Shown here: piece after piece, positions 1-64,000 of the stretch
How the letters are laid out: each line of letters begins with the position of its first letter
Position numbering within the stretch: the first letter of the stretch is position 1
Source of the DNA: Halogeometricum rufum
GTDB lineage: Archaea > Halobacteriota > Halobacteria > Halobacteriales > Haloferacaceae
DNA: 64,000 bases
Reading direction: 5' to 3'
Assembly: GCF_900112175.1 (NCBI RefSeq)
Contig: NZ_FOYT01000001.1
Coordinates: forward strand, 62,001 to 126,000
Translations under genes and position numbers: made by a program
The notes under the pieces: model-generated
The model's database searches: none
Told to the model about the DNA's origin: nothing
Seen by the model: only the letters and a program-made list of their open reading frames with translations

Positions 1-71
1 GTCGTCTCGGCCGTCTCGCGGGAGACGGCGGCCGTCCGCGACGTGGCGTCCGCGTCGGCGTCGTCGCTCAT
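1..71 (-). CDS. N-terminal fragment of an unidentified protein
   Basis: An ATG on the minus strand at 71 opens a frame that runs off the left edge of the window. The 23 visible residues begin MSDDADADATSRTAAVSRET, an acidic, Ala/Thr-rich start typical of soluble halophilic proteins. It lies 63 bases downstream of the SDR gene on the same strand, so the two could be co-transcribed. Too little is visible to suggest a function. The frame could also be chance, although the acidic codon pattern favours a real gene. Confidence 0.4.
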   Translation of the reverse strand, partial: MSDDADADATSRTAAVSRETAET

Positions 72-134
72 ACTCGCGTGTCGGCGGCCGCCGGTATCAC
101 GGTTGCGCTCTCGGCGACGAAAAAGGACGCTCGG

Positions 135-893
135 TCACTGGGCGACGTACCCGCCGTCGACCGGCATCGGGACGCCGGTGACGAAGGACGCCTCGTCGGA
201 GCAGAGCCACACCACCGCGGCGGCTATCTCCGACGGGTCGGCGGCGCGCTTCATCGCCTGGGGCGCGACGATTCCCTCCATGGCGGCGTCGTCGCCGCCC
301 GTGAACCGCGAGACCATCGGCGTGTCGACGACGCCCGGACAGACGGCGTTGACGCGGATGCCGTCGTCGGCCACCTCGACGGCGACGGACTTCGTGAGTC
401 CGACGACGCCGTGTTTCGAGGCGTAGTACGGGCTCAGGTCCGCCGCGCCGACGAGGCCCGCGATAGACGCCGTGTTGACGATGGCGCCGCCGCCGCGTTC
501 GCGGAGCGCGGGAATCTCGTGTTTCGTGCAGAGGAACACCCCGCCGAGGTTGACGTCGACGACGCGCTTCCAGTCCTCGAACGACTGGTCGGTTATCGGC
601 CCCGGCGTCCCCTCGATACCCGCGTTGTTGAACGCGACGTCGAGGCCGCCGAACGTCGAGACGACGTCGTCGACGAGGGCCTTCACGCTCTCCTCGTCGC
701 TCACGTCGACCGCGAAGAACTCCGCCTCCCCGCCGGCCTCGGAGACGAGACGTACCGTCTCTTCGCCCCCTTCCTCGTCCAGGTCCGCGACGGCAACCGT
801 CGCCCCGGCCTCGGCGAATCGAAGCGCCGTCGCCCGTCCGATACCCGACCCAGCGCCCGTCGCGAGCGCGACTTTACCGCTGATTCCGTCCAT
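135..893 (-). CDS. SDR-family oxidoreductase
   Basis: A 252-residue classical short-chain dehydrogenase, acting in the cytoplasm on an unknown alcohol or ketone. The Rossmann motif TGAGSGIG is at residues 12-19, NNAG at 89-92, and the catalytic set is Ser143, Tyr156 and Lys160 (YYASK). An Asp (37) at the end of the second strand suggests NAD(H) rather than NADP(H). PVDGGY near the C-terminus is also typical. The start is taken at ATG 893, matching the usual N-terminus just before the first strand; an in-frame GTG at 902 would add three residues. A perfect palindrome sits 10 bases upstream. It is divergent from the small membrane gene at 1119. The substrate cannot be told from sequence. Confidence 0.88.
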   Translation of the reverse strand: MDGISGKVALATGAGSGIGRATALRFAEAGATVAVADLDEEGGEETVRLVSEAGGEAEFFAVDVSDEESVKALVDDVVSTFGGLDVAFNNAGIEGTPGPITDQSFEDWKRVVDVNLGGVFLCTKHEIPALRERGGGAIVNTASIAGLVGAADLSPYYASKHGVVGLTKSVAVEVADDGIRVNAVCPGVVDTPMVSRFTGGDDAAMEGIVAPQAMKRAADPSEIAAAVVWLCSDEASFVTGVPMPVDGGYVAQ

Positions 894-902
894 TGAACTC
901 AC

Positions 903-920
903 CGGTGACGTTCGTCACCG
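903..920. promoter_or_regulatory. palindrome before the SDR gene, candidate operator
   Basis: CGGTGACG and CGTCACCG form a perfect 8-base inverted repeat around a TT centre. It ends 10 bases from the SDR start codon and lies in the 225-base gap between divergent genes. The position fits a repressor site overlapping the transcription start or ribosome-binding region. An AT-rich stretch at 966-985 (with TATATAT) is a possible promoter core for either direction. No regulator gene is adjacent, so the operator reading is inference. Confidence 0.4.
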
Positions 921-1118
921 CCGCTAGAAGGCGCCGGGATAGCATATCGATTCCGCAGAAATACCCGAGATACCCGTATATATGGCAGTTTTTCTCGGAT
1001 TGGGAGCCGAATCGTGCGTTCTTCTCGGTCGTCCGGTCGGGTCGTTACCTCGCCGCTCGCCGTCTGACGCTCGTCTGCCGGAGATTCATGGATGTCGGCT
1101 TCCGACGTAGGAGACACC

Positions 1119-1301
1119 ATGGGCGTGAAGGGAGCGGTACTGGCGCTGTACACGCTCGGACTCGGGTGCCTCCTCCTGTTCGAACAGTCGGGGACGGGGA
1201 CGGCACTCGGCGTCGCACTCATCGCACTCGTCTCGACTGCCGTCGTCGCGAAACTCACCGCGCGCGGCCCGACCGGCAGAAGCGGACGCCGCGACCTGTG
1301 A
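1119..1301 (+). CDS. small two-helix membrane protein
   Basis: A 60-residue protein starting MGVKGAVLALYTLGLG, with two predicted membrane helices (about residues 3-20 and 26-45) and a short basic tail ending GRSGRRDL. The start is ATG 1119 because GGAG lies 8 bases upstream; an ATG at 1092 would add nine hydrophilic residues. The positive-inside rule puts the Arg-rich C-terminus in the cytoplasm. Function is unknown. Such miniature membrane proteins are common in haloarchaea. It is divergent from the SDR gene. Confidence 0.5.
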   Translation: MGVKGAVLALYTLGLGCLLLFEQSGTGTALGVALIALVSTAVVAKLTARGPTGRSGRRDL

Positions 1302-1444
1302 CCGCGACACCGAGGGGTCGGAAGGCCGCCCGGTAGCGCGCCGCGAGTGCGTGGCGTGGAGAGGCGGCCACGCCCGCGTTTCGCCCGACTCGTCGCCCAC
1401 GCGTCCCGTTCTCGGTCGTCGTTCTCGCGTCCCCACGGTACCCC

Positions 1445-1999
1445 TCACGCCTCGCAGGGCACCGGGCGGGTGAACGCTATCCTGACGTCTTCGCTCTGGA
1501 CGACGACGCGGACCCTGTCGTCGCAGGCGACTGGCGTGAGGGTGGCCGTCGCCTCGTCGTCGACGACGACGCGGTCCGAGACGGTCCGTACGTCGCCGTC
1601 GCGGGTGCCTTCGACGCTCACCACGGCGACGAAGCCGCCGAGGTCGGGCACCCGGTTCGTGACGGTCACGAACAGCGTGCGCGCCGTCGGCGCGGCGGCC
1701 GGCAGCGACTCGCCGCTTCGACCGACGGCTCCGTTCGCCGCCGGCGTCCCGTTCCGAACGTCCGAGGCGACCCGCGTTCCGTTTGCGGCCGGCCGGGACC
1801 CGTTCGCCCGGACGCTGGCGTTTCCGGGACTGGGTCGCTCCCGTTCGAGACGCATCTCGACGCCCACGTACGCGCTCGCGTCCGAGGCGACGGTTCCGGT
1901 CACCCCACGGTCCGCCTGCGTCGCGCTCAGACTCCCCGTCGGTATCGCCGTCAGGACCACGATACCGGCGGCGACGAGGAGTATCCCCGCTCGCCTCAT
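1445..1999 (-). CDS. secreted protein, divergent member of the local surface family
   Basis: A 184-residue exported protein. MRRAGILLVAAGIVVLTAI is a Sec-type signal sequence or N-terminal membrane anchor. The mature start, with GVTGTVASDASAYVGVEM, matches the Arg-x-Ile...Gly-Asp-x-Ser-Ala-Tyr block of the two proteins encoded at 3001 and 3854. A low-complexity Asn/Gly/Ala-rich stretch (about residues 60-105) separates this from a beta-rich C-terminal half with two cysteines (VACDD and PVPCEA) that could form a disulfide. The start at 1999 overlaps the stop of the upstream regulator by four bases (ATGA), which implies translational coupling. It is probably a structural or accessory surface protein. 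Membership of the family is inference from one shared motif. Confidence 0.7.
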   Translation of the reverse strand: MRRAGILLVAAGIVVLTAIPTGSLSATQADRGVTGTVASDASAYVGVEMRLERERPSPGNASVRANGSRPAANGTRVASDVRNGTPAANGAVGRSGESLPAAAPTARTLFVTVTNRVPDLGGFVAVVSVEGTRDGDVRTVSDRVVVDDEATATLTPVACDDRVRVVVQSEDVRIAFTRPVPCEA

Positions 2000-2664
2000 C
2001 GGTCGGTCGCCTCCGGCGGCGGGCCGTCGTGCCCGACGTGCATCCGCGTCCACGTGTCGTAGGCGAACACCGCGCTGGACGTGAGCGACGTCACCGCGAC
2101 GAAGACGGCCAGCGACTCGTGGGAGAGTCCCGAGAGCACCGGGACGCCCACGAGCGAGCCGAACACGACGGCCGAGAGTATCGAGGAGACCAGCAGCAGG
2201 TACGGCCCCCAGGCCAACTCACGACCCGACGTGGTCTCCAGATAGATGTTCACCGCTTCGGCGCGGTCGGTGAGTTCGACGACGCTCTCCTCGCGGTCGA
2301 ACTCGACGAAGCCGAGGTCCTCCAACTTCGGCGCGTGGAACTGCGACAGCGACGTGTGCACGTTCTTCCGGTCGGCGTACGACAGGCTCTCGGCGTCGAT
2401 TCCCCGCTCCCACGCCGTCACCTGCGCGGAGAGGTCGGCCAACTCCACCGGTTCGTCGGCCCCCTGCTGTTTCAGGTAGTGGATGACGAACCGGCGACGC
2501 TGGTTGCTCAGCGCCTCGAACAGCGCCTCGTGCGTCGGCTGTCGGTCGTCCCCCCGCGCTCCGTCGTCCGCCTCGTCGTCGTCGGTCACCGCATCCGCGG
2601 GCGACGACGACTCGCTCGCCTCGCGATACTGCCCGTTTTCGGTCAGGTGAGTCCCCTCACTCAT
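1996..2664 (-). CDS. winged-helix regulator with C-terminal membrane helices (DUF7344-like)
   Basis: A 222-residue protein. Residues 1-45 are acidic and disordered. Residues 46-140 form a winged-helix domain of the haloarchaeal DUF7344 type: ALFEALSNQRRRFVIHYL, then a loop, then LSQFHAPKLEDLGFVEFD. Two membrane helices follow (about 150-172 and 178-200), then a short charged tail. The layout suggests a membrane-tethered DNA-binding regulator. It is coupled to the secreted-protein gene at 1999 and divergent from the two surface-protein genes, so it is the best candidate regulator of this locus. The palindromic element at 2924 and 3762 would be a natural target, but that link is inference. Confidence 0.8.
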   Translation of the reverse strand: MSEGTHLTENGQYREASESSSPADAVTDDDEADDGARGDDRQPTHEALFEALSNQRRRFVIHYLKQQGADEPVELADLSAQVTAWERGIDAESLSYADRKNVHTSLSQFHAPKLEDLGFVEFDREESVVELTDRAEAVNIYLETTSGRELAWGPYLLLVSSILSAVVFGSLVGVPVLSGLSHESLAVFVAVTSLTSSAVFAYDTWTRMHVGHDGPPPEATDR

Positions 2665-3000
2665 CGTGACCCCCCTGACGCTGCCCCACTTGTCATCGCA
2701 GCCACACCAATGGAACCGGGGTCTTTAGTTACACACCGGGGGAGTCGGCCCCCCGCGTACGAAGGCCGCGTGTGCGCGACCCGCAATCACACCCATCGTT
2801 CGATTAAGCCGGCGTGAAACTCAGTTCCGCGGGACGACCGCATCTGTCTGAGAGTCGCCGCGTGCCGACCTGTCGGCGTCGGGACGCGTTTGCGTCGAGC
2901 GTGGACCGCGTTCGTCACGCGACGTTCGAACTCTAACAATAGGTTCGGCGAGCGTCGACGGAGGTGAGCGCCGCGAACGCACTCGCGGGGCGGACACACC
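2665..3000. promoter_or_regulatory. divergent control region with GTTCGAAC element
   Basis: This 336-base gap has no convincing gene. It separates the membrane-tethered regulator (left) from the first surface-protein gene (right). GTTCGAACTCTAACAATA lies at 2924-2941, and a near-copy occurs at 3762-3779 before the second surface gene. GTTCGAAC is itself an 8-base palindrome. Farther upstream, ATTAAGCCGGCGTGAA (about 2803-2818) matches TTTAATCCGACGTGAA (about 3628-3643) before the second gene. The two upstream regions therefore look like a tandem duplication with conserved control sites. Confidence 0.5.
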
Positions 3001-3534
3001 ATGCAACGACGAACGTTCATCGGGGGACTCGGGGTACTGGCCGCGGCGGGGAGTGCGGTGTTCGGCACCGCCGCCGTCTCGAACGTCACGGCGGAGCGAA
3101 ACATCACCGCCAGCGTCGCGGGCGACGGCAGCGCGTATCTGGAGATACGCGAGGGCGCCGCCAACGGCTTCGCCGTCGAGAACTTGGACGGCGCGTTCCG
3201 CCTGAACTTCGCGAACGACCCGGACGGCGGCAACGGCCTGAACGAGGACGCCGTCAGTTCGTTCGACGACGCGTTCCGCATCAACAACACCGGCGACGAG
3301 ACGCTGGCGGTTCACATCGAGGACGGGAAGGACCGCATCGAGTTCTACTTCGGCGAGGACGCAAGCGACGGGGACTACGGCAACGACACCACGGTGACGA
3401 CGACCCTCGAACCGGGCGACGACCCGTTGATGGTCGGCGTCCGCATCGACCTACGGGACGTGGCGGCGGCGGGCGTGTTCGCCGGCGACGACGACTTCAC
3501 CATCGTCGCCGAGGACGTGGACGACAACGCCTGA
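3001..3534 (+). CDS. secreted DUF1102/TasA-like surface protein
   Basis: A 177-residue exported protein. MQRRTFIGGLGVLAAAGSAV is an Arg-containing signal sequence (RRTFIGG, Tat-like). The mature part starts near TAERNITASVAGDGSAYLEI and continues with FRLNFAND, GGNGLNEDAVSSFDDAFRINNTG and a Thr-rich strand region. This pattern fits the archaeal DUF1102 group, which I associate with TasA/camelysin-type fibre proteins exported by SipW-like peptidases. The mature region is very acidic with no cysteine. It is followed by a paralogue at 3854 and a signal peptidase at 4619, supporting a role as an extracellular filament or matrix subunit. The family name is from memory; the fibre role is inference. 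Confidence 0.72.
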   Translation: MQRRTFIGGLGVLAAAGSAVFGTAAVSNVTAERNITASVAGDGSAYLEIREGAANGFAVENLDGAFRLNFANDPDGGNGLNEDAVSSFDDAFRINNTGDETLAVHIEDGKDRIEFYFGEDASDGDYGNDTTVTTTLEPGDDPLMVGVRIDLRDVAAAGVFAGDDDFTIVAEDVDDNA

Positions 3535-3853
3535 ATCGCCGACCCCCTCTTTTTCGAATCGCGTCAAGGCGGCGAGCGTTCGCTCGGCTTTCGAACCGAA
3601 TCGGGCCGTATCGAGGGAATACGCGGGTTTAATCCGACGTGAAGGTTCGGCGACCGGTCGCCTCTCGTGGGGGAGGGGTCCGTTTGCGGGGGACCAATCG
3701 AGGCGAACGGCCGGGCGCGGAGTCGGTTGGCGGCGCGCCGGGAGCGCGTTCGTCAAGAAATGTTCGAACTGTAACAATATGGCGTCCGGTCCACGTGGGA
3801 AGTGAGCACGACGGGTCGCGGTGGCCCGGGTGCGACAGGAGACAACTACGACA
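3535..3853 (+). promoter_or_regulatory. control region of the second surface gene
   Basis: A 319-base gap without a gene. It contains TTTAATCCGACGTGAA near 3628-3643 (a possible TATA-like TTTAAT) and GTTCGAACTGTAACAATA at 3762-3779. Both are near-copies of sites before the gene at 3001, in the same order and at similar distances. The conservation stands out because the coding regions downstream differ so much in sequence and base composition. It probably carries the promoter and a shared operator. Confidence 0.5.
3550..3554 (+). terminator. T-run terminator after the first surface gene
   Basis: A five-T run (CCCCCTCTTTTTCG) lies 16 bases past the stop of the gene at 3001. Haloarchaeal termination commonly uses short T-tracts. 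It would separate this gene from its paralogue at 3854, which has its own copy of the upstream control element. Confidence 0.45.
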
Positions 3854-4483
3854 ATGCAACGACGAAAGTATCTGGCCGCGTTGGGATCGCTTGCCGCCGG
3901 TGGGGCGGCGATGACTGGGACTGGGGCGTTCGCATCCGTTCGAGCAGAACGGAATCTGAATGTTAGCACTGCTGGGGATCTCAGTGCCTACCTAGGTCTC
4001 AAACCGACTAGCGAATACACAAATCTCGATAATGGGAAACTCAATATTGAATTTTCAGGAGGTAACGGGGAAGGTGGACAGGGCCTGAATAAGAACGCAG
4101 ATACTCTGTTCGCGAACGTATTCAAAATCGTTAATCAGGGTACGAATACAATAAGAGTCCAACTTGGCGATGATGATGACCAGAGTTCATTAATTGGATC
4201 GCTTCCGGACGGACCAATGGCCGTATTCTACTCATTTAGCGGTCTCAGCTCGCCGAATGTGTCGAATTTCACGCCCTTTGACGCAAGTCCGGCCCCCAGT
4301 TACTACCCCAGTTCAGACGTTACTAATCAAGATCTGTCACCGGGTGATGAAATGTATGTTCACATGGGGTTCTACCTAAACGCCGATACTCAAGAACTGG
4401 GCGGTGCCTCGACCAATATCGTTGATGTTCCCGACGATATCGGGATTTATGCTGATTCGACGCCTGATTCAGACGGATTATAG
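3854..4483 (+). CDS. second secreted DUF1102/TasA-like surface protein, AT-rich body
   Basis: A 209-residue paralogue of the protein at 3001. The signal sequence MQRRKYLAALGSLAAGGAAM is encoded by normal GC-rich DNA. From about residue 31 (RAERNLNVSTAGDLSAYLGL) the coding sequence becomes AT-rich, with codons such as AAT, ATT and TTA that are rare in the neighbours. Shared blocks include AERN, GDxSAYL, GLNKNADTLFANVFKIVNQG and an acidic C-terminus. The loop region is longer than in the sister protein (PDGPMAVFYSFSGLSSPNVS). The start is ATG 3854, preceded by the same element as the sister gene; an in-frame GTG at 3821 would only lengthen the signal. It is probably a filament or surface subunit whose exposed part was exchanged by recombination. 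Confidence 0.72.
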   Translation: MQRRKYLAALGSLAAGGAAMTGTGAFASVRAERNLNVSTAGDLSAYLGLKPTSEYTNLDNGKLNIEFSGGNGEGGQGLNKNADTLFANVFKIVNQGTNTIRVQLGDDDDQSSLIGSLPDGPMAVFYSFSGLSSPNVSNFTPFDASPAPSYYPSSDVTNQDLSPGDEMYVHMGFYLNADTQELGGASTNIVDVPDDIGIYADSTPDSDGL

Positions 4484-4665
4484 AAGTCGAACTCACTACC
4501 CGCATATTTTAATTGGATAGCCGTCGAGGAGAAGAACTGCCAATTACGCAGAGATCACACCATCGATAACTACAAAGATAGATGAACTATCGTAAAATAT
4601 TTGTAATTTTCTAAATCGATGAATGTAAACCAGATATTTCACGACAGCTTGAAACTTCTTGCTCT
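3945..4665. other. AT-rich segment with sharp borders inside two genes
   Basis: Base composition drops abruptly near 3945, inside the surface-protein gene just after its signal peptide. It returns near 4665, inside the first membrane helix of the signal peptidase. In the counted stretch 4141-4200 only 23 of 60 bases are G or C, and in 4561-4620 only 15 of 60; the flanks are well above half. No transposase, integrase, tRNA or terminal repeat is visible. Borders inside conserved coding ends fit homologous replacement by DNA from a less GC-rich haloarchaeon. Confidence 0.75.
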
Positions 4666-5788
4666 CTGCTTGATACTCGCTCTCCTCGTCGGCGCCGCCC
4701 TCGGCCAACCAGTCCTCCTCGGCTACGTCGAAACCGGCTCCATGTCCCCGACGATGGAACCGGGCGACGGCTTCGTCGCCGTCCCCTCCGCCCTCACCGA
4801 CGAACCCGAGGCGGGCGACGTCGTCGTCTTCCGCGCGGAGGAGATACAGGGCGGCGGCCTGACCACCCACCGAATCGTCGGGGAGACGCCACAGGGATAC
4901 GTCACCAGAGGCGACGCGAACCCGTTCACCGACCAGGACGGCGACGAACCGCCGGTGAAAGAGGCGCAGATAGTCGCCGAGGCGTGGCAGGTGGGCGGGA
5001 ACGTCGTCGTGATTCCGCAGTTGGGCACCGCAGTGACGGGAATCCGCGGCGCCGTCGAGACGGTGCAACGGACCGTCTCCTCGCTACTGGGGACGCGCGC
5101 CCTCCTCGGCCCGCAGGGACTCGCGTACCTGTTCTTCGGCGCGACGGCCCTCTACTACCTCGTCGGCGAACTCCGCGGCGACGGGCGGGAGCGTCGGCGT
5201 CGGGAGACGAACCGCGACGGGGGTATCGACCCGCGCCTGTTCGCCCTCGGCTTCACCCTCCTCCTCGTCGGCGGCGCGACGGCGGCGATGGTCGGACCGG
5301 CGGGCACACAGCAGTACGGCGTCGTCAGCGCGGAGTTCGACTCCGAGCGACCGACGGTGATTCCGGCGGGCACGTCCGCGAACGTCACCTACGCCGTCGG
5401 CAACGGCGGGTCCGTCCCCGTCCACGTCTTCCTCGAACCCGCCAGCGAAGGCGTGGCCGTCCACCCCGAGGAACTGACCGTCGACGGCCGGCGCGTCGCC
5501 AACGCCACGGTGACGCTGTCGGCGCCGCCGCAGACGGGGTACTACCGCCGGTTCGTCACTGAACACCGCTACCTCGCGGTGCTTCCCCACTCCGTGACGG
5601 AGTCGCTCTACCGGGTCCACCCGTGGGCACCAATCGTCGCCATCGACGCTCTCCTCGGCGTGCCGTTCTACCTCCTCGCAGTCGCTCTCGTCGGCACTGG
5701 ACGAGTGCGGAGTCGGAGTCGGAACCGAGCGGTGCCGATGCGGCGGCGGATTCGACGGGCGGTGCGGGGCCTGTACGCCCGCGAGTGA
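4619..5788 (+). CDS. SipW-like signal peptidase I (S26B) with extracellular extension
   Basis: A 389-residue membrane peptidase. An N-terminal helix (about 10-30) precedes the S26B core: catalytic Ser41 in TGSMSPTM, His84 in LTTHRIVG and the RGDANPFTDQ block (Asp99, Asp105). The Ser-His pattern without a lysine is the ER/archaeal SipW type. Unlike a minimal peptidase, it continues with helices near 160-180 and 195-215, an outside domain (about 220-325) and a last helix near 340-360. It lies 135 bases after the second surface gene, with a TATA-like AAATATTTG about 20 bases before ATG 4619. It probably cleaves the neighbouring surface proteins. The extra domain may hold or present substrates; that is inference. 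Confidence 0.85.
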   Translation: MNVNQIFHDSLKLLALCLILALLVGAALGQPVLLGYVETGSMSPTMEPGDGFVAVPSALTDEPEAGDVVVFRAEEIQGGGLTTHRIVGETPQGYVTRGDANPFTDQDGDEPPVKEAQIVAEAWQVGGNVVVIPQLGTAVTGIRGAVETVQRTVSSLLGTRALLGPQGLAYLFFGATALYYLVGELRGDGRERRRRETNRDGGIDPRLFALGFTLLLVGGATAAMVGPAGTQQYGVVSAEFDSERPTVIPAGTSANVTYAVGNGGSVPVHVFLEPASEGVAVHPEELTVDGRRVANATVTLSAPPQTGYYRRFVTEHRYLAVLPHSVTESLYRVHPWAPIVAIDALLGVPFYLLAVALVGTGRVRSRSRNRAVPMRRRIRRAVRGLYARE

Positions 5789-5878
5789 CCGGCGCGCTCC
5801 AACGTCACGCCTGTAACGAGACCTGAAACTACGTTACCCACGACGTTACTATCGTGTTACTCTCTCGACAGACGAGCG

Positions 5879-7102
5879 ATGTCTGACTGGGAGATTCGGG
5901 CACGGGGAGTGATAACAGGCAACTTCGCGCTGGTGGTCGGGTGTATGCTCGTCCTCGCCGCGGCGGGCGGGTGGGTGACGTACGCGACTCACGTCGACCC
6001 GGGGACGCACGTCGAGGAGCGTCCGGGAGCGTGGTGGGAGACGACGGCCGAGTTCGGCCACGCCGCGACGGTCACAGAACCGAACCCGGTGTACCCCGTC
6101 GGCGCCACGCTGACGGACCGGTCGGCGTACTACGGTGCCATCGCGCCGCGACTCGACGGCAACTTCACGTACGGGTACGCCGCCAGCGAGGGCGGGTCGC
6201 TGACCCTCCGCGTCGACGCGGACGTGGTGTTGCAGGCCGTCGAGCGGAACCAATCCGGGGCGGTCCAGACGCGGTACTGGCAACGGACGCGGAACCTCGG
6301 CGAGTCGGAGGCGCGCGGCGTCGCACCCGGCGAGTCCGTCCGCGTCCCGTTCTCGTTCAACGCCACCGAACTCGCACGCGAGACGGACCGGATAGACGAG
6401 GAACTGGGGGCGTCACTGGGCGAAACCGAAGCGCTCGTTCGCACCACCGTCACGCTCACGGGGACGGTGAACGGGGAGTCCGTCGACCGGACCGAGCGGT
6501 ACGCCCTGCCCGTCGGACTGGGGAACGCGTACACCGTCGAGGACCCGGGGCCGACGACCGACCGGCACGCGCCGACCCGGACGGTCACCGTGCCGAACCG
6601 GTACGGACCGGTGCGGCAACTCGGGGGGCCGGTGCTCCTCGGCGTCGGACTGGGCGGCGCCGTCGGACTCGTCTGGGCGCGCCGGCGGGGCCGTCTGGCG
6701 CCGCCGACGCCGGCCGAGACGGAACGGCTCTCGTTCCGCGAGGCCCGGTCGGAGTTCGACGAGTGGATTCACGCCATCGACCTGCCCGCCTCGGCGTTCG
6801 AACGCCCCCGCGCGGAGGCCGAGTCGCTCGCGGACCTCGTCGACTTCGCCATCGACACGAACAGCAGCGTCGTCGAGGACGCCGAGGCGGGGACGTACTA
6901 CGTCCTCCACGACGGCTACCTCTACACGTACGCCCCGCCGGCGTTCGACCGTCCGGACGACGGCACCGGTGACGGCGAGAGCGGCGGTGCGAACGGCGAC
7001 GGTGACGGGGAGAGTGACGCGATGGACGGCGGAGAGCGCCGACCGGACGACGCCTCCGAGTCGGCGACGGCCGCGTCGGCGGACGGAGAACGGTCGCCGT
7101 AG
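5879..7102 (+). CDS. DUF5305-type membrane protein
   Basis: A 407-residue protein with an N-terminal membrane helix (about 16-36), an extracellular beta-rich region (about 40-240) and a second helix (about 248-270: VLLGVGLGGAVGLVWARRR). A cytoplasmic part follows with FDEWIHAIDLP and LADLVDFAIDTNSSVVED, ending in a disordered Gly/Asp-rich tail (about 360-407). The pattern matches DUF5305, a haloarchaeal family I recall next to signal peptidases like the one at 4619. The gene follows that peptidase by 90 bases on the same strand. It may anchor or assemble the surface proteins. No enzymatic motif is visible. Confidence 0.78.
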   Translation: MSDWEIRARGVITGNFALVVGCMLVLAAAGGWVTYATHVDPGTHVEERPGAWWETTAEFGHAATVTEPNPVYPVGATLTDRSAYYGAIAPRLDGNFTYGYAASEGGSLTLRVDADVVLQAVERNQSGAVQTRYWQRTRNLGESEARGVAPGESVRVPFSFNATELARETDRIDEELGASLGETEALVRTTVTLTGTVNGESVDRTERYALPVGLGNAYTVEDPGPTTDRHAPTRTVTVPNRYGPVRQLGGPVLLGVGLGGAVGLVWARRRGRLAPPTPAETERLSFREARSEFDEWIHAIDLPASAFERPRAEAESLADLVDFAIDTNSSVVEDAEAGTYYVLHDGYLYTYAPPAFDRPDDGTGDGESGGANGDGDGESDAMDGGERRPDDASESATAASADGERSP

Positions 7103-7106
7103 CGCG

Positions 7107-7832
7107 TCAGACGTCGTTCGCGTCGCGGAGCGTGAACGCGCCCTCGTACAGGGCCGTCCCGACGACGGCGGCGGCCGCGCCCGCCTCCTTCAGCGCCCGG
7201 ACGTCGGAGAGCGAGGCGACGCCGCCGGAGGCGACGACGGGGATGTCGACGGCGTCGACGACGCGGCGGGTCACGTCCGTCTGGACTCCCTCTAGCTTCC
7301 CCTCCACGTCCACGTCGGTGAACAGAATCGCGCCCGCGCCGAGTTCCTCGTAGCGCGCCGCGGCCTCTGCGGGGTCCAGTCCCGTCCCCTCGGTCCACCC
7401 GGAGACGACGACTTCGCCGTCCCGCGCGTCGAGGCTCACCATCACGGAGCCGGGGTGCGTCTCGCTTATCTCGGCGACCACGTCCGGGTTCTCCACGGCG
7501 GCCGTCCCGAGGATGACGCGTTCGACGCCGAGTTCGAGGAGTTCGCGGGCGTCCGCGGCCGTCCGGATGCCGCCGCCCAACTGGACGGGCACGTCGACGG
7601 CGGCGACGACGGCTTCGACGGCGTCGGCGTTCTGGCGTTCGCCCTCGAACGCGCCGTCCAAGTCGACCAGGTGGAGCGTGGACGCGCCCTCGTCCACCCA
7701 GCGTTCGGCGGCCGCGACGGGGTCGCCGTACCGTTTCTCCGTGCCGCGTTCGCCCTGCACCAACTGGACGACTTCGCCGTCCTGCATGTCTACCGCCGGA
7801 ATCACCTCGAACGTCGGGAACGCCTCTGACAT
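7107..7832 (-). CDS. hisA: HisA, ProFAR isomerase of histidine synthesis
   Basis: A 241-residue TIM barrel that isomerises N'-(5'-phosphoribosyl)formimino-AICAR ribonucleotide (ProFAR to PRFAR), the fourth step of histidine synthesis. Asp15 in IPAVDMQDG and Asp135 in VSLDARDGEVVVSGW are the catalytic pair. Phosphate-binding loops are LGGGIR (85-90) and VVASGGVASL. Length is normal for the family. It ends four bases from the convergent DUF5305 gene. hisI lies 4 kb away on the same strand, so the his genes are scattered, as is usual in haloarchaea. Confidence 0.96.
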   Translation of the reverse strand: MSEAFPTFEVIPAVDMQDGEVVQLVQGERGTEKRYGDPVAAAERWVDEGASTLHLVDLDGAFEGERQNADAVEAVVAAVDVPVQLGGGIRTAADARELLELGVERVILGTAAVENPDVVAEISETHPGSVMVSLDARDGEVVVSGWTEGTGLDPAEAAARYEELGAGAILFTDVDVEGKLEGVQTDVTRRVVDAVDIPVVASGGVASLSDVRALKEAGAAAAVVGTALYEGAFTLRDANDV

Positions 7833-7888
7833 GCGAGAGCGTGGGCGCCCGGCGCGCCTAAAGTCACCGAAGGCGGCGGGGCGGGGGC

Positions 7889-7956
7889 GGTGACGGCGAC
7901 GGCGGCGGGAAGTGGGTGGTGACGGCGACGGCGGCGGGAAGGGGCGGTGACGGCGG
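7889..7956. repeat. short tandem repeat, unit about 28-29 bases
   Basis: GGTGACGGCGACGGCGGCGG plus GAAG and a short spacer begins at 7889 and 7918, with a third partial copy from 7946. It lies in the 239-base gap between hisA and glmM, which are divergent. No gene is seen in the gap. It resembles slippage products in GC-rich spacers. Both flanking promoters lie outside it or nearby, so an effect on expression is possible but unproven. Confidence 0.7.
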
Positions 7957-8071
7957 ACCGAGCGGAGTCGAACGACGGACGGCGACGAGTCGGACGCGAC
8001 GGGTGCGAACGAAACCCGCCGGAGGGTACGATTCGCAACCGCTTTGATGCCGGGCGAATCAGCAACTGGTA

Positions 8072-9436
8072 ATGAAACTGTTCGGTTCGAGCGGGACCCG
8101 TGGCGTCGTGGGGGACGGCCTCACGCCCGAGTTCGTCCTGCGCGTCGCCAAAGCGGCCGGGACGGTCTGGGGGTCGGACCGTGCGGTGGTCGCGCGCGAC
8201 ACGCGAACGACCGGGGAGATGTTCTCGAACGCCGCCGCGAGCGGTCTCACCAGCGTCGGCGTGGACGTGGACGTGCTGGGCGCCGTCCCCACGCCCGGCG
8301 CGGTCCGCTACTGCGGGGCCGAGGAGGTTCCGGCCGTGGTCATCACGGCCTCTCACAATCCGCCGGAGTACAACGGCATCAAACTCGTCGGCGACGACGG
8401 CGTCGAACTCGCCGTCGCCGACCTCGAACGCATCGAGGACCACGTCCTCGCCGAGGAGTTCGCCACCGCGTCGTGGGACGAGGTGGGCGAGATTCGGCAC
8501 GTCGACTCGGCGAACCGCGAGTACGTCGAGGACCTCCTGACCGCCATCGACGGCGACGCCATCGCGGACGCGGACCTGACCGTCGCGCTCGACCCCGGCC
8601 ACGGCGCCGGCTGTCTCACCAGCCCCGACTTCTTCCGCGAACTCGGCTGTGAGGTCGTCACGGTCAACGCCAACCCCGACGGCCACTTCCCCGGCCGCGA
8701 GTCCGAACCCGTCGGCAGCAAACTCGGCGACCTCTGCCGCCTCGTGAAGGCCAGCGACGCCGACGTGGGCATCGCGCACGACGGCGACGCCGACCGGGCC
8801 GTCTTCGTGGACGAGGCGGGCGAGTTCGTCGCCGGCGAAGCCTCGCTGGCCGCCCTCGCCGCCGCCCACCTCGACGAGGGCGACACCACCGTCGCCGCCG
8901 TCAACGTCTCCCAGCGTCTCGTGGACGTCTGCGACGACGTCGGCGCGAACCTCGAACTGACGCCCATCGGCGCGACGAACCTCATCACGCGGATTCGCGA
9001 CCTGTGGGCCGAGGGCGAGTCCGTCCCCATCGCGGGCGAGGGCAACGGGGGGATATTCTTCCCGAACTACCGACTCGTGCGCGACGGCGCCTACACCGCC
9101 GCGAAGTTCCTCGAACTCGTCGCCGACCGGCCGGTGAGCGAGGTCATCGCCCCCTACACCGACTACGTGAACGTCCGCGTCAACCTCGCGTACGAGGACG
9201 AGGCGGAACTCGAAGCGATGCTGGAGGCGGCCCGCGACTACGCCGAGTCCTCGGAGGCGACGCCGAACACGACGGACGGCTACCGCCTCGACTACGGCGA
9301 CGCGTGGGTGCTCGTTCGGCCCTCCGGCACCGAACCGAAGGTGCGCGTCTACGCCGAGGCCCGCGATGAGGGCCGCGCACGCGAACTCGCCGGCGGCGCC
9401 GAGGCGGCCCTGCGCGCCGCGATCGACGACTCCTGA
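8072..9436 (+). CDS. glmM: phosphoglucosamine mutase (GlmM-type phosphohexomutase)
   Basis: A 454-residue alpha-D-phosphohexomutase, probably converting glucosamine-6-phosphate to glucosamine-1-phosphate for UDP-GlcNAc and surface glycans. It opens with MKLFGSSGTRGVVGDGL. The phospho-acceptor is Ser94 in ITASHNPPEYNG, the metal site is HDGDADRAVF (about residue 236), sugar contact is GEGNGG, and the C-terminal phosphate loop is RPSGTEPKVRVY. All four signature loops are intact. Haloarchaeal family members are often annotated GlmM, but phosphomannomutase or phosphoglucomutase activity cannot be excluded. A TATA-like CTTTGAT near 8042 lies about 27 bases before ATG 8072, suggesting a leaderless mRNA. 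Confidence 0.88.
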   Translation: MKLFGSSGTRGVVGDGLTPEFVLRVAKAAGTVWGSDRAVVARDTRTTGEMFSNAAASGLTSVGVDVDVLGAVPTPGAVRYCGAEEVPAVVITASHNPPEYNGIKLVGDDGVELAVADLERIEDHVLAEEFATASWDEVGEIRHVDSANREYVEDLLTAIDGDAIADADLTVALDPGHGAGCLTSPDFFRELGCEVVTVNANPDGHFPGRESEPVGSKLGDLCRLVKASDADVGIAHDGDADRAVFVDEAGEFVAGEASLAALAAAHLDEGDTTVAAVNVSQRLVDVCDDVGANLELTPIGATNLITRIRDLWAEGESVPIAGEGNGGIFFPNYRLVRDGAYTAAKFLELVADRPVSEVIAPYTDYVNVRVNLAYEDEAELEAMLEAARDYAESSEATPNTTDGYRLDYGDAWVLVRPSGTEPKVRVYAEARDEGRARELAGGAEAALRAAIDDS

Positions 9437-9540
9437 GAGGGGCCACACCGCACCCGGACCGAGCCGAACCCGGCACTCGGCGGCCGACGGAGTCTGTCCG
9501 GTCGTGTCACCTTTTACGCACGAATCCGTCTAGCGCCGTG

Positions 9541-10167
9541 ATGCAGGGTCCCGTGACCGTCCGCCCCGTCGCCTCGTTCGCGGAGTACTGCGACGCCATG
9601 CGGACGTGGCGTCTCGCGTGGCGCGCCGCGTTCGACCACATCCTCCCGGCCGCGTCGCTGCCGGCCGCGGACGTACCCGCCGACCGACTGGACCGACTCG
9701 AAGCGGCGTACGAGGACGTGACGCTCCACGACGACGTGTTCGTCGCCACGGCCGCCGGCGCGGGGGCGGCCGGCGCAGACTCGTCGCCCGCCGCCGCGAA
9801 CTCGCCGCCCGCCGACGCCGACACCGGTGTCGTCGGGTTCGCACACGCCGTCTGGGACGCCGACCGCACGGAGTCGTTCGTCCCTGCCGACGATGCCGAA
9901 CTGCGCGCACTGTACGTTCGCCCCGACGACTGGGGCGACGGCGTCGGCTCCGCCCTCCTCTCGCACGTCGAACGGGCCGCCCCCGCCGACGGCGACGCGC
10001 GGCGACTCGTCCTCCAGACGTTCGCCGACAACGAGGACGGCCGCGCGTTCTACCGCGCCCGCGGCTTCGATGCGGTCGGCGAGGGCTCGTACGAGGTGGA
10101 CGACGAGTCGTATCCGACGGTGGTGTTCGCGAAGTCGCTGCGGCTAGAAACTGAGGAGGCCGAATAG
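9541..10167 (+). CDS. GNAT-family N-acetyltransferase
   Basis: A 208-residue acetyl-CoA-dependent acyltransferase with unknown acceptor. The acetyl-CoA loop is LRALYVRPDDWGDGVGSALL (about 125-144), followed by the FYRARGFDAVGEGSYE block near the C-terminus. An Ala/Asp/Ser-rich insert (about residues 75-97) separates the N-terminal part from the core strands. CTTTTACG at 9511-9518 lies about 27 bases before ATG 9541, so the mRNA is probably leaderless; a GTG immediately before is a less likely start. Its 3' end overlaps the convergent gene at 10144 by 24 bases. Confidence 0.85.
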   Translation: MQGPVTVRPVASFAEYCDAMRTWRLAWRAAFDHILPAASLPAADVPADRLDRLEAAYEDVTLHDDVFVATAAGAGAAGADSSPAAANSPPADADTGVVGFAHAVWDADRTESFVPADDAELRALYVRPDDWGDGVGSALLSHVERAAPADGDARRLVLQTFADNEDGRAFYRARGFDAVGEGSYEVDDESYPTVVFAKSLRLETEEAE

Positions 10168-10425
10168 GCAGACCACCGCGCCGAGGGCGAGGAGGGCGAC
10201 GCCGCGTTCCACGGAGACGTCCTCGGCCGGGTCAGCGGGCATCTCGGGCCGTTCCTCCGGCGGGAGCAACCACGCCATCGGCGCGTCGTCGACGCCGGTC
10301 ACGTTCTCGGCGGGGTCGTCCGGTCGGTTCACGCGGGCGACGGCGCGCCGCAGTTCGAGCGCCCGCGCGCCGTAGTAGAAGCAGGCGAACCCGGAGAGCA
10401 ACGCGAGGACGCCGACGGCGGACAT
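10144..10425 (-). CDS. small two-helix membrane protein
   Basis: A 93-residue protein with membrane helices at about residues 2-22 and 73-92, joined by a hydrophilic acidic loop containing DDPAENVTGVDDAPMAW. Both helices are at the ends and the loop probably faces one side of the membrane. No known motif was recognised. It follows the coiled-coil gene (start 11568) with three bases between, so it belongs to the hisI operon. Its tail overlaps the convergent GNAT gene. Confidence 0.65.
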   Translation of the reverse strand: MSAVGVLALLSGFACFYYGARALELRRAVARVNRPDDPAENVTGVDDAPMAWLLPPEERPEMPADPAEDVSVERGVALLALGAVVCLFGLLSF

Positions 10426-10428
10426 CGG

Positions 10429-11568
10429 TCAGCCGCCGTCCTCGGAGAGCGCCTCGGCGAGTGCGTCGCGGGCGTCGCGGAGTTCGGCCAGGTCCGACTC
10501 GACGGCGCCCGAACGCAGTCGCTCCAGTTCGTCGTCGGTGAGTTCCGTCCGCGCGCGCGTCGCCGTCCGGAGTCGCTCGTAGTCGTCGCGGCGAGTCAAC
10601 TCGCGGACCCGTCGGAGCGCGGCTATCGTCTCCTCGTCGGCGAACCGCGACAGCACGGAGACGAGTTCGTTCGCCCGCCGGCGAAGCGTCTCGGCGTCCG
10701 GCGGCGGCGACGGCACGCGGAGGGGGCCGGCGTCGAGGCGTTCGAGGTACGTCCGGTGGACGGCGACGGACGTCTGGAGCATCGCCGGGTCCTCGGCGTA
10801 GTGGTCGAGTTTCGACCCGGTGTAGTCGGCGTAGTCGAGGAGCGTCGGAATCGGTTCGTCGGCGTCGGGGCTCTCGCGGGCGAACTCGCGCAGGTCCCGC
10901 GGCGGCGAGCGGAACTCGACCAGCGGGTACCACTCGGCGGCCTCGACCACCGACAGCACCTCGCGGATGGACGCCGACGACTTGAACGACCGGAACTCCT
11001 CGGTCACGCGTTCGTCGTACGCCTCGATGGGGTCGCGCAGGCGTTCGACCGGCGCGTCCACGTCCGCCTCGCCGAGTTTCACCAGTCGTTCCAACTCCTC
11101 GATTCGGTCGTCGAGGTCGTTCAGGAGGAGTTTCGCGTCGCGCCGCGCCTCCGTGAGAGCGTCCGTCGTCTCCGTCCTGCGGTCGAGGCGGTCGACGTAC
11201 GCCGCGGCCGGTTCGAGGTCCGCGCGGGCCCCCTCGAAGTCGCGTTCGCGGAGGCGACGGCGGTCCATCCGGTCGGCCGCCGCCTCGAACGCGTCGCGGT
11301 CGGGCAGGTCCTCCGGCAGGTCCTCGACGAGTCCGAGGAACTTGTCCTGGAACTCGACGTACGCCTGGAAGTCGCCGGTACCGACGGCGGACTCCTCGTA
11401 GTCGTCGAGGAGGCGAGTCGCCTTCCGGTAGGCGTCGGCGGCCGCGACGACGGACTCCTCGCCCGTCTCCGCGATGGCCGCCTCGGCGTCGTCGCGGTCA
11501 GCGCGCGCCGCGAGCAGTCGCTCGCGCAGGTCGTCCGCATCGTCGGCGTTCGGCGTCTCGTCGGACAT
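10429..11568 (-). CDS. acidic coiled-coil protein (DUF7118-like)
   Basis: A 379-residue, very acidic, almost entirely helical protein with heptad-like patterns at about 15-60, 100-180 (RDAKLLLNDLDDRIEELERLV) and 285-375. It has no cysteine, signal peptide or membrane helix. I recall a haloarchaeal family (DUF7118) of this type next to hisI, but the number is from memory. It sits three bases after hisI and three bases before the small membrane gene, so all three should be co-transcribed. Function is unknown; a structural or scaffold role is the simplest guess. Confidence 0.75.
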   Translation of the reverse strand: MSDETPNADDADDLRERLLAARADRDDAEAAIAETGEESVVAAADAYRKATRLLDDYEESAVGTGDFQAYVEFQDKFLGLVEDLPEDLPDRDAFEAAADRMDRRRLRERDFEGARADLEPAAAYVDRLDRRTETTDALTEARRDAKLLLNDLDDRIEELERLVKLGEADVDAPVERLRDPIEAYDERVTEEFRSFKSSASIREVLSVVEAAEWYPLVEFRSPPRDLREFARESPDADEPIPTLLDYADYTGSKLDHYAEDPAMLQTSVAVHRTYLERLDAGPLRVPSPPPDAETLRRRANELVSVLSRFADEETIAALRRVRELTRRDDYERLRTATRARTELTDDELERLRSGAVESDLAELRDARDALAEALSEDGG

Positions 11569-11571
11569 CGG

Positions 11572-11937
11572 TCAGTAGACGTCGTCGGGGTCGAACACTG
11601 TCTCGCCCACCTCCTCGCCGTCGACGGTGCGGTAGAAACACGAGCGGTGGCCGGTGTGGCACGCCCCGCCGGTCTGGTCGACGAGGTACAGCAGGGTGTC
11701 CGCGTCGCAGTCCACGCGGACCTCGCGGACCGACTGGGTGTGCCCGCTGGTCGCGCCCTTCTCCCAGAGTTCGTCACGACTGCGGGAGTAGTAGTGCGCT
11801 CGGCCCGTCTCGCGCGTGCGTTCGAGCGCCTCGGGCGAGACGTACGCGAGCATCAACACTTCACCGGAGTCGGCGTCCTGCGCGACGGCGGGGACGAGTC
11901 CGTCGTCGCCGAAGTCCACCTCGACGTCCTCGGTCAT
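11572..11937 (-). CDS. hisI: HisI, phosphoribosyl-AMP cyclohydrolase
   Basis: A 121-residue enzyme opening the adenine ring of phosphoribosyl-AMP, the third step of histidine synthesis. Family signatures are [34 protein letters not shown] and the metal site [28 protein letters not shown], read here in short blocks: DCDAD, CHTGH and SCFY. No HisE domain is fused; the pyrophosphohydrolase must be encoded elsewhere. Length is normal. It is the first gene of a tight minus-strand operon with the coiled-coil protein and the small membrane protein. Confidence 0.96.
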
Positions 11938-12073
11938 CGACTCGAATCACGGCGTAACCGCCGATATGTCTTGTGTCACGACGACGCGCGGTCCACGCTC
12001 GCAGTCGCCGCCCAGTCGTCCCCTCGTCGCCGCCCTGCCGTCCCCTCGTCGCCGCGCCGCCCGCGGGCCGCCG

Positions 12074-12460
12074 TCAGTCCGCCGACGCCGACGACTCCGC
12101 CGCCTCCTCGGAGCGCTCGACCGACCGCCGGCCGAGGACCATCCCGATGCCGACGGCGAAGAAGACGGCGCCGAAGACGAGGACGACGAGGGCCCAGCGG
12201 AGCGAGTCGGGCAGTTCGACGCCGGCGTTGACGATGCCGAACGAGACGGCGACGAAGAGGACGGCGGGGAGTCCGTCCGCGAGGGAGGCCCCGTCCGAGT
12301 CGCCCGACCACGCCTCGCGCTCCCGGAGGAGGAGGGCGCACCCGCCGGCCCAACAGACGCCGGCGTTGGCCGCGAGAAGCGGGGCTGAGGAGAGCCAGTA
12401 CGCGACGGCACCGCCGAGAAGACCCCCGAGAATCCCGGCGGCGCGGGTGCTGCGCGACAT
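12074..12460 (-). CDS. four-helix membrane protein of unknown function
   Basis: A 128-residue integral membrane protein starting MSRSTRAAGILGGLLGGAVA. Helices lie at about 8-25, 29-43, 65-80 and 86-107, and the C-terminal tail is acidic and Ser-rich. The start is ATG 12460, because upstream in-frame codons read through a non-hydrophobic stretch that lacks a start signal. It follows the prepilin peptidase by 88 bases on the same strand, but the gap leaves co-transcription open. No family was recognised. Confidence 0.7.
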   Translation of the reverse strand: MSRSTRAAGILGGLLGGAVAYWLSSAPLLAANAGVCWAGGCALLLREREAWSGDSDGASLADGLPAVLFVAVSFGIVNAGVELPDSLRWALVVLVFGAVFFAVGIGMVLGRRSVERSEEAAESSASAD

Positions 12461-12548
12461 GGCCTCGTGTGGTCGCCCGACCGAGAAAAGTGAGTCGCCC
12501 GCGGCGGCCGGCCCCACCGACGTGCCGACCGACCCTTCGACGCGGCAG

Positions 12549-13508
12549 TCAGACCAGACCGAGTGCGCCGACGATACCGAACACGATGTCGCCGTAGGTG
12601 AACGCGACGACGGTACCGAGGAACATCGGGACGATGAACGGGATGCCCGGCGAAATCCACACCGACTCGCGCGTCGTCACCACCTGCAGGCCGTCGCGGA
12701 GTTTCTCCGGCGTCGTGCCGTACGCCGTCGAGTCGATGTCCGCTAAGAACGCCTCCGCGCCCCACGGGTCCGCCTCGGCGACGGTGCCGCCGTCGACGGC
12801 CATCCCGTCGCCGACGGCGCCGTCCGTCGGGTCGTGCGTCTCGGTGATGCTCGTCGGGTCGCGGTGCCTGTCGGGGTGTTCGCGGAGTTCCGACAGGCTC
12901 GTCCCCCGCCAGCGGAGGTACATCCGCAGGGCGTCGATGTCGAGGCCGTTGCGGGTGTAGCCCGTCGTCGTCTCGAACAGGCGGCCGTGCGCCGTCGACA
13001 GCGACGAGACGGGGATGCGGCGGCCGAGGAACATCAGCGGCAGTTCGACGGTTCCCTCGAGGAGGTTCCGCGCGGCGAGGGCGAGCGGATAGCCCACCGC
13101 CAGCACGACGGTGTTCGTGAGGACGGTCATCGAGAACACGCCGAGCGTCGTCCTGACCGTCGGGAGTGACAGTCCCGGCAGGAGATACTGCGGAAAGGTC
13201 GGCAGGAGGACGGCGATGGTGATGAGCGCTTTCGCGTCCGCCCCGCCGAACCCGCCGAGTCGCCAGAACAGGTACGAGAGGGGCGCGACGAACAGGAGGC
13301 TGATTCCCACGCGGAGGAAGTAGAGTTGGTCGGCGGGCCTGAACGCCAGGTGAGACAGCGAGTCCCACGCGAGGAGGAGGACGCCGAGAACGACGAGCGG
13401 ATACCACACGACTGAGGGGACCCGTCGCGTCTCGACGTCGCGCCACGCCGCCCACCCTAACAGGGGGACGATGGCGAGACGAAGGATGTCGGGTACGGAC
13501 GCGAACAT
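12549..13508 (-). CDS. pibD: archaeal prepilin peptidase (A24 family, PibD-like)
   Basis: A 319-residue membrane aspartyl protease that removes class III signal peptides from type IV pilins and archaellins at the cytoplasmic face. Catalytic Asp24 lies in AAWRDVETRRVP after the first helix. Asp91 is in GGFGGAD, the family GxGD-type motif. Six or more helices are visible, with a long soluble loop (about 195-275) that is larger than in minimal members. The start MFASVPDILRLAIVPLLGW gives the expected first helix. No pilin genes are in the window; one such peptidase usually serves the whole genome. Confidence 0.88.
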   Translation of the reverse strand: MFASVPDILRLAIVPLLGWAAWRDVETRRVPSVVWYPLVVLGVLLLAWDSLSHLAFRPADQLYFLRVGISLLFVAPLSYLFWRLGGFGGADAKALITIAVLLPTFPQYLLPGLSLPTVRTTLGVFSMTVLTNTVVLAVGYPLALAARNLLEGTVELPLMFLGRRIPVSSLSTAHGRLFETTTGYTRNGLDIDALRMYLRWRGTSLSELREHPDRHRDPTSITETHDPTDGAVGDGMAVDGGTVAEADPWGAEAFLADIDSTAYGTTPEKLRDGLQVVTTRESVWISPGIPFIVPMFLGTVVAFTYGDIVFGIVGALGLV

Positions 13509-13673
13509 AGTGGGCGAAGGAGTCCGGGGGGAGTTATCGTTTTGGAATTCTGAAACGCGCCGGACAGGAACCGGAGGCGTCGGGGGAGCGACCGGGGGAC
13601 GCGACCCGGCGGGCGTCGTCGCGTTCGCTCGCGGTGTCGCGTCCGGTCGCGGGTCGACCCGTGCTGCGTCGCG

Positions 13674-13838
13674 TCACCGTTCGACGGCGACGGTGTGGGT
13701 GGACTGGAGCCACGCCCGGTGGTTCTCGGCGTCCTGAACGATGCAGACGGTGGTGCCGTCGTCGTCGTACTGGATGAATCTGTAGCGGCCGCGGTTCGTC
13801 GCGTTCGATGCGGGTTCGGTGTCGGTGTCGGTGGGCAT
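13674..13838 (-). CDS. 54-residue conserved mini-protein (DUF7331-like)
   Basis: The frame starts at ATG 13838 with MPTDTDTEPASNATNRGRYR and ends at TGA 13674. The core RYRFIQYDDDGTTVCIVQDA and the ending AWLQSTHTVAVER match the pattern I know from the haloarchaeal DUF7331 family: a small beta-rich fold ending Ala-Trp-hydrophobic-Gln-Ser...Val-Ala-Val. It is acidic, with one Cys. It is followed upstream by the zinc mini-protein at 13906 on the same strand, 67 bases away. Function is unknown. Confidence 0.72.
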   Translation of the reverse strand: MPTDTDTEPASNATNRGRYRFIQYDDDGTTVCIVQDAENHRAWLQSTHTVAVER

Positions 13839-13905
13839 GGATGGGTGTGTGGTGTCGGCAGGTGGTACGTCGGGAGTCGGTCGGCGGGGGGTACGTCGCG
13901 GACGG

Positions 13906-14109
13906 TCAGTCAGCGTCGTCGGTCCACGCGACTCTGCAGTCCTCGCTGCAGAACAGGTAGACCGTCGAGGGGTCGTCCGGGGCAGTCGCGGCGAGGTGGC
14001 GGCGGGAGGGGTCTATCTCGGCGGCGCAGGTCGCACAGCGCTTCAGATACGTTCCGTCGCGGGGGTGCTGCGACGCGTCGGCGATCTCCTGGTCGGGTGA
14101 GTCTGTCAC
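13906..14109 (-). CDS. 67-residue zinc-binding mini-protein (DUF7576-like)
   Basis: A small protein with CATCAAEID at about residue 25 and FCSEDC at about residue 53. The CxxC...CxxxC spacing would bind one zinc in a treble-clef or ribbon fold, and the final segment FCSEDCRVAW is typical of the family I recall as DUF7576. The start is ATG 14109. It lies between the DUF7331-like gene and the HalOD1 gene, all on the minus strand. This could be a set of small regulators, but nothing shows a partner or target. Confidence 0.72.
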   Translation of the reverse strand: MTDSPDQEIADASQHPRDGTYLKRCATCAAEIDPSRRHLAATAPDDPSTVYLFCSEDCRVAWTDDAD

Positions 14110-14184
14110 GGGAGATCGACCTCCTACCTCGTCACCCGGACGCGTCCCACGCGCGGGGAACCCGCGTCGGCGGTCCGCCTCGCG

Positions 14185-14529
14185 TTATCGGTAGTTTGCA
14201 TCGTATCGGTCGCCGGCCGCCGAGTTCGCGTCGGTGCCGAGCGAGATGGGCTGGTCGACGTCGGCGGGCGTGGGCGCGCGCGTCACCGAGACGCTCCCGT
14301 CGCTGTCGACGGCGACGCTGCAGCCCTCGTAGCGGAACGTCAGGTAAGCGTCGTGTTCAGCCGTTTCGCGGGCGGGACCGAACAGCGTTTCGAGAGCGTC
14401 CGTCTCGACCACGTTCCCCAACGGGTCGAGTTCGAGCGGCGGGGTGTTCGTCAGGTCGGAGACCGTCTCGACGATAGTGAAACAGAGATCCTCTTCGGGG
14501 CGTACGGTGACGTTCTTTCGCTCGTTCAT
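14185..14529 (-). CDS. HalOD1 output-domain protein
   Basis: A 114-residue protein consisting mainly of one haloarchaeal output domain (HalOD1): CFTIVETVSDLTNTPPLELDP, DALETLFGP and LTFRYEGCSVAVDSDGSVSV. In larger proteins this domain follows response-regulator receivers, and stand-alone copies like this one are common. It may act as a signalling or regulatory module. The gene is adjacent to the large sensor-regulator at 14618, which is 88 bases away on the same strand. Its own promoter has a TATATA box and a palindrome at the predicted transcription start. Confidence 0.82.
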   Translation of the reverse strand: MNERKNVTVRPEEDLCFTIVETVSDLTNTPPLELDPLGNVVETDALETLFGPARETAEHDAYLTFRYEGCSVAVDSDGSVSVTRAPTPADVDQPISLGTDANSAAGDRYDANYR

Positions 14530-14542
14530 TGGGTTACATCGT

Positions 14543-14582
14543 TCCGTACGGACGAAGCGGGCATGTTCCTGTGGCGTATATA
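14543..14582 (-). promoter_or_regulatory. promoter with palindrome before the HalOD1 gene
   Basis: A TATATA box lies at 14577-14582. The perfect 10-base palindrome TCCGTACGGA at 14543-14552 lies about 25-30 bases downstream of it, where transcription should begin, and 14 bases before the start codon. A repressor bound there would block initiation. The bound protein is unknown. Confidence 0.5.
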
Positions 14583-14617
14583 GATAGAGTCCGCCCCGAC
14601 GGGAGGTGTATATTGAT

Positions 14618-17179
14618 TCAGGCGTCGGGGTCGTCCGTCTCGTCGCTCCCGAACACCAGCGAGAACAGTTCGTGCTCTCCCTTTCGGATGTGTCGGTTCA
14701 CGGTGGGCTGGGACACGTCGAGAATCTCGGCGACCTCTCGCCCGGTCGCCCGCCGCGGCCAGTCGAAGAAGCCGGCGACGAACGCCGTCCGGAGGACCTC
14801 CTCCTGCCGGTCGGTGAGTCGCTCCCGGTAGAGCGCGCGGAACTCCGACTCGGTCTGAATCGGCCGGTCGAGTTCCCGGCGCGCGACGAGTTCGACGCCG
14901 TCGTACGCTTGCAGGAACATCTCCAAGAACGCGCGGATGTCGCCGGTGCGCGGGAGTTCGACCGTCAGCGTGGCTCTGTCGGCCGTCGCCGTGAACGCCG
15001 TCGGGTGCGCGCCGTAGCCGAGGAGCGTCGCGAAGAAGCTCTCGTCTTCGAGCGTTGCCTCGTACAGGTAGCCGTCGTCGCGTTCGGCGAGGAGGTTCGC
15101 GTCGCTGATGTACGGCATCTGAGTCGCCTGCGACAGGACGGTGTCGGGGTCGACGCCGTCGACGACGAAGAACGAGCGAATCGTGCCGTCGCCCTGTTCG
15201 ACGAGGGCGTCGAGCGAGAACCGCCCCTCGGTGTCGGCGACGTGCGTGACCGGCGGAACCGACGGGTCGTCGATGCGGAACTCCAGTTCGACCGCCTGGT
15301 CGCCGACGAGCGCTTTGCGCCGTTCCAGCGCGTTGATGGCGAACCCGATGGTCCGGCCCAGTTCGCCCAGCACCTCCACCTCCAGTTCGTCGAAGACGCC
15401 GGGGCCCCCCGCGTAGAGGTTCAACACCCCGTACAGCGTCTCTTTGTACACGAGCGGTATCGAGATACCCGCTCGGAGGCCGCGCTTGAGCGCCTGCGCG
15501 CGCCACGGTTCGAAGGGCGGGTCGGTGTGGAAGTCGTTCTGTACCTGCGGTTCGTGCGTCCGGAGTGCCCGACCTGCGGGCCCCCGACCCGTCGGTTCGT
15601 CGGCGGCGGCGGTCACCGTGATGTCGTCGAGGTAGCCGCGTCCGACGCCGGCCGACGCCACGGGGACGAGTTCGCCGCCCACCGTCTCCTGTTCGCCGAT
15701 CCACGCGAAGCGGTACGGCTCCGCGTTCGCCAACTGCGTGCAGACGACTTCCTCTATCTCCTCGCGGGAGGTGGCCTCGGTCAGCGCCCGCGTCATGTCG
15801 CGGATGACGTCGTTGATGCGGTTCACCCGTTCGAGCGTCTCCGTCCGCGCCTCCAGTTCCGCCGTCCGTTCGCGGAGGCGTTCCTCCCGGTCGGTCCGCT
15901 CCAGCGCCGCCCTGACGTTGGCGACGAGGATGTTCGCGAGGACGACGTCCGTCTCGGAGAACGCGTTCGGCTCCGTCTCGCCGGTGACGAACACGCCGTA
16001 CTTGCCGATGGGGAGGAGGATGGCGCTGCGGAGCGGCGTCTCCGAGACGTCGCGTTCGGCGGGAAGGTCGTCGAACGCCGCGCTGGAACTGGTGGCGTAC
16101 ACCTCCCACGGCAGGTCGGCGTCGGATGCGAACAGCGACCCCTCACCGACGAGGTTCGCCGCGGCCTCCGTCCGCGCAGTGACGACGAGTTCGCCGCGCT
16201 CGTCGTACAGTTTGATGTCGGACACCGGGAGGTCGAGCGTCTCGGCGGCCGCGCGGACGGCCAACTCGCTCACCTCCTGTGACGTCTCGGCCGTCGCCAG
16301 CGCCTGCGCCGTCTCGTTGAGCGACGCCAGTTGCGCCTCCCGGCGTCGGCGCTCGGAGATGTCGCGGACGACGCCGACGCGGCCGGACTCACCGCCTCCC
16401 AGCGGAAACGACGAGATGTTGGTCTCCACGGGCACCTCTCCCCGCGGCGTCTCCAGCGTCGTCTCGTACGTCACGTCGCCGCCGTCCGCGTTCGCCGATT
16501 CGAGCAGCGCGTTCACCTCCTCGTGAGTCTCCTCGCTCGTCACCGCCGTCGCGTGCGCGCCGACGAGTTCCGTCCGTGGGCGGCCGACCAACTCGACGAA
16601 CGCCCGGTTGACGGCGACGAACCGACCCGCCTCGTCGAGGACGTACAGGCCGTCGCGGACGGTCTCGACCATCGCCTCGTACCGCTCTAACTCCCGTTCG
16701 CGACGCTGTCGGTCGGTCGAGGCGGGCGCGTCGCCGGCGGACCGACGGTCGTCGGGCGCGTCCGCTTCGGGCGCCGCCGAACTCGGCTCGGTCGCCGAGG
16801 CGACGACGTGGTCACCGAGGACCGAGACGTGGTCGGCGCTCCCGTCGTGGACGTACGCGTCGATGCCCGCGGCGCGCGCCCGCCGGAGGAGGTCCGGCGA
16901 GTGCTCGTCGCCGTACAGAATCGTGGCGGCCGAAGGCGACCGGTCGCGAACCGTCGCGAGGTACTGGACCGCGTCGACGCCGTGGAGGTCGGCGCGGACG
17001 ACGACGCAGTCCCGCGGTTCCGCGGCGAGTGACCGGTCGGCTGCCGCCCGCGACGGGACGGTGTCGAGGGCGACGCACGGATGTGTATCTCGGAGCGCCG
17101 AGCGGACGGACTCGGCGCGGTCGGGGTCCGAATCGACGTAGAGCGTCGAGATGGGGTCGCTGTTCAGGGGGGATGCCAC
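14618..17179 (-). CDS. multi-domain sensor-regulator with Bat-type HTH
   Basis: An 853-residue cytoplasmic transcription regulator of the bacterio-opsin activator (Bat) class. Order of domains: a receiver-like domain (about 10-125) with a possible acceptor Asp in VVRADLHGVD, an acidic linker, PAS (about 165-275, with LDEAGRFVAVNRAFVELVGR), two GAF domains (about 290-435 and 460-620), the Bat-associated domain (about 630-780) and a C-terminal HTH (about 790-840: LTDRQEEVLRTAFVAGFFDW, VAEILDVSQPTVNRHIRKGE). No histidine-kinase core is present. It probably senses redox, light or a small ligand. No bacteriorhodopsin or carotenoid gene is in the window, so the targets are unknown. Confidence 0.9.
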   Translation of the reverse strand: MASPLNSDPISTLYVDSDPDRAESVRSALRDTHPCVALDTVPSRAAADRSLAAEPRDCVVVRADLHGVDAVQYLATVRDRSPSAATILYGDEHSPDLLRRARAAGIDAYVHDGSADHVSVLGDHVVASATEPSSAAPEADAPDDRRSAGDAPASTDRQRRERELERYEAMVETVRDGLYVLDEAGRFVAVNRAFVELVGRPRTELVGAHATAVTSEETHEEVNALLESANADGGDVTYETTLETPRGEVPVETNISSFPLGGGESGRVGVVRDISERRRREAQLASLNETAQALATAETSQEVSELAVRAAAETLDLPVSDIKLYDERGELVVTARTEAAANLVGEGSLFASDADLPWEVYATSSSAAFDDLPAERDVSETPLRSAILLPIGKYGVFVTGETEPNAFSETDVVLANILVANVRAALERTDREERLRERTAELEARTETLERVNRINDVIRDMTRALTEATSREEIEEVVCTQLANAEPYRFAWIGEQETVGGELVPVASAGVGRGYLDDITVTAAADEPTGRGPAGRALRTHEPQVQNDFHTDPPFEPWRAQALKRGLRAGISIPLVYKETLYGVLNLYAGGPGVFDELEVEVLGELGRTIGFAINALERRKALVGDQAVELEFRIDDPSVPPVTHVADTEGRFSLDALVEQGDGTIRSFFVVDGVDPDTVLSQATQMPYISDANLLAERDDGYLYEATLEDESFFATLLGYGAHPTAFTATADRATLTVELPRTGDIRAFLEMFLQAYDGVELVARRELDRPIQTESEFRALYRERLTDRQEEVLRTAFVAGFFDWPRRATGREVAEILDVSQPTVNRHIRKGEHELFSLVFGSDETDDPDA

Positions 17180-17275
17180 GACGGGGTATCAACAGCAGAC
17201 TTGTGACGGGGACCTGATAAGCGTCGTGGGCGGTCGGTCGAACGGCGGTGCCCGTGCCGACGGTCGACGCGAAAG

Positions 17276-17280
17276 AAAAA
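17276..17280 (-). terminator. T-run terminator after the ferredoxin gene
   Basis: On the minus strand a TTTTTC run (AAAAA at 17276-17280 on the plus strand) lies 46 bases after the ferredoxin stop codon. It separates ferredoxin from the Bat-type regulator, 97 bases further on. Short T-tracts of this kind end many haloarchaeal transcripts. Confidence 0.4.
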
Positions 17281-17325
17281 TTCGAGGCTGTGTCGCTCGC
17301 CTGCAGCGTGCGACGCGAGAGCGTC

Positions 17326-17715
17326 TTAGATGACGCGGTTCTGGAGGTAGTCGAGGTGCTTCGCGTTGTAGACGATCTTGACCTCGTCGGTCTCCGGCGA
17401 ACCGATGCAGGTGAGACGGACGTTCTTGTCAGAGACCTCCTCGTCGGAGAGAATCTGCTGCATGTCCATCTCGATTTCGCCCTCTTTCACGATGGCTGCG
17501 CAGTTCGCGCAGGCGCCGGCGCGGCACGAGAAGGGCCAGTCGTAGCCCTGTGCCTCCGCGGCTTCGAGGATGTACTCGCCCTGGTTGACTTCGAGAGTGC
17601 CGTAGTCCTCGTCGCCGAGGCCGGCGTCCGCTGCGTTCTCGAAGAGGTCGTCGTCATCCATGTCCCAGCCGTTGTCGTCGAGTACTTCGTAGTTGAGGTA
17701 TTCTACCGTGGGCAT
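17326..17715 (-). CDS. fer: halophilic 2Fe-2S ferredoxin
   Basis: A 129-residue plant-type ferredoxin carrying electrons for 2-oxoacid:ferredoxin oxidoreductases and other redox enzymes. Cluster ligands are Cys64, Cys69 and Cys72 in CRAGACANC, and Cys103 in RLTCIGS. The acidic N-terminal insert ([16 protein letters not shown]) is the hallmark of Halobacterium-type ferredoxin and aids stability in salt. The start is [10 protein letters not shown] at 17715, matching the known mature N-terminus; an upstream ATG at 17742 would add nine residues. It is divergently placed from nothing nearby and appears monocistronic. Confidence 0.96.
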
Positions 17716-17827
17716 CACCGTTCGGTTCGCGACCCATGCCATTAGACTTTGCTGTTTTTCCCGCGCAGTGATCCGATTTCAGACGCTCAGCGGCCGAAAT
17801 CGTGCGAACTAGTACCGTGCGAGCGGG

Positions 17828-19021
17828 TCAGATGGGGGACACGGAGAACAGCGCGTAGGAGGCGAGGGCGGACAGCGAGGGCGTGAGCAGCCAGAAGAAG
17901 ATGACCCGTCCGGTCGTCCCGGGGTCGAACAGGTCGGAGCCGGCGAGGTCCGTCTCCTCCTCCTGTCCCATCGGCGGCACGTCCTCGCGCGTCTCCGTGG
18001 TGAGCGCGTTCACGGACATCTCGGGCGTCTTGCCGCCGAGCGCTTCGCCGATGGTGACCGTCCGGGTCGCCCGGCCCCAACCGAGCCCGACGATGCACAT
18101 CGTCGCCGAGACGGCGAGACTCGCCGGGATGCCGATGTACGAGAGGAAGGCGATGAGCGACGCCGAGACCGTCTCGACGATGAGGGCCGCGAGGATGGGC
18201 AACTCCGTAAGGTCGTTGCCGACGGTGTCGAGCGTCCGGCGGGCGATGGTGAACGCGCCGAGGCCGATGGCGCCCGCGCCGAGGAGGATGCCCTCGTTGA
18301 TGCCGAGTGCGCCGTTGCCGACCAGCGGTGCGACGGCGTTCGCGGCGTTCGACGCGCCCGCCGAGTACGCCATGTAGCAGGCGATGGCGACGACGAGGAC
18401 GGTGCTCCCGGCCTCGCGCGGCGTCGTGTTCGGTCCGAGCGTCGGCGTGGGGAACCCGTCCCGGTCGAGTTCCACCAGCGGCCCCGGCGAACTGTCGAGT
18501 TTGAGCGTCGCGTCGAGGTACGGGTAGACGTACCGGCCGACCATCGCGCAGATCCAGAACGCGATGACGGGGGCGACGATCCACCACGAGACGATTTCGA
18601 GCATCACGCCCTCGTCGAGCGTTCCCGTGGCGACGCCGAGGCCGGCGATGGCGCCGACGGCGGTCATCGAGGTGGAGGCGGGGACGCCGAACGTGTTCGA
18701 GATGAGGAGGGCGAGGCCGACGAAGAAGAGGACGGCCACGCTCGCGGCGAGGGTGAACTCGCTCTGCGGGACGATCTGTCCGCCCATCGTCTTGATGACC
18801 TCGCGGCCGGCGGTCCACGCGCCGAGGAGGGCGAACGCCGTCATGAGCGTCGCCGCGAGCAGTTTGCTCAGGAGCCCGCTCCCGACGGCCGGACCGAAGG
18901 CGACGCCCGTGGACGACCCGCCGATGTTGAAGCCGACGAAGGCGGCGACCAACAGACCGACGACGAGGAGTATTTCGACCACGGACGCACGTTCGGCGGT
19001 GTAGTGGATAAGCGTCATCAT
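17828..19021 (-). CDS. PiT-family inorganic phosphate transporter
   Basis: A 397-residue integral membrane protein with about ten helices. The two inverted signature regions of PiT carriers are visible: FVGFNIGGSSTGVAFGPAVG near residues 27-46 and YSAGASNAANAVAPLVGNGA in the second half, plus VPASTSMTAVGAIAG. The first motif has GFNIGG where many relatives have GANDxAN, a halophile variant. A central loop carries TPTLGPNTTPREAG. It probably imports phosphate with a cation. No PhoU-like gene adjoins; the next upstream gene is the small frame at 19053. Confidence 0.88.
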   Translation of the reverse strand: MMTLIHYTAERASVVEILLVVGLLVAAFVGFNIGGSSTGVAFGPAVGSGLLSKLLAATLMTAFALLGAWTAGREVIKTMGGQIVPQSEFTLAASVAVLFFVGLALLISNTFGVPASTSMTAVGAIAGLGVATGTLDEGVMLEIVSWWIVAPVIAFWICAMVGRYVYPYLDATLKLDSSPGPLVELDRDGFPTPTLGPNTTPREAGSTVLVVAIACYMAYSAGASNAANAVAPLVGNGALGINEGILLGAGAIGLGAFTIARRTLDTVGNDLTELPILAALIVETVSASLIAFLSYIGIPASLAVSATMCIVGLGWGRATRTVTIGEALGGKTPEMSVNALTTETREDVPPMGQEEETDLAGSDLFDPGTTGRVIFFWLLTPSLSALASYALFSVSPI

Positions 19022-19052
19022 CCCGCTTCGGCGGCGTCGGACGCGCCGCCGG

Positions 19053-19184
19053 TCACGCGCCGACGGCCGACCCGACGAGCGAGAGGGCGGCGTTGGCGAC
19101 GTTCGACGCCGCCGCGAACGCCGTGGAACGACCGGTCGCGGCGACGAGGAGCGAGCCGCTCGGGTCGTCGTCCGGCGCGTTCAC
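19053..19184 (-). CDS. 43-residue frame coupled to metY by GTGA overlap
   Basis: A GTG at 19184 overlaps the stop of the metY-like gene by four bases and opens a 43-codon frame ending at 19053: MNAPDDDPSG, then SLLVAATGRSTAFAAASNVA and NAALSLVGSAVGA. The second half could form a single amphipathic or membrane helix. The coupling arrangement is like those of real gene pairs in this window. It could also be a chance GC-rich frame. No homologue was recognised. Confidence 0.35.
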   Translation of the reverse strand: MNAPDDDPSGSLLVAATGRSTAFAAASNVANAALSLVGSAVGA

Positions 19185-20491
19185 TCCGTCGCCGCCTCGA
19201 TGGCCTGCGACAGGTCGGCGACGATGTCGTCGGCGTCCTCGACGCCGACCGAGAGGCGGACCATGTCGGGCGTGACGCCCGCGGCGACCTGTTCCTCCTC
19301 GGTCAACTGCTGGTGGGTCGTCGAGGCGGGGTGGATGACGAGCGTCTTGGCGTCGCCGACGTTGGCGAGCAACGAGGCGAGTTCCACCTCGTTCACCGTC
19401 TCGCGGGCCGCCTCGTAGCCGTCGGCGAGGCCGAACGTTATCATGCCGCCGTAGCCGCCGTCGAGGTACTCCGACGCCTCCGCGTGCGTCTCGTGGGACT
19501 CCAGACCGGGGTAGTTCACCCACGACACCGCGTCGTGGTCCTCGAGGAACTCCGCGACGGCCATCGCGTTCTCGCAGTGCCGGTCCATCCGCATCGGGAG
19601 CGACTCCACCTTCTCCAGCGTGTTCCACGCGTCGAACGGCGACTGGGCGCTCCCCAGGTCGCGCAGGCCGCGGGCGATGGCGGCGTAGGTGAACGCCGCG
19701 TCGCCGAACCGTTCCGAGAAGTCGACGCCGTGGTAGGCGGGGTTCGGCTTCGCGATTTCGGGGTAGTCGTCGGCGTACTCGGCCCACGGGAACGACCCGC
19801 CGTCGACGAGGACGCCGCCGATGGTGGTGCCCGCCCCGTGAATCCACTTCGTCGTCGACTCCCAGACGAGGTCCGCGCCGTGTTCGAGGGGGCGGCAGAG
19901 GTACGGCGTCGCGAACGTGTTGTCCACGAACAGGGGGACGCCGTTGTCGTGGGCCACCTCGGCCAACTTCTCGAAGTCCGGCGTGACCAGCGCGGGGTTG
20001 CCGATGGTCTCGACGTGGACGAACGCGGTGTCGTCGTCGATGGCCTCGTCGTAGGCGTCGTAGTCCAGCGTGTCCACGAACTTCGTCGTCACGCCGCGGC
20101 GCTCGACGGTGTGCGTCAGGTAGGTGTACGTCCCGCCGTACAGCGACGACGAGGAGACGATGTTGTCGCCCGCCGAGGCGAGGAGGAACGTCGCGAGGTC
20201 GAACGCGGCCATCCCGGACGCCGTCGCCGCCGCGCCGACGCCGCCCTCCAGCGAGGCGAGTCGCTCCTGCAGCATCGCCACCGTGGGGTTCATCAGCCGC
20301 GAGTAGATGTAGCCCTCCTTCTCCAGGGCGAACTGGCTCGCGGCGTCCTCGGCGTCGTCGAAGACGTAGGAGGTGGTCTGGTAGATGGGCGGCGCGCGCG
20401 AACCCGTCGCGGCGTCCGGTTCCTGTCCCGCGTGGAGACTCCGCGTGCTGAAGCCGGGCGTCTCGGTATCGTCGTCTGCGTCGTCGGACAT
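19181..20491 (-). CDS. metY: O-acetylhomoserine sulfhydrylase-type PLP enzyme (MetY-like), copy 1
   Basis: A 436-residue Cys/Met-metabolism PLP enzyme. The family start [20 protein letters not shown] is followed by [38 protein letters not shown] and the PLP-binding Lys215 in [11 protein letters not shown]. It probably makes homocysteine from O-acetylhomoserine and sulfide. The start is ATG 20491: a TTTTAAC box near 20514-20520 lies about 26 bases upstream, suggesting a leaderless mRNA, and the longer reading frame upstream has no family similarity. A second, closely related enzyme is encoded at 22416, with metX between them. Confidence 0.9.
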   Translation of the reverse strand: MSDDADDDTETPGFSTRSLHAGQEPDAATGSRAPPIYQTTSYVFDDAEDAASQFALEKEGYIYSRLMNPTVAMLQERLASLEGGVGAAATASGMAAFDLATFLLASAGDNIVSSSSLYGGTYTYLTHTVERRGVTTKFVDTLDYDAYDEAIDDDTAFVHVETIGNPALVTPDFEKLAEVAHDNGVPLFVDNTFATPYLCRPLEHGADLVWESTTKWIHGAGTTIGGVLVDGGSFPWAEYADDYPEIAKPNPAYHGVDFSERFGDAAFTYAAIARGLRDLGSAQSPFDAWNTLEKVESLPMRMDRHCENAMAVAEFLEDHDAVSWVNYPGLESHETHAEASEYLDGGYGGMITFGLADGYEAARETVNEVELASLLANVGDAKTLVIHPASTTHQQLTEEEQVAAGVTPDMVRLSVGVEDADDIVADLSQAIEAATE

Positions 20492-20625
20492 ACGGTGCAC
20501 GACGCACGAGGCGGTGTTAAAACGGGCTGTCGGCTGCAAGACCCGCCGGACTCGGTGACGCGAGCGACCCGACGGCTTCTGACGCGACCGACCCGTCGAC
20601 GGCGACGACGCCGCGGGCGGCCCGT

Positions 20626-21003
20626 TCAGGCCGCGTCCGGGCGGTGTCCGTTCAGCGACGCGCCGGCGAAGAACAGGACGAGACCGACCGCGAGGACGGC
20701 CAGCGCGACGGGCCACGCGAGGAGGGGGAGCGCGAGGACGACGAACCCGACGACGGCGAGGAGGCCGCCGACGGAGACGGCCGCGGCCCGTCCCCGCCCC
20801 GCGACGACGGCGAGGCCGACGACGGCGAGGAGGACGCCGCCGACGCCGAGAAGGTCGAACGCCGTCAACGGCCCGACCGTATCCGGTCGGGTGCCCAGCG
20901 TGAAGTTCGGCGCGGCGGCGACGAGTCCGAAGTAGGCGACGGCGGCGCCGACGAGGGCGACGACGAACCCGCCGACGCGACCGAGAGAGCGAGCGAGCGA
21001 CAT
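20626..21003 (-). CDS. small four-helix membrane protein
   Basis: A 125-residue hydrophobic protein starting MSLARSLGRVGGFVVALVGA. Helices are at about 9-28, 44-62, 68-88 and 92-115, with very short loops and a polar tail NGHRPDAA. The start is ATG 21003, close to the first helix. It sits between metX (stop 21095) and the metY-like copy 1 on the same strand, in a methionine cluster. A transport role is possible but no family was recognised. Confidence 0.65.
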   Translation of the reverse strand: MSLARSLGRVGGFVVALVGAAVAYFGLVAAAPNFTLGTRPDTVGPLTAFDLLGVGGVLLAVVGLAVVAGRGRAAAVSVGGLLAVVGFVVLALPLLAWPVALAVLAVGLVLFFAGASLNGHRPDAA

Positions 21004-21094
21004 ACCGGGACGGTCGGCCGGGGACGGCAAAGTCGCTTCGGGTCGGGGGTGGGCAGGACGGCGTGGGTCACACCGCGCGGCGCGCCGACGGCGA

Positions 21095-22354
21095 CTACCG
21101 ACTGAACAGCGAGGAGTGGACGGGCGCGAAGTCCCGGTCGTCGGGGAGCGACTCGGGTTCCTCCTCGGTGTCGTGGACCGACCGCCCTTCGACGCCCGAT
21201 TCGAGGAAGTCCCGGACCGGCGGGCCGACCTTCTCCGGTTCGACGAGGAAGGCGTCGTGGCCGTGGTCGGACTCGACGACGTGGTGGGCGACGGGGACGG
21301 ACGTCTCGCGGAACGACTCCGCGAGCGACTCGGCCTGTTCGGTCGTGAAGTGCCAGTCGCCCGTGAAGGAGAGCAGGAGCGCCTCGCCCTCGAAGGCGGC
21401 CACCGCGTCGGCGTCGTCCTCGTAGCCCTCCGAGAGGTCGTAGTCGTCCATCGCGCGCGTGAGGTAGAGGTAGGAGTTGGCGTCGAACCGTTCGACGAAC
21501 TTCTCGGCCTGGTAGTCGAGGTACGACTCCACGTCGCGGTAGGGGAAGAACGACGCCGCCGGGTCGGTCGGGAACGAGTCGCGTTGGGCGTCGCGGCCGG
21601 CGGCGCGGCGGCCGAACTTCCGCTCCATCGACGCCTTCGAGAGGTACATCACGTGGCCGAGTTGGCGCGCGAGTGCGAGGCCGTCATCCGGCGTCTTCCC
21701 CCCGTCGGACGAGTCCGACGACCCGTCCGACTCGGTGCCCTCGTCGGAGACGCCGTAGTAGTCGCCGCCGTTCCAGTTCGGGTCGGTGGTGATGGCGCGG
21801 CGGGCGATGGCGTCGAGAGCGAGACACTGCGGGTCCAGACGCCCGGCGGTGGCGACGGCCAGCAGGTAGCGCACGTCGTCGGGGTAGCGCTGGACCCAGT
21901 CGAGGGCGTTCATGCCGCCGACGCTCCCCCCGACGACGGCGTGCAGGCGGCCGACGCCGAGTTCGTCGAGGAGGAGTCGCTGCGAACGCGTCCAGTCGCC
22001 CACGGTGACCGGCGGGAAGTCGGTGCCGTAGGGGTCGCCGTCGGGTCCCTCCGAGGCCGGTCCGGTCGTCCCGTAGCAGGACCCGGGGACGTTCGCGCAG
22101 ACGACGTAGTACTCGTTCGTGTCGATGGCCTTGCCGGGGCCGACGATGTCGTTCCACCACGCGCGGGCCTGCCCGGCCGTGTCGGAGCCGTAGCCCGCGA
22201 CGTTCTGACTGCCGGTGAGGGCGTGGCAGACGAGGACGGCGTTGTCGCCGGTGAACTCGCCGTAGGACTCGTAGGCGACTTCGAGCGAGGGAATCTCCAC
22301 GCCGCACTCGAAGTCGAACGCGCCGAGGTCGACCGTGCCGCTATCGGTCTTCAC
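21095..22354 (-). CDS. metX: homoserine O-acetyltransferase (MetX)
   Basis: A 419-residue alpha/beta-hydrolase-fold enzyme transferring acetyl from acetyl-CoA to homoserine, the entry to methionine synthesis. Visible marks are [26 protein letters not shown], the nucleophile Ser144 in [12 protein letters not shown], and the acid/His region near the C-terminus ([12 protein letters not shown]). A Ser/Asp/Gly-rich insert (about residues 202-225) interrupts the lid region. The start is GTG 22354, with a strong GGAGGTG ribosome site eight bases upstream. It lies 61 bases after the metY-like copy 2, so the pair should be an operon making homocysteine. Confidence 0.93.
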
Positions 22355-22415
22355 GCCGGACGCACCTCCGTCGGGCGCGCCGTCGCGGCGGGCGCGTGCG
22401 TCGTGACCGCGGCTA

Positions 22416-23699
22416 TCATCGCGCCGCCTCCGCGGCCCGCCGAATCGAGCGGTCCAAGTCGGCGATTACGTCCGCGGCGTCCTCGATGCCGACCGAGAGG
22501 CGCAGCATGTCGGGGCCGACGCCCGCGGCGCGTTGCTCGTCGGCGCTCAACTGCGCGTGCGTCGTCGAGGCGGGGTGGATTATCAGCGTCTTCGCGTCGC
22601 CGATGTTGGCGAGGAACGAGGCGAGTTCGGTGTTCTCGCAGGTGGCCTTGGCCGCCTCGAAGCCGTCTGCGAGGCCGAACGTCACCATGCCGCCGTACCC
22701 TCCCTCCAGATACTCCGTCGCCTCCGCGTGCGTCTCGTGGTCCTCGAACCCGGGGTACGACACCCACGCCACGTCGTCGTGGTCGCGGAGGAACGTCGCC
22801 ACCTCGCGGGCGTTCGCGCAGTGTTTCTCCATCCGAAGCGGGAGCGTCTCCAGTCCCTGCAGCGTCTGCCACGCGTCGAACGGCGACTGCTGGTTGCCGA
22901 GCGTCCGCAGCGACCGCTGTCTGGCGGCCGCCGCGAACGCCCGGTCGCCGAACCGCTTCACGAAGTCGACGCCGAACGCCGGGTTCTCCCCGGACAGTTC
23001 GTCGTAGTCGGCGTGCTCCCACGGGAACGTCCCGCCGTCGACGAGGACGCCCCCGACCGTCGTCCCCGACCCGTGAATCCACTTCGTCGTGGACTCCCAG
23101 ACGATGTCCGCGCCGTGTTCGATGGGGCGACAGAGGTACGGGGTCGCGAACGTGTTGTCCACGACCAGCGGTGCGCCGGCCGCGTGGGCCACGTCGGCCA
23201 GTCGCTCGAAGTCCGGCGTCTTCAGCGAGGGGTTGGCGATGGTCTCGACGTGGACGAACGCGGTGTCGTCGTCGACGGCGTCGGCGTAGCCGTCGTAGTC
23301 CAGCGTGTCCACCACGCGCGTCTCGACGCCCCGCCGCGTCGCCATCTTCGTGAGGTACGTCGAGGTGCCGCCGTACATGTCCGCCGAGGCGACGACGTTG
23401 TCGCCCGCGGAGGCGAGGATGCTCGTCGCGGCGTCGAGGGCGGCCATCCCCGAGGCGGTGGCGACGGCGGCGACGCCCGCTTCGAGGGCGGCGAGCCGGT
23501 TCTCGAGCACGCGCGTCGTCGGGTTCGAGATGCGCGAGTAGACGTCGCCCTCCGCATCCAGCGCGTAGAGGTCGGCGGCGTGGTCGGCGTCCTCGAACAC
23601 GTACGACGTCGTCTGGTAGATGGGCGGCGCGCGCGAACCCGTCGCGGCGTCCGGCTCCTGCCCGGCGTGGAGGCTCCGGGTGTGGAACCCGTGTGTCAT
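22416..23699 (-). CDS. metY: O-acetylhomoserine sulfhydrylase-type PLP enzyme (MetY-like), copy 2
   Basis: A 427-residue paralogue of the enzyme at 19181, with nearly the same start ([20 protein letters not shown]). PLP-binding Lys206 is in [11 protein letters not shown], and [20 protein letters not shown] is intact. It precedes metX on the same strand and is the more likely partner for O-acetylhomoserine. The duplicate may prefer another O-acyl substrate or sulfur donor, or respond to different conditions. The start is ATG 23699 with a GATATAAC box at 23726-23733, fitting a leaderless mRNA. Which copy is the main sulfhydrylase cannot be told from sequence. Confidence 0.92.
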
Positions 23700-23725
23700 A
23701 TACAACACGCATATTCTTTGAGAGA

Positions 23726-23733
23726 GATATAAC
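23726..23733 (-). promoter_or_regulatory. TATA box of the metY-metX operon
   Basis: GATATAAC on the plus strand reads GTTATATC on the minus strand, about 27-34 bases before ATG 23699. This is the distance expected for leaderless initiation. The surrounding 23700-23740 segment is clearly AT-rich against its neighbours. No operator-like repeat was noticed there. Confidence 0.6.
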
Positions 23734-23806
23734 CTGCGGTTACAGCACGGTCGGCCGCGACCCCCCGACCGAAGCCCTTTTTCGCTCCGCCGGGAGTGTC
23801 CGACTC

Positions 23807-26065
23807 ATGTCGAGTCAGGCGGGCGTGGAGGACGCCCGAATCGAGGTGGGGTACGACGCCGCGGTGTACGAGCGTCTTCGGGGCGGCGACCCGAACCCCG
23901 ACGCGGCCGTCCGCGTGGTCTGCGGCGGACGGGTCCTCGTCAGCGGTCGCGACGGCCTCCGCTGGCACTGTGCGCAGTTGGTTCGCGCGCTGGAGCCGTT
24001 GTTCGAGGACGAACCCGCGACCGTCGAGTTCTACGAGGCGGACGAGTGCTACCACCTCGTCCCCGACGGCGACGCGGTTCGACTCCGCTGCGAGCGGACG
24101 GCCGACGACGGGGACGCCGGACCGTCGGCCGTCGTCGACCGGGAGGCGTTCGTGACGGAACTGCTCCGCACCGTCGAGACGTTCTGCGACGTGGTCGTCG
24201 GCGCGAACCCGGCGCTCGCCGACGAGGTGGCCGAGGTACGCGAACGCGCCGGCGACGCCCGCGTCGCCGCCGCCGGCTTCGGCGACTGGGGCCTCCCGGT
24301 CCGACTCCTCGATACGGAGCCCGAGACGGCGCACGGCGGCACCGTGTACACGCAGACAGCCGTCCTCGCCGTCGGAGACGCCCGGTTCGGCGCGTTCGAC
24401 GGCGACGTGCTCGCGGACGAGGAGTCCCGCGACGCGCCCGCCGCCGCCCGACTGTGGCTCTCGGACCCCACCGCCGTCGAACGCGGCGCGGACGTCGGCC
24501 TCCACGTCGAACCGAACCCGGACGCACTCGCGTGGCACGACCACGCGTTCTCCGGGGAAGTGGTGGACGTGGCCGACCTCCCCGCGTCGGCGCGGACGCC
24601 CTCGGACGACAGCCCGGACCGGCGCGCCCTCCTCCACGTCGGCGCGGGCACCGTCGCGTTCGACCCCGACGCGGTGGCCACCGCGGCCGAGGGGACCGCC
24701 GGAGACGACGAACCCCCCGCGGTCACCGTCGGCCAGCGCCTCCGCCTCCGCGCCGCCAGCGTCCACCTGAGCGACGTCGTCGTCACCGACGCCCCGTCGA
24801 TGGCGGACCGCACGGAGGCGGAACTGAGAGACGCGCTCTCCGACCCGGCGCGTCGGGCCGCGGCCGCGACCGAACTCGCCCGGCGCGACGCGGAGGACGC
24901 CGCCGCGGCCATCACCGACTGTCTCCGGACCGACCCGCCGGCCTCTGACCGCCGCGCCCTCGTCCGCGCGCTGGACGTCCTCGCCGACGAGTCGGCCGTG
25001 CCGGGACTGATCGAACGGCTGGGCGACGCGGACCCCGACGTGCGACGCGCCGCCGCCGTCGCCCTCGCCACCGTCGGCGACCCGGCGGCGCTGGACCCCC
25101 TCTTGGCCGCCGTCCGCTCGGAGTCCGACTCGGCCACGCGGCGCGCCGTCGCCCGCGCCGCCCGCGACGTCGACCCGACGAGGGCGCTCGACCACTTCGC
25201 CTCGCTCGTCCGCACCGACAGCGACCCCGCGGTGCGCGAGAGCGTCGTCCGCGTCCTCGGCGGGACCGGCAACGTCCACGCCGAGGCCCTCGTCGTCGAA
25301 GCCGTGGACGACCCGGACCCCGACGTCGCCCGCGAGGCCATCTCGGCCGTCCGGTGGTTCACCGACGAACGGCCCGTCGGCGGCCTGCTCCGCCGCCTCG
25401 GGGACGACGACCCGACGGTCCGCGTCGCCGCCGCGGACGCCTTCGTCGAACTCGGCGCGCGGGCCGCCCACTACCACGACGGCGACGAACTCTCCGCCGA
25501 GACCCGGACGCGCGTGGTCCGCGCGCTCTTAGACCGACTGGACGACGAGAACGCCGCCGTCAGGAGGACGGCGATGGAGGCGCTCGGGTCGCAGGCTCAT
25601 CCCGAGTCGGTGATGCCGCTCTGTGCGGCCTACGACGACGACGAGGCGTGCCGGCCGGCGGCCGTCGACGCCCTCGGGCGCATCGGCGACCCGCGCGCGA
25701 TTCCCACCGTCGTCGCCGCACTCGACGACGACGACCCGGGCGTGCGGCGGCGCGCCTGCCGCGCCTGCGCCCGCCTCGGCACGAGTGCGGGCGTCCCCCG
25801 CCTCGGCCGCCTCGCGCGGGCCGACCCGCGACTGGCCGTCCGGGTCGAGGCCGTCGAGGCCCTCGGTCACGTCGGCGACGACAGGGACGAGGTGTTCGAG
25901 GCGCTGGAGGCCGTCCTCGACGACGGCGAGGCCGACCTGCGCTGGGAGGCGGTGACGGCGCTCGGCCGACTCGACCATCCGCGGGCGCGGTTCGTCCTCC
26001 GGCAGGTGGTCGAGGACGACCCCGACGAGTCCGTCAGGGAACGGGCCCGCAGTCGGCTGGAGTGA
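23807..26065 (+). CDS. HEAT-repeat protein
   Basis: A 752-residue acidic protein. The N-terminal third (about 1-330) is an uncharacterised mixed domain beginning MSSQAGVEDARIEVGYDAAV. From about residue 345 to the end it consists of HEAT-like/PBS-lyase repeats of roughly 30 residues, recognisable by blocks such as LGDADPDVRRAAAVALATVG, DSDPAVRESVVRVLG, DDPTVRVAAADAFVELG and DDDPGVRRRACRACARLG. Such solenoids act as protein-binding scaffolds. The start is ATG 23807; the longer upstream frame reads through the divergent promoter. It is 108 bases before ligA on the same strand. The partner is unknown. Confidence 0.85.
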   Translation: MSSQAGVEDARIEVGYDAAVYERLRGGDPNPDAAVRVVCGGRVLVSGRDGLRWHCAQLVRALEPLFEDEPATVEFYEADECYHLVPDGDAVRLRCERTADDGDAGPSAVVDREAFVTELLRTVETFCDVVVGANPALADEVAEVRERAGDARVAAAGFGDWGLPVRLLDTEPETAHGGTVYTQTAVLAVGDARFGAFDGDVLADEESRDAPAAARLWLSDPTAVERGADVGLHVEPNPDALAWHDHAFSGEVVDVADLPASARTPSDDSPDRRALLHVGAGTVAFDPDAVATAAEGTAGDDEPPAVTVGQRLRLRAASVHLSDVVVTDAPSMADRTEAELRDALSDPARRAAAATELARRDAEDAAAAITDCLRTDPPASDRRALVRALDVLADESAVPGLIERLGDADPDVRRAAAVALATVGDPAALDPLLAAVRSESDSATRRAVARAARDVDPTRALDHFASLVRTDSDPAVRESVVRVLGGTGNVHAEALVVEAVDDPDPDVAREAISAVRWFTDERPVGGLLRRLGDDDPTVRVAAADAFVELGARAAHYHDGDELSAETRTRVVRALLDRLDDENAAVRRTAMEALGSQAHPESVMPLCAAYDDDEACRPAAVDALGRIGDPRAIPTVVAALDDDDPGVRRRACRACARLGTSAGVPRLGRLARADPRLAVRVEAVEALGHVGDDRDEVFEALEAVLDDGEADLRWEAVTALGRLDHPRARFVLRQVVEDDPDESVRERARSRLE

Positions 26066-26143
26066 CGCCGGCCTGAACCGGCGAGTCGTCGTCGGACCGC
26101 GTTCGCCAGTCTCCTCGACCCCCGTTCGTTCGCCTCCAGATGA

Positions 26144-28288
<2,145 letters not shown>

Positions 28289-28388
28289 GCGGCGACGGCG
28301 AGTCGGGGCGACGATGGGCCGGAGCGACGACGACGCGTTCGCTCGGCGGTTCGAGAACGATAACCGACGAGACGAGACGGTCGCCCGC

Positions 28389-29309
28389 TCAGAGGTCCTC
28401 GCGCTGGAAGACGTAGTAGCCGACGACGGTGGGGACGATAATCCACGCCAGCAGGATGGTCATCATCGCGCCGCCGGAGAGGTACGCCGGCACGCCCGCC
28501 TCGAGGACCGGCGAGATGACTATCTGCTCGCCCGTCGTCGCGCCGACGAGGCGGGCGCGGGCGGCACCGTAGTACACCTGCGCCGTCAGCGTCTCGTACG
28601 TCCGGAGCGGGTTGAGGTACTTCAGGAACAGTCCTATCTTCACCCGCGTGACGTTCTCCAGTGCGCCGGCGCCGGCCTGCTCGAACGCGTAGTTGACGAG
28701 CTTCGGGATGCCCTCGGCGATGGGCTTCCAGAGGATGCCGAAGATGAGGTACAGTCCAAGCGTCGCCAGCGTCGCCTCGCGGTTCGAGTCGGCGACGGCG
28801 GAGATGCCGAGGCCGACGGAGACGAACGCGATGGCCAGGAGCGCCGTCAGCGCGACCATCGGGACGAACGAGCCGTAGCCGATGCCCGTCCCGGTGGCCA
28901 CGAGAACGACGAACGCGACCAGAAAGCCCGCGAGGAGGGCGGCGACGACGACGGCGCCGCGGCCGAGCAGTTTCCCGACCACGAGGTCGCGGCGGGAGTT
29001 CGGCAGCGACAGGGCGAGCTTTATCGTCCCTGTCTCGCGCTCCTCGGTTATCGACCCGTACGACGTCGAGAGGGCGATGAAGCCGAGGACGAGGGCGAGC
29101 AGTCCGGGGAACGAGAGGCTGAAGATACCGAGGTCGACGAAGAAGCCGAACAGGTTCGAGGCGTCCTTCAGTTCGGCGGGCAGGAGGAAGCCGAACGCCA
29201 GCAGCGCCGCGCCGCCGACGAACAGGACGAAGAAGGCCGTCGCGCCGTGGAGCCACCGCGAGCGAATCGCGTCGTCGAACTCCTTGCGGGCGACCGCTTG
29301 CCACGTCAT
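28389..29309 (-). CDS. ABC-2 type transporter permease
   Basis: A 306-residue membrane protein with about six helices: after MTWQAVARKEFDDAIRSRW come helices at about 24-44, 58-80, 103-128, 138-162, 180-200 and 280-300. The N-terminal amphipathic helix and layout fit the ABC-2/NatB-like exporter permeases. A large outside loop lies between helices five and six (about 205-275). The gene overlaps the ATP-binding subunit by four bases, so the two form one exporter. The substrate could be a drug, sodium or a lipid-like compound; sequence does not say. Confidence 0.87.
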   Translation of the reverse strand: MTWQAVARKEFDDAIRSRWLHGATAFFVLFVGGAALLAFGFLLPAELKDASNLFGFFVDLGIFSLSFPGLLALVLGFIALSTSYGSITEERETGTIKLALSLPNSRRDLVVGKLLGRGAVVVAALLAGFLVAFVVLVATGTGIGYGSFVPMVALTALLAIAFVSVGLGISAVADSNREATLATLGLYLIFGILWKPIAEGIPKLVNYAFEQAGAGALENVTRVKIGLFLKYLNPLRTYETLTAQVYYGAARARLVGATTGEQIVISPVLEAGVPAYLSGGAMMTILLAWIIVPTVVGYYVFQREDL

Positions 29310-30340
29310 GCGCGCACCTCCGCCTCGTCGTCCGACTCGTCGGCCGCGTCGTCCTCGGCCGTGCCGTGACCGGTGTACGAGAGGAACAGGTCCTCCAGTG
29401 ACGCCTCGCGGGTCTCGAAGTCGGTCACCTCCAGTCCCTGCGACTCCAGTTCGGCGATGACGGCCGTCTTGGCGTCGCCGGCGCAGGAGACGACGAGTGC
29501 GTCGTCTTCGGCCTCGACGGCGACGGAGCGGACGCCGTCGAGGGCGGTCAGAGCGTCGGCGTCGACGGCGGCGACGTCGCCCGCGACGCTGACCGAGAGC
29601 GTCGAGTCGGCGTCGGACTTCGCGCGCAGGCTATCGATGGTGTCGACGGCGACGAGTTCGCCCTCGCGCATGATGCCGACGCGGTCACAGACCGCCTCGA
29701 CCTGTTCGAGGATGTGGCTGGAGAAGAACACCGTCGTGCCGCGTTCGGCCTCCTCGGCGACGATGTCGCGCATCTCCTTGGCCCCCGCGGGGTCGAGTCC
29801 GCTGGAGGGTTCGTCGAGGACGAGGAGGTCGGGGTCGCCGACGAGAGCCATCGCGAGGGCGAGGCGTTGACGCATCCCCTTCGAGTAGCCCCCGGCCTTC
29901 CGACCGGCGGCGTCGGCGAGTCCGACCCGGTCGAGGACGGTTTCGACCGCCGCGTCGGCGTCGTCGAGGCCCTTCGACTCGGCGGCGAACGCCACGTGTT
30001 CGCGGCCGGTGAGGCGGTCGTACACGTCGAATCCTTCGGGGAGGACACCGGTTCGAGCGCGGACCTCGACGCTCTGGTCGTGGGCGTCGAAACCGAGGAC
30101 GCGTATCGTTCCTGCCGTCGGGCGAACGAAGTCGAGGAGCATGTTGATGGTCGTGGACTTCCCCGCTCCGTTCGGACCGAGGAAACCGAACACTTCGCCT
30201 TCCTCGACCGTCAGCGAGAGGTCCCTGACCGCGGTAACGTCGTCGGAACGCTCGGCGTCCCGGGCGGCGTCGACGAGGCGTGAGAGTCTCCCACCCTCCT
30301 CGAACCGCTTTGTCACCGCGTCGAGTTCGATGGCGGCCAT
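29306..30340 (-). CDS. ABC transporter ATP-binding subunit
   Basis: A 344-residue ATPase driving the permease encoded at 28389. Walker A is GPNGAGKST (55-63), the signature is YSKGMRQRLALAM, Walker B is DLLVLDEPSSGLDPAG, and FFSSHILEQVEAVCDRV is the H-loop region. The C-terminal 100 residues (about 230-330) are the accessory domain common in NatA/CcmA-like subunits. An insert of about 20 residues (EEGGRLSRLVDAARDAERSD) lies between the first strand and the Walker A motif, longer than usual. The acidic end EDDAADESDDEAEVRA is halophilic. Confidence 0.93.
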   Translation of the reverse strand: MAAIELDAVTKRFEEGGRLSRLVDAARDAERSDDVTAVRDLSLTVEEGEVFGFLGPNGAGKSTTINMLLDFVRPTAGTIRVLGFDAHDQSVEVRARTGVLPEGFDVYDRLTGREHVAFAAESKGLDDADAAVETVLDRVGLADAAGRKAGGYSKGMRQRLALAMALVGDPDLLVLDEPSSGLDPAGAKEMRDIVAEEAERGTTVFFSSHILEQVEAVCDRVGIMREGELVAVDTIDSLRAKSDADSTLSVSVAGDVAAVDADALTALDGVRSVAVEAEDDALVVSCAGDAKTAVIAELESQGLEVTDFETREASLEDLFLSYTGHGTAEDDAADESDDEAEVRA

Positions 30341-30428
30341 GGGCGTGGGTAGTCAGGTCCCGGGATAAAGTGTTTGGTGCGAGAATCAAGCCTGAGACTG
30401 ACGACCCGCCGGCCGGCGGTGCGGTCGG

Positions 30429-30719
30429 TCAGAGTTCGTCGTCGGGCGCGTGCGCCGCCCGGACGCGTTCGACCTCCTCCCGGTAGCGGTCGCGCGTCGC
30501 CTCGTCGTCGACTGGTTCGAGGTCCGACGCCGCCACCGTCGTCGCGGCGGTGGTCTCCACGTCGCGTTGGCGCATGATGGTCGCGGATATCTGCTTGCGC
30601 CGCACGCGCCCGCCGTCCGGCGTCGCGTACACGAGGTCGATGAGGCCGCGGTCGGTGTACGTCCGTTCGACCAGCCAACAGCGAACCGTCTCCGCCGCGT
30701 CGGTGTCCGAGTCGCTCAT
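30429..30719 (-). CDS. conserved-looking hypothetical protein
   Basis: A 96-residue soluble acidic protein. The first 55 residues look beta-rich (CWLVERTYTDRGLIDLVYAT, PDGGRVRRKQIS), and the C-terminal 40 are helical with a charged end (RDRYREEVERVRAAHAPDDE). The start is ATG 30719. It has 88 bases between it and the ABC gene and is divergent from the regulator at 30837. I believe similar proteins are widespread in haloarchaea but could not name a family. No catalytic motif is seen. Confidence 0.65.
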   Translation of the reverse strand: MSDSDTDAAETVRCWLVERTYTDRGLIDLVYATPDGGRVRRKQISATIMRQRDVETTAATTVAASDLEPVDDEATRDRYREEVERVRAAHAPDDEL

Positions 30720-30836
30720 ACCGTCGCCTCGGTCAGCGGACGTTTGTAGCTACCGACGGGACCTGTCTTCGGGTGTGAAATAGAGATTCGTCGTGAGTAA
30801 ACGTTATCTACTACTAGTTCAGTTGACACCATAGAG

Positions 30837-31244
30837 ATGGGGACGGAAGCCTTGAATACGCTGTACGAACTGCTGTCGTCCGAGCGACGGCGTCTGGCGC
30901 TCGGGGCCCTGATCGACGCAGAGACCCCGCTCGTCAGAGAGGAACTCGCGCGGCGAATCGCAGTTCGTCGGGACGGCCGGGACGCCGAGGCGGCGAGCGA
31001 GACGGCCGTGAACGAGGTGGCCATCTCGCTCGGCCACGTCCACCTGCCGAAACTGGTGGCCGGCGGACTGGTGGACCGGACCGGTGACGACCGGTACGGC
31101 GTGACCGAACTGGGACGGTCCGCCGAGTGCGCCGCGTGCGCGTTCGAGACCAGTCTGGCGAGCGACGTCGAGGCGTTCGACGGCGAGTTGCGCCCCTCGG
31201 CCGCGCGTCGCGCCGTCTCCCTCGAGCGAGACGACGACTGCTGA
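30837..31244 (+). CDS. winged-helix regulator (DUF7344-like)
   Basis: A 135-residue protein that is almost entirely one winged-helix domain: MGTEALNTLYELLSSERRRL, then a helix-turn region EELARRIAVRRDG, then the recognition block AISLGHVHLPKLVAGGLVDR. Unlike the relative at 1996 it has no membrane helices. A cysteine pair (CAACAF, about 100-105) near the end might sense redox or bind metal. The AT-rich leader 30780-30836, with TATCTACTACTAG, holds its promoter. It may control the divergent gene at 30719 or the downstream uvrC; both are guesses. Confidence 0.8.
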   Translation: MGTEALNTLYELLSSERRRLALGALIDAETPLVREELARRIAVRRDGRDAEAASETAVNEVAISLGHVHLPKLVAGGLVDRTGDDRYGVTELGRSAECAACAFETSLASDVEAFDGELRPSAARRAVSLERDDDC

Positions 31245-31289
31245 CCGCCGCGCGTCAGCCTCAAGCCCGTCGGGCCAGTACCCCGTGTG

Positions 31290-33035
31290 ATGGACGCGAG
31301 CGACGTTCGCGAACGCGCGGCCGGCCTGCCGACGGGCCCCGGCGTCTACCAGTTCCTCGACGGCGACACCGTCCTCTACGTCGGGAAGGCCGTCGACATC
31401 CGCGCGCGGGTCAGGTCCTACGCCGACCCGCGGGGCGAACGCATCCGGCAGATGGTCGAACGCGCGGGGGCCATCGACTTCGCCGTCACGGACACGGAGA
31501 CGCAGGCACTCCTCCTCGAAGCGAACCTCGTCAAGCGACACCAACCCCGGTACAACGTCCGCCTGAAGGACGACAAGTCCTACCCGCTGGTCCAACTCAC
31601 CGACCACGCCGTCCCCCGAATCGAGGTGACGCGCGACCCCGAGGAGGGCGCGACGGTGTTCGGCCCGTACACCGACAAGGGGCGCGTCGAGACGGTGGTG
31701 AAGGCGCTCCGCGAGACGTACGGCGTCCGCGGGTGTTCGGACCACAAGTACGCCAATCGGGACCGACCCTGTCTCGACTACGAGATGGGGCTGTGTACCG
31801 CCCCCTGCACGGGCGAAATCTCCGAGGACGCGTACCGCGACGACGTGGAGAGCGTCGTGCGGTTCTTCGAGGGCGAGACGGGCGTGCTGGCGGACCCCCT
31901 CCGGCGGGAGATGGAGGCGGCGGCGCAGGCGGAGAACTTCGAGCGCGCGGCGAACACCCGCGACAGACTCGAAGCCGTCGAGTCGTTCCACGGCGCGGGC
32001 GAGGAAGCCGTCGCGTCGCAGTCGGACGAACGCGCGGTGGACGTTCTCGGCGTCGCCATCGAGGGGGACGCGGCCACCGTCGCGCGCCTGCACAGCGAAC
32101 GCGGCCAACTCGTCGACCGGTCGCGCCACCGCCTCGACGCGCCCGAGGGCGGCGAGCGGTCGGCGGCCGTCCTGTCGGCGTTTCTGACCCAGTACTACGC
32201 CGAACGGGAGTTGCCCGACGCCGTCCTCCTGTCGGAACGGCCGGACGACGACGACGTGGTGGAGTGGCTGAACGTCGAGGGCGTGCGCGTCGGCGTCCCC
32301 GGCGCGGGCCGGGAGGCGAAACTGGTCGACTTGGCGCTGAAGAACGCCCGCCGCGGGCCGACGCGGGACGACGGCCTCGCCGCACTCGGGGAGCGACTCG
32401 GCACCGCTCGACCCGCGCGCATCGAGGGGTTCGACGTGAGCCACGCGCAGGGGAAGGCCGTCGTCGGCAGCGACGTCTGCTTCGTCGAGGGCGACGCCGA
32501 GAAGGCCGACTACCGCCGGAAGAAACTGCCCGAGCGCAACGACGACTACGACAACATGCGGGCGCTGATTCGCTGGCGCGCCGAACGCGCCGTCGAGGGG
32601 CGCGACGACAGGCCGGACCCGGACCTCCTGCTCGTCGACGGCGGCGACGGGCAACTCCGGGCGGCGACGGACGCCCTGAGCGAAGTCGGCTGGGACGTCC
32701 CCGCCGTCGCCCTCGCGAAAGACGAGGAACTGGTAATCACGCCCGACGGCGTGTACGACTGGCCGTCGGACGCCCCGCACCTGCACGTCCTGCAACGCGT
32801 CCGCGACGAGGCGCACCGCTTCGCCGTCCAGTACCACCAGACGCTCCGCGACGACGTGCGGACCGTGCTGGACGACGTGCCCGGTATCGGCGAGAAGACG
32901 CGGCGCGCCCTCCTGCGGCGGTTCGGCAGCGTCGAGAACGTGCGGGCGGCGACGACGGCGGACCTGACGGACGTGCCCGGCGTCGGCGAGAAGACGGCGG
33001 CGGAACTCCAGCGGCGACTGTCGGGCGGCGAGTGA
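31290..33035 (+). CDS. uvrC: UvrC, excinuclease subunit C
   Basis: A 581-residue dual-incision nuclease of nucleotide excision repair, working with UvrA and UvrB. The GIY-YIG domain is at the start ([21 protein letters not shown], about 15-95). Then come the Cys-containing region (GCSDHK, CTAPCTG), a UvrB-binding motif near 200-235, the RNase H-like nuclease ([31 protein letters not shown]) and two helix-hairpin-helix motifs ([28 protein letters not shown]). The length is close to the bacterial protein. The start is ATG 31290; GTG just before is equally in frame. An NER set of bacterial origin is normal in haloarchaea. Confidence 0.96.
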
Positions 33036-33055
33036 AGCGCGGGAGCGGGTGGTAG

Positions 33056-33349
33056 CGACGAATCCCCGACGCCGACAGCGGGTCCGTCGACCTGAGCGGC
33101 GAACGGTCGCCGCGCGCCCGGACCGACGGCGAGTACGCCGTCAGCGGCGGTCACTCCGAGTTCGTCTACCGCGTCGCCGAACCGGCCGCCGGCGAGTGGA
33201 CGCTCCGAGTGACGCCGGAGAACACCATCGGCTTCCAGTACGAGATAACGCGCGAGGAAGCCACCGAGAGCGGCGACGGCGCCGGTGACGACGGTTCCGG
33301 TGACGACGCCGCCGGTGACGACACCACCGACACCGAGACGGACGCGTAA
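33056..33349 (+). pseudogene. C-terminal remnant of a secreted protein
   Basis: After a TAG at 33053 a 97-codon frame runs to TAA 33347 with coding-like composition but no plausible start. It reads DADSGSVDLSGERSPRART, then YAVSGGHSEFVYRVAEPAAG, EWTLRVTPENTIGFQYEITR and an acidic tail of GDDGSGDDAAGDD type. A beta-sandwich end followed by an Asp/Gly/Thr-rich linker is common at the C-terminus of exported haloarchaeal proteins. The frame starts within 20 bases of the uvrC stop, so the 5' part of the gene has been lost by deletion. A start at an internal GTG is possible but unlikely. Confidence 0.6.
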
Positions 33350-33426
33350 CCCCGAACCGACACCGAACCGCCCGAATCGGTTCCGAGTCGGTTCCGAATC
33401 GGCTCCGAACCGACGCCGAATCGCTC

Positions 33427-33431
33427 TTTTT
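33427..33431 (+). terminator. T-run at the convergent gene ends
   Basis: TTTTT at 33427-33431, preceded by short direct and inverted CGAATCGG/CCGAACCG repeats (33350-33425), would end transcripts from the left. It touches the stop codon of the minus-strand gene at 33431. The repeat-rich spacer looks like slippage product around the deleted gene. Confidence 0.4.
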
Positions 33432-33793
33432 CAGGCGCGCGCCCAGTCCACCGCCTCCTGCGGCGTCTCCGGCGTCTCGACGACGACGTTCGTCCCGCGG
33501 AGACGCCCCCGGAGCGCCACCTGTTTCGCCGGCGGCCCGACGAAGGCGGCGCGCGAGACGCCGAGCGACTCCATGCGGGCGGCCAGCGAGTCGAAGCGCT
33601 CGAAGAACCACTTGCTGATGCCGCCCGACTCGCTCAACACGAACACCGACGCGCTCACGTCGGGCCGCGAGAGGACGTTCTGGACCGTCTCGAAGAACTC
33701 TTCGAGGAGGACGCCGCCGCTGGCTTCGAACTCCGTGAGGTCGAACAGGGCGACGCCGTCCCCCACGTCGTACCGGTACACGTCTGCGCTCAT
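33431..33793 (-). CDS. SpoIIAA/STAS-like small protein
   Basis: A 120-residue acidic protein with alternating strands and helices: VALFDLTEFEASGGVLLEEF, a helix, SASVFVLSESGGISKWFF, RMESLGVSRAAFVGPPAK and VVVETPETPQEAVDWARA. The layout and the closing strand-helix resemble SpoIIAA-like/STAS proteins, which act as soluble regulators or lipid-binding modules. The match is by pattern only. The start is ATG 33793; an upstream GTG would add eight residues. It is divergent from the Tat lipoprotein gene and lies downstream of no close partner. Confidence 0.55.
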   Translation of the reverse strand: MSADVYRYDVGDGVALFDLTEFEASGGVLLEEFFETVQNVLSRPDVSASVFVLSESGGISKWFFERFDSLAARMESLGVSRAAFVGPPAKQVALRGRLRGTNVVVETPETPQEAVDWARA

Positions 33794-33936
33794 GGTTCCC
33801 GACGACGGCGTGCGCACGCCTAACTACGCACATCATATCGGACGGGTAACGGGCCGTTAACCCCGAGCGACGCGGAGTTACCGGCCGACTGATTCTCTGC
33901 CGGGGACGCGCCCGCGCGCCGGCCACCGGGTAGAAG

Positions 33937-33943
33937 ATATTTA
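33937..33943 (+). promoter_or_regulatory. TATA box of the Tat lipoprotein gene
   Basis: ATATTTA is centred 28 bases before the GTG start at 33968, the standard distance for leaderless haloarchaeal genes. This supports the GTG as the true start even though it is not an ATG. Confidence 0.6.
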
Positions 33944-33967
33944 GTCCGGAACTGACAATCGTCTCGC

Positions 33968-35245
33968 GTGAACGGTCCCTCCCTCTCGCGCCGGTCCCTC
34001 CTCCGCGGCGGCGCCGTCGCCGGCGTCGCCGCCCTCGCCGGGTGCGCCGCCGTCGGCACGTCCGCACTCCCGTCGCCGAACGGCGCGGCGTACAGCGACG
34101 TGGCGCACGTCCGCGAGGCGCACCGCGACGCCGCCGTCGGACACCTCCGAAGCCTCCTCGACCGGGGTGCGCCGATAGTCGAACGCGCCGCGGAGGCCGG
34201 CGCGTTCGAGGACACCAGGCTCTCCGTCGACCCCGGCTACCTCGACTCGGCCCGCGAGTTCCTCGACGGGCGGACGCCACCGACGTTCGACACCGTGAAC
34301 GAAGTGCGGTACCACGTCACGTACGTCGCGGAGACGTTCGGTGCCGCGGCGGCCGCACTGGACGACGTGCGCGTCGGCGGCGACGACTCGCACGCGACCG
34401 TCGGCCCCGCACCCGGCATCGCCGACCTGCGCGAGACGATTCGCTACGCGGGCGACGACCCGGCGACGGCCGTGGCGTGGGTCGAACTCGTGGAGTCGTG
34501 GCTCCACGTGGCGATGGTCGCCGGCGGGAACGCCGAGGTGGACCGCGACGAACTGGCGGAACTGGACGAGGCGGTCCGCGAACGAGCGCTCGCGCGCGCC
34601 GTCCGGAACCGCGAGCGGTCGGTTCGCTACCTGAGCGACGCCCGGCAGTTCTACCGAACCTTCCGGAGCACGCTGGACGACGCGGCGTCGCTGGACCTCG
34701 CGTCGGCCCGCGAGACGTACCGCGACCGGACGGCCGGCGCGTCGCACGACCACGAGTGGTACCGCGCCCGGCGCGTCGCCGAAGACGCCGCGTCGCCGCC
34801 GCCGCGGGCGACGGCGCTGAACCGGGTGCTGACGCTCCGACCGGGCGAGAACAGCCTCGACGACGCCGAGTGGGCGCACCAGGACGGCCTGCACGGACTG
34901 GAGACGGTGCGCCTCGCCGAGGCCGTCGCCGAGTTCGCGGGGTTCGACACCGGGCGGGCGGCGGTCGAACGGGTGGCGGAGGAGTCGTCCGTCCCCGGCG
35001 GACTGCTGTTCGAGACGAAACGGCGGGCGGTCCAGCGCGCGTACCGAGTCGCCTCGACGGGCGACGTCTTCGAGCGCTGTCTCCTGCGTCGGGCCCTCCT
35101 GTACCTCTCGAAGGGCGACCGGTTCCTCGTCGAGGAGGACGGCGTCGCCGACCACAACCCGCGGGCCCACGCGTTGGCGTGCTACGGCGTCGCGGGCGGC
35201 GTCGCGGACGCGATTCCGGCGGCGGCGAGCGTCGTCACCGACTGA
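33968..35245 (+). CDS. Tat-exported lipoprotein, unknown function
   Basis: A 425-residue protein with twin-arginine signal and lipobox: SRRSLLRGGAVAGVAALAGC (Cys26 would be lipidated). It would be anchored outside the cell. The rest is mostly helical and charged, with blocks such as VNEVRYHVTYVAETFGAA and AVAWVELVESWLHVAMVAGG and a C-terminal RRALLYLSKGDRFLVEEDG. A helical bundle sensor or binding protein is plausible, but no family was recognised. The start is GTG 33968, supported by its TATA box. It has no obvious operon partner. Confidence 0.75.
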   Translation: MNGPSLSRRSLLRGGAVAGVAALAGCAAVGTSALPSPNGAAYSDVAHVREAHRDAAVGHLRSLLDRGAPIVERAAEAGAFEDTRLSVDPGYLDSAREFLDGRTPPTFDTVNEVRYHVTYVAETFGAAAAALDDVRVGGDDSHATVGPAPGIADLRETIRYAGDDPATAVAWVELVESWLHVAMVAGGNAEVDRDELAELDEAVRERALARAVRNRERSVRYLSDARQFYRTFRSTLDDAASLDLASARETYRDRTAGASHDHEWYRARRVAEDAASPPPRATALNRVLTLRPGENSLDDAEWAHQDGLHGLETVRLAEAVAEFAGFDTGRAAVERVAEESSVPGGLLFETKRRAVQRAYRVASTGDVFERCLLRRALLYLSKGDRFLVEEDGVADHNPRAHALACYGVAGGVADAIPAAASVVTD

Positions 35246-35427
35246 GTCGCCGCGCGGGCGCGGACGGGAGCCGGAGGGAGAAGCGAGTTCGGGCGGCCCC
35301 GCACGGCACCGCGTCCGGCGGCGGCGAGCGTCTCGTGGCCGCGGCTCCGCGTCGGACCGTCGTGCGCAAAAGTGAGGCGTCTCCGTATCTGCGGTGCGCC
35401 GCCGCGACTGACGGCGCACGTTTCGGC

Positions 35428-36342
35428 TTACGCGATTTTGTCGTACTGGTCGCGGAGTTTCTCCGCGGCGTCGTCCATCAGGTCCCGTTCGTAGTCGTCC
35501 AGGTCCCACTCGACGACTTCCTCGATGCCGTCGGAGCCGAGTTTGACCGGGACGCCGAACGCGGTGTCCTCGTAGCCGTACTCGCCGTCGAGTGCGAGCG
35601 ACCCCGGCAGGACTTCGCCCGTGTCGTTCAGGATGGCCTCGACCATGTGGGCGACGCCCGTCGCGGGCCCCCACTGGGTCGCGCCCTTCCGGGAGATGAC
35701 GTCCATCGCGGACTCCTGCAGGTCCGAGAGAATCTCCTCGCGTTCGTCGGCGGTGAACTCGGGGTCCGCGCCGTCGACGCGGACCTTCGAGAACACGGGC
35801 ACCTGCGCGTCGCCGTGTTCGCCGAGGATGGTCGCCTCGACGTTCTTCACGGGTACGTCGAAGCGCTGACTGAGGACGTAGCGGAAGCGCGCCGAGTCGA
35901 GTCGGCCGCCGAAGCCGACGACCTTGTGTCGGTCGCGGTCGCCCGCCTCGTACAGGTGGCGGTTCAGGAGGTCCACCGGGTTCGAGGTGGTGACGGAGAC
36001 GAAGTCGTCGTTGTGTTCGGCCAGCGAGGAGCCGATGTCCTCCATGATGGGCGCGTTGTCGCCCGCGAGGTCGATGCGGGTCTGGCCCTCCTTCCGCGGA
36101 ATCCCGGCCGTGATGACCACCACGTCGGAGCCGGCGGTGTCCTCGTAGGTGCCCTGGTACACCTCCGTGTTCGAGTCGTACGCGATGCCGTGGTTGGTGT
36201 CCGCTGCCTGCCCGACCGTCTTGTCCTCCATGTCCGGGATGTCGACGAAGACGAGTTCGTCCACGACGTCCCGAAGCGCGAGGTTGTACCCGGCGGCGGC
36301 GCCGACAGTGCCGGCGGCCCCGACCACGCTAACTTTCGTCAT
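35428..36342 (-). CDS. mdh: malate dehydrogenase
   Basis: A 304-residue LDH-like malate dehydrogenase interconverting malate and oxaloacetate with NAD(H). The start [20 protein letters not shown] carries the dinucleotide loop GAAGTVG. Asp34 in VFVDIP favours [21 protein letters not shown] is the mobile loop with substrate arginines, [11 protein letters not shown] follows, and the catalytic His lies in ILGEHGD. The length equals that of Haloarcula malate dehydrogenase, as I recall it. The start is ATG 36342; the frame continues upstream but without similarity. It is divergent from the gene at 36509. Confidence 0.95.
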
Positions 36343-36508
36343 ACCACGTAAACGACGCCGCGGATTCCGATTAAACGCTTCGGAACGGCCTTCTCCGCGG
36401 CTGTACCGTCGTAACAGTGTTCGTCGTTCGTCGAATATCCGAGCGTTCGCTCGGGTGCGGCCCCGCTTCCCGGAGGGTTTTTCGACGCACGGCGCATTCG
36501 TGGCGTGT

Positions 36509-37222
36509 ATGAGCGACTTCGACAAGGAAGCGGAGCGACAGCGCCTCCGCGAAAAATACGAGAAAGACACGGAGCGACGGGAGGAGACGCAGCGGATGAG
36601 CGAACTCCTCCTGCAGGGCGCGACGATGACGAACAGCCACTGCAACGAGTGCGGGACGCCCATCTTCCGGTATCAGGGGACGGAGTTCTGCCCGAACTGC
36701 CAGCACAAGCAGGCGAGCGCCGCCGCGGAGCAGGCGGACGCCGCCGCCGCGGAGGTGGCCGAGGGGCAGGCGGAGGCGAACGGCGCGACGACGCCGCCGG
36801 CGACGGCGGACGGCCAAGCCGACGCGGAGGGAGCGACCGAATCGGGCGCTGCCGACGCGGACGCTTCGGGGACGGCGGAGACACCGACCGCCGAGGCGGC
36901 GTCGCCGCAGTCGGCGTCGCAGTCCGGGTCGGGCGCGCCGACGCCCGCCTCGGCGGCGACGCGGACGGACGAGGCCGTCTCCGGGGTGGAGACAGAGACT
37001 CCCGCGACGACGGCAGACGCGACAGCGACGGACGCGACAGCGACGCCCGCGACGACGGCGCCGGAGACGGGTGCCTCGATGCAGACGGCGCGCGAGTCGC
37101 TCCTCGAAGCCGTCACCCGGCACGCGCGACGGGCGACGGCGGCGGACGAACCCCGTCGGGCCAAACAGCACCTCGAAGCGGCGCGCGAGGCGGCCGAAGC
37201 GCTCGACGCCCTCGGGCGATAA
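36509..37222 (+). CDS. zinc-ribbon protein of the Sjogren autoantigen p27 type
   Basis: A 237-residue protein. Residues 1-35 are a charged helix ([20 protein letters not shown]). A zinc ribbon follows, CNECGTPIF and FCPNCQH (about 45-68), as in the archaeal group related to autoantigen p27 (ZNRD2-like). A long Ala/Thr/Glu/Gln-rich disordered segment (about 70-190) leads to a C-terminal helical domain ([20 protein letters not shown]). The start is ATG 36509. It lies 37 bases before the universal stress protein gene on the same strand. Its role is not established. Confidence 0.8.
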
Positions 37223-37259
37223 CACCTACCTCTTTGCATCTCCCTTCCGTACGGCGGAT

Positions 37260-37649
37260 ATGAAGATTCTCGCCCCCATCGACGGCTCCGACTGCAGCAT
37301 CCGCGCCGTGGAGTTCGCCGTCGAACTCGCGGTCCGATTCGACGCCGAACTCCACGTCGTCCACTTCTCCGACAGCGAGACGGACGCGACGGACATCGTG
37401 CTGGACCGCGCGCGCGACGCCATCGCGGGTACCGACTTAGACTCGGAGCCGGAACTGTCGCTCCTGGAGTTGGACGTCGTCCCCGGAAATCAGGTCGGCA
37501 AGGAGATTCTGCGACTGGTGCGCGAACGCGACGTCGACCACGTCGTGATGGGACACCACGGCTCCGGCACCATCGAGCGCGCCATCCTCGGGAGCGCGGC
37601 GGAGACGGTGGTGCGTGACGAGAGCGTTCCCGTCACCGTCGTCCCCTGA
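37260..37649 (+). CDS. universal stress protein (UspA family)
   Basis: A 129-residue single-domain Usp. The start MKILAPIDGSDCSIRAVEFA and the nucleotide motif GHHGSGTIERAILGSAAETV, with its G-x2-G-x9-G-Ser pattern, mark an ATP-binding member. It ends with VPVTVV as usual. Such proteins are small dimeric stress or signalling factors. The gene is 37 bases after the zinc-ribbon gene and likely co-transcribed with it. No membrane or kinase domain is attached. Confidence 0.92.
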   Translation: MKILAPIDGSDCSIRAVEFAVELAVRFDAELHVVHFSDSETDATDIVLDRARDAIAGTDLDSEPELSLLELDVVPGNQVGKEILRLVRERDVDHVVMGHHGSGTIERAILGSAAETVVRDESVPVTVVP

Positions 37650-37684
37650 AGCCCCGAGTCGCGACGGGCGGTCGGTGGCCCGTC

Positions 37685-37894
37685 TCAGGCCGTCTGCGCG
37701 TCCGCCGAGAGCGCGTTCGCCGGGCCGGGCGTCCGGTCGCGGGAGCGTTGCGCGTAGTCGTACAACGCGCGCTCAGACTGGGGCGTCGGCGTGCTGACGC
37801 CCACCCGTTCGGCGTCGGTCGGCGAATCCGTCTCGTGTTGCGGATCACCGTAGAACGACGGCACCACACCGCAGCCTGAGAAATTGGTACTCAT
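37685..37894 (-). CDS. 69-residue hypothetical protein
   Basis: A small soluble protein starting MSTNFSGCGVVPSFYGDPQH and continuing with a Thr/Pro/Ser/Asp-rich middle and a helical end (SERALYDYAQRSRDR). The leader 37895-37930 is AT-rich (TAAATACTTGG, GATATAG), giving a plausible minus-strand promoter. Its codon use is normal. No family was recognised. It converges with the universal stress protein gene. Confidence 0.5.
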   Translation of the reverse strand: MSTNFSGCGVVPSFYGDPQHETDSPTDAERVGVSTPTPQSERALYDYAQRSRDRTPGPANALSADAQTA

Positions 37895-37995
37895 TCTGTA
37901 GTAAATACTTGGTGTCGAGAGGATATAGTCGTTGCTCCGACAGTTATCGCGTGAAGCTCGTTCGCAGAATCTGAGAGCTGCGGTGCGGGGGTCGG

Positions 37996-40560
37996 CTACT
38001 CGTACGCCGACCCGACCACGTCGCGGATGCGTTCGGCCGTGACCGACCCGACGCCGGACACCTCCAACAGGTCGTCCTCGCGGGCGGTCATCACCGCCTC
38101 GACGGTGCCGAACTCCTCCAGCAGAGTGCGGGCGGTGACGGGACCGATGTCCGCGATGGCGGAGACGACGTACTCCTGCTGTTCGGCGAGCGTCTTCGCG
38201 CTCTTGCCGCCGTGGACGCTGACGGAGCGTTCGCGCTCGGTCTGTTCGCGCGTCGCGATGGTCTCGAGGAGTTCGGCCGTGTCGTCCTCGTCGCGCGTCT
38301 GGAGGACGCTCACGTCGAAGTCGACGGCGAGTGAGGCGAGTGCGCCCCGAATCGCGCCGGGGTGGACGTTCCGCTCCTCGTAGATGCCCTCGCCTTCGAG
38401 AATCAGGATCGGTCGCGCGTAGGCCCGCGAGAGGTCACCTATCTGCTCGAACAGCGACCGGTCGCCACCGGTGAGCGTGTCGAGGAAGTCCGCGACGGAC
38501 TTTCGCTCGACGGCGACGCGGTCCGAGAGGACGTAGTCGCCGACGGCCAGCGTCTCCAGTCGCGTCTCGACGCCCTCGCGCGTCGAGAGGTCCTTCGCGA
38601 TGTTCGAGTCGAGTTCGCGCTGGTCGACGACGATTTCGACCGTCTCGTCGTCCCGTCCCGCGGTGGCGACGGTGCCGTCGCGTTCTTCGACCGGGGCGTC
38701 CCCGTCTTCCTCGTCGGCGCGGGCTATCTCCTCGTCCGTCGCGGCGAACGCGTCCAGTCCCGCCTGCCCGTCGCCGTCGTCGCCATTCGCGTCGGCGTCG
38801 GCGGACGCCGCGGACTCGCTCGCGTCGCCGTCGCCCGTCTCCCCCGTGGCCGGCGACTGCGGCGAGGCGTCGGGCGTCTCGGCGGGCGCGGCGGCCGTCT
38901 CGCCGTTCGACGCGCCGCCCGCCTCCGTCGCCGCACCGTTCGCTCCCGCCTTCGTCGCCGCGGCGTCGCCGGCGAACGCGTCCAGCCCCTTCTGGGAGTC
39001 GTCGAGTTCCTCCTCCACCTCGTCGGCGACGCCCTTCAGGTCACGGAGTTCCGACTCCATCTCCTTCTCGCGGCGGCGAGAGATCCAGAAGTACGCCTCG
39101 TCGCGCGTGTTCTCGGCCATCAGGACGACGACGCGCCCCTCGGCCTGCCGGCCGGTCCGGCCCTTCCGCTGGATGGAGCGAATCGCCGTCGGGACGGGTT
39201 CGAAGAAGAGCACGAGGTCCACCTCGGGCACGTCCAGACCCTCCTCGGCGACGGAGGTGGAGACGAGCACCTCGAACTCGCCGTTGCGGAACTCGTCCAA
39301 CGTCTCCTGTTGCTCCGTCTGGGTCATCCCGTCCGACCCCTCCCTGTCGCCCTGCCCGACGAACCGCCGGACGTCGAACGACTCCGAGAGGAACTCCGTG
39401 AGGGCCTCGGCGGTGTCGCGCGACTCGGTGAAGACGATGACGCGCTGGCCGCCCTCGATGCCGAGCGTCTGCGCGAGGAGGATTCTGGTACGAGAGAACT
39501 TCGGGTGCAGGCCGTCGAACGACTCGGCCTTCCGCATCGCCTCTCTCACTTTGGGTTCCGCGACGAGTCGCTGACTCGCCTTCGACGCGCCCGACGAACG
39601 CGCGGCGTTGCGCTGACGCTCGAAGTACCGGCGGACAGACTCGACGGACTGCGTCTCGACTAGTTCGACGGCGCGGCGGAGTTTCATCACCTCCGCGTGC
39701 GTGGACATCCCCTTGTAGCCCTCCGACTGGTCGTTGTTCATCAGCTTCTGCAACTCCGCGCGCATCCCGTTCAACTGCTTCTGCGAGACGTCCGGACTCG
39801 TCGTGTTCGTCACGCCGAGGGACTTCAGCTTCTCCAGTCGGTCCGTGATGACCTCGTTGAGCGCGTCGCGTATCCCGAGAATCTCGTCGGGGAGTTGGAT
39901 GCGTTCCCACTCCACGTCGGTGTCGTAGGTGTACTCGTCGACGTCGGCGTCCTCCTCGGTCATCACCTCCACCTCGACCAGACCGAGGTTCTCGCACACT
40001 TCGAGGATGGACTCCTCGTCGCCGCCGGGTGAGGCGCTCATCCCGGTGACGAGGGGGTGCTCGGCGTCGGCGTGGTAGCGCTCGGCGATGTAGACGTAGG
40101 CGTAGTCGCCGGTGCCGCGGTGGCACTCGTCGAACGTGAGATGCGTCACGTCGCGGAGCGACACCCGGTTGCCGATGAGGTCGTTCTCCACCACCTGCGG
40201 CGTCGCGATGACGATGCGGGCGTCGTCCCAGAGGGCCGCCCTGTCGTCCGGGCGGACGTCGCCGGTGAAGACGACGATCTCGTCGTCGGGTATCTGGAGG
40301 GCCTCGCGGTAGAAGTCGGCGTGCTGCTGGACCAGCGGTTTCGTCGGCGCGAGGAAGAGCGCCTTCCCGCCCACCTCGTGGAGTCGTTCGGCGGTCACGA
40401 GGAGGCTGACCGTGGTCTTGCCGAGACCCGTGGGGAGACAGACCAGCGTGTGCGCGTCGCGGGCGGCGCTCGCCAGTCGAATCTGATACAGCCGTCGCTC
40501 GATGAACGACGGACTCAAGAGCGGATGGTCTACGTGCGAGGGGTCGTCGGCGGCCGCCAT
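37996..40560 (-). CDS. hef: Hef, fork-structure helicase-nuclease
   Basis: An 854-residue FANCM/XPF-type protein that remodels and cuts stalled or branched forks. The SF2 helicase holds Walker A PTGLGKT (43-49), DECH (144-147) and QRKGRTGR (464-471). A disordered acidic linker (about 515-640) contains two PCNA-box-like motifs, QKGLDAFA (523-530) and QAGLDAFA (599-606). The XPF nuclease carries VDQREL and the active site ERKSVADF (685-692), and a double helix-hairpin-helix domain closes the protein (about 800-854). Hef in Haloferax volcanii is known to bind PCNA through such a linker motif. All catalytic residues are intact. Confidence 0.97.
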   Translation of the reverse strand: MAAADDPSHVDHPLLSPSFIERRLYQIRLASAARDAHTLVCLPTGLGKTTVSLLVTAERLHEVGGKALFLAPTKPLVQQHADFYREALQIPDDEIVVFTGDVRPDDRAALWDDARIVIATPQVVENDLIGNRVSLRDVTHLTFDECHRGTGDYAYVYIAERYHADAEHPLVTGMSASPGGDEESILEVCENLGLVEVEVMTEEDADVDEYTYDTDVEWERIQLPDEILGIRDALNEVITDRLEKLKSLGVTNTTSPDVSQKQLNGMRAELQKLMNNDQSEGYKGMSTHAEVMKLRRAVELVETQSVESVRRYFERQRNAARSSGASKASQRLVAEPKVREAMRKAESFDGLHPKFSRTRILLAQTLGIEGGQRVIVFTESRDTAEALTEFLSESFDVRRFVGQGDREGSDGMTQTEQQETLDEFRNGEFEVLVSTSVAEEGLDVPEVDLVLFFEPVPTAIRSIQRKGRTGRQAEGRVVVLMAENTRDEAYFWISRRREKEMESELRDLKGVADEVEEELDDSQKGLDAFAGDAAATKAGANGAATEAGGASNGETAAAPAETPDASPQSPATGETGDGDASESAASADADANGDDGDGQAGLDAFAATDEEIARADEEDGDAPVEERDGTVATAGRDDETVEIVVDQRELDSNIAKDLSTREGVETRLETLAVGDYVLSDRVAVERKSVADFLDTLTGGDRSLFEQIGDLSRAYARPILILEGEGIYEERNVHPGAIRGALASLAVDFDVSVLQTRDEDDTAELLETIATREQTERERSVSVHGGKSAKTLAEQQEYVVSAIADIGPVTARTLLEEFGTVEAVMTAREDDLLEVSGVGSVTAERIRDVVGSAYE

Positions 40561-40647
40561 CGACCCTCGCTTCGGTGCGGTGGCGGTTAAGCGTTGGCGA
40601 ACCGTGGCGAAAGTGAACGCCGTCGGCTCACCGCGTCTCGGGTGGTC

Positions 40648-40779
40648 TCAGCGGCGTTCGGGGTCGTCGTCCCAGACGGACCGCGGCGGTTCGTCCCTCT
40701 CGTCGACGGCGTCCGGGACGGACTCGCCGACGAGGTCGGCCCACTCGGCGAGGTGGTGGTCGCGGGTCTCTCGGGTCAT
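40648..40779 (-). CDS. 43-residue acidic mini-protein
   Basis: The frame starts at ATG 40779 with MTRETRDHHLAEWADLVGES and ends PRSVWDDDPERR before TGA 40648. It is very acidic, with Trp residues in both halves. A strong TATATAA box (40811-40817 plus-strand coordinates) is about 35 bases upstream on the minus strand, which supports expression. It lies between the ferredoxin and hef on the same strand. I could not name a family. Confidence 0.55.
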   Translation of the reverse strand: MTRETRDHHLAEWADLVGESVPDAVDERDEPPRSVWDDDPERR

Positions 40780-40885
40780 TGGCTCTCGGGAGAAAGGGTC
40801 ACGGCGTGCGTATATAACGATTGTGCCTGTGTATCACAATTCTGGAACGACCGCAACGAACGCCCCCCGCTCTCGGGTGCGGCCC

Positions 40886-41128
40886 TCAGACGACCTGTTC
40901 GCCGTCGTCGTCGTACAGTTCGATGGCGTCGACGGGACAGACGCGGGCGGCGAACTTCGCGTCGAACTCCGCGTCCTCCGGGACTTCGAGTTCGAAGACG
41001 TCCTCTTCGACCTCCTCGGCGCCGACCAGGTCGGCCTTGCCCGCGTCGAGGTTCTTCTCGAACGCCTCCCACTCGTCGACGCACTGGAACATCCCGATGC
41101 AGGTGTCGCGGTCGTAGCGAATCTTCAT
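40886..41128 (-). CDS. monocluster ferredoxin, probably 3Fe-4S
   Basis: An 80-residue acidic ferredoxin. The ligands are Cys10 and Cys16 in TCIGMFQC and a final Cys in RVCPVDAI. Where a 4Fe-4S protein has its second cysteine (CxxCxxC), this one has Met13, so a 3Fe-4S cluster is expected. Such proteins carry electrons to cytochrome P450s or other oxidoreductases. The acidic insert between the cysteine motifs (about 20-55) is halophilic. The start is ATG 41128; an in-frame start at 41155 would add nine residues. It is divergent from hel308. Confidence 0.85.
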   Translation of the reverse strand: MKIRYDRDTCIGMFQCVDEWEAFEKNLDAGKADLVGAEEVEEDVFELEVPEDAEFDAKFAARVCPVDAIELYDDDGEQVV

Positions 41129-41231
41129 GCGCGGTGCTTCGGCGAGGGCGTACAAAGCGGTGACGACGCGGGGGCGTCAGCGTCGCGGACGACGCGCCGC
41201 CACCGGCGACTCGCGCCGCGGGGTCCGACCA

Positions 41232-41237
41232 TTTAAA
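41232..41237 (+). promoter_or_regulatory. TATA box of hel308
   Basis: TTTAAA is centred about 28 bases before ATG 41263, so the hel308 transcript should start at or next to its first codon. This decides the start over the upstream in-frame codon at 41242, which would lie at or before the transcription start. Confidence 0.65.
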
Positions 41238-41262
41238 CCGGGTGACGGCTTACTCCGGCGCA

Positions 41263-43689
41263 ATGAGACCGGAGGACGTGCCCGGCTTACCCGAGGGGGT
41301 GCCCGAGCAGTTGCAGTCGGAGGGCATCGAGGAACTGTACCCCCCGCAGGCCGAGGCGGTGGAGGCGGGCGTGACGGAGGGCGAGAGCGTCCTCGCCTCC
41401 ATCCCGACGGCGTCCGGCAAGACGTTCGTCGCGGAGATGGCGATGCTGTCGAGCGTCCAGCGCGGCGGGAAGGCGCTCTACATCGTTCCCCTCCGCGCGC
41501 TGGCCTCCGAGAAGAAGGCCGAGTTCGAGCGCTGGGAGGAGTTCGGCGTCGACGTGGGCGTCTCCACCGGCAACTACGAGTCCAGCGGCGAGTGGCTCTC
41601 CTCGCGGGACGTCATCGTCGCCACCTCGGAGAAAGTGGACTCGCTCATCCGGAACAACGCGCCGTGGGTGAGCGAACTCTCCTGCGTCGTCGCCGACGAA
41701 GTCCACCTCGTCGACGACAGCCACCGCGGGCCCACTCTCGAAGTCACCCTCGGCAAACTCCGGAAGATAAACCCCGGCCTGCAGGTGGTCGCCCTCTCGG
41801 CCACCGTGGGCAACGCCGACGAGGTGGCCGAGTGGCTGGACGCCACCCTCGTCGAGTCCGACTGGCGGCCCATCGACCTGAAGATGGGCGTCCACTACGG
41901 CAACGCCGTCTCGTTCGACGACGGGAGTCAGCGGGAGGTGCCGGTTGGAAAGGGCGACCGGAAGACGAACGCCCTCGTCGCCGACGCGCTGGACGAGGGA
42001 GGGTCCTCGCTCGTCTTCGTCAACTCCCGGCGGAACGCCGAGGCGGCGGCGAAGCGACTGAAGGACGTGACCGCGCGGTATCTCACCCCCGAAGAGGAGG
42101 GGGAGTTGGCCGAACTCGCGGGGGAGATACGCGACGTCTCCGACACCGAGACGAGCGACACCCTCGCGAACTGCGTGGCGAAGGGCGCGGCGTTCCACCA
42201 CGCCGGACTCGCCGCCGACCACCGCAGTCTGGTCGAGGACGCCTTCCGCGACAGACTCGTGAAGACGGTGTCGGCGACGCCGACGCTGGCCGCCGGCGTG
42301 AACACGCCGAGTCGACGGGTCGTCGTCCGCGACTGGCAGCGCTACGACGGCGAGTTCGGCGGCATGAAACCGCTCGACGTGCTGGAGGTCCACCAGATGA
42401 TGGGACGGGCGGGCCGCCCCGGACTCGACCCCTACGGCGAGGCCGTCCTGTTGGCGAAGGACGCCGACACGCGCGACGAACTGTTCGAGCGGTACGTCTG
42501 GGCCGACCCCGAGCCCGTCCGCTCGAAACTGGCCGCCGAACCCGCCCTGCGGACGCACCTGCTCGCCACCGTCGCCTCCGGGTTCGCCCACACCCGCGAG
42601 GGACTGCTGGAGTTCCTCGACCGGACGCTGTACGCGACGCAGACGGACGAGCCCGGCCGACTCGAACGCGTCACCGACACCGTCCTCGACTACCTCGAAG
42701 CGAACGGTTTCGTCGAACGCGAGGACGGCACCGTGAGCGCGACGTCCGTCGGCCACACCGTCTCGCGACTCTACCTCGACCCGATGAGCGCGGCGGAGAT
42801 ACTCGACGGACTGGAGTGGGCCGCCGACCACCGCGAGGAGAGCCTGCGGAAACTCGAAGGCGTCGAGTCGGCCTCCGAACCCGCCGAATCGGGCGGCTTC
42901 CAGCGCGCGAGCGAGATGGTCGACGACGGAGACGGCGACGACGCGGGGTCGTTCGAGACGGACCGGACGTATCCGACCGCGCTCGGCCTGTTCCACCTCG
43001 TCTCGCGCACCCCGGACATGTACCAGCTCTACCTCAAATCCGGCGACAGAGAGACGTACACCGAGGAGTGCTACGAGCGCGAACCCGAGTTGCTCGGGAA
43101 GACGCCCTCGGAGTACGAGGACGTGCGCTTCGAGGAGTGGCTCTCCGCGCTGAAGACCGCCCGACTGCTCGAAGACTGGGCGAGCGAGGTGGACGAGGAC
43201 CGGATAACCGAACGCTACGGCGTCGGCCCCGGCGACATCAGAGGGAAGGTCGAGACGGCGCAGTGGTTGCTCGGCGCGGCGGAGCGACTCGCCGGGGAGT
43301 TGGACCGCGCTTCGACCGTCGCCGTCCGCGAGGCGAAAAAGCGCGTCGAGTACGGCGTCCGCGACGAACTGCTCGACCTCGCCGGGGTCCGCGGCGTCGG
43401 GCGGAAGCGGGCCCGCCGACTGTTCGAGGCCGGCATCGAGACGCGGAACGACCTGCGCGAGGCGGACAAGTCCGTCGTCCTCGCCGCGTTGCGGGGGCGA
43501 CGGAAGACGGCCGAGAACGTCCTCGAAGCCGCCGGCCGACGGGACCCCTCGATGGACGACGTGGACGAGGCCGAGGGCGTCTCCGACGCGACGTTCGAAC
43601 GGGCGAGCGGTCGGACCGACGGCGAACGGGACGAAGGCGACGACGCCGACGACCCGCAGGAACAGGCCAGTCTGGGTGATTTCGGGTGA
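41263..43689 (+). CDS. hel308: Hel308 DNA helicase
   Basis: An 808-residue Ski2-like 3'-5' helicase acting on stalled forks and recombination intermediates. Motif Q is YPPQ (26-29), Walker A is IPTASGKT (47-54), DEVH is at 145-148, motif III is SATVG, and motif VI is [10 protein letters not shown]. The ratchet and C-terminal helix-loop-helix domains follow ([20 protein letters not shown] near 705-725). The last residues QASLGDF (801-807) resemble a PCNA box, after an acidic tail. The start is ATG 41263, set by its TATA box. It overlaps cgi121 by four bases. Confidence 0.96.
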
Positions 43690-44174
43690 GGTTCGTCGAG
43701 GGCGTCGCGACCGTCGAGGAAGTGGACGCGTTCGTCGCCGCCGTGGGCGCAGTCGCCGACGAGACGGGCGCGACCGTGCAGGTGTTCGACGCGCGGTACG
43801 TCGTGAGCGAGACGCACCTCCGCCGCGCCGTCGAACTCGCGGACCGCGCCATCGAACGGGGCGAGAACGTCGCCCGCGACAGGGCGGTGGAGATTCTCTT
43901 GTACGCCGCCGGTCGGCGGCAGATAGACGACGCACTGGCGATGGGCGTCTCCGCGGGGGAGACGGCGGTGGTGGCAGTCGTGGACGGCGGCGACGAGAGC
44001 GAGGCGGCGGCGCGACTCCGTGACCTGTTCGCCCCGCGACAGACGCTCGGCCGGTACGACGAGGAACGCGTCCGCGAGTTCTTCGACGTGACCGACGCCG
44101 AACTCGCGACCGTCGACGGCGATATCGAGCGTCTCGTCTGCGAGCGGGTGGCGCTTCTGAACGTCGAGAAGTGA
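43686..44174 (+). CDS. cgi121: KEOPS subunit Cgi121
   Basis: A 162-residue protein of the KEOPS complex, which makes the t6A modification on tRNAs reading ANN codons. Cgi121 binds the CCA end of tRNA and contacts Bud32. Visible blocks are [40 protein letters not shown] and LAMG...VVAVVD. The length is normal. The start is GTG 43686, overlapping the hel308 stop (GTGA), so translation is coupled. hel308-cgi121 pairing is widespread in haloarchaea. Kae1-Bud32 and Pcc1 are not in the window. Confidence 0.92.
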
Positions 44175-44670
44175 GCGAACCCCTTCGTTTCGTGTGGAGA
44201 ATCCGAGCCGTCGCTCGCGGCCGATACCCCTTCGTTTCGACTGGAGAACGGGAGACTGCGCGTGTGTTCGGCGTCGAGACGAAACGCGAGGACGGCGACG
44301 CCGAACCGAACTGGGGATTACCGACTAACGGGAGCGGGGACTAAAACGATTCGAATCGAGAGCGCCGGTGGCGGTCCGACGGCGACCGGTTCGACGGTGA
44401 CCAGTTCGGCGGGGGTCGACGGTGTTCGCTTCGACGGCAGTCGACGTCGCGACCCGTCGGCTTGTATTCACAGTCAATACCCTACGTCGGCGGCGGCGGA
44501 ACGACCGGACGCCCCGTTGGACGGGGCCCCTCACGGCTCTGGAGGGTGATCCCCGCGTGTTCTCGTCCGCGGGCACTTCCGCGCCGGAGCGACCGGCGCA
44601 CGTGGCGACGCGCTTCTCACACCGGTTAGCCGGTCCATACTTGTATGGGAGACGCGAGTAGGTCGGCCCG
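44175..44670. other. intergenic region with a direct pair of Orc1-box-like sequences
   Basis: A 496-base gap with no convincing gene. CCCCTTCGTTTCGTGTGGAG lies at 44180-44199 and CCCCTTCGTTTCGACTGGAG at 44227-44246. They are in the same orientation, exactly 47 bases apart. By hand alignment they match the best origin box (58519-58538) at 18 and 17 of 20 positions. No AT-rich unwinding segment and no initiator gene adjoin. The rest is GC-rich spacer with repeated GTTCGACGGT-like words around 44388-44445. Confidence 0.7.
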
Positions 44671-44784
44671 ATGGCCCCACACGCCGTCGAATCTCGCGTC
44701 TGCCTCGACTGTGCTCGCGACGACCTCGCGCGGGAAGACGAGGTCCTCGAACGCTGCCCCGACTGCGGCGGACCGATTCGATAG
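44671..44784 (+). CDS. 37-residue zinc-finger mini-protein
   Basis: The frame starts at ATG 44671 with MAPHAVESRVCLDCARDDLA and ends LERCPDCGGPIR before TAG 44782. Two CxxC pairs (VCLDC and RCPDCGG) would hold one zinc; CPxCG is the classic mark of small haloarchaeal zinc-finger proteins, some of which have been shown to affect swarming or biofilm. The upstream segment has CATACTTGTATG (about 44636-44647) as possible promoter. A strong inverted repeat follows at 44853. Confidence 0.72.
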   Translation: MAPHAVESRVCLDCARDDLAREDEVLERCPDCGGPIR

Positions 44785-44852
44785 CCCGGGCGGTCGGCGC
44801 ACGCATCCGCGGCGTGGGGGGAGCCTGCGCGATTCGCCGGGACGAACGTCGA

Positions 44853-44874
44853 ACAGTCTCCGTTCGGAGACTGT
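44853..44874. terminator. perfect inverted repeat, 10-base arms
   Basis: ACAGTCTCCG and CGGAGACTGT flank a TT centre without a mismatch. It lies 69 bases after the zinc-finger mini-gene and 54 bases before the flavoprotein start at 44929. It may be a transcription end for the former or an operator for the latter; the near-continuous symmetry with a two-base centre favours protein binding over a hairpin loop. Confidence 0.5.
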
Positions 44875-44928
44875 CAACCGGCTGAACGGACGGTAGTCGT
44901 TATTCCTCTGGACCGAATACTGTCACCT

Positions 44929-45384
44929 ATGGAAGAATTCCGCTGGACGCGGCTGACGGACGACGAAGTGGACGCGTTCCTCGGCGACGGCGGCACGGGG
45001 ACGATATCGTTCGCGACGGACGCCGGGGACCCGCCGTTCACGCTCCCCGTCTCCTACGGCTACGACGAGGCGTCGGGCAGTCTCTACTTCCGACTCGCCT
45101 TTCCGCCGGGGACCGGGAAGGACGACGTCGTGGAGAACCCCCTCTCGTTCGTCGTCCACGACCGGACGGGCGACGGGTGGCAGAGCGTGGTCGCGGCGGG
45201 GGAACTGGAGGAACTGTCCGACCTGCCGTACGAGTCGAGCGCGGTGCAGGCGATGTGGGCCGTGAGCATCCCCAAAGTCGACATCTTCGACGTCCCGCCC
45301 GGAGACATCACGTTCCGGTACTTCCGACTCGTCCCCGACGAACTGTCCGGGCGGAAGGCGGTCGGTGACGAGTTCGACGACTGA
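44929..45384 (+). CDS. pyridoxamine-5'-phosphate-oxidase-like flavin-binding protein
   Basis: A 151-residue split-barrel protein binding FMN or a related cofactor. The pattern GGTGTISFATDAGDPPFTLP, VSYGYDEASGSLYFRL and NPLSFVVHD is typical of the haloarchaeal members of this superfamily (often called nitroreductase-like or NimA-like). The C-terminal YFRLVPDELSGRKAVG is also family-like. Its reaction is unknown; true pyridoxine phosphate oxidase activity is unlikely. It starts at ATG 44929 and may be controlled by the inverted repeat upstream. Confidence 0.85.
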   Translation: MEEFRWTRLTDDEVDAFLGDGGTGTISFATDAGDPPFTLPVSYGYDEASGSLYFRLAFPPGTGKDDVVENPLSFVVHDRTGDGWQSVVAAGELEELSDLPYESSAVQAMWAVSIPKVDIFDVPPGDITFRYFRLVPDELSGRKAVGDEFDD

Positions 45385-45453
45385 CGCCGGACGGCGGGCG
45401 TCGGGTGCCGGGCGTCGGGTCCCGCTTTTGGTCGCGCGGCCCCTAGGAGGGTC

Positions 45454-45618
45454 GTGCTCAGACCGAGGTTCTTCGCCTGCGACCGGTGCGACACCGTCTT
45501 CGCGGACCCGGAGCGACCGCCGTACTGCGATTCCTGCGGCGAGCCGTCGCTCACGGAGATAACGCGGGCCTTGCAGGCCGACCGGTACTTCACGCGGGCG
45601 GACGAGCGTCGTCGGTGA
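45454..45618 (+). CDS. 54-residue zinc-ribbon mini-protein
   Basis: The frame starts at GTG 45454 with MLRPRFFACDRCDTVFADPE, has YCDSCGEPSL in the middle and ends at TGA 45616. ACDRC and YCDSCG form a four-cysteine zinc site, with a charged helix behind. A very strong ribosome site AGGAGGG at 45445-45451 sits directly before the GTG, which supports translation and this start. It is the third tiny zinc protein of the window. Function is unknown. Confidence 0.72.
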   Translation: MLRPRFFACDRCDTVFADPERPPYCDSCGEPSLTEITRALQADRYFTRADERRR

Positions 45619-45671
45619 CGGTAGCCGTCCGTCGACGGCGTGAACGCTCGACGGTGAGAGTTCGAGAGAAG

Positions 45672-45744
45672 TAGTCCCACCAGGATTCGAACCTGGGTCG
45701 TTGCCCCCAGAAGGCAACAGGATTGGCCACTACCCCATGGGACT
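45672..45744 (-). tRNA. tRNA-Gln (anticodon CUG)
   Basis: On the minus strand the 73-base gene begins AGTCCCA and closes with the matching TGGGACT plus an A discriminator. The acceptor stem pairs fully. The anticodon stem TTGCC/GGCAA holds the loop TTCTGGG, giving anticodon CUG for the CAG codon. The T arm carries GGTTCGAATCC. There is no intron, and CCA is not encoded. Confidence 0.97.
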
Positions 45745-45847
45745 TCGGTCGCACCAGTTCGTAACGCGGGAGCCTTTGTAAGCGTTGCGCGTTCGGAGCG
45801 CCGTGCCACGCACCGGCATACAGGACGAACGTGCACAATCCACCACC

Positions 45848-45854
45848 TATTTAT
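45848..45854 (+). promoter_or_regulatory. TATA box of purO
   Basis: TATTTAT is about 27 bases before ATG 45878, indicating a leaderless transcript and supporting that start over the in-frame codon at 45785. Confidence 0.6.
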
Positions 45855-45877
45855 CGTCAGTCTATGCACTCACGTGT

Positions 45878-46456
45878 ATGTACGTCGGACGGTTCATCGT
45901 CGTCGGTCCCGACTTCGCAGCGTATCGCGTCTCATCCCGGTCGTTCCCCAACCGTCGAGTCGTCGAACGCGACGGGACGCTCACCGTCGCGCCGACGCCG
46001 GACGCGCCGGAGACGGACAACCCCTACATCGCCTACAACTGCGTCCGCGAGGGCGGTGAGGGCGTCGTCGTCGGCAACGGGTCGCACGTCGACCCCATCG
46101 CGGAGAAGTTGGACCTCGGCTACCCCGCCCGCGACGCCCTCGCCGAGTCGTTGCTCGCACTCGACTACGAGAAGGACGACTACGACACGCCGCGTATCGC
46201 CGGTGTGGTGGGCGAGGAGTCGTACGTCGGCATCGTCCGCAAGGACGCCCTCCTCGTCCGCCCCGTCGCGGAGAACCCGATGCTCGTCGCCACCTACGAG
46301 GAGGACGACCCCGCGGTGGTCGTGTTCGACGGCGAGGGGTCGCCCGCGGACCTCGCCGAACGCGCCTACGAGATGGACTACGAACACGCCGTCTGCGCCG
46401 CCGGCGTCACCTACGACGACGGCGACGTGAGCGTCGGCTTCTACAACGGCGAGTAG
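45878..46456 (+). CDS. purO: PurO, archaeal IMP cyclohydrolase
   Basis: A 192-residue Ntn-fold enzyme closing the purine ring to give IMP, used by archaea in place of bacterial PurH. The start [20 protein letters not shown] and the blocks [30 protein letters not shown] and [20 protein letters not shown] are characteristic. The length is normal. It is followed by the convergent MFS gene eight bases away. It starts directly downstream of a TATA box and should be leaderless. Confidence 0.94.
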
Positions 46457-46463
46457 TCGGGCG

Positions 46464-47678
46464 TCAGTCCGACTGCGCCGACGTCGGCAGTCTGAGCGTG
46501 AGGAGGACGACGACGACCAGCACCGCGGCCAACAGCAGGTAGCCCTCGTCGAAGTAGCCGCGGTCCGCGATGCCGCCGAACAGCACCGGCCCCGCCGCGC
46601 CCAGCGTCGCGACGGAGGTGCGGACGACGCCGAGACCGGTGCCGCGGACGTCCTCGGAGAACGCCTCCGAGAGGAACGACTGCGTGATGGCGCCCGACCC
46701 GAGCATCGTGCTCACGACGGCGGTGACGGCGGCGAGCGACCAGAACCCCTCGACGAACGGGAGCAGTGCGAGGCCGACGATGGGTCCGACGAGGACGGCG
46801 ACGAGGGCGTTCCGCATGCCGATTCGGTCGTAGGCCGCCCCCGCGAGCGGTTTGACGAGGACACCGACGGCGAAGAACCCGCTGAACAGCAGCCCGGCGG
46901 CCGACGACGAGAGTTCCTTGACTTCGACGAGGTACGTCGGGTACAGCCCGGTGAACGACTGCCAGATGAGGATGTACAGAAACAGGATGAACGAGACGAA
47001 CAGCAGGTTCGAGCCGCGGAGGTCGGCGACCACGTCGCGAAGGCCCGCGGACGGGGCCGGGTCGGCCGCGTCGTCGGCGTCGGGAGCCGACGGGAGCGTC
47101 GCCCAGACGAACAGTCCGGCGACGAGGAGGAGCGGAACGATGAACAGCAGGCCCGCCTGCCAGACGAACGCCGCCGCGAGTACCCCCGCGACGGGCGGAA
47201 GTACCGTCTGCCCGAGGTCGCCAGTCGCCATCGTCACGCCGAGCGCGCTCCCGATGCGGTCGGGGTAGATGTCCGAGAGGATGGTGATGCGCGCGATGGG
47301 GTAGAGCGACTGGCCGAGTCCGACCAGTCCGGTCGCGGCGAACAGGACGAGGGCCGTCGGAGCGGTCACGACGACCACGAGCGCCGCCGCGACGACGACA
47401 GCGCCGGCGGTCATCACCGACCGCTCGCTGTACCGGTCCGCGAGGACGCCCCCGGGCAACTGTCCGACGGCCGAACCGAGCCACAGCACCGTCACCAAGA
47501 AGCCGGCGACGGTGAGGCTGATGTCGAACGACTCGCGGAGGTAGGGGAGCAACACGGGGTAGACCATCCGCGCTCCGAGCAGTATCCCCCACCCGCCCGC
47601 GATGGCGACGAGCGACGGCCCCCGCCCGTCCGCCCACAGCGCCTTCGCCTCTCGTACGACGGACTGGAGGACGCGCAT
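46464..47678 (-). CDS. major facilitator superfamily transporter
   Basis: A 404-residue, twelve-helix carrier. The loop between helices two and three reads GGVLADRYSERSVM, the family motif A. A central hydrophilic loop (about 195-215, with APDADDAADPAPS) separates the halves. The start MRVLQSVVREAKALWADGRG is followed directly by the first helix. It shows no sugar- or drug-specific signature, and neighbours give no hint. A drug or small-metabolite exporter is the usual guess. Confidence 0.88.
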   Translation of the reverse strand: MRVLQSVVREAKALWADGRGPSLVAIAGGWGILLGARMVYPVLLPYLRESFDISLTVAGFLVTVLWLGSAVGQLPGGVLADRYSERSVMTAGAVVVAAALVVVVTAPTALVLFAATGLVGLGQSLYPIARITILSDIYPDRIGSALGVTMATGDLGQTVLPPVAGVLAAAFVWQAGLLFIVPLLLVAGLFVWATLPSAPDADDAADPAPSAGLRDVVADLRGSNLLFVSFILFLYILIWQSFTGLYPTYLVEVKELSSSAAGLLFSGFFAVGVLVKPLAGAAYDRIGMRNALVAVLVGPIVGLALLPFVEGFWSLAAVTAVVSTMLGSGAITQSFLSEAFSEDVRGTGLGVVRTSVATLGAAGPVLFGGIADRGYFDEGYLLLAAVLVVVVLLTLRLPTSAQSD

Positions 47679-47807
47679 GCGACGATAGTCCGTGCTACCC
47701 GGAGTCCGGTGATAAGTATTCACGTACCCGTGGTTCTCACCGGCTGTTCCGGACGGGACGACGCCGCGCCCACGGCCGTTTTGGGCGTCGCGTGCGTAGC
47801 CCCGAGC

Positions 47808-48467
47808 ATGCGAGTCGCCGTCATCTCGGACGTGCACGCGAACCGGGTCGCACTCGACGCCGTCCTCGACGACGTACCCGACGTGGACGCGACGGTCTGT
47901 GCGGGCGACGTGGTCGGGTACAACCCGTGGCCCGCCGAGTGCGTCGCCGCGCTCCGCGACCGAGACGTGCCGACGGTGATGGGCAACCACGACAGGGCCG
48001 TCGCCTCGGACTCGACGTTCCGGTTCAACAGCATGGCCGCCGCGGGCGTCGAGTACGCTCGCGCGGAACTGGACGACGACGCCCTGTCGTGGCTCTCCGC
48101 CCTCCCGGACGAACGCACGGAACTGGACGGCCGGGTCAGACTCGTCCACGACCACCCGTGGATTCAGGACAAGTACACCTACCCCGAGGAGTTCCACGCG
48201 GACTTCCTCGACGACGAGGACGTCCTCGTGTTGGGGCACACGCACGTGCAGGATCACCGCGTGTTCGACGAGGGAATCGTGATGAACCCCGGGAGCGTCG
48301 GCCAACCCCGCGACGGCGACCACCGCGCGGCCTACGCGATACTGGACTTAGACGACCTCTCGGTCGAGGAACGGCGCGTCGACTACGACATCGAGGCGGT
48401 CGTGGAGGCGGTCGAGGAGGCCGGCCTCCCCGAGCGAATCGGGACGCGGTTGTACGACGGACGATAG
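47808..48467 (+). CDS. calcineurin-like metallophosphoesterase (YfcE/MJ0936 type)
   Basis: A 219-residue two-metal phosphodiesterase. Ligands are Asp8 and His10 in ISDVHANRVAL, Asp in CAGDVVGYNPWP, the Asn-His pair in VMGNHDRAV, the His of VHDHP and the GHTH motif (about 146-149). NPGSVGQPRDGD is also typical. Natural substrates are unknown; relatives cleave phosphodiesters of nucleotides or lipids. The start is ATG 47808. It converges with the gene at 48500 and has no partner. Confidence 0.92.
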   Translation: MRVAVISDVHANRVALDAVLDDVPDVDATVCAGDVVGYNPWPAECVAALRDRDVPTVMGNHDRAVASDSTFRFNSMAAAGVEYARAELDDDALSWLSALPDERTELDGRVRLVHDHPWIQDKYTYPEEFHADFLDDEDVLVLGHTHVQDHRVFDEGIVMNPGSVGQPRDGDHRAAYAILDLDDLSVEERRVDYDIEAVVEAVEEAGLPERIGTRLYDGR

Positions 48468-48499
48468 CGACGACGGACGATAGCGACGGCGACGGACCG

Positions 48500-49294
48500 C
48501 TACGACTCGTCGGCAGGTAATTCGAGGCCGTGAGCGCCCTCGACGAGTTCGCGCAGGCGTTCGACGAACCGGGCCGCGGGCGCGCCGTCGACGACGTCGT
48601 GGTCCACGGTCACCGTGAGGTGGAGGAACTCCCGCGGTTCGAGTTCACCGTCGACGTACCGTGGCTTCTCGGAGATGCCGCCGACCGTCAACTGGAGCGG
48701 GTAGTTCGTCGGCGTGACGCCCCACCCGCCGCCCGACCCGAACATCCCCACCGACGTGACGCCGACGGTTCCGGCGACCCGCTTCCACAGACGCGGGGAC
48801 CACCGCGGGAGACGGTAGAACTGTCGGCGCACGACGCCCGGGAGTCGCTCCGAGAGCGAGAGCAACGACGACCAGCCGGTGGACGGCCGTGAGCGCTGTG
48901 CGGCCCGAATCTCTCGATGGACGGACGCGAGCGACCGGTCGTTCACGCGCCTGAGAACTCGCGGAACACCCAGTTTCTCCCCGTCCACCGTCGTCTCCAC
49001 GACGACCATCACGTCCACGTCTTCGAACCCGACGAGTCGCCCGCGCCAGTCGAGGTATCGCTGGACGTTCGGGTGGTCGCGAACCGCCCGCCCGAGGCAG
49101 TGGACGAGGAACGCCGTGAACGACGTGCGAGTTCCGGTCGCGTCCGCGGCGTCGTCGATTCGTCGCCGCGCCTCGGTCACGTCGAACTCGACGAGTCCGT
49201 GGACGTCGTTTCGCCTCCCGGCCATCCGCATCGCGTCGACCACCGTTCGTCGACCGACGGGGAACGGTTCGGTTCGACTGCCATCGCCGTTCAT
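48500..49294 (-). CDS. stand-alone E2-type acyltransferase domain
   Basis: A 264-residue protein corresponding only to the catalytic domain of 2-oxoacid dehydrogenase E2 subunits. SFTAFLVHCLGRAVRDHPNV and the active-site block TVTVDHDVVDGAPAARF (His and Asp in HDVVDG) are intact, as is GVTPTNYPLQLTVGGI. There is no lipoyl or peripheral-subunit-binding domain, and no E1 or E3 gene nearby. It may transfer acyl groups from CoA to some other acceptor. The start is ATG 49294. Confidence 0.82.
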   Translation of the reverse strand: MNGDGSRTEPFPVGRRTVVDAMRMAGRRNDVHGLVEFDVTEARRRIDDAADATGTRTSFTAFLVHCLGRAVRDHPNVQRYLDWRGRLVGFEDVDVMVVVETTVDGEKLGVPRVLRRVNDRSLASVHREIRAAQRSRPSTGWSSLLSLSERLPGVVRRQFYRLPRWSPRLWKRVAGTVGVTSVGMFGSGGGWGVTPTNYPLQLTVGGISEKPRYVDGELEPREFLHLTVTVDHDVVDGAPAARFVERLRELVEGAHGLELPADES

Positions 49295-49358
49295 GTCCGA
49301 CTGTTGGGGGACGGACAGCATACGTCCAGCGGAGGGGGCGGGTGGAAGGCGGTGGCCG

Positions 49359-50720
49359 TCAGTCCGCCGTCGACGACGCCTCGGTCGGTTCGAGGCGCGC
49401 CGAGAAGTGTCGGAGTTCGCGCATCGACGGTTCCTCGACGATTTCGAGGCCGCCGTAGGATTCGGCCGACTCCTTCACCGCGGCGGCCGTCTCCGCGACG
49501 TGTTCGAGGTGTTCGCGGGAGTACGTCCGGCGCGGGAGGGCGAGTCGCACGAGGTCCGGTCGGTCGGTTCCGGGGAAGGCGAACCCGCCGAGTTCGACGC
49601 CGCGGACGCCGCCCTCCAGATACAGGGCGCAGACGAGTTCCTGCCCGGGGAACTGCTCTTTCGGGACGTGCGGGAGGACGGACTCGGCGTCGACGTAGAC
49701 GGCGTGGCCGCCGGTGGGTTCGTAGACGGGGACGCCGGCGTCGGTGAGCAGACGGCCGAGTTCGGCCACCTGTTCGACCCGTTCTTCCACGTACGGCGGT
49801 TCGACGGCCTCGCGGAGGCCGACGGCCATCGCCGCCACGTCGCGTCCGGCGAGGCCGCCGTAGGTGGGGAAGCCCTCGTAGAGGATGCCGCGTTGCTTGG
49901 CCGCCTCGAACAGGTCGGGGTCGTCCATCGCGGCGAAGCCGCCGATGTTGACGAGGGCGTCCTTCTTCCCCGACATCGTCACCGCGTCGGCGTAGGAGAG
50001 TTGCTCGCGGGCCACGTCGGCGACGGAGGCGTCCGCGAACTCCGCCTCGCGTTCGCGGACGAAGTGTGCGTTCTCGGCGAACCGGCAGGCGTCGACGACG
50101 AACGTGGCGTCTATCTCGTCGGCGAAAGCGGCCACCTCGCGGGTGTTCTCGACGCTGACGGGTTGACCGGCGACGGAGTTGTTCGTGATGGTCTGGACGA
50201 CGACCGGAATCGACTCCGCGCCGACTTCCTCGACGAGTTCCCACCCCTTCTCCAGGTCGAAGTTCCCCTTGAACGGGTGGTCGGCGTCGGGGTCGGTCGC
50301 GAGTTCGTGCGGACAGTCCACGGGGTCGGCCCCCTGGTTGGCGACGTGGGCGCGCGTCGTGTCGAAGTGGGCGTTGTTCGGCACCACGTCGCCCTCCTCG
50401 ACGAGGACGCCGTAGACGACGTTCTCCGCGCCGCGGCCCTGATGCGTGGGGACGACGTGGTCGAACCCCATCACGTCGCGGACGGCCTTGCGGAGTTCGT
50501 CGAAGCTTCGACTGCCGGCGTAGGCCTCGTCGCCGCGCATCATCGCGGCCCACTGGTCGGCGCTCATCGTGCCGGTGCCGGAGTCCGTCAGGAGGTCGAC
50601 GTAGACGTCTTCGGCGTCGAGATTGAACGCGTTGTACCCCGCCGCCTCGAGTGCCGCCTCGCGGTCCTCGCGCGAGGGGAGGTGGATGGGTTCGACCATC
50701 TTCGCCTTGTAGGAGCGCAT
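49359..50720 (-). CDS. tnaA: tryptophanase
   Basis: A 453-residue PLP lyase splitting tryptophan to indole, pyruvate and ammonia. The start MRSYKAKMVEPIHLPSREDR is typical. VVPTHQGRGAENVVYGVL, TITNNSVAGQPVSVENTREV, VVDACRFAENA and the PLP lysine in TMSGKKDALVN are present, and FPTYGGLAGRDVAAMAVGL follows. The close relative tyrosine phenol-lyase cannot be ruled out. In Haloferax volcanii the tna promoter responds tightly to tryptophan, so the promoter upstream here may do the same. The start is ATG 50720. Confidence 0.92.
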   Translation of the reverse strand: MRSYKAKMVEPIHLPSREDREAALEAAGYNAFNLDAEDVYVDLLTDSGTGTMSADQWAAMMRGDEAYAGSRSFDELRKAVRDVMGFDHVVPTHQGRGAENVVYGVLVEEGDVVPNNAHFDTTRAHVANQGADPVDCPHELATDPDADHPFKGNFDLEKGWELVEEVGAESIPVVVQTITNNSVAGQPVSVENTREVAAFADEIDATFVVDACRFAENAHFVREREAEFADASVADVAREQLSYADAVTMSGKKDALVNIGGFAAMDDPDLFEAAKQRGILYEGFPTYGGLAGRDVAAMAVGLREAVEPPYVEERVEQVAELGRLLTDAGVPVYEPTGGHAVYVDAESVLPHVPKEQFPGQELVCALYLEGGVRGVELGGFAFPGTDRPDLVRLALPRRTYSREHLEHVAETAAAVKESAESYGGLEIVEEPSMRELRHFSARLEPTEASSTAD

Positions 50721-50919
50721 GGAGGCACGGACGCCGGCCGGCGTGAAGGTCGTTCCCGACGATAATCGGGAGCGGACGGCCAGTTCGGGGGAACGATGCA
50801 CGAACTCGTCCGTCGTCGTCCGAAGCCGACGACCGACGGGGGAAGGCGACAGTTGTGAAATCTCAGTTTCAATAGAACAAATGAGATAGCGTTTTGTGCG
50901 GGCGGGGGCTGGCACCCGT
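50721..50919. promoter_or_regulatory. divergent promoter region between tnaA and the thioesterase gene
   Basis: This 199-base spacer contains an AT-rich part with ATCTCA at 50860-50865 and its inverse TGAGAT at 50882-50887, 16 bases apart, around TTTCAATAGAAC. The layout fits promoter elements flanked by an operator for one or both genes. Known tryptophan control of haloarchaeal tna makes it a candidate site, which is inference. Confidence 0.45.
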
Positions 50920-51423
50920 ATGGCGACCCAACGAACGGACGGCGAGGCGGTGTCGCTACGGGAGTCGTTCACGGAGATGAGCGAGATACTGATGCCGAAC
51001 GACACGAACAACCTCGGACGCGCCCTCGGCGGGACGGTGCTCCACTGGATGGACATCTGTGGGGCCATCGCCGCCCGTCGGTTCTCGAAGCGACAGGTCG
51101 TCACGGCGTCGATGGACCACGTCGACTTCCTCGCGCCGATCGAACTCGGCGACGTCGTCACCGTCACGGGCTACGTGTTCGACACCGGGCGGACGAGTAT
51201 GGACGTGCACGTGGCCGTTCGGGCGGAACGGCCGAGCGACGGCGTGCGGCGTGAGACTGCGAGTTCGTTCTTCAGTTTCGTCGCCCTCGACGAGACGGAG
51301 TCGCCCGCCGCCGTCCCGACGCTTCGGTGTCCGTCGGCGTCACAGACAGGGCTCCGGGACGAGGCGCTCGAACGCCGGAACCGTCGCCGCGCGGAACTGG
51401 CCGACGAACTCGGCGGGGAGTGA
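50920..51423 (+). CDS. hot-dog acyl-CoA thioesterase
   Basis: A 167-residue YciA/BACH-like thioesterase hydrolysing acyl-CoA. The block MPNDTNNLGRALGGTVLHWM contains the Asn-x-x-Gly and conserved Asp region of the active site, followed by VVTASMDHVDFLAPIELGDV and SSFFSFVALDE. One hot-dog domain is present, so it should assemble as a trimer of dimers or hexamer. The start is ATG 50920. A CoA-salvage or lipid-turnover role is likely, but no partner gene adjoins. It is divergent from tnaA. Confidence 0.9.
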   Translation: MATQRTDGEAVSLRESFTEMSEILMPNDTNNLGRALGGTVLHWMDICGAIAARRFSKRQVVTASMDHVDFLAPIELGDVVTVTGYVFDTGRTSMDVHVAVRAERPSDGVRRETASSFFSFVALDETESPAAVPTLRCPSASQTGLRDEALERRNRRRAELADELGGE

Positions 51424-51477
51424 CCGGGAACGGGCGGCGGGCGTCGAGAACGATGCAGACGGCGGCGCGAACGGCGC

Positions 51478-52656
51478 TCAGAACTCCTCTTGGACGATCT
51501 TCAGCGTCTCCTCGCGGTCGTCCCACGCGACGAAGATGGCGACGGAGGTGGCGGAGGTGATGACGTCGTGGATGTTGATGCCCGCCTCCGAGACGGGTTG
51601 GACGATGTCGAGCATGACGCCGGGGCGGTTCGGCAGTTCGCCGCCCGTGACGCGAATGACCGCGATGTCGTCGTCGACGGTGACCGACGAGAGCGACGGT
51701 TCGTCCACGACCTTCTCGTGCAGGAGGTTCTCGGCCTCCTCGGCGAGGTCCTCGCTGACGTAGAACGTCACAGAGTCCATCCCGGAGGCGACGGCGTCGA
51801 CGTTCACGTCGTGTTCGCGGAGCGCCTGCGAGAGGTCCGCGAGGATGCCCGGCCGGTTTCGGATGGAGCGACCGGCGACGGTGACGCAGGCGAGGGGGTT
51901 CTCCTGCATGTCGATGAGGTTCTGGAACTCGCCCTCGATGAGGGTGCCGCCGGTCAGGAGGTCACCGTGCTGGTAGTGGACGACTCGGACGGCCAGGTCG
52001 TCGTCCTTGTACGAGAGCGCGGAGGGGGCGACGACTTCGGCCCCGCGGAACGAGAGGTTCCGGAGTTCGTCGACGGTGATGCGACCGACGTTCCGCGCGC
52101 CCTCGACCACGTGGGGGTCGCCGGTCATGACGCCCTCGACGTCGGTGACGATGACGACTTCGTCGGCGTCCATGTAGCGACCGAGCATGACGGCCGTCGT
52201 GTCGGACCCGCCGCGGCCGAGCGTGGTTATCTCGCCGTCGTGGTTCTGCGCGAGAAAGCCCGTGACGACGGGGACTACGCCGTCGAGTCCGGCGGCGAGT
52301 TCGGCGGCGCGTCGTTTCGTCTCCTCGACGTCGACTTCGCCGACGTCGTCCGTGATGACCGGCCACGCCTCGGAGCCGGGTTCGACGAACAGCGCGTTCA
52401 CGCCGCGGGCGGCCAGCGCCGCCTTCAGCATCCGGACGCTCGTCCGTTCGCCCATCGAGACGATTTCGGCGCGGTCGCGGTCGTCCGCCTCGAACTGTAT
52501 CTCGTCCAGCAGGTCGTCCGTCGTGTTCCCCATCGCGGAGGCGACGACGGCTATCTCGTGTCCCTGTTCGACCGCGGCGGCGATGGAGTCCGCCGCGCGG
52601 TTGATGCGGTCACCGCTGCCGAGGGAGGTCCCCCCGAACTTCGCGACTACTCGCAC
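51478..52656 (-). CDS. lysC: aspartate kinase
   Basis: A 392-residue enzyme phosphorylating aspartate, first step toward methionine, threonine and, where used, lysine. The kinase domain begins VVAKFGGTSLGSGDRI, with FLAQNHDGEITTLGRGGSDT as the active-site block. Two ACT domains at the C-terminus (about 250-320 and 325-390; IRNRPGILADLSQALREHDV, LPNRPGVMLDIVQPVSEAGI) give amino-acid feedback control. The start codon is GTG 52656. It converges with the thioesterase. The product feeds the MetX/MetY route encoded at 19-24 kb. Confidence 0.95.
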   Translation of the reverse strand: MRVVAKFGGTSLGSGDRINRAADSIAAAVEQGHEIAVVASAMGNTTDDLLDEIQFEADDRDRAEIVSMGERTSVRMLKAALAARGVNALFVEPGSEAWPVITDDVGEVDVEETKRRAAELAAGLDGVVPVVTGFLAQNHDGEITTLGRGGSDTTAVMLGRYMDADEVVIVTDVEGVMTGDPHVVEGARNVGRITVDELRNLSFRGAEVVAPSALSYKDDDLAVRVVHYQHGDLLTGGTLIEGEFQNLIDMQENPLACVTVAGRSIRNRPGILADLSQALREHDVNVDAVASGMDSVTFYVSEDLAEEAENLLHEKVVDEPSLSSVTVDDDIAVIRVTGGELPNRPGVMLDIVQPVSEAGINIHDVITSATSVAIFVAWDDREETLKIVQEEF

Positions 52657-52867
52657 GGTCGTTCCTCCGGTCGATTCGGGCAGCGAGACTGGTGCGTAGG
52701 CATTGCCGGGGGTAGCGCAGGACCGCGTATAACTGTGTCTCCCCCTTCAACCGTTGCCGACGCCGACAGTCCGGAGGTCGTGAAGCAGTCGGGTCGAACA
52801 CGGCCGACTGCGCTGGAACCGACCGTCCGAGAGTTGTCTTTATCCGTGCAGGGTGGTAACGCACGGT

Positions 52868-53299
52868 ATGGACGCGGAGGTACGTGACGCCCTGGAGACC
52901 GACGCCGAATCGTTGGCCGCCATCGCCGACGTTCCGACAGACGTGATGCGAAACGTCGTCCACGACCGCACGGTCCGCGTCGCGGAACGACACCGCGAGA
53001 CGACGGACCCGAACGCCGACGCCGACTCGGCCGACGCGGAACTGCTCGGCTTCGTCGCCTTCGACGTGCGCGGGGGGACGGTCCACGTGACCCAGATCGG
53101 CGGGTCGGCCGAGGCGGTCGAACGACTCCTCGGCGAACCCGTCCGGTTCGCCTCGAACGAACGGTTCGACGTGGAGTTTCTCGCTCCGATGTCGGAGACG
53201 GAGGTTCAGGAGGCCGCCGAACGCGCCGGCTTCGACCGAGTCGGCGACGGTCCTCGGTTTCTGGGCGAGGAGACGGTGAAGTTCCGGATGGACCCCTGA
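52868..53299 (+). CDS. GNAT-like hypothetical protein
   Basis: A 143-residue acidic protein. The start MDAEVRDALETDAESLAAIA and helix VPTDVMRNVVHDRTVRVAER resemble the first helices of acetyltransferases. LLGFVAFDVRGGTVHVTQIG gives the central strands, and ERAGFDRVGDGPRF is like the final GNAT block. The acetyl-CoA loop (Arg/Gln-x-x-Gly-x-Gly/Ala) is not clear, so it may be inactive or divergent. CTTTATCC at 52838-52845 lies about 27 bases before ATG 52868. It is divergent from lysC. Confidence 0.7.
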   Translation: MDAEVRDALETDAESLAAIADVPTDVMRNVVHDRTVRVAERHRETTDPNADADSADAELLGFVAFDVRGGTVHVTQIGGSAEAVERLLGEPVRFASNERFDVEFLAPMSETEVQEAAERAGFDRVGDGPRFLGEETVKFRMDP

Positions 53300-53378
53300 C
53301 CGGCGACGGAGACGCGGTCGGCGTCGCTCGAACGGGCCTCGGGAGAACGTTCAGACGGTCAGGAGAACGTTCGGACAG

Positions 53379-54986
53379 TCAGGAGAACTTGCGGACGGTC
53401 ATGTCTAAGGTGTCGAGGTCCACGATGGGGGCGTAGCCCGAGTCGGGGTCGATGTTGACGGACTTCTGGAAGTCGGTCTGCGCCTGCCAGCACCCGGAGT
53501 TGACGGCGAGGACGTTGTGGTACTTCCCCCAGCCGAGTTTGTGGACGTGACCGGTGTGGAAGATGTCGGGCACCTCCTCCATGACGAGGTAGTCCTGCTT
53601 CTCGGGTGCGAGACGTGTGTGACCGCCGTACTGCGGGGCGACGTGCCGCTTCTTCAGCAGTTGGTACATCGCCTTGTGCGGGTCGTCGTAACTCGCCGAC
53701 TCGGCGGGGAGTTCGGCGATGACCTCGTCCAGGGAGACGCCGTGGTACATCAGCACGTTCACCCCTTCGAGGGTGACGGTGGAGGGGTTGCTGGTGATGC
53801 GCGCGTCGTGGACGTCCATGATGTCGCGGAGTTCCTCGTCGAAGCCGGGTTGAGGTTCCGCCAGTCGCACCGCGTCGTGGTTCCCCGGAATCATCACTAT
53901 CTCGATGTCACCCGGTACCTCCTTGAGGTGTTCCGAGAACTGCTCGTACTGGTCGTAGATGTCGACGATGTCCAACTCCTCGTCCTGATTCGGGTAGACG
54001 CCGACGCCCTCGACCATGTCGCCGGCGACGAGGAGGTACTCGACGCGTTCGGCCTCCTCGGTGTGGAGCCAGTCTGCGAAGCGGTGCCACGCGTCCGCCA
54101 TGAACTCCTGGCTGCCGACGTGGACGTCCGAGATGAGGGCGGCCTGCACGTGTCTGTCCGCCGTGTTCGGCCGGTACGTCCGCGGCACGTCGGGCCAATG
54201 CATCGAGTCGACGAACATGATGCCCGCGTCGTCCGATAGCGTTCCCTCGACGGCGATGCACTCGTCCATCAGGAGTTCGTCCACGCCGGCGGCGAAGTCG
54301 CGGTCCTTCATCACGAGACAGGGGAACGTCCCCGTCGTGTCCTCCAGTTCGACCAGCCAGTGACCGCTGGCGGTCGACCGGATGTCGTTGACGAGTCCGA
54401 CCATCGCGGCGTCGCTCCCGCCGGACATCGACTGGATGGCCTCGGCCGGCCGGTGGTTCACCCGGCCGCGGAGTTGCCGCGAGAGTTTCTCGTAGCGGTC
54501 CTTGAACACCTTCACGAAGTCGGCGTACTCGCCGGTCCCGGTACTCTGTCCGGTCATGTCGCCCGTGATGGACAGCGACCGGAGCGACGGGTCGGACCGA
54601 CGACCGCTCGGTGACTCCGTCGTTTCGGGTGGAGCTGAATCGGCCGCTGTTCCCTCGACTGCGGTCGAATCTCCAGTCGAAGTGGAGGGGTCTACGGAGG
54701 GTTCCGCAGAGGACTCTGTGGACGGGTCGCCGGCGGCGCGTTCGGAGGCGGCGGGCGAGTCGGGTGTGGAGACGGGCGCGTCGGTGGCGTTCGGGCCGCC
54801 GTCGAGGACGGCGCGGACGTCGTCGGCCGTGACGCGGAACGCGTCGGCACCGGCGTGTTCCACCGCCCGCGCGAGCGTCGTCTCGGGGTCGGCCGCGCCC
54901 GCGATGAGCGTCACGGCCTCCCGTTCGGCGTTGTAGCCGTGACGAGCGAGTTCGCGGACGACCAGCGTCGGCGTCTCCAGAGGCAC
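53379..54986 (-). CDS. polD1: DNA polymerase D small subunit (DP1)
   Basis: A 535-residue subunit with 3'-5' proofreading exonuclease of the archaeal replicative polymerase D. An N-terminal helical domain (about 1-60) is followed by a Ser/Thr/Asp-rich linker (about 65-150), the OB fold (about 195-265) and the calcineurin-like nuclease: ISDVHVG (Asp287, His289), AGDMVEG, PGNHD (Asn369, His370) and HTGHVHKLG. All metal ligands are present, so proofreading should be active. The start is GTG 54986. The gene's linker region contains two Orc1-box-like sequences. The large subunit is not in the window. Confidence 0.95.
   Translation of the reverse strand: MPLETPTLVVRELARHGYNAEREAVTLIAGAADPETTLARAVEHAGADAFRVTADDVRAVLDGGPNATDAPVSTPDSPAASERAAGDPSTESSAEPSVDPSTSTGDSTAVEGTAADSAPPETTESPSGRRSDPSLRSLSITGDMTGQSTGTGEYADFVKVFKDRYEKLSRQLRGRVNHRPAEAIQSMSGGSDAAMVGLVNDIRSTASGHWLVELEDTTGTFPCLVMKDRDFAAGVDELLMDECIAVEGTLSDDAGIMFVDSMHWPDVPRTYRPNTADRHVQAALISDVHVGSQEFMADAWHRFADWLHTEEAERVEYLLVAGDMVEGVGVYPNQDEELDIVDIYDQYEQFSEHLKEVPGDIEIVMIPGNHDAVRLAEPQPGFDEELRDIMDVHDARITSNPSTVTLEGVNVLMYHGVSLDEVIAELPAESASYDDPHKAMYQLLKKRHVAPQYGGHTRLAPEKQDYLVMEEVPDIFHTGHVHKLGWGKYHNVLAVNSGCWQAQTDFQKSVNIDPDSGYAPIVDLDTLDMTVRKFS
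54615..54690. other. inverted Orc1-box-like pair inside the polymerase D subunit gene
   Basis: CTCCGTCGTTTCGGGTGGAG (54615-54634) matches the origin box at 58519 at 17 of 20 positions. CTCCAGTCGAAGTGGAGGGG (54671-54690) matches the opposite-strand box at 58712 at 15 of 20. The left copy is in the C-run-first orientation and the right in the G-run-last orientation, the same arrangement as at the origin. They fall in the low-complexity linker of the protein, where coding constraint is weak. Chance is possible for the weaker copy. Confidence 0.4.
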
Positions 54987-55129
54987 ACCGGTCGAAGGAC
55001 GACGCCGAAGAAAAGCATATTGAAAGTCGAGGCGGCGCGAGGCGAGGGAACGCGACGGGCGAACCCGACCGACAGGCGAGGTGGTCGTTCCCAGAAGGTT
55101 GAAACTGGGCGACGGCGAAAGCAGGGTAG

Positions 55130-55954
55130 ATGAACGACGACCAGGGCGAGACGGACGTCGGCGACGACGCCCCTCGCCCGGAACCCGACGCGACGAGCAC
55201 CGAGTCGTCGGACACGCCCCTCCACCGGTTCCTCCACGCACAGGACGGCATCCTCCTGTTCGTCCGCGAAGTGCTGGTCAGCGTGTCGGCCGTCGTCGCA
55301 CTCGGACTCGTCCTCTACACCATCAGCGGCGTCTGGCCGCCGATGGTCGCCGTCGAGAGCGGCAGCATGGAACCGCACATGCACCGCGGTGACCTCGTGT
55401 TCATCACCGCGCCCGACCGCTTCTCGCCCGACTACGCCCTCGACGACACGGGCGTCGTGACGGCCGACGTGGGAAGCCAGCGCGGTCACGCGTCGTTCGG
55501 CGGCGCGGGGTCGGTCGTCGTCTTCGACCCGCCGTCCAGATACGGGTCCCCCATCATCCACCGCGCGCACTTCTACGTCGAGGAGGGGGAGAACTGGTAC
55601 GGCGAGACCGACCCCGACTACGTCAACGCCGAGAACTGCGAGCAGTTACAGTACTGTCCCGCACCGCACGCGGGGTTCATCACGAAGGGCGACGCGAACG
55701 CTCGCTACGACCAGGCCAGCGGTATCGCCGAACCCGTCAAGACCGAGTGGATAGACGGCGTCGCGCACCTCCGCGTGCCCTACCTCGGGTACGTTCGACT
55801 CGAACTGGCGGGGGCGTTCGTTCCGACGCCGGTGGCGGCCGACGCTCCGGTCGAATCACCCGACCGAGCGGTGAACGCGTCCGCGACGGTCGCCGACGCG
55901 ACGGCTGGACCCCCGGACTTCGAGTCCACCAGACGGACCGTCTCGGTTGCGTAA
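55130..55954 (+). CDS. sec11: signal peptidase I (Sec11 type)
   Basis: A 274-residue S26B peptidase with one clear N-terminal helix (about 47-66) after an acidic 35-residue extension. Catalytic Ser79 is in ESGSMEPHM, His144 in SPIIHRAHF, and TKGDANARYDQ gives Asp188 and Asp194. It has a larger insert between Ser and His than the peptidase at 4619 (about residues 95-135) and no C-terminal membrane helices. It is probably a housekeeping Sec signal peptidase. It is divergent from the polymerase gene and converges with orc1. From memory, a Sec11 gene adjoins orc1 in Haloferax too. Confidence 0.92.
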   Translation: MNDDQGETDVGDDAPRPEPDATSTESSDTPLHRFLHAQDGILLFVREVLVSVSAVVALGLVLYTISGVWPPMVAVESGSMEPHMHRGDLVFITAPDRFSPDYALDDTGVVTADVGSQRGHASFGGAGSVVVFDPPSRYGSPIIHRAHFYVEEGENWYGETDPDYVNAENCEQLQYCPAPHAGFITKGDANARYDQASGIAEPVKTEWIDGVAHLRVPYLGYVRLELAGAFVPTPVAADAPVESPDRAVNASATVADATAGPPDFESTRRTVSVA

Positions 55955-56053
55955 CTGTCGCGGATCTGTCGGATAGGTGTCGATTTCTGCGCCGAGCGAA
56001 CCGGTTCGAGAGCGGTGGCTGAGAACGGAGTCGAGGATCGAGGAACCGGGTGC

Positions 56054-56070
56054 CGGTTCGAGTCGAACCG
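56054..56070. terminator. palindrome between convergent sec11 and orc1
   Basis: CGGTTCGA and TCGAACCG flank one G without mismatch. It lies about midway in the 207-base gap between the stop codons of two convergent genes, where a bidirectional transcription end would be useful. No T-run accompanies it, so a hairpin-only or protein-bound role is also possible. Confidence 0.4.
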
Positions 56071-56161
56071 ACGCCCTCGTCGTCGGTCGTCTCCGTTCTG
56101 GTGTCGTCGTCTACCCCGGTCGGTCGTCGTCGTTCGTCGCGACTCGGATACAGTCGCGCGG

Positions 56162-57937
56162 TCAGTTGTCGAACCGGGCCTGTACGAACGGTTGCGCGTT
56201 CTCGATGTCGCCGAGGCGGGAGTCCGAGAGGAGGACCGCCTCCGTCTCGTCGATGGGGACCGACAGCGAGATTTCCTTCGTGCGACCGTAGCGACCCTTC
56301 GAGACGACGACGGCGTTGACGATGCCGAGCATGTCGAGTTCGGAGATGAGGTCCGTCACGCGGCGTTGCGTGAGGATGTCGGCGTCTATCTCCTCGCAGA
56401 GTCGCTTGTAGATGTTGAACACCTCGCCGGTGTTGATGTTGCGGACGCCGTTCTTCTCCAGGAGGATGATGGCGAAGAGGACTATTTTGGACTGCGTGGG
56501 GAGCGTTCGGACGACTTCGACGACGCGGTCCAACTCTATCTTGTCCTGCGCCTGCCGGACGTGCGCCTCCTCGACGGTGTCGGCCTGCCCGCGTTCGGCG
56601 AGTTCGCCCGCGGTTCTGAGCAGGTCGAGGGCGCGGCGCGCGTCGCCGTGTTCCTGCGCGGCGAAGGCGGCGCAGAGCGGAATCACGTCCTCGGTGAGTG
56701 CGCCCGATTTGAACGCCACGTCGGCGCGGTGCTGGAGGATGTCGCGGAGTTGGTTCGCGTCGTACGGCGGGAACACGATCTCCTCCTCGCCCAGACTGGA
56801 CTTCACGCGCGGGTCGAGGAAGTCGGTGAACTTCAGGTCGTTCGAGATGCCCATGATGGAGATGCGCGAGTTGTCCAACTCGGAGTTCATCCGCGAGAGG
56901 TTGTAGAGGGTGTCGTCGCCGGACTTCTCGACGAGTTTGTCTATCTCGTCCAGCATGATGACGACGACGCGTTCGTTGTAGTCGACGGCGTCGAAAAACG
57001 TCGAGTAGACGCGGTCGGTCGGCCACCCCGTCATCGGCACCGTCTCCATCTCCTCTCGGTCGGTCTCCAACTGGTCGATTCGCTCCTCGACGTCCGACAG
57101 CGAGTCGAACGCGGTGTCCGCCAGCAGGTCCGGCGTCTCTCGCGCACGCGTGCGAAGGTCTTCCAGACGGTCGAGTTCGTCCTCGATGACGCCGAAGTTC
57201 TTCTCGATGAACTTGTTGGCCAGTTGGGCGAGGACACGGTACTGGGTGTCCGTCACCTCGCAGTTGATGTACTCGACTTCGCAGGGGACGTCGTACTTCT
57301 GGGAGGTCGACTCCAGTTCCTGACTGACGAACTTCGCACTCGCCGTCTTCCCCGTCCCCGTCTTCCCGTAGATGAGGATGTTCGACGGCGTCTCCCCGCG
57401 GAGGGCGGAGACGAGAATCGTCGCCATCTGATTTATCTGCTCGGTTCGGTGGGGGAGTTCGTGCGGCGTGTACGACGGGCGCAGGACCTCCTTGTTCTCG
57501 AAGATGGGTTCACCCGAGAGCAGGTCGTCGAACAGGCCGCGACTGTCGCTGCCGCCCTCGTCGAGGACGACTTCGTCGAGACTCACGTCCGTCGACGGGT
57601 CGTCCGCCACCTCGTCGTCGGCCCCACTCGGTCCGATACTCTCCTGGATGTCGATGTCCTCGGCGGTGACCGGGTCGTCCCCCGCGTCGTCGCTTACCGG
57701 TCCGTCGCTCTCCGCGTCGTCGTCCGTCGTCCCCCCGCTCTCCGCGTCGGCCCCTCGGTCGTCGTCCGCGACGGTACCGTCGTCACCGACGCGTTCGCCG
57801 TCGCTCTCGCCGTCGGCGTCGGACGAGGCGGAGGCGGACGACTCGCGGCCGTCGCCGGACGGAGCGTCGTCGGCCGTCGAGTGATTCGTCCGCCCTTCGC
57901 CGTCGTCGTCGTCGCGTCTCGATGTATCGTCGTCCAT
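56162..57937 (-). CDS. orc1: Orc1/Cdc6 replication initiator
   Basis: A 591-residue AAA+ initiator that binds Orc1 boxes and loads the MCM helicase. The first 130 residues are disordered and extremely acidic. Walker A is GKTGTGKT (191-198), Walker B is IMLDEID (327-333), and sensor I and II regions are ISNDLKF and EHGDARRALDLLR. A predicted coiled-coil insert (about 246-302, DELDRLEDLRTRARETPDLL) splits the AAA+ core where other Orc1 proteins have a short loop. The C-terminal winged helix (about 495-585) contacts DNA. The start is ATG 57937, next to the putative origin. Orc1 of this type usually serves the adjacent origin. Confidence 0.97.
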   Translation of the reverse strand: MDDDTSRRDDDDGEGRTNHSTADDAPSGDGRESSASASSDADGESDGERVGDDGTVADDDRGADAESGGTTDDDAESDGPVSDDAGDDPVTAEDIDIQESIGPSGADDEVADDPSTDVSLDEVVLDEGGSDSRGLFDDLLSGEPIFENKEVLRPSYTPHELPHRTEQINQMATILVSALRGETPSNILIYGKTGTGKTASAKFVSQELESTSQKYDVPCEVEYINCEVTDTQYRVLAQLANKFIEKNFGVIEDELDRLEDLRTRARETPDLLADTAFDSLSDVEERIDQLETDREEMETVPMTGWPTDRVYSTFFDAVDYNERVVVIMLDEIDKLVEKSGDDTLYNLSRMNSELDNSRISIMGISNDLKFTDFLDPRVKSSLGEEEIVFPPYDANQLRDILQHRADVAFKSGALTEDVIPLCAAFAAQEHGDARRALDLLRTAGELAERGQADTVEEAHVRQAQDKIELDRVVEVVRTLPTQSKIVLFAIILLEKNGVRNINTGEVFNIYKRLCEEIDADILTQRRVTDLISELDMLGIVNAVVVSKGRYGRTKEISLSVPIDETEAVLLSDSRLGDIENAQPFVQARFDN

Positions 57938-57994
57938 GCGTGAATCCCCCCTATTTCGACTGGAAGACGCTCCGTCAGCGGCCCGCAACCGGCA

Positions 57995-58020
57995 GAATGC
58001 CGCGTGAAACTGCGGCATTC
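57995..58020. promoter_or_regulatory. inverted repeat upstream of orc1
   Basis: GAATGCCGC (57995-58003) and GCGGCATTC (58012-58020) are perfect 9-base arms around an 8-base spacer GTGAAACT. It lies 58 bases before the orc1 start codon. This is where a 5' leader hairpin or a regulator site would be. The weaker Orc1 box at 57946 is between it and the gene, so autoregulation by Orc1 is conceivable. Confidence 0.5.
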
Positions 58021-58518
58021 GGTGAGAAGGCCGACGGTGGAACGTCCAGATGATGCAGACGAACCAGACGAACAGGTGCTACAAAAAACTTGTCTATCAG
58101 TAGCCCCGTGTCCGTCGGTGAGTCCCCAGAAGTACCGGTGCTAAATACAAGGACACTAGTAGAATATAGTGATTCGAGCCGATGTATGAGGCTATACGGA
58201 CGAAACGGCGGGGTTCGTCGAATCGACCCGTGACCGAATAGAGAGAAAGCGTCGTCGTCGCGAGAACGAGTCGTTCTTTTGCGGTCACGTCCTTCCCCTC
58301 CGGTCACGTCCTCTACGTGGCAGTTTGGCGACACGAAGAGGCGTCGCAGAACTCGGGTACGGGCGCGTTCGACTGGAAGTCGGGGGATGGCCGTCGACGA
58401 AGGGGACCGTTTCGGGTGAAGTCACTCCACTATACCCTCTCGAATCGGACGATACAGGGGATTTCACGGGGGCACGGGTCGTCTGGACTCGAAGTCGAGG
58501 GGAGTGGCACCTCCCCCA

Positions 58519-58538
58519 CCCCTTCGTTTCGGGTGGAA
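58519..58538 (-). repeat. Orc1 recognition box, left
   Basis: CCCCTTCGTTTCGGGTGGAA, preceded by CTCCCCCA and followed at 58547-58560 by a run of G residues. Read on the minus strand it is TTCCACCCGAAACGAAGGGG with a G-run, matching the haloarchaeal origin recognition box pattern as I know it. It is oriented opposite to the box at 58712. Confidence 0.85.
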
Positions 58539-58585
58539 CGGTCGAGACGGGGGGAGGGGGGTCGCGCCGACTTCTTCGAAGCGGG

Positions 58586-58675
58586 AGTTTTATGTATATA
58601 TACATTCAACGATACCCGTAGTAGAGAAAAAGCGATTATTTCTACTCTGTCTCTGCTGTATTAACCTAGTGCTAG
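58586..58675. other. AT-rich duplex-unwinding segment
   Basis: The strongest AT-rich part of the region lies between the two boxes. It includes the perfect 12-base palindrome TGTATATATACA at 58593-58604, AGAAAAAGCGATTATTTC and CCTAGTGCTAGG at 58664-58675. It sits in otherwise very GC-rich DNA, as expected for the site where strands first open. Confidence 0.75.
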
Positions 58676-58711
58676 GCTCGGCTCGCGTCCCTCCGGGGGC
58701 TTCCCGACGAG

Positions 58712-58731
58712 TTCCACTCGAAACGAAGGGG
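58712..58731 (+). repeat. Orc1 recognition box, right
   Basis: TTCCACTCGAAACGAAGGGG followed directly by TGGGGGTGTG. Inverted, it equals the left box at 19 of 20 positions. Core plus G-string is the haloarchaeal box layout. The two boxes are 173 bases apart. Confidence 0.88.
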
Positions 58732-59190
58732 TGGGGGTGTGTCGGAGGTGATGGTGGGACGAGACGACACGGAGGGACAACACGGAGGGACGGCAGAGGG
58801 AGACGGCGCGGAGAGAGGACGTTGGGTCGGCGTTCTGGGAGGCAGTCAGTCGTTCGAATCGAAACGGAGGGTAGTACCGCCGGGATACCGGGTGGGGGAA
58901 CGACTATGCGAGCGAAGCGGCTGGAGGGGAGCGTCGAACGCGAAGCGAACGTCAGTCAGGACCGATGGGACCGTGAAGACCAGCGACGCGGCGAGTCGTC
59001 GGGAGCCGGCCGCAACTGTCCGCTCTCGGCGGACCTCGGTCGTCGTGTACGTCGATGTTAATCTCGGTTCGGTCGGATAAAGCAGAGGTAAATGTGACCG
59101 GCGTCTGACGTAGTGCTTAAGTTAGTTCAGAAATGTGGGTACTTCATACGCCCCTCCGCGATGATAAGTCGGGAGGTGCGGGAGGACAGG

Positions 59191-59832
59191 ATGGGACTGC
59201 TCACAGAACTTAGAGACAGCATCTCACGGGTCGTCGACCGGATGTTCTCGGACGCAGAGCCGAGACGAATCGGCATCTACGGACCGCCGAACGCCGGAAA
59301 GACGACCCTCGCAAACCGTATCGCCCGTGACTGGACCGGTGACGCCATCGGCCCCGAGAGCCACATCCCGCACGAGACGCGTCGCGCGCGCCGAAAGGAG
59401 AACGTGGAGATAGAGCGCAACGGGAAGAAAGTCACCATCGACATCGTCGACACGCCGGGGGTCACGACGAAAGTCGATTACAAAGAGTTCCTCGACCACG
59501 ACATGCAGAAAGACGACGCCGTCCGTCGGTCCCGTGAGGCCACGGAGGGCGTCGCCGAAGCGATGCACTGGCTTCGCGAAGACGTCGACGGCGTCATCTA
59601 CGTGCTCGACAGCACCGAAGACCCGTTCACGCAGGTCAACACGATGCTCATCGGCATCATCGAAAGTCAGGACCTGCCCGTACTCATCTTCGCGAACAAG
59701 ACCGACCTGGAGGAGTCGAACGTCCAGCGCATCTCGAACGCGTTCCCCCAGCACGAAACGGTGCCGCTCTCGGCACTCGAAGGAAACAACATGGACGAAG
59801 TGTACGACAAGATAGCGGAGTACTTTGGGTGA
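59191..59832 (+). CDS. oapA: origin-associated GTPase OapA (Era-like)
   Basis: A 213-residue small GTPase. G1 is GPPNAGKT (31-38), G3 is DTPG (87-90) and G4 is NKTD (169-172). The effector region between is RARRKENVEIERNGKKVTID. There is no KH domain, unlike true Era. The start is ATG 59191 with GGAGG six to ten bases upstream; ATG 59161 also has a ribosome site and would add ten residues. It overlaps the next gene by four bases. Origin-linked genes of this set are called oap in haloarchaea; the cellular role is unclear. Confidence 0.88.
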   Translation: MGLLTELRDSISRVVDRMFSDAEPRRIGIYGPPNAGKTTLANRIARDWTGDAIGPESHIPHETRRARRKENVEIERNGKKVTIDIVDTPGVTTKVDYKEFLDHDMQKDDAVRRSREATEGVAEAMHWLREDVDGVIYVLDSTEDPFTQVNTMLIGIIESQDLPVLIFANKTDLEESNVQRISNAFPQHETVPLSALEGNNMDEVYDKIAEYFG

Positions 59833-60218
59833 GTACCGTGCCTGAAGTCACATCCGGCGACGACGGGGTGCAGATTGACCTCATCAGTGCCGCCCGCATG
59901 GAAGGGCTGGCCAGCATGGAGAAGATCCGTCTCATCCTCGACGGCGTCCGCGACGGGAACATCGTCATCCTCGAAGAGGGACTCTCGCCGGACGAGGAGT
60001 CGAAACTCATCGAAGTGACGATGACGGAGATAAGCCCCGACGAGTTCAACGGAATCGAAATCGAGACCTATCCGCAGTCGAAGGGCGGGCAGGGCTTCCT
60101 CGGCCGACTGATGGGCAAAGAGGACACCAAGAAGCTCACCGTCATCGGCCCGGCCAACCAGATTCAGACGCTCCACAAGGACGAGAACCTCATCAGCGCG
60201 CTCGTCTCGCGGAAGTAG
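59829..60218 (+). CDS. oapB: origin-associated protein OapB (DUF2073)
   Basis: A 129-residue protein of the DUF2073 family. Blocks are QIDLISAARMEGLASMEKIR, LILDGVRDGNIVILEEGLSP and the C-terminal LTVIGPANQIQTLHKDENLI. The start is GTG 59829, overlapping the oapA stop (GTGA), so translation is coupled. It probably works with OapA as a regulator or partner. No enzymatic motif is seen. The oapA-oapB-oapC order beside orc1 is conserved in haloarchaea as far as I recall. Confidence 0.88.
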   Translation: MSTVPEVTSGDDGVQIDLISAARMEGLASMEKIRLILDGVRDGNIVILEEGLSPDEESKLIEVTMTEISPDEFNGIEIETYPQSKGGQGFLGRLMGKEDTKKLTVIGPANQIQTLHKDENLISALVSRK

Positions 60219-60351
60219 CCGACGCCGCGTCTTCGCCGACCCACGCTCGACCACCAACCCAACCAACCCAACCCACGCCGGCGGCGCGTCTCGACCGACG
60301 GATTCGGACGCTCGGCGGCCGCGACAACACACACGACGAGAACGGACACAC

Positions 60352-61482
60352 ATGCCCCACCAATGTACGAACTGCGGGAGGGTGTTCGCCGACGGCTCGA
60401 AAGAGATGCTGTCGGGGTGCCCCAACTGCGGCGGGAACAAGTTCCAGTTCAGCCCCTCGGGCTCCGGGAGCGACGCCGCCGCGTCCACCACCGACAGCCG
60501 AACGGCGTCGTCCGACGCGACGCCGTCGTCGGGGCGCGCCGCCGACGCCGATGCGGACACCGACACCGCCACCACTGACCGAGAATCCGCCGACGACGAC
60601 GCGGGTTCGACGACGTGGAGGCGCGCCGCCTCGCGGGCGGCCGACGCCGTCGACCCGCGTTCCGGGAGCCGACGGTCGGACTCCGGCGACGACGACGGCG
60701 GGCGACCCGACGCACCCGGACGCGACACCCAGAACCGACAGACGGACAGCTCGAACGACCTCGACGACGCTCGCCGCCGCGGGCAGTCGCTCCGTGAGTG
60801 GGCGAACTCGCGCGGCTTCGCGAGCGAAGTCGAAGGCGCGGACGACGAGACGACGCTCCGTGAGAACCGGCGGCGGACCGGCGACGCGCAACGACGCCCG
60901 CCGGAACGACGGCCGGAGCCCGAGTCGTCGCCGTCTCCGAACGCGTCCGAGTCGTCGCCGTCTCCGAACGCGTCCGAGTCGCCGCCCGACTCGGCACCGA
61001 CTTCCGACACCTCGACGGCGTCGCCCGATACGGCACCGACGCCGTCCGAGTCGTCGGCACCGTCTGAACCGTCCACGACGCCGTCCGACACACCGCCGAC
61101 GCCGTCCGACACCCCCACCGATACGTCTACGGACGAACCGTCGGTGTTCGGCGACGAGGTGGAGGACGACGCGCAGGCGAGCGCACGGTCGGACGTGGTG
61201 TCGCCGGACGAGATTCGCGCGGCGTCGGAGAACGCCGACGACAGACCCTCGGACGCGGACGGCCGGGTCATCGAACCGCAGAGCGACGACCGCCCGGACC
61301 TCGACGAACTCCGCGAGGAACTGAACGACCAGTTCGAGAGCATCAAAATCGTCGCGCCGGGCGAGTACGAACTCAACCTGATGGAACTGTACGACCGACC
61401 CGAGTACATCATCTCGCTCCGCGAAGACGGCCGGTACGTCATCGAAGTGCCGGACACCTGGGACAGCCACGACGACCGCTGA
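60352..61482 (+). CDS. oapC: origin-associated zinc-ribbon protein OapC
   Basis: A 376-residue protein. An N-terminal zinc ribbon, CTNCGRVF and GCPNCGGNKF (about 5-31), is followed by a very long Ser/Thr/Asp/Pro-rich disordered linker (about 35-290). A C-terminal domain of about 70 residues ends it: DLDELREELNDQFESIKIVA, then PGEYELNLMELYDRPEYIIS. The linker holds a 27-base tandem repeat. It lies 133 bases after oapB. Such a ribbon-linker-domain layout suggests nucleic-acid or protein binding at both ends. Confidence 0.85.
   Translation: MPHQCTNCGRVFADGSKEMLSGCPNCGGNKFQFSPSGSGSDAAASTTDSRTASSDATPSSGRAADADADTDTATTDRESADDDAGSTTWRRAASRAADAVDPRSGSRRSDSGDDDGGRPDAPGRDTQNRQTDSSNDLDDARRRGQSLREWANSRGFASEVEGADDETTLRENRRRTGDAQRRPPERRPEPESSPSPNASESSPSPNASESPPDSAPTSDTSTASPDTAPTPSESSAPSEPSTTPSDTPPTPSDTPTDTSTDEPSVFGDEVEDDAQASARSDVVSPDEIRAASENADDRPSDADGRVIEPQSDDRPDLDELREELNDQFESIKIVAPGEYELNLMELYDRPEYIISLREDGRYVIEVPDTWDSHDDR
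60922..60975 (+). repeat. 27-base tandem duplication in oapC
   Basis: Two exact copies of a 27-base unit (60922-60948 and 60949-60975), each coding for ESSPSPNAS, lie in the disordered linker. The reading frame is kept. The next nine bases begin a partial third copy. This shows recent slippage in a region that tolerates length change. Confidence 0.85.
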
Positions 61483-61642
61483 TTCGTCGCAGTCGCGGTC
61501 ACGCGGTCGATTCCCCCCATCCATTCCCATCCCACCGACTTCCGCGCTCCCGTTCTTCTTCTCCCCGGTTTCGCTCCCGCCGCCTCTCCGGTTCGTTTCG
61601 ACTCCTGCGCTCGTTTCGACTTCCCCGCTTTTCGCCGCGTTA

Positions 61643-61662
61643 CCCCTTCGTTTCCACTCGAA
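61643..61662 (-). repeat. single Orc1-box-like sequence before the MATE gene
   Basis: CCCCTTCGTTTCCACTCGAA lies in the 290-base gap between oapC and the MATE gene. Its CCCCTTCGTTTC half equals the main boxes, while the inner half is the inverse variant (16 of 20 positions overall). Several shorter TCGTTTCGACT words precede it at 61591-61625. No gene is seen in the gap. Confidence 0.5.
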
Positions 61663-61772
61663 CCGGGTCGCTCGGCCGACTCGACTTCCCGCACCCGTCT
61701 CCAATCCCCCCGGTACCGGTGCTATCCGCCGGTTGCTGAACCAATAGGCGGCCGAAGTCCCACCTTTCGACG

Positions 61773-63242
61773 ATGGCATCGTCCCTCCAGCGTCGCGCCC
61801 ACGACGCCCTGATGTGGTTCCCCGCGCTGTTGGCCCGCCTCGGCCTGGTGGACCGCGAGAAGGGGTCGCGGGCGTTCGACCTCGCGGTTCCGGTGATGGT
61901 CACCGGCGGGATGCGGACGCTGCTCCGCATCGCCGACTTCCTGATGGTGAGCCTCGCACTCGGCGAGGCGGCGGTGGCGGGACTCGAACTCGGCTTTCAG
62001 TACTACTTCATCCCGTTCGGACTCGCCCTCGCGCTGACCAGCGGTACCATCAGCGTCGTCTCGCGGGTCGTCGGCGCGGGCAACTACGACGCCGCGGACT
62101 TCGCGGTGAAGCAGTCGCTGTGGCTCTCGATTCTCCTCTCCGTTCCCATCACCGCCGCCGGGTGGGTGTACGCGACGCCGCTCATCGACCTCCTGACGAA
62201 CGACCCGGCGGCCATCGAACTCGGGAGCGCGTACCTCCGAATCGTGATGTTGTCGGTGACGTTCCGCTTCTGGAGTATGATCGCCGCCCGCGCTCTCGCG
62301 GGCGTCGGCGACACCCGGACGCCGATGTACGTCCGCCTGCTGACGCTCCCGACGAACGTCGCGCTGAACGCCGTCCTCATCTTCGGCCTGTTCGGCGCGC
62401 CGGCACTCGGTGTCGAAGGCGCGGCGTGGGGCACCGTCGCCGCCAACACGCTCGCGGCGGTCATCTTCTTCGGACTGCTCGCCTCCGGGCGGTGGGACGT
62501 GCGACTCCGCCTCGGCGGCAAGCAGTGGGACTGGGGCGTCGTGGCAGAAATCGTCCGCGTCGGTCTCCCCCTCGCCGGGACGCGGCTCTCCCGGACGTTC
62601 GGTCGGTTCCCGTTTCTGTTCGTCCTCGGCGTCCTCGGCACCGACGTCGTCGCCGCGTACGCCATCGGTCGGCGCGTGATGCTGCTGGCGCTCATGCCGG
62701 CGTGGGGCTACTCCACGGCCGCCTCGACGCTCGTCGGACAGGCGGTCGGCGGCGGCGACGACGCCGAGGCGACGGAGTACGGCTGGCAGACGCTCCGCAT
62801 CGCCCTCGTGACGCAACTGCTCATCGCGGCGGTCATCTTCCTCGCCGCCGAGCCACTGGCGCAGGTGTTCGGCGCGGGTAACGTCGCTCTCACGACGACG
62901 TTCATCCGCGTGTTCGGCCTCGGCGTGGCCGGGTTCAGCGTCTCGCGAACGATGCGCGGTGCCCTCCGCGGCGCGGGCGACACCCGCTGGCCGTTCTACG
63001 GCGGTCTGCTCGGGACGTACGTCGTCCGTCTCCCCGTCGCCTTCGCCGCACTCCCCGTCGGGTTCGCCGTCTCGGCGTTCGGCGTCACCGTCGCCCCCGG
63101 ACTCGGGTGGGCGCTCCCGGCCGTCTACGCGGCCATCCTCGCCGACATGTACGCCCGCGCCGTCGTCAACGGGGCGCGGTACTACAGCGGCGAGTGGCTT
63201 CGCGTCGCCCGGGAGTCGAACGTCGGCTCTGCGGCCGACTGA
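61773..63242 (+). CDS. MATE-family multidrug exporter
   Basis: A 489-residue carrier with twelve helices in two homologous halves. ALGEAAVAGLELGFQYYFIP in the first half and AYAIGRRVMLLALMPAWGYS in the second are the matching central blocks, and ALAGVGDTRTPMYV and ALRGAGDTRWPFYG repeat the same inter-helix loop. It would export cationic compounds using Na+ or H+. The first 40 residues are a hydrophilic extension (DALMWFPALLARLGLVDREK). It follows oapC by 290 bases; a MATE gene next to oapC is, from memory, also seen in Haloferax. Confidence 0.92.
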   Translation: MASSLQRRAHDALMWFPALLARLGLVDREKGSRAFDLAVPVMVTGGMRTLLRIADFLMVSLALGEAAVAGLELGFQYYFIPFGLALALTSGTISVVSRVVGAGNYDAADFAVKQSLWLSILLSVPITAAGWVYATPLIDLLTNDPAAIELGSAYLRIVMLSVTFRFWSMIAARALAGVGDTRTPMYVRLLTLPTNVALNAVLIFGLFGAPALGVEGAAWGTVAANTLAAVIFFGLLASGRWDVRLRLGGKQWDWGVVAEIVRVGLPLAGTRLSRTFGRFPFLFVLGVLGTDVVAAYAIGRRVMLLALMPAWGYSTAASTLVGQAVGGGDDAEATEYGWQTLRIALVTQLLIAAVIFLAAEPLAQVFGAGNVALTTTFIRVFGLGVAGFSVSRTMRGALRGAGDTRWPFYGGLLGTYVVRLPVAFAALPVGFAVSAFGVTVAPGLGWALPAVYAAILADMYARAVVNGARYYSGEWLRVARESNVGSAAD

Positions 63243-63332
63243 GCGACGCCCCGACGGACCGGACCGACGCGGCCAACCGACCGCCGGTTCCGGCGTCGAC
63301 TCTCCGCGTTCGGGCCGTCTGCGCCCCGCGAA

Positions 63333-63352
63333 CCCCTCCGTTTCCACTCGAA
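63333..63352 (-). repeat. single Orc1-box-like sequence after the MATE gene
   Basis: CCCCTCCGTTTCCACTCGAA, one base different from the copy at 61643 (T to C at position 6). The two copies flank the MATE gene in the same orientation. It lies in the 207-base spacer before the small membrane gene at 63450. Confidence 0.45.
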
Positions 63353-63419
63353 CCCGAAGTGAACTCGAATGCGAGTGATGTCCTCGCCGGTCGGGACGAC
63401 GGTGGCCGATATTGAAGCC

Positions 63420-63425
63420 TTTAAG
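63420..63425 (+). promoter_or_regulatory. TATA box of the 29-residue membrane peptide gene
   Basis: TTTAAG is centred about 28 bases before ATG 63450, the leaderless distance. It is good support for the very short gene downstream. Confidence 0.55.
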
Positions 63426-63449
63426 CGCCAGCACTCTCTGCGTGACAGT

Positions 63450-63539
63450 ATGAGCCAAGCGACGAAGATCGTCATCGGAACCGTCGGTGTCGCCGCGTTT
63501 CTCGCTATCGCACTCCTCGCCGTCCTCGCGTTCGGGTAG
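63450..63539 (+). CDS. 29-residue single-helix membrane peptide
   Basis: The frame starts at ATG 63450 and ends at TAG 63537: MSQATKIVIG, then TVGVAAFLAIALLAVLAFG. One hydrophobic helix fills nearly the whole peptide after a short polar start with one lysine. The TATA box at the right distance supports expression. It could be a regulatory subunit of a membrane complex. It would be missed by most gene finders because of its length. Confidence 0.55.
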   Translation: MSQATKIVIGTVGVAAFLAIALLAVLAFG

Positions 63540-63628
63540 GCGGACGCGAACCGGTAGGCGGACGCGAACCGGTAGGCGGACGCGAACTGGTCGGCGGACG
63601 CGAACTGACCAGCGAACGCGAACGCACC
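63539..63628. repeat. 18-base tandem repeat, five copies
   Basis: GGCGGACGCGAACCGGTA units start at 63539, 63557, 63575, 63593 and 63611. The first two are exact; the later three drift at the last bases (CTGGTC, CTGACC, CGCACC). The array starts directly at the stop codon of the membrane peptide gene and ends 30 bases before the next gene. There are no spacers, so it is not a CRISPR array. Confidence 0.85.
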
Positions 63629-63640
63629 GCTGAAGGTGGC

Positions 63641-63654
63641 GCGGTTCGAACCGC
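63641..63654. promoter_or_regulatory. 14-base palindrome before the last gene
   Basis: GCGGTTCGAACCGC is a perfect palindrome ending four bases before ATG 63659. It contains GTTCGAAC, the same core as the elements at 2924 and 3762. If the gene is leaderless the palindrome covers its transcription start, a good operator position. Confidence 0.45.
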
Positions 63655-63658
63655 GTCC

Positions 63659-64000
63659 ATGTTCGAATCCCGTGACCTCGCAGACGACGTCGCCGCCGTC
63701 CGCGACGAACACGCCCCGGACGCCCTCGTCCTCTCGGCGGCGGCGGACTTCGAGACCATCCCGCCCGCCGCGGCGGAGGACCTGGGTCTCCTCGTCGATT
63801 CGCTCGACCCGGCGACGTATCCGGCCGACTGGCTCCCGGACGACGCGCCCGCACTCCTCGTCCGCTATGCGGGCGGCGACTTCACCATCGGGATGCCGGG
63901 CGACGGTACCGTCGTCTGGACGCGACAGACCGTCCCGCCGTGCGTCGTCGCGAAGAAACGCGCGGAGGGGACGCCGACGGACTTTCTGGACTTCCTGTTC
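63659..64000 (+). CDS. partial conserved-looking protein at the right edge
   Basis: An ATG at 63659 opens a frame still open after 114 codons at the window end. It starts MFESRDLADDVAAVREHAPD and continues with ADFETIPPAAAEDLGLLVDS, PADWLPDDAPALLVRYAGGD and WTRQTVPPCVVAKKR. The alternating helix and strand pattern and acidic codons show a real soluble protein. I have a faint memory of similar haloarchaeal proteins without function. The C-terminus is missing. Confidence 0.75.
   Translation, partial: MFESRDLADDVAAVRDEHAPDALVLSAAADFETIPPAAAEDLGLLVDSLDPATYPADWLPDDAPALLVRYAGGDFTIGMPGDGTVVWTRQTVPPCVVAKKRAEGTPTDFLDFLF

Follow-up and report, generated by a model that had tools for sequence, protein, structure and literature searches.

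The 64-kb window (the whole stretch of DNA analyzed) belongs to the 4.19-Mb genome of Halogeometricum rufum, whose family also includes Salinigranum salinum (G193) and Haloferacaceae archaeon XH8 (G029). It contains a fimbrial cluster at positions 1305 to 7118, with the gene order DUF7344, fimbrillin, signal peptidase, and DUF5305. The divergently placed DUF7344 protein (1996 to 2664, minus strand) is probably a regulator. Two small plus-strand genes with putative leaders of the twin-arginine (Tat) type follow, a paralogue of the fimbrillin with 177 amino acids and normal G+C content (3001 to 3534) and the fimbrillin gene itself, with 209 amino acids (3854 to 4483). The promoter region and Tat-leader codons of the latter make up a left anchor (3722 to 3931, plus strand) that is conserved with a haloarchaeon of another genus, G011 (locus L083), and the similarity stops 78 nt into the fimbrillin gene. 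The remainder of the gene is the body interpreted below as exchanged (3932 to 4483, plus strand), the closest relatives of which lie in genus g14 (58% identity). An AT-rich tract with a G+C content of 0.44 and likelihood-fitted borders spans positions 3953 to 4677 and takes in the AT-rich noncoding DNA between the fimbrillin and signal peptidase genes (4484 to 4618); the 120 nt past the fimbrillin stop codon have a G+C content of 0.39. The next gene encodes a signal peptidase I (S26) with a C-terminal domain (4619 to 5788, plus strand); its codons 1 to about 19 lie in the tract, and beyond about codon 19 it is conserved with G011. The cluster ends with another conserved partner, the DUF5305 protein (5879 to 7102, plus strand), and the gene 3' of it is one that we take to be HisA.

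Both small genes passed the cutoff of the DUF1102 profile (Pfam PF06510, 22.2 bits), with 27.0 bits for positions 3854 to 4480 and 27.5 bits for positions 3001 to 3531. The product of 3854 to 4483 also matched the solved structure of a homologue annotated as "Pilin" (PDB 9p0a, chain C; E value of 1e-12). Its scores with the TafE and TafA profiles (NCBIfam NF052522 and NF052520) were 59.0 and 35.2 bits, far under the curated cutoffs of 155 and 190, so it is described here as Taf-like and is not classed as TafA or TafE. These three kinds of matches are the reason for calling it a fimbrillin, that is, a putative filament subunit. Residues R3, R4, K5, and G24-A25-F26 were invariant across 10 aligned fimbrillins, while the Pfam TAT_signal profile was under its cutoff for the gene at 3001 and unlisted for that at 3854. 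An AlphaFold model of the fimbrillin, made from four sequences only, had a mean pLDDT of 41.8. The paralogue at 3001 to 3534, which is weakly TafE-like, has a similar promoter region of its own, only weak relatives in the loci examined (best, 39%), and no counterpart at the corresponding position of G011; its product may act as a minor or adapter subunit. Searches of the H. rufum genome with the fimbrillin returned, at the protein level, itself, one paralogue with 43% identity, and one chance-level match, and, at the DNA level, only itself. Since there is no copy beyond one distant paralogue, switching from silent copies within the genome was ruled out.

Composition of the tract and of related fimbrillin genes

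The first-pass annotation had placed a sharp AT-rich tract at 3945 to 4665, and this was confirmed: the G+C content there is 0.447, versus a mean of 0.689 over the 64 kb (measured over 720 bp; standard deviation, 0.039), and no other run in the window falls below 0.55. That both borders lie within genes was likewise borne out by a three-segment likelihood fit over 3001 to 5800, which gave borders at 3953 in the fimbrillin gene (3911 to 4013 within 3 lnL) and at 4677 in the first codons of the signal peptidase gene (4659 to 4695) and segments with G+C contents of 0.66, 0.44, and 0.71. The right border falls in the signal peptidase frame at about codons 15 to 26, and the first 15 residues of this protein share 7% to 40% identity with those of 30 other signal peptidases, none of which is a good match. 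The third-position G+C content (GC3) is 0.476 for the fimbrillin, 0.916 for the paralogue, 0.854 for the signal peptidase, and 0.895 for DUF5305. The flanking codons, described earlier as normal, are only partly so on the left, where the leader is already somewhat AT shifted (GC3 of 0.60, 0.70, 0.50, and 0.30 for codons 1 to 10, 11 to 20, 21 to 30, and 31 to 40). The left border is thus softer in codon use than in raw G+C content, which the glycine and alanine codons of the leader keep high.

A total of 61 loci were compared, consisting of that of H. rufum, 20 found mostly by signal peptidase similarity, and 40 found by fimbrillin similarity. Fifty-two of them have a small fimbrillin gene and at least one partner gene, and the nine without both were left out. 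The mean GC3 of the fimbrillins was lower than that of the partner genes in 50 of these 52 clusters, which span the order, and in 43 of the 44 GC-rich loci (means of 0.642 and 0.869). In the first locus set, 17 of 20 bodies had lower values than the signal peptidase, and in genus g14, whose loci were selected by signal peptidase or were already in the set, 26 fimbrillins had an average GC3 of 0.543 and their partners one of 0.914. The AT-rich composition had been read as the mark of one replacement in this strain, a reading that does not survive this near-universal shift. Composition neither dates nor proves an exchange here, and recent transfer can hardly be read from low G+C content by itself when the fimbrillin is AT-rich nearly everywhere. 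AT-richness is a trait of circulating fimbrillin genes in general.

One explanation of this trait is selection on the gene itself, through codon use or expression, with the source of the DNA playing no part and exchange being a separate matter. Such selection would account for the recurrence of the AT shift in many lineages, but three observations make it rather unlikely. First, the 100 nt after the fimbrillin stop codon, some of which begin another gene, likewise have a lower G+C content (0.549) than the 100 nt that follow DUF5305 (0.698). Second, archaellins of the same genome with readable frames (L185 to L188 and L190) have GC3 values of 0.81 to 0.94, which indicates that filament genes need not be AT-rich; in this archaellin and pilin control, the frames of L181 to L183 and L189, all with matches on the minus strand, were probably misread, that of L191 is doubtful, and L184 was not used. 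Third, related bodies can differ widely, as those of L132 and L163 do (GC3 of 0.91 and 0.54). An AT-rich circulating pool that drifts slowly toward the G+C content of its hosts fits both this pair and the AT-richer DNA past the stop codon.

One chromosomal site and two genealogies

Neither a matching signal peptidase nor a matching fimbrillin was found in the four congeners examined, which have 103 to 366 bp where H. rufum has 5.81 to 5.87 kb. Taken by themselves, these four absences would suit an island recently inserted in this strain. However, the cluster lies at the same chromosomal site in G011, where the left flank, DUF7344, the signal peptidase, DUF5305, HisA, and the next gene all align (86% identity for HisA and 81% for a GlmM-like protein), and HisA is also found near the clusters of S. 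salinum and G192. It is therefore simpler to assume that the congeners lost the cluster than that H. rufum gained it, and a recent island is improbable. A region at 113 to 1060 with an SDR-like gene (135 to 902) is also variable, being replaced by 56 bp in G002 and by about 3.1 kb of other DNA in three other congeners; one congener has a gene similar to the SDR-like gene elsewhere.

Within the cluster, the conserved DNA breaks off where the leader codons end and returns where the next conserved gene begins. In the comparison with G011, a block at 3722 to 3931 has 74% identity and similarity resumes at 4697; with S. salinum (L145), the block is at 3820 to 3930 (80%) and similarity resumes at 4674. 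These limits are near the composition borders at 3953 and 4677. The leader through GTGAF is identical between H. rufum and S. salinum, and residues 1 to 30 of the fimbrillin share 87% identity with S. salinum and 63% with L129, a locus of G155 in genus g14; for residues 111 to 209, the values are 20% and 54%. The closest bodies in the genomes searched are those of G155 (L129) and G146 (L130), with 57% to 58% identity. Among the loci compared, the partners are closest to those of G011 (DUF7344, 70%; DUF5305, 71%) and the signal peptidase to those of G192 and G011 (65% and 67%).

A careful phylogeny of 25 bodies grouped that of H. rufum with L129 and L130 (support of 98/89) and rejected its grouping with L083 and L145 (p-AU of 0.006). 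The latter grouping was not rejected in a quick tree of 69 bodies (p-AU of 0.365); the two trees disagree on this point, and the smaller one was made after the larger one on a subset and an alignment chosen by the authors. The 25-body tree also rejected a single clade of the nine g14 bodies (P = 1.4e-5), and ten g14 signal peptidases formed a starred clade with an SH-aLRT value of 96. The genealogy of the fimbrillin body differs from the one common to the promoter, leader, and partner genes. No recent donor of the H. rufum body was found in the genomes searched, and with a best identity of 57% to 58%, either the replacement happened long ago or its donor has not been sampled. Searches for a close donor gave only weak partial matches in three plasmid records, none in phages, and none in viral contigs by a close-relative pattern search. 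G146 and G155 share two adjacent fimbrillins, which in G146 lie on a contig stretch with a low G+C content (0.54) and no detected partner genes, possibly a mobile or plasmid location.

Recurrence across the order and within genus g14

All of the comparisons below are between species, with one genome per species. In 34 clusters (561 pairs), the mean best-body identity remained at 29% to 37% whatever the signal peptidase identity, in all bins from 35% to 45% up to more than 90%. The rank correlation with signal peptidase identity was 0.13 for bodies (P = 0.11), 0.32 for leaders, 0.46 for DUF7344, and 0.68 for DUF5305; the DUF7344 and DUF5305 identities rise with that of the signal peptidase, and those of the bodies do not. 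A colinear left anchor was present in 50 of the 53 pairs whose signal peptidases are at least 62% alike. It ended a median of 88.5 nt past the start codon, between 60 and 150 nt in 45 of the 50, and covered the whole gene in none. The other three are H. rufum pairs, for which the script counted the paralogue (3001 to 3534) as the first gene, and the anchors of two of them were obtained by another route.

The same pattern was repeated within genus g14, for which 36 loci out of 52 genomes were examined. Fimbrillins occupied the slot that separates DUF7344 from the next conserved gene in 16 loci, this slot appeared empty in 18, and two loci were incomplete; the empty-looking slots have a median length of 344 nt and a range of 219 to 3072 nt, so a few of them may hold genes that the motif missed. 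First bodies were less than 50% identical in 119 of 120 species pairs, and the median identities were 30% for the body, 84.5% for the signal peptidase, 82% for DUF7344, and 89% for the leader. The left anchor ended a median of 83 nt after the ATG (60 to 150 nt in 96 of the 104 pairs measured), and conserved DNA on the right side started a median of 20 nt past the start of the next gene (-120 to +60 in 80 of 120 pairs). In pairs such as L095-L173 and L138-L168, upstream DNA and leader are 80% to 100% identical and the body is about 40% identical, near the value for unrelated DNA after alignment. One g14 pair, L143-L198, has three fimbrillins in common at the same place, with DNA identities of 79%, 66%, and 94%, and 87% for DUF7344, 80% for the next gene, and 82% for the signal peptidase.

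The mirror image, bodies closer than their partners, was found between different genera or families in L131-L162 (79% for the body versus 57% for the signal peptidase), L132-L163 (73% versus 51%), and L083-L145 (77% versus 62%). The DNA common to L131 and L162 starts at about +55, within the leader, and stops precisely at the stop codon; the flanking DNA is dissimilar at either end, and the leaders are only 62% alike. The first-pass annotation had proposed that the exposed part of a surface protein was exchanged through conserved ends, and this is supported, since relatives share the promoter, leader, and partners but not the body, the body has other relatives, and the pattern recurs genus-wide. 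It had also named one AT-rich allele in all relatives, diverged equally with its neighbors, as an outcome that would contradict this; nearly all alleles are indeed AT-rich, but they have not diverged in step with their neighbors.

Two further observations concern the slots. A second fimbrillin-like gene lies in the opposite orientation past DUF7344 in L131 (9622 to 10437) and L143 (4776 to 5585), with identities of 70% to 93% for upstream DNA, 87% to 97% for the leader, and about 40% to 55% for the body, and with this same combination of conserved start and variable body, it may represent a second variable slot per cluster. In G192 (L136, 6323 to 8930), an insertion sequence with a transposase-like frame (6550 to 7374) interrupts the fimbrillin immediately past its leader, and the locus also has part of the start of a second signal peptidase (8640 to 8930) and small genes nearby that are presumably toxin-antitoxin-like; the slot thus collects insertions.

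The body might instead diverge fast in place under diversifying selection, with the leader held by its function and no exchange of DNA. A conserved leader next to a variable body in nearly all pairs, in a protein predicted to be exposed, is what such divergence would produce, and leaders under functional constraint are expected to look conserved from that constraint alone, which counts against exchange. Divergence in place is nevertheless already disfavored and has little probability: upstream DNA is 85% to 99% identical in L095-L173 and L138-L168 while the bodies are near chance level, bodies common to genera or families are more alike than the partner genes, the nine g14 bodies do not form one clade, and slots carry one to three genes or none inside one genus. 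Least probable of all is a single event in which this strain recently received the DNA from an AT-rich donor. The low G+C content and sharp borders would fit such an event, but the order-wide AT shift of fimbrillins makes it unnecessary, and the genomes, plasmids, phages, and viral contigs searched contained no close donor.

Probable body replacement and known systems

We consider it probable, with good confidence, that leader-anchored body replacement produced the tract, which would be the swapped body of a putatively Tat-exported fimbrillin within a fimbrial cluster of haloarchaea, and fimbrillin genes appear to be swapped in this leader/body manner across many haloarchaea. DNA from other haloarchaea would recombine into the locus in place of the body through two homologous anchors, the conserved promoter and leader at the left end and the beginning of the next gene at the right end. 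The recipient would retain export, expression, and assembly partners and alter the exposed surface of the fiber. Since the H. rufum genome has no silent store, the donors would be other cells. Haloferax is polyploid and has efficient gene conversion, according to PMC11276520, and features of this kind would help new alleles become fixed. Selection by viruses, grazers, or partner recognition may sustain the high turnover, a weaker suggestion than the replacement itself; virus selection is the usual proposal for exposed loci (PMC4033161, PMC4535781, PMC6011602, and PMC11078007).

A broader reading, of which we are less than half persuaded, is that an order-wide AT-rich pool of fimbrillin bodies exists, from which small cassettes move between the conserved leader and the next gene. 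If so, this would be a serotype-like system of exchangeable fiber surfaces in which only long-resident bodies have a host-like G+C content. The findings point to a defined, very fast-turning haloarchaeal surface locus with the leader as its anchor, found across genera and families. With such a locus, one can test which surface structures change with virus pressure, whether short intragenic anchors serve in haloarchaeal recombination, and what keeps one surface gene AT-rich in GC-rich genomes.

In the antigenic variation of Neisseria pilE/pilS, a conserved start is joined to a variable exposed body. The fimbrillin has the same two parts, but unlike in Neisseria, no silent copies were found in the H. 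rufum genome. Tat-fimbriae ("tafi," with TafA; Galeva et al. 2025, as presented in PMC12687288) are thin, Tat-exported haloarchaeal fibers, and the fimbrillin, a putative filament subunit with a candidate Tat-type leader, resembles them in its weak TafE and TafA matches but differs in scoring far below the NCBIfam cutoffs for both. The homeocassettes of Halorubrum ezzemoulense, as outlined in PMC11078007, are divergent homologues at one position between conserved genes, for which recombination in the conserved flanks was proposed and one case of which is a type 4 pilus island. The fimbrillin locus likewise has divergent homologues at the same position between conserved neighbors, here between species. 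The homeocassettes so outlined are islands between core genes of one species, where they exclude one another and at least half of the genes of an island are homeoalleles, whereas the left border here is intragenic, at the end of the leader, and the exchanged unit can be a single gene body. In replacement flexible genomic islands (PMC4033161) and the cell wall island of Haloquadratum walsbyi (PMC4535781), exposed structures are replaced between conserved flanks, and the authors of both linked these islands to virus pressure; the units are much larger than ours, and the abstracts describe no leader-anchored intragenic border. Leader-anchored exchange of haloarchaeal fimbrillin bodies was described in none of the titles and abstract openings searched, a coverage outside which most of the subscription literature lies. 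The kind of system, represented by homeocassettes and replacement islands, is thus already known, and what is new within the literature searched is that the border is intragenic, at the leader, that the unit is small, that the pattern extends across families, and that AT-richness is constant.

Follow-up and report, generated by a model that had tools for sequence, protein, structure and literature searches.

Here, we describe a haloarchaeal replication origin that is accompanied by a field of outlying Orc1 boxes. The element at 57.9-59.1 kb of the window (the 64,000 nucleotides analysed, i.e., positions 62001-126000 of the 1,866,272-bp contig C1 in a genome of 4.19 Mb in seven contigs) is almost certainly oriC1, the already known and conserved main origin of haloarchaea. 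The new aspect is the set of satellite boxes beyond it, outside the interval considered in a previous sequence-only reading of this DNA; oriC1 itself is of a known kind. Taken as a whole, the statement that oriC1 is combined with dispersed, non-initiating Orc1 sites that most likely serve as an initiator sink has, in our judgement, even chances of being correct. Its extension to the class, in which Halobacteria would generally carry, near the origin, non-initiating Orc1 sites without G-string in fixed gene contexts and in the gene for the small subunit of PolD (DP1) and thereby set oriC1 firing via replication-coupled titration, is plausible but more tentative.

The core has the layout that the sequence-only reading had recognized. 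Two inverted ORBs, at 58518-58538 on the minus strand (35.0 bits) and at 58712-58732 on the plus strand (36.9 bits, the top score on the contig), agree at 19 of 20 positions when 58519-58538 (CCCCTTCGTTTCGGGTGGAA) is compared with the reverse complement of 58712-58731, as had been claimed. The G-runs reported next to the boxes are likewise present as extended G-strings, at 58510-58517 on the left (G on the minus strand, with CCCCC at 58513-58517) and at 58733-58737 on the right (GGGGG, plus strand), and the identity of the pair continues outward past the G-string to give CCCCCACCCCTTCGTTTCG. An AT-rich core at 58588-58671 (the best 60-bp segment of the inter-ORB DNA reaches 70% AT) is the candidate unwinding element. 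The 100-bp stretch from 58571 contains 63% AT. This value agrees with the claim that AT content in this part of the window is highest between the boxes, and within the window it is exceeded only by a region at about 4.5 kb. This latter region (4500-4680) has the highest AT content of the entire window, up to 71% per 100 bp. As read from the sequence, the G-rich inner repeat has an intact left half (58549-58561, plus strand) but no intact right half. The additional weak boxes proposed toward orc1 and oapA stood only in part: the plus-strand box at 58853-58873 on the oapA side is a degenerate ORB of fair quality (16/20, 18.6 bits), but the candidates at 58194 (10.7 bits) and 57946 (15/20, below 8 bits with the ORB matrix) are poor.

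Skew, relatives and initiator all support the assignment of this layout to an origin of the oriC1 type. On contig C1, where the boxes span 120519-120731, cumulative GC skew turns at 121272 and keto skew at 121194, placing both maxima 0.5-0.8 kb to the right of the ORB pair; the detrended maxima are at 122123 (GC) and 121200 (keto). The skew measures are not all concordant to the kilobase, because purine skew peaks at 143903. The inverted pair is retained in all four same-genus relatives (G001-G004), with a spacing of 205-206 bp as compared to 202 bp here, and also in most of 80 named loci; the commonest spacing class among relatives is 201-206 bp, in a range from 187 to more than 300 bp. Two outcomes that the sequence-only reading had named as refuting, a missing skew turn and loss of both boxes in close relatives, are not observed. 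As had been noted, orc1 (56162-57937, minus strand) and the oap genes (59.1-61.5 kb, plus strand) lie on either side. The orc1 product (NF001625, 649.7 bits, cutoff 501) has Cdc6 homolog 1 as its best solved relative (chain 2qby_A, E 1.5e-106), i.e., it is an Orc1-1/Cdc6-1 initiator, the type associated with oriC1. The locus thus combines an adjacent orc1 of the oriC1 type, inverted ORBs with G-strings, AT-rich DNA between them, a conserved neighbourhood and a skew turn.

Right of the origin, oapA (59194-59832, plus strand, exact start uncertain) encodes a small GTPase with the small GTP-binding domain TIGR00231 and belongs by synteny to the ArvA family. It is followed by oapB (59829-60218, plus strand; ArvB family by synteny), which is 98% identical to oapB of Halogeometricum limi, in line with a Halogeometricum-like organism, and occurs as a single copy beside oriC1 in nearly all genomes searched, and by oapC (60352-61482, plus strand), an open reading frame without NCBIfam match that is assigned to the ArvC family by synteny and position. 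The oap genes are not necessarily replication genes, because OapA, now called ArvA, is reported to be a GTPase that drives the formation of extracellular vesicles in Haloferax volcanii, and OapB and OapC correspond to ArvB and ArvC (PMC10927574).

The region varies among other genomes. In G017 and G059 (genus g14), about 10-13 kb separate the oap genes from the ORB pair, which breaks the order orc1-origin-oapA, and in G059 the ORB-bearing DP1 gene is about 40 kb away from the pair. In the oriC1 intergenic region of G051 only two boxes match the strict pattern, both on the minus strand and without G-string; the main pair of this genome has therefore diverged from the strict pattern. The present genome additionally encodes a diverged Orc1/Cdc6 paralogue of 407 aa (C1:308644-309711, about 31% identical), which all four same-genus relatives share and which has no strong oriC1-type ORB adjoining it on the contig.

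On the 1.87-Mb contig, the ORB matrix detected 16 sites of at least 18 bits, of which 11 are no more than 25 kb away from the origin; a Markov-1 control of the same length contained one site of at least 15 bits. Eight strong ORBs (29-36 bits) lie outside the origin. Four of these are in the window, at 44179, 44226, 61642 and 63332, and had been missing from the sequence-only reading. The two on the left follow cgi121, which encodes a KEOPS subunit (43686-44174, plus strand; NF011465, 190.4 bits, cutoff 40): one at 44179-44199 (minus strand, 34.3 bits), 5 bp 3' of the gene, and a second at 44226-44246 (minus strand, 35.6 bits), a pair also found in G002 and G003. The two on the right are located 3' of oapC (61642-61662, minus strand, 33.9 bits) and 3' of a MATE gene (63332-63352, minus strand, 32.4 bits). 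None of the four has a G-string. Beyond the window, C1:129105 and C1:140851 are about 8 and 20 kb to the right of the origin, so that six of the eight strong non-origin ORBs are within 21 kb of oriC1 (binomial P ~4e-9). The other two are minus-strand boxes at C1:233835 (113 kb from oriC1) and C1:287012 (166 kb), and the matrix found no further ORB of 29-36 bits in the remaining 1.58 Mb of the contig. The ORB matrix was applied to C1, and exact patterns alone to contigs C2-C7; the first exact pattern, TTCSASTSGAAACGRAGGGG, was overly strict and returned three sites.

Satellites of this kind are widespread in haloarchaea. A search for the 13-base core GAAACGRAGGGGT in 60 genomes of the family and two further genomes of the genus gave 281 matches in 55 haloarchaeal genomes; the reversed-pattern control gave about four in total. 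By distance from oriC1, 88 matches were closer than 0.8 kb, 97 were between 0.8 and 25 kb (44 at 0.8-5 kb, 20 at 5-10 kb and 33 at 10-25 kb), 15 were at 25-50 kb, 17 at 50-100 kb and 27 beyond 100 kb on the same contig, and 37 were on other contigs, although some of the far matches are artefacts of circles cut near the origin (e.g., G019 and G042). Applied across the class, a longer pattern matched 67 of 69 genomes and showed satellites in several further families; under the strict pattern, satellites are scarce or absent in several genomes. Satellite anatomy was counted in regions of about 40 kb from 21 genomes (20 relatives and this genome). The 66 satellites in these regions invariably carry T at -7 and A at -4, neither of which was specified in the search pattern, and are thus true ORBs. 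The reversed-pattern control, the Markov controls and these invariant positions together rule out a chance origin, and a mobile repeat was rejected as the sequence outside the box differs between copies.

A single sequence feature separates the two kinds of boxes. The G-string (defined as five or six G among the six bases that follow GGGGT) is present in 37 of 44 origin boxes versus 1 of 66 satellites in the 40-kb regions, and in 107 of 125 versus 2 of 56 in the 80 named loci, two sets that overlap in species and are therefore not independent. The surroundings of satellites have an AT fraction of 0.48, compared to 0.50 for random intergenic DNA and 0.65 for the origin. These features bear on the proposal that satellites are back-up or dispersed initiation sites that form an initiation zone with oriC1. 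Their ORB is identical in kind to that of the origin, and several genera carry an inverted pair within DP1, which both count in its favour. However, satellites have neither a G-string nor AT-rich DNA nearby, and the boxes of the DP1 pairs are 62-65 bp apart instead of about 200 bp as at oriC1, which makes this proposal highly improbable. For the same reasons, i.e., the missing G-string, the missing AT-rich DNA and the DP1 spacing, we infer that Orc1 binds satellites without initiating replication.

The positions of satellites 3' of cgi121, 3' of oapC and within DP1 recur across genera. Genes were predicted from codon usage with a simple caller, and reciprocal best hits served to cluster them. 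On this basis, an ORB follows cgi121 at 5-116 bp in 10 of 13 genomes, invariably in one orientation relative to the gene, and it is retained in two genomes in which cgi121 has moved across the origin, about 16 kb away on the other side. The site 3' of oapC is occupied in 9 of 20 genomes. Location directly 3' of many genes, together with the single orientation at cgi121, could indicate transcription-control or terminator sites of the neighbouring genes. Yet none of the 44 intergenic satellites (among 49 outside DP1) lies between divergent genes, although such gaps account for 37% of intergenic bases, a comparison that ignores shared ancestry, and 12 of the 21 genomes have intragenic sites in DP1. 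Confinement to the origin region would furthermore be unexpected for a general terminator. Terminators or promoters were on these grounds rejected as the main explanation, and we regard a role in transcription of neighbouring genes as very unlikely.

The DP1 gene of the window (53379-54986, minus strand; NF003116, 988.5 bits, cutoff 425) carries a decayed version of the intragenic pair, with a degenerate ORB in a linker at 54614-54634 (minus strand, 19.4 bits) and its degenerate inverted partner at 54671-54691 (plus strand, 19.6 bits). Intact counterparts are found in this variable linker in 12 of 21 genomes, in one or both orientations, and G020, G029, G030, G049 and G060 have the intact inverted pair, 62-65 bp apart. 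The peptide PxET[EK]G encoded by the box occurs 35 times among 84 DP1 genes, in every case with the codons CCA, GAA and GGG at the fixed positions; within their codon families these three have a usage of 11%, 33% and 24%. In the opposite orientation, valine is encoded by GTT in 31 of 31 valine cases versus a usage of 9%. These invariant rare codons exclude conservation of the peptide at the protein level alone and point to selection on the DNA.

Such preservation also bears on the simplest reading, namely that this is a plain oriC1 and that the outside boxes are relics of former origin copies or chance occurrences without present function. Single boxes do turn over, as illustrated by the decayed DP1 pair of this genome and by several genomes that lack given sites. 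But the reversed control and the invariant positions outside the pattern exclude chance, and in relics one would hardly expect all 35 cases, across families, to retain the rare codons, or place and orientation beside cgi121 to survive relocation. We consider functionless boxes distinctly unlikely.

Retention of the initiator's own site outside the origin most likely reflects initiator titration. By homology to tested haloarchaeal oriC1, Orc1 from the adjacent gene would bind the two inverted ORBs with G-strings, the AT-rich DNA between them would open, and the helicase would then be loaded. This Orc1 most likely also binds the single satellite ORBs, but without starting replication there. Being close to the origin, the satellites would double in number right after firing, and would therefore take up free Orc1 and dampen immediate re-initiation. 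The sink may be a modest one, as about six satellites face two origin boxes, if many chromosome copies are present. In addition, the fixed placement 3' of cgi121 and inside DP1 exceeds the needs of a simple titration model, and the titration reported in PMC3936714 concerns oriC2, not oriC1, and works through 11 ORBs packed into a single cluster, in contrast to the isolated, scattered boxes here.

The main rival explanation is that satellites organise or segregate the origin region, either in a parS-like manner or as an Orc1-nucleated nucleoid domain, and do not act on initiator dosage. Satellite density declines with distance from the origin, and satellites are conserved, single and mostly located outside promoters, all of which would fit such a role, as would the statement in PMC3936714 that Cdc6A is vital outside oriC1 initiation in H. 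hispanica. We nevertheless consider this explanation unlikely, as the analysis revealed neither a partition partner nor a known bridging activity of archaeal Orc1, and satellites are otherwise identical to the site of the initiator.

Control of initiation at the ancestral origin of archaea is poorly understood, and the satellite set offers a concrete target for its study. Dispersed satellites at oriC1 and ChIP data for haloarchaeal Orc1 were both not found in the open-access PMC papers searched. ORB scans alone overcall origins; presence of the G-string is a sequence criterion by which origin boxes can be told from satellites. The ORB retained inside the PolD small-subunit gene moreover joins two replication components in one DNA element. 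In bacteria, datA and clusters of DnaA boxes take up initiator and dampen re-initiation, with datA also requiring other factors. The satellites resemble these bacterial elements in being initiator sites off the origin with conserved placement (PMC5010248), but the initiator is different, there is no homology, and for the satellites the resemblance is one of anatomy.

Within haloarchaea, oriC1 of Halobacterium, Haloferax and Haloarcula hispanica, as described in the available portions of PMC3528665 and PMC3936714, shares with the present locus the orc1/oapA flanks and conserved neighbours, the inverted ORBs with extended G-strings and the AT-rich core; relative to these descriptions, the satellite boxes are an additional feature here. 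Mutation of either G-string is reported to abolish the ARS activity of oriC1 (PMC3936714). With its right half not intact, the inner G-rich repeat here resembles that of Halogeometricum borinquense, of which the same study reports just one half. The principle of titration is not new, because this study also reports that oriC2D of Haloarcula hispanica, an ORB-rich negative regulator of oriC2, titrates Cdc6E, and mentions that ORBs follow many other ori-cdc6 regions downstream. Like the satellites, oriC2D provides extra, themselves non-replicating ORBs near an origin for which initiator titration is proposed. It is, however, one intergenic region of 722 bp with 11 ORBs for Cdc6E. No such dense cluster lies directly downstream of cdc6 here; the satellites are instead single or paired boxes distributed over tens of kilobases around oriC1, some of them inside a gene.
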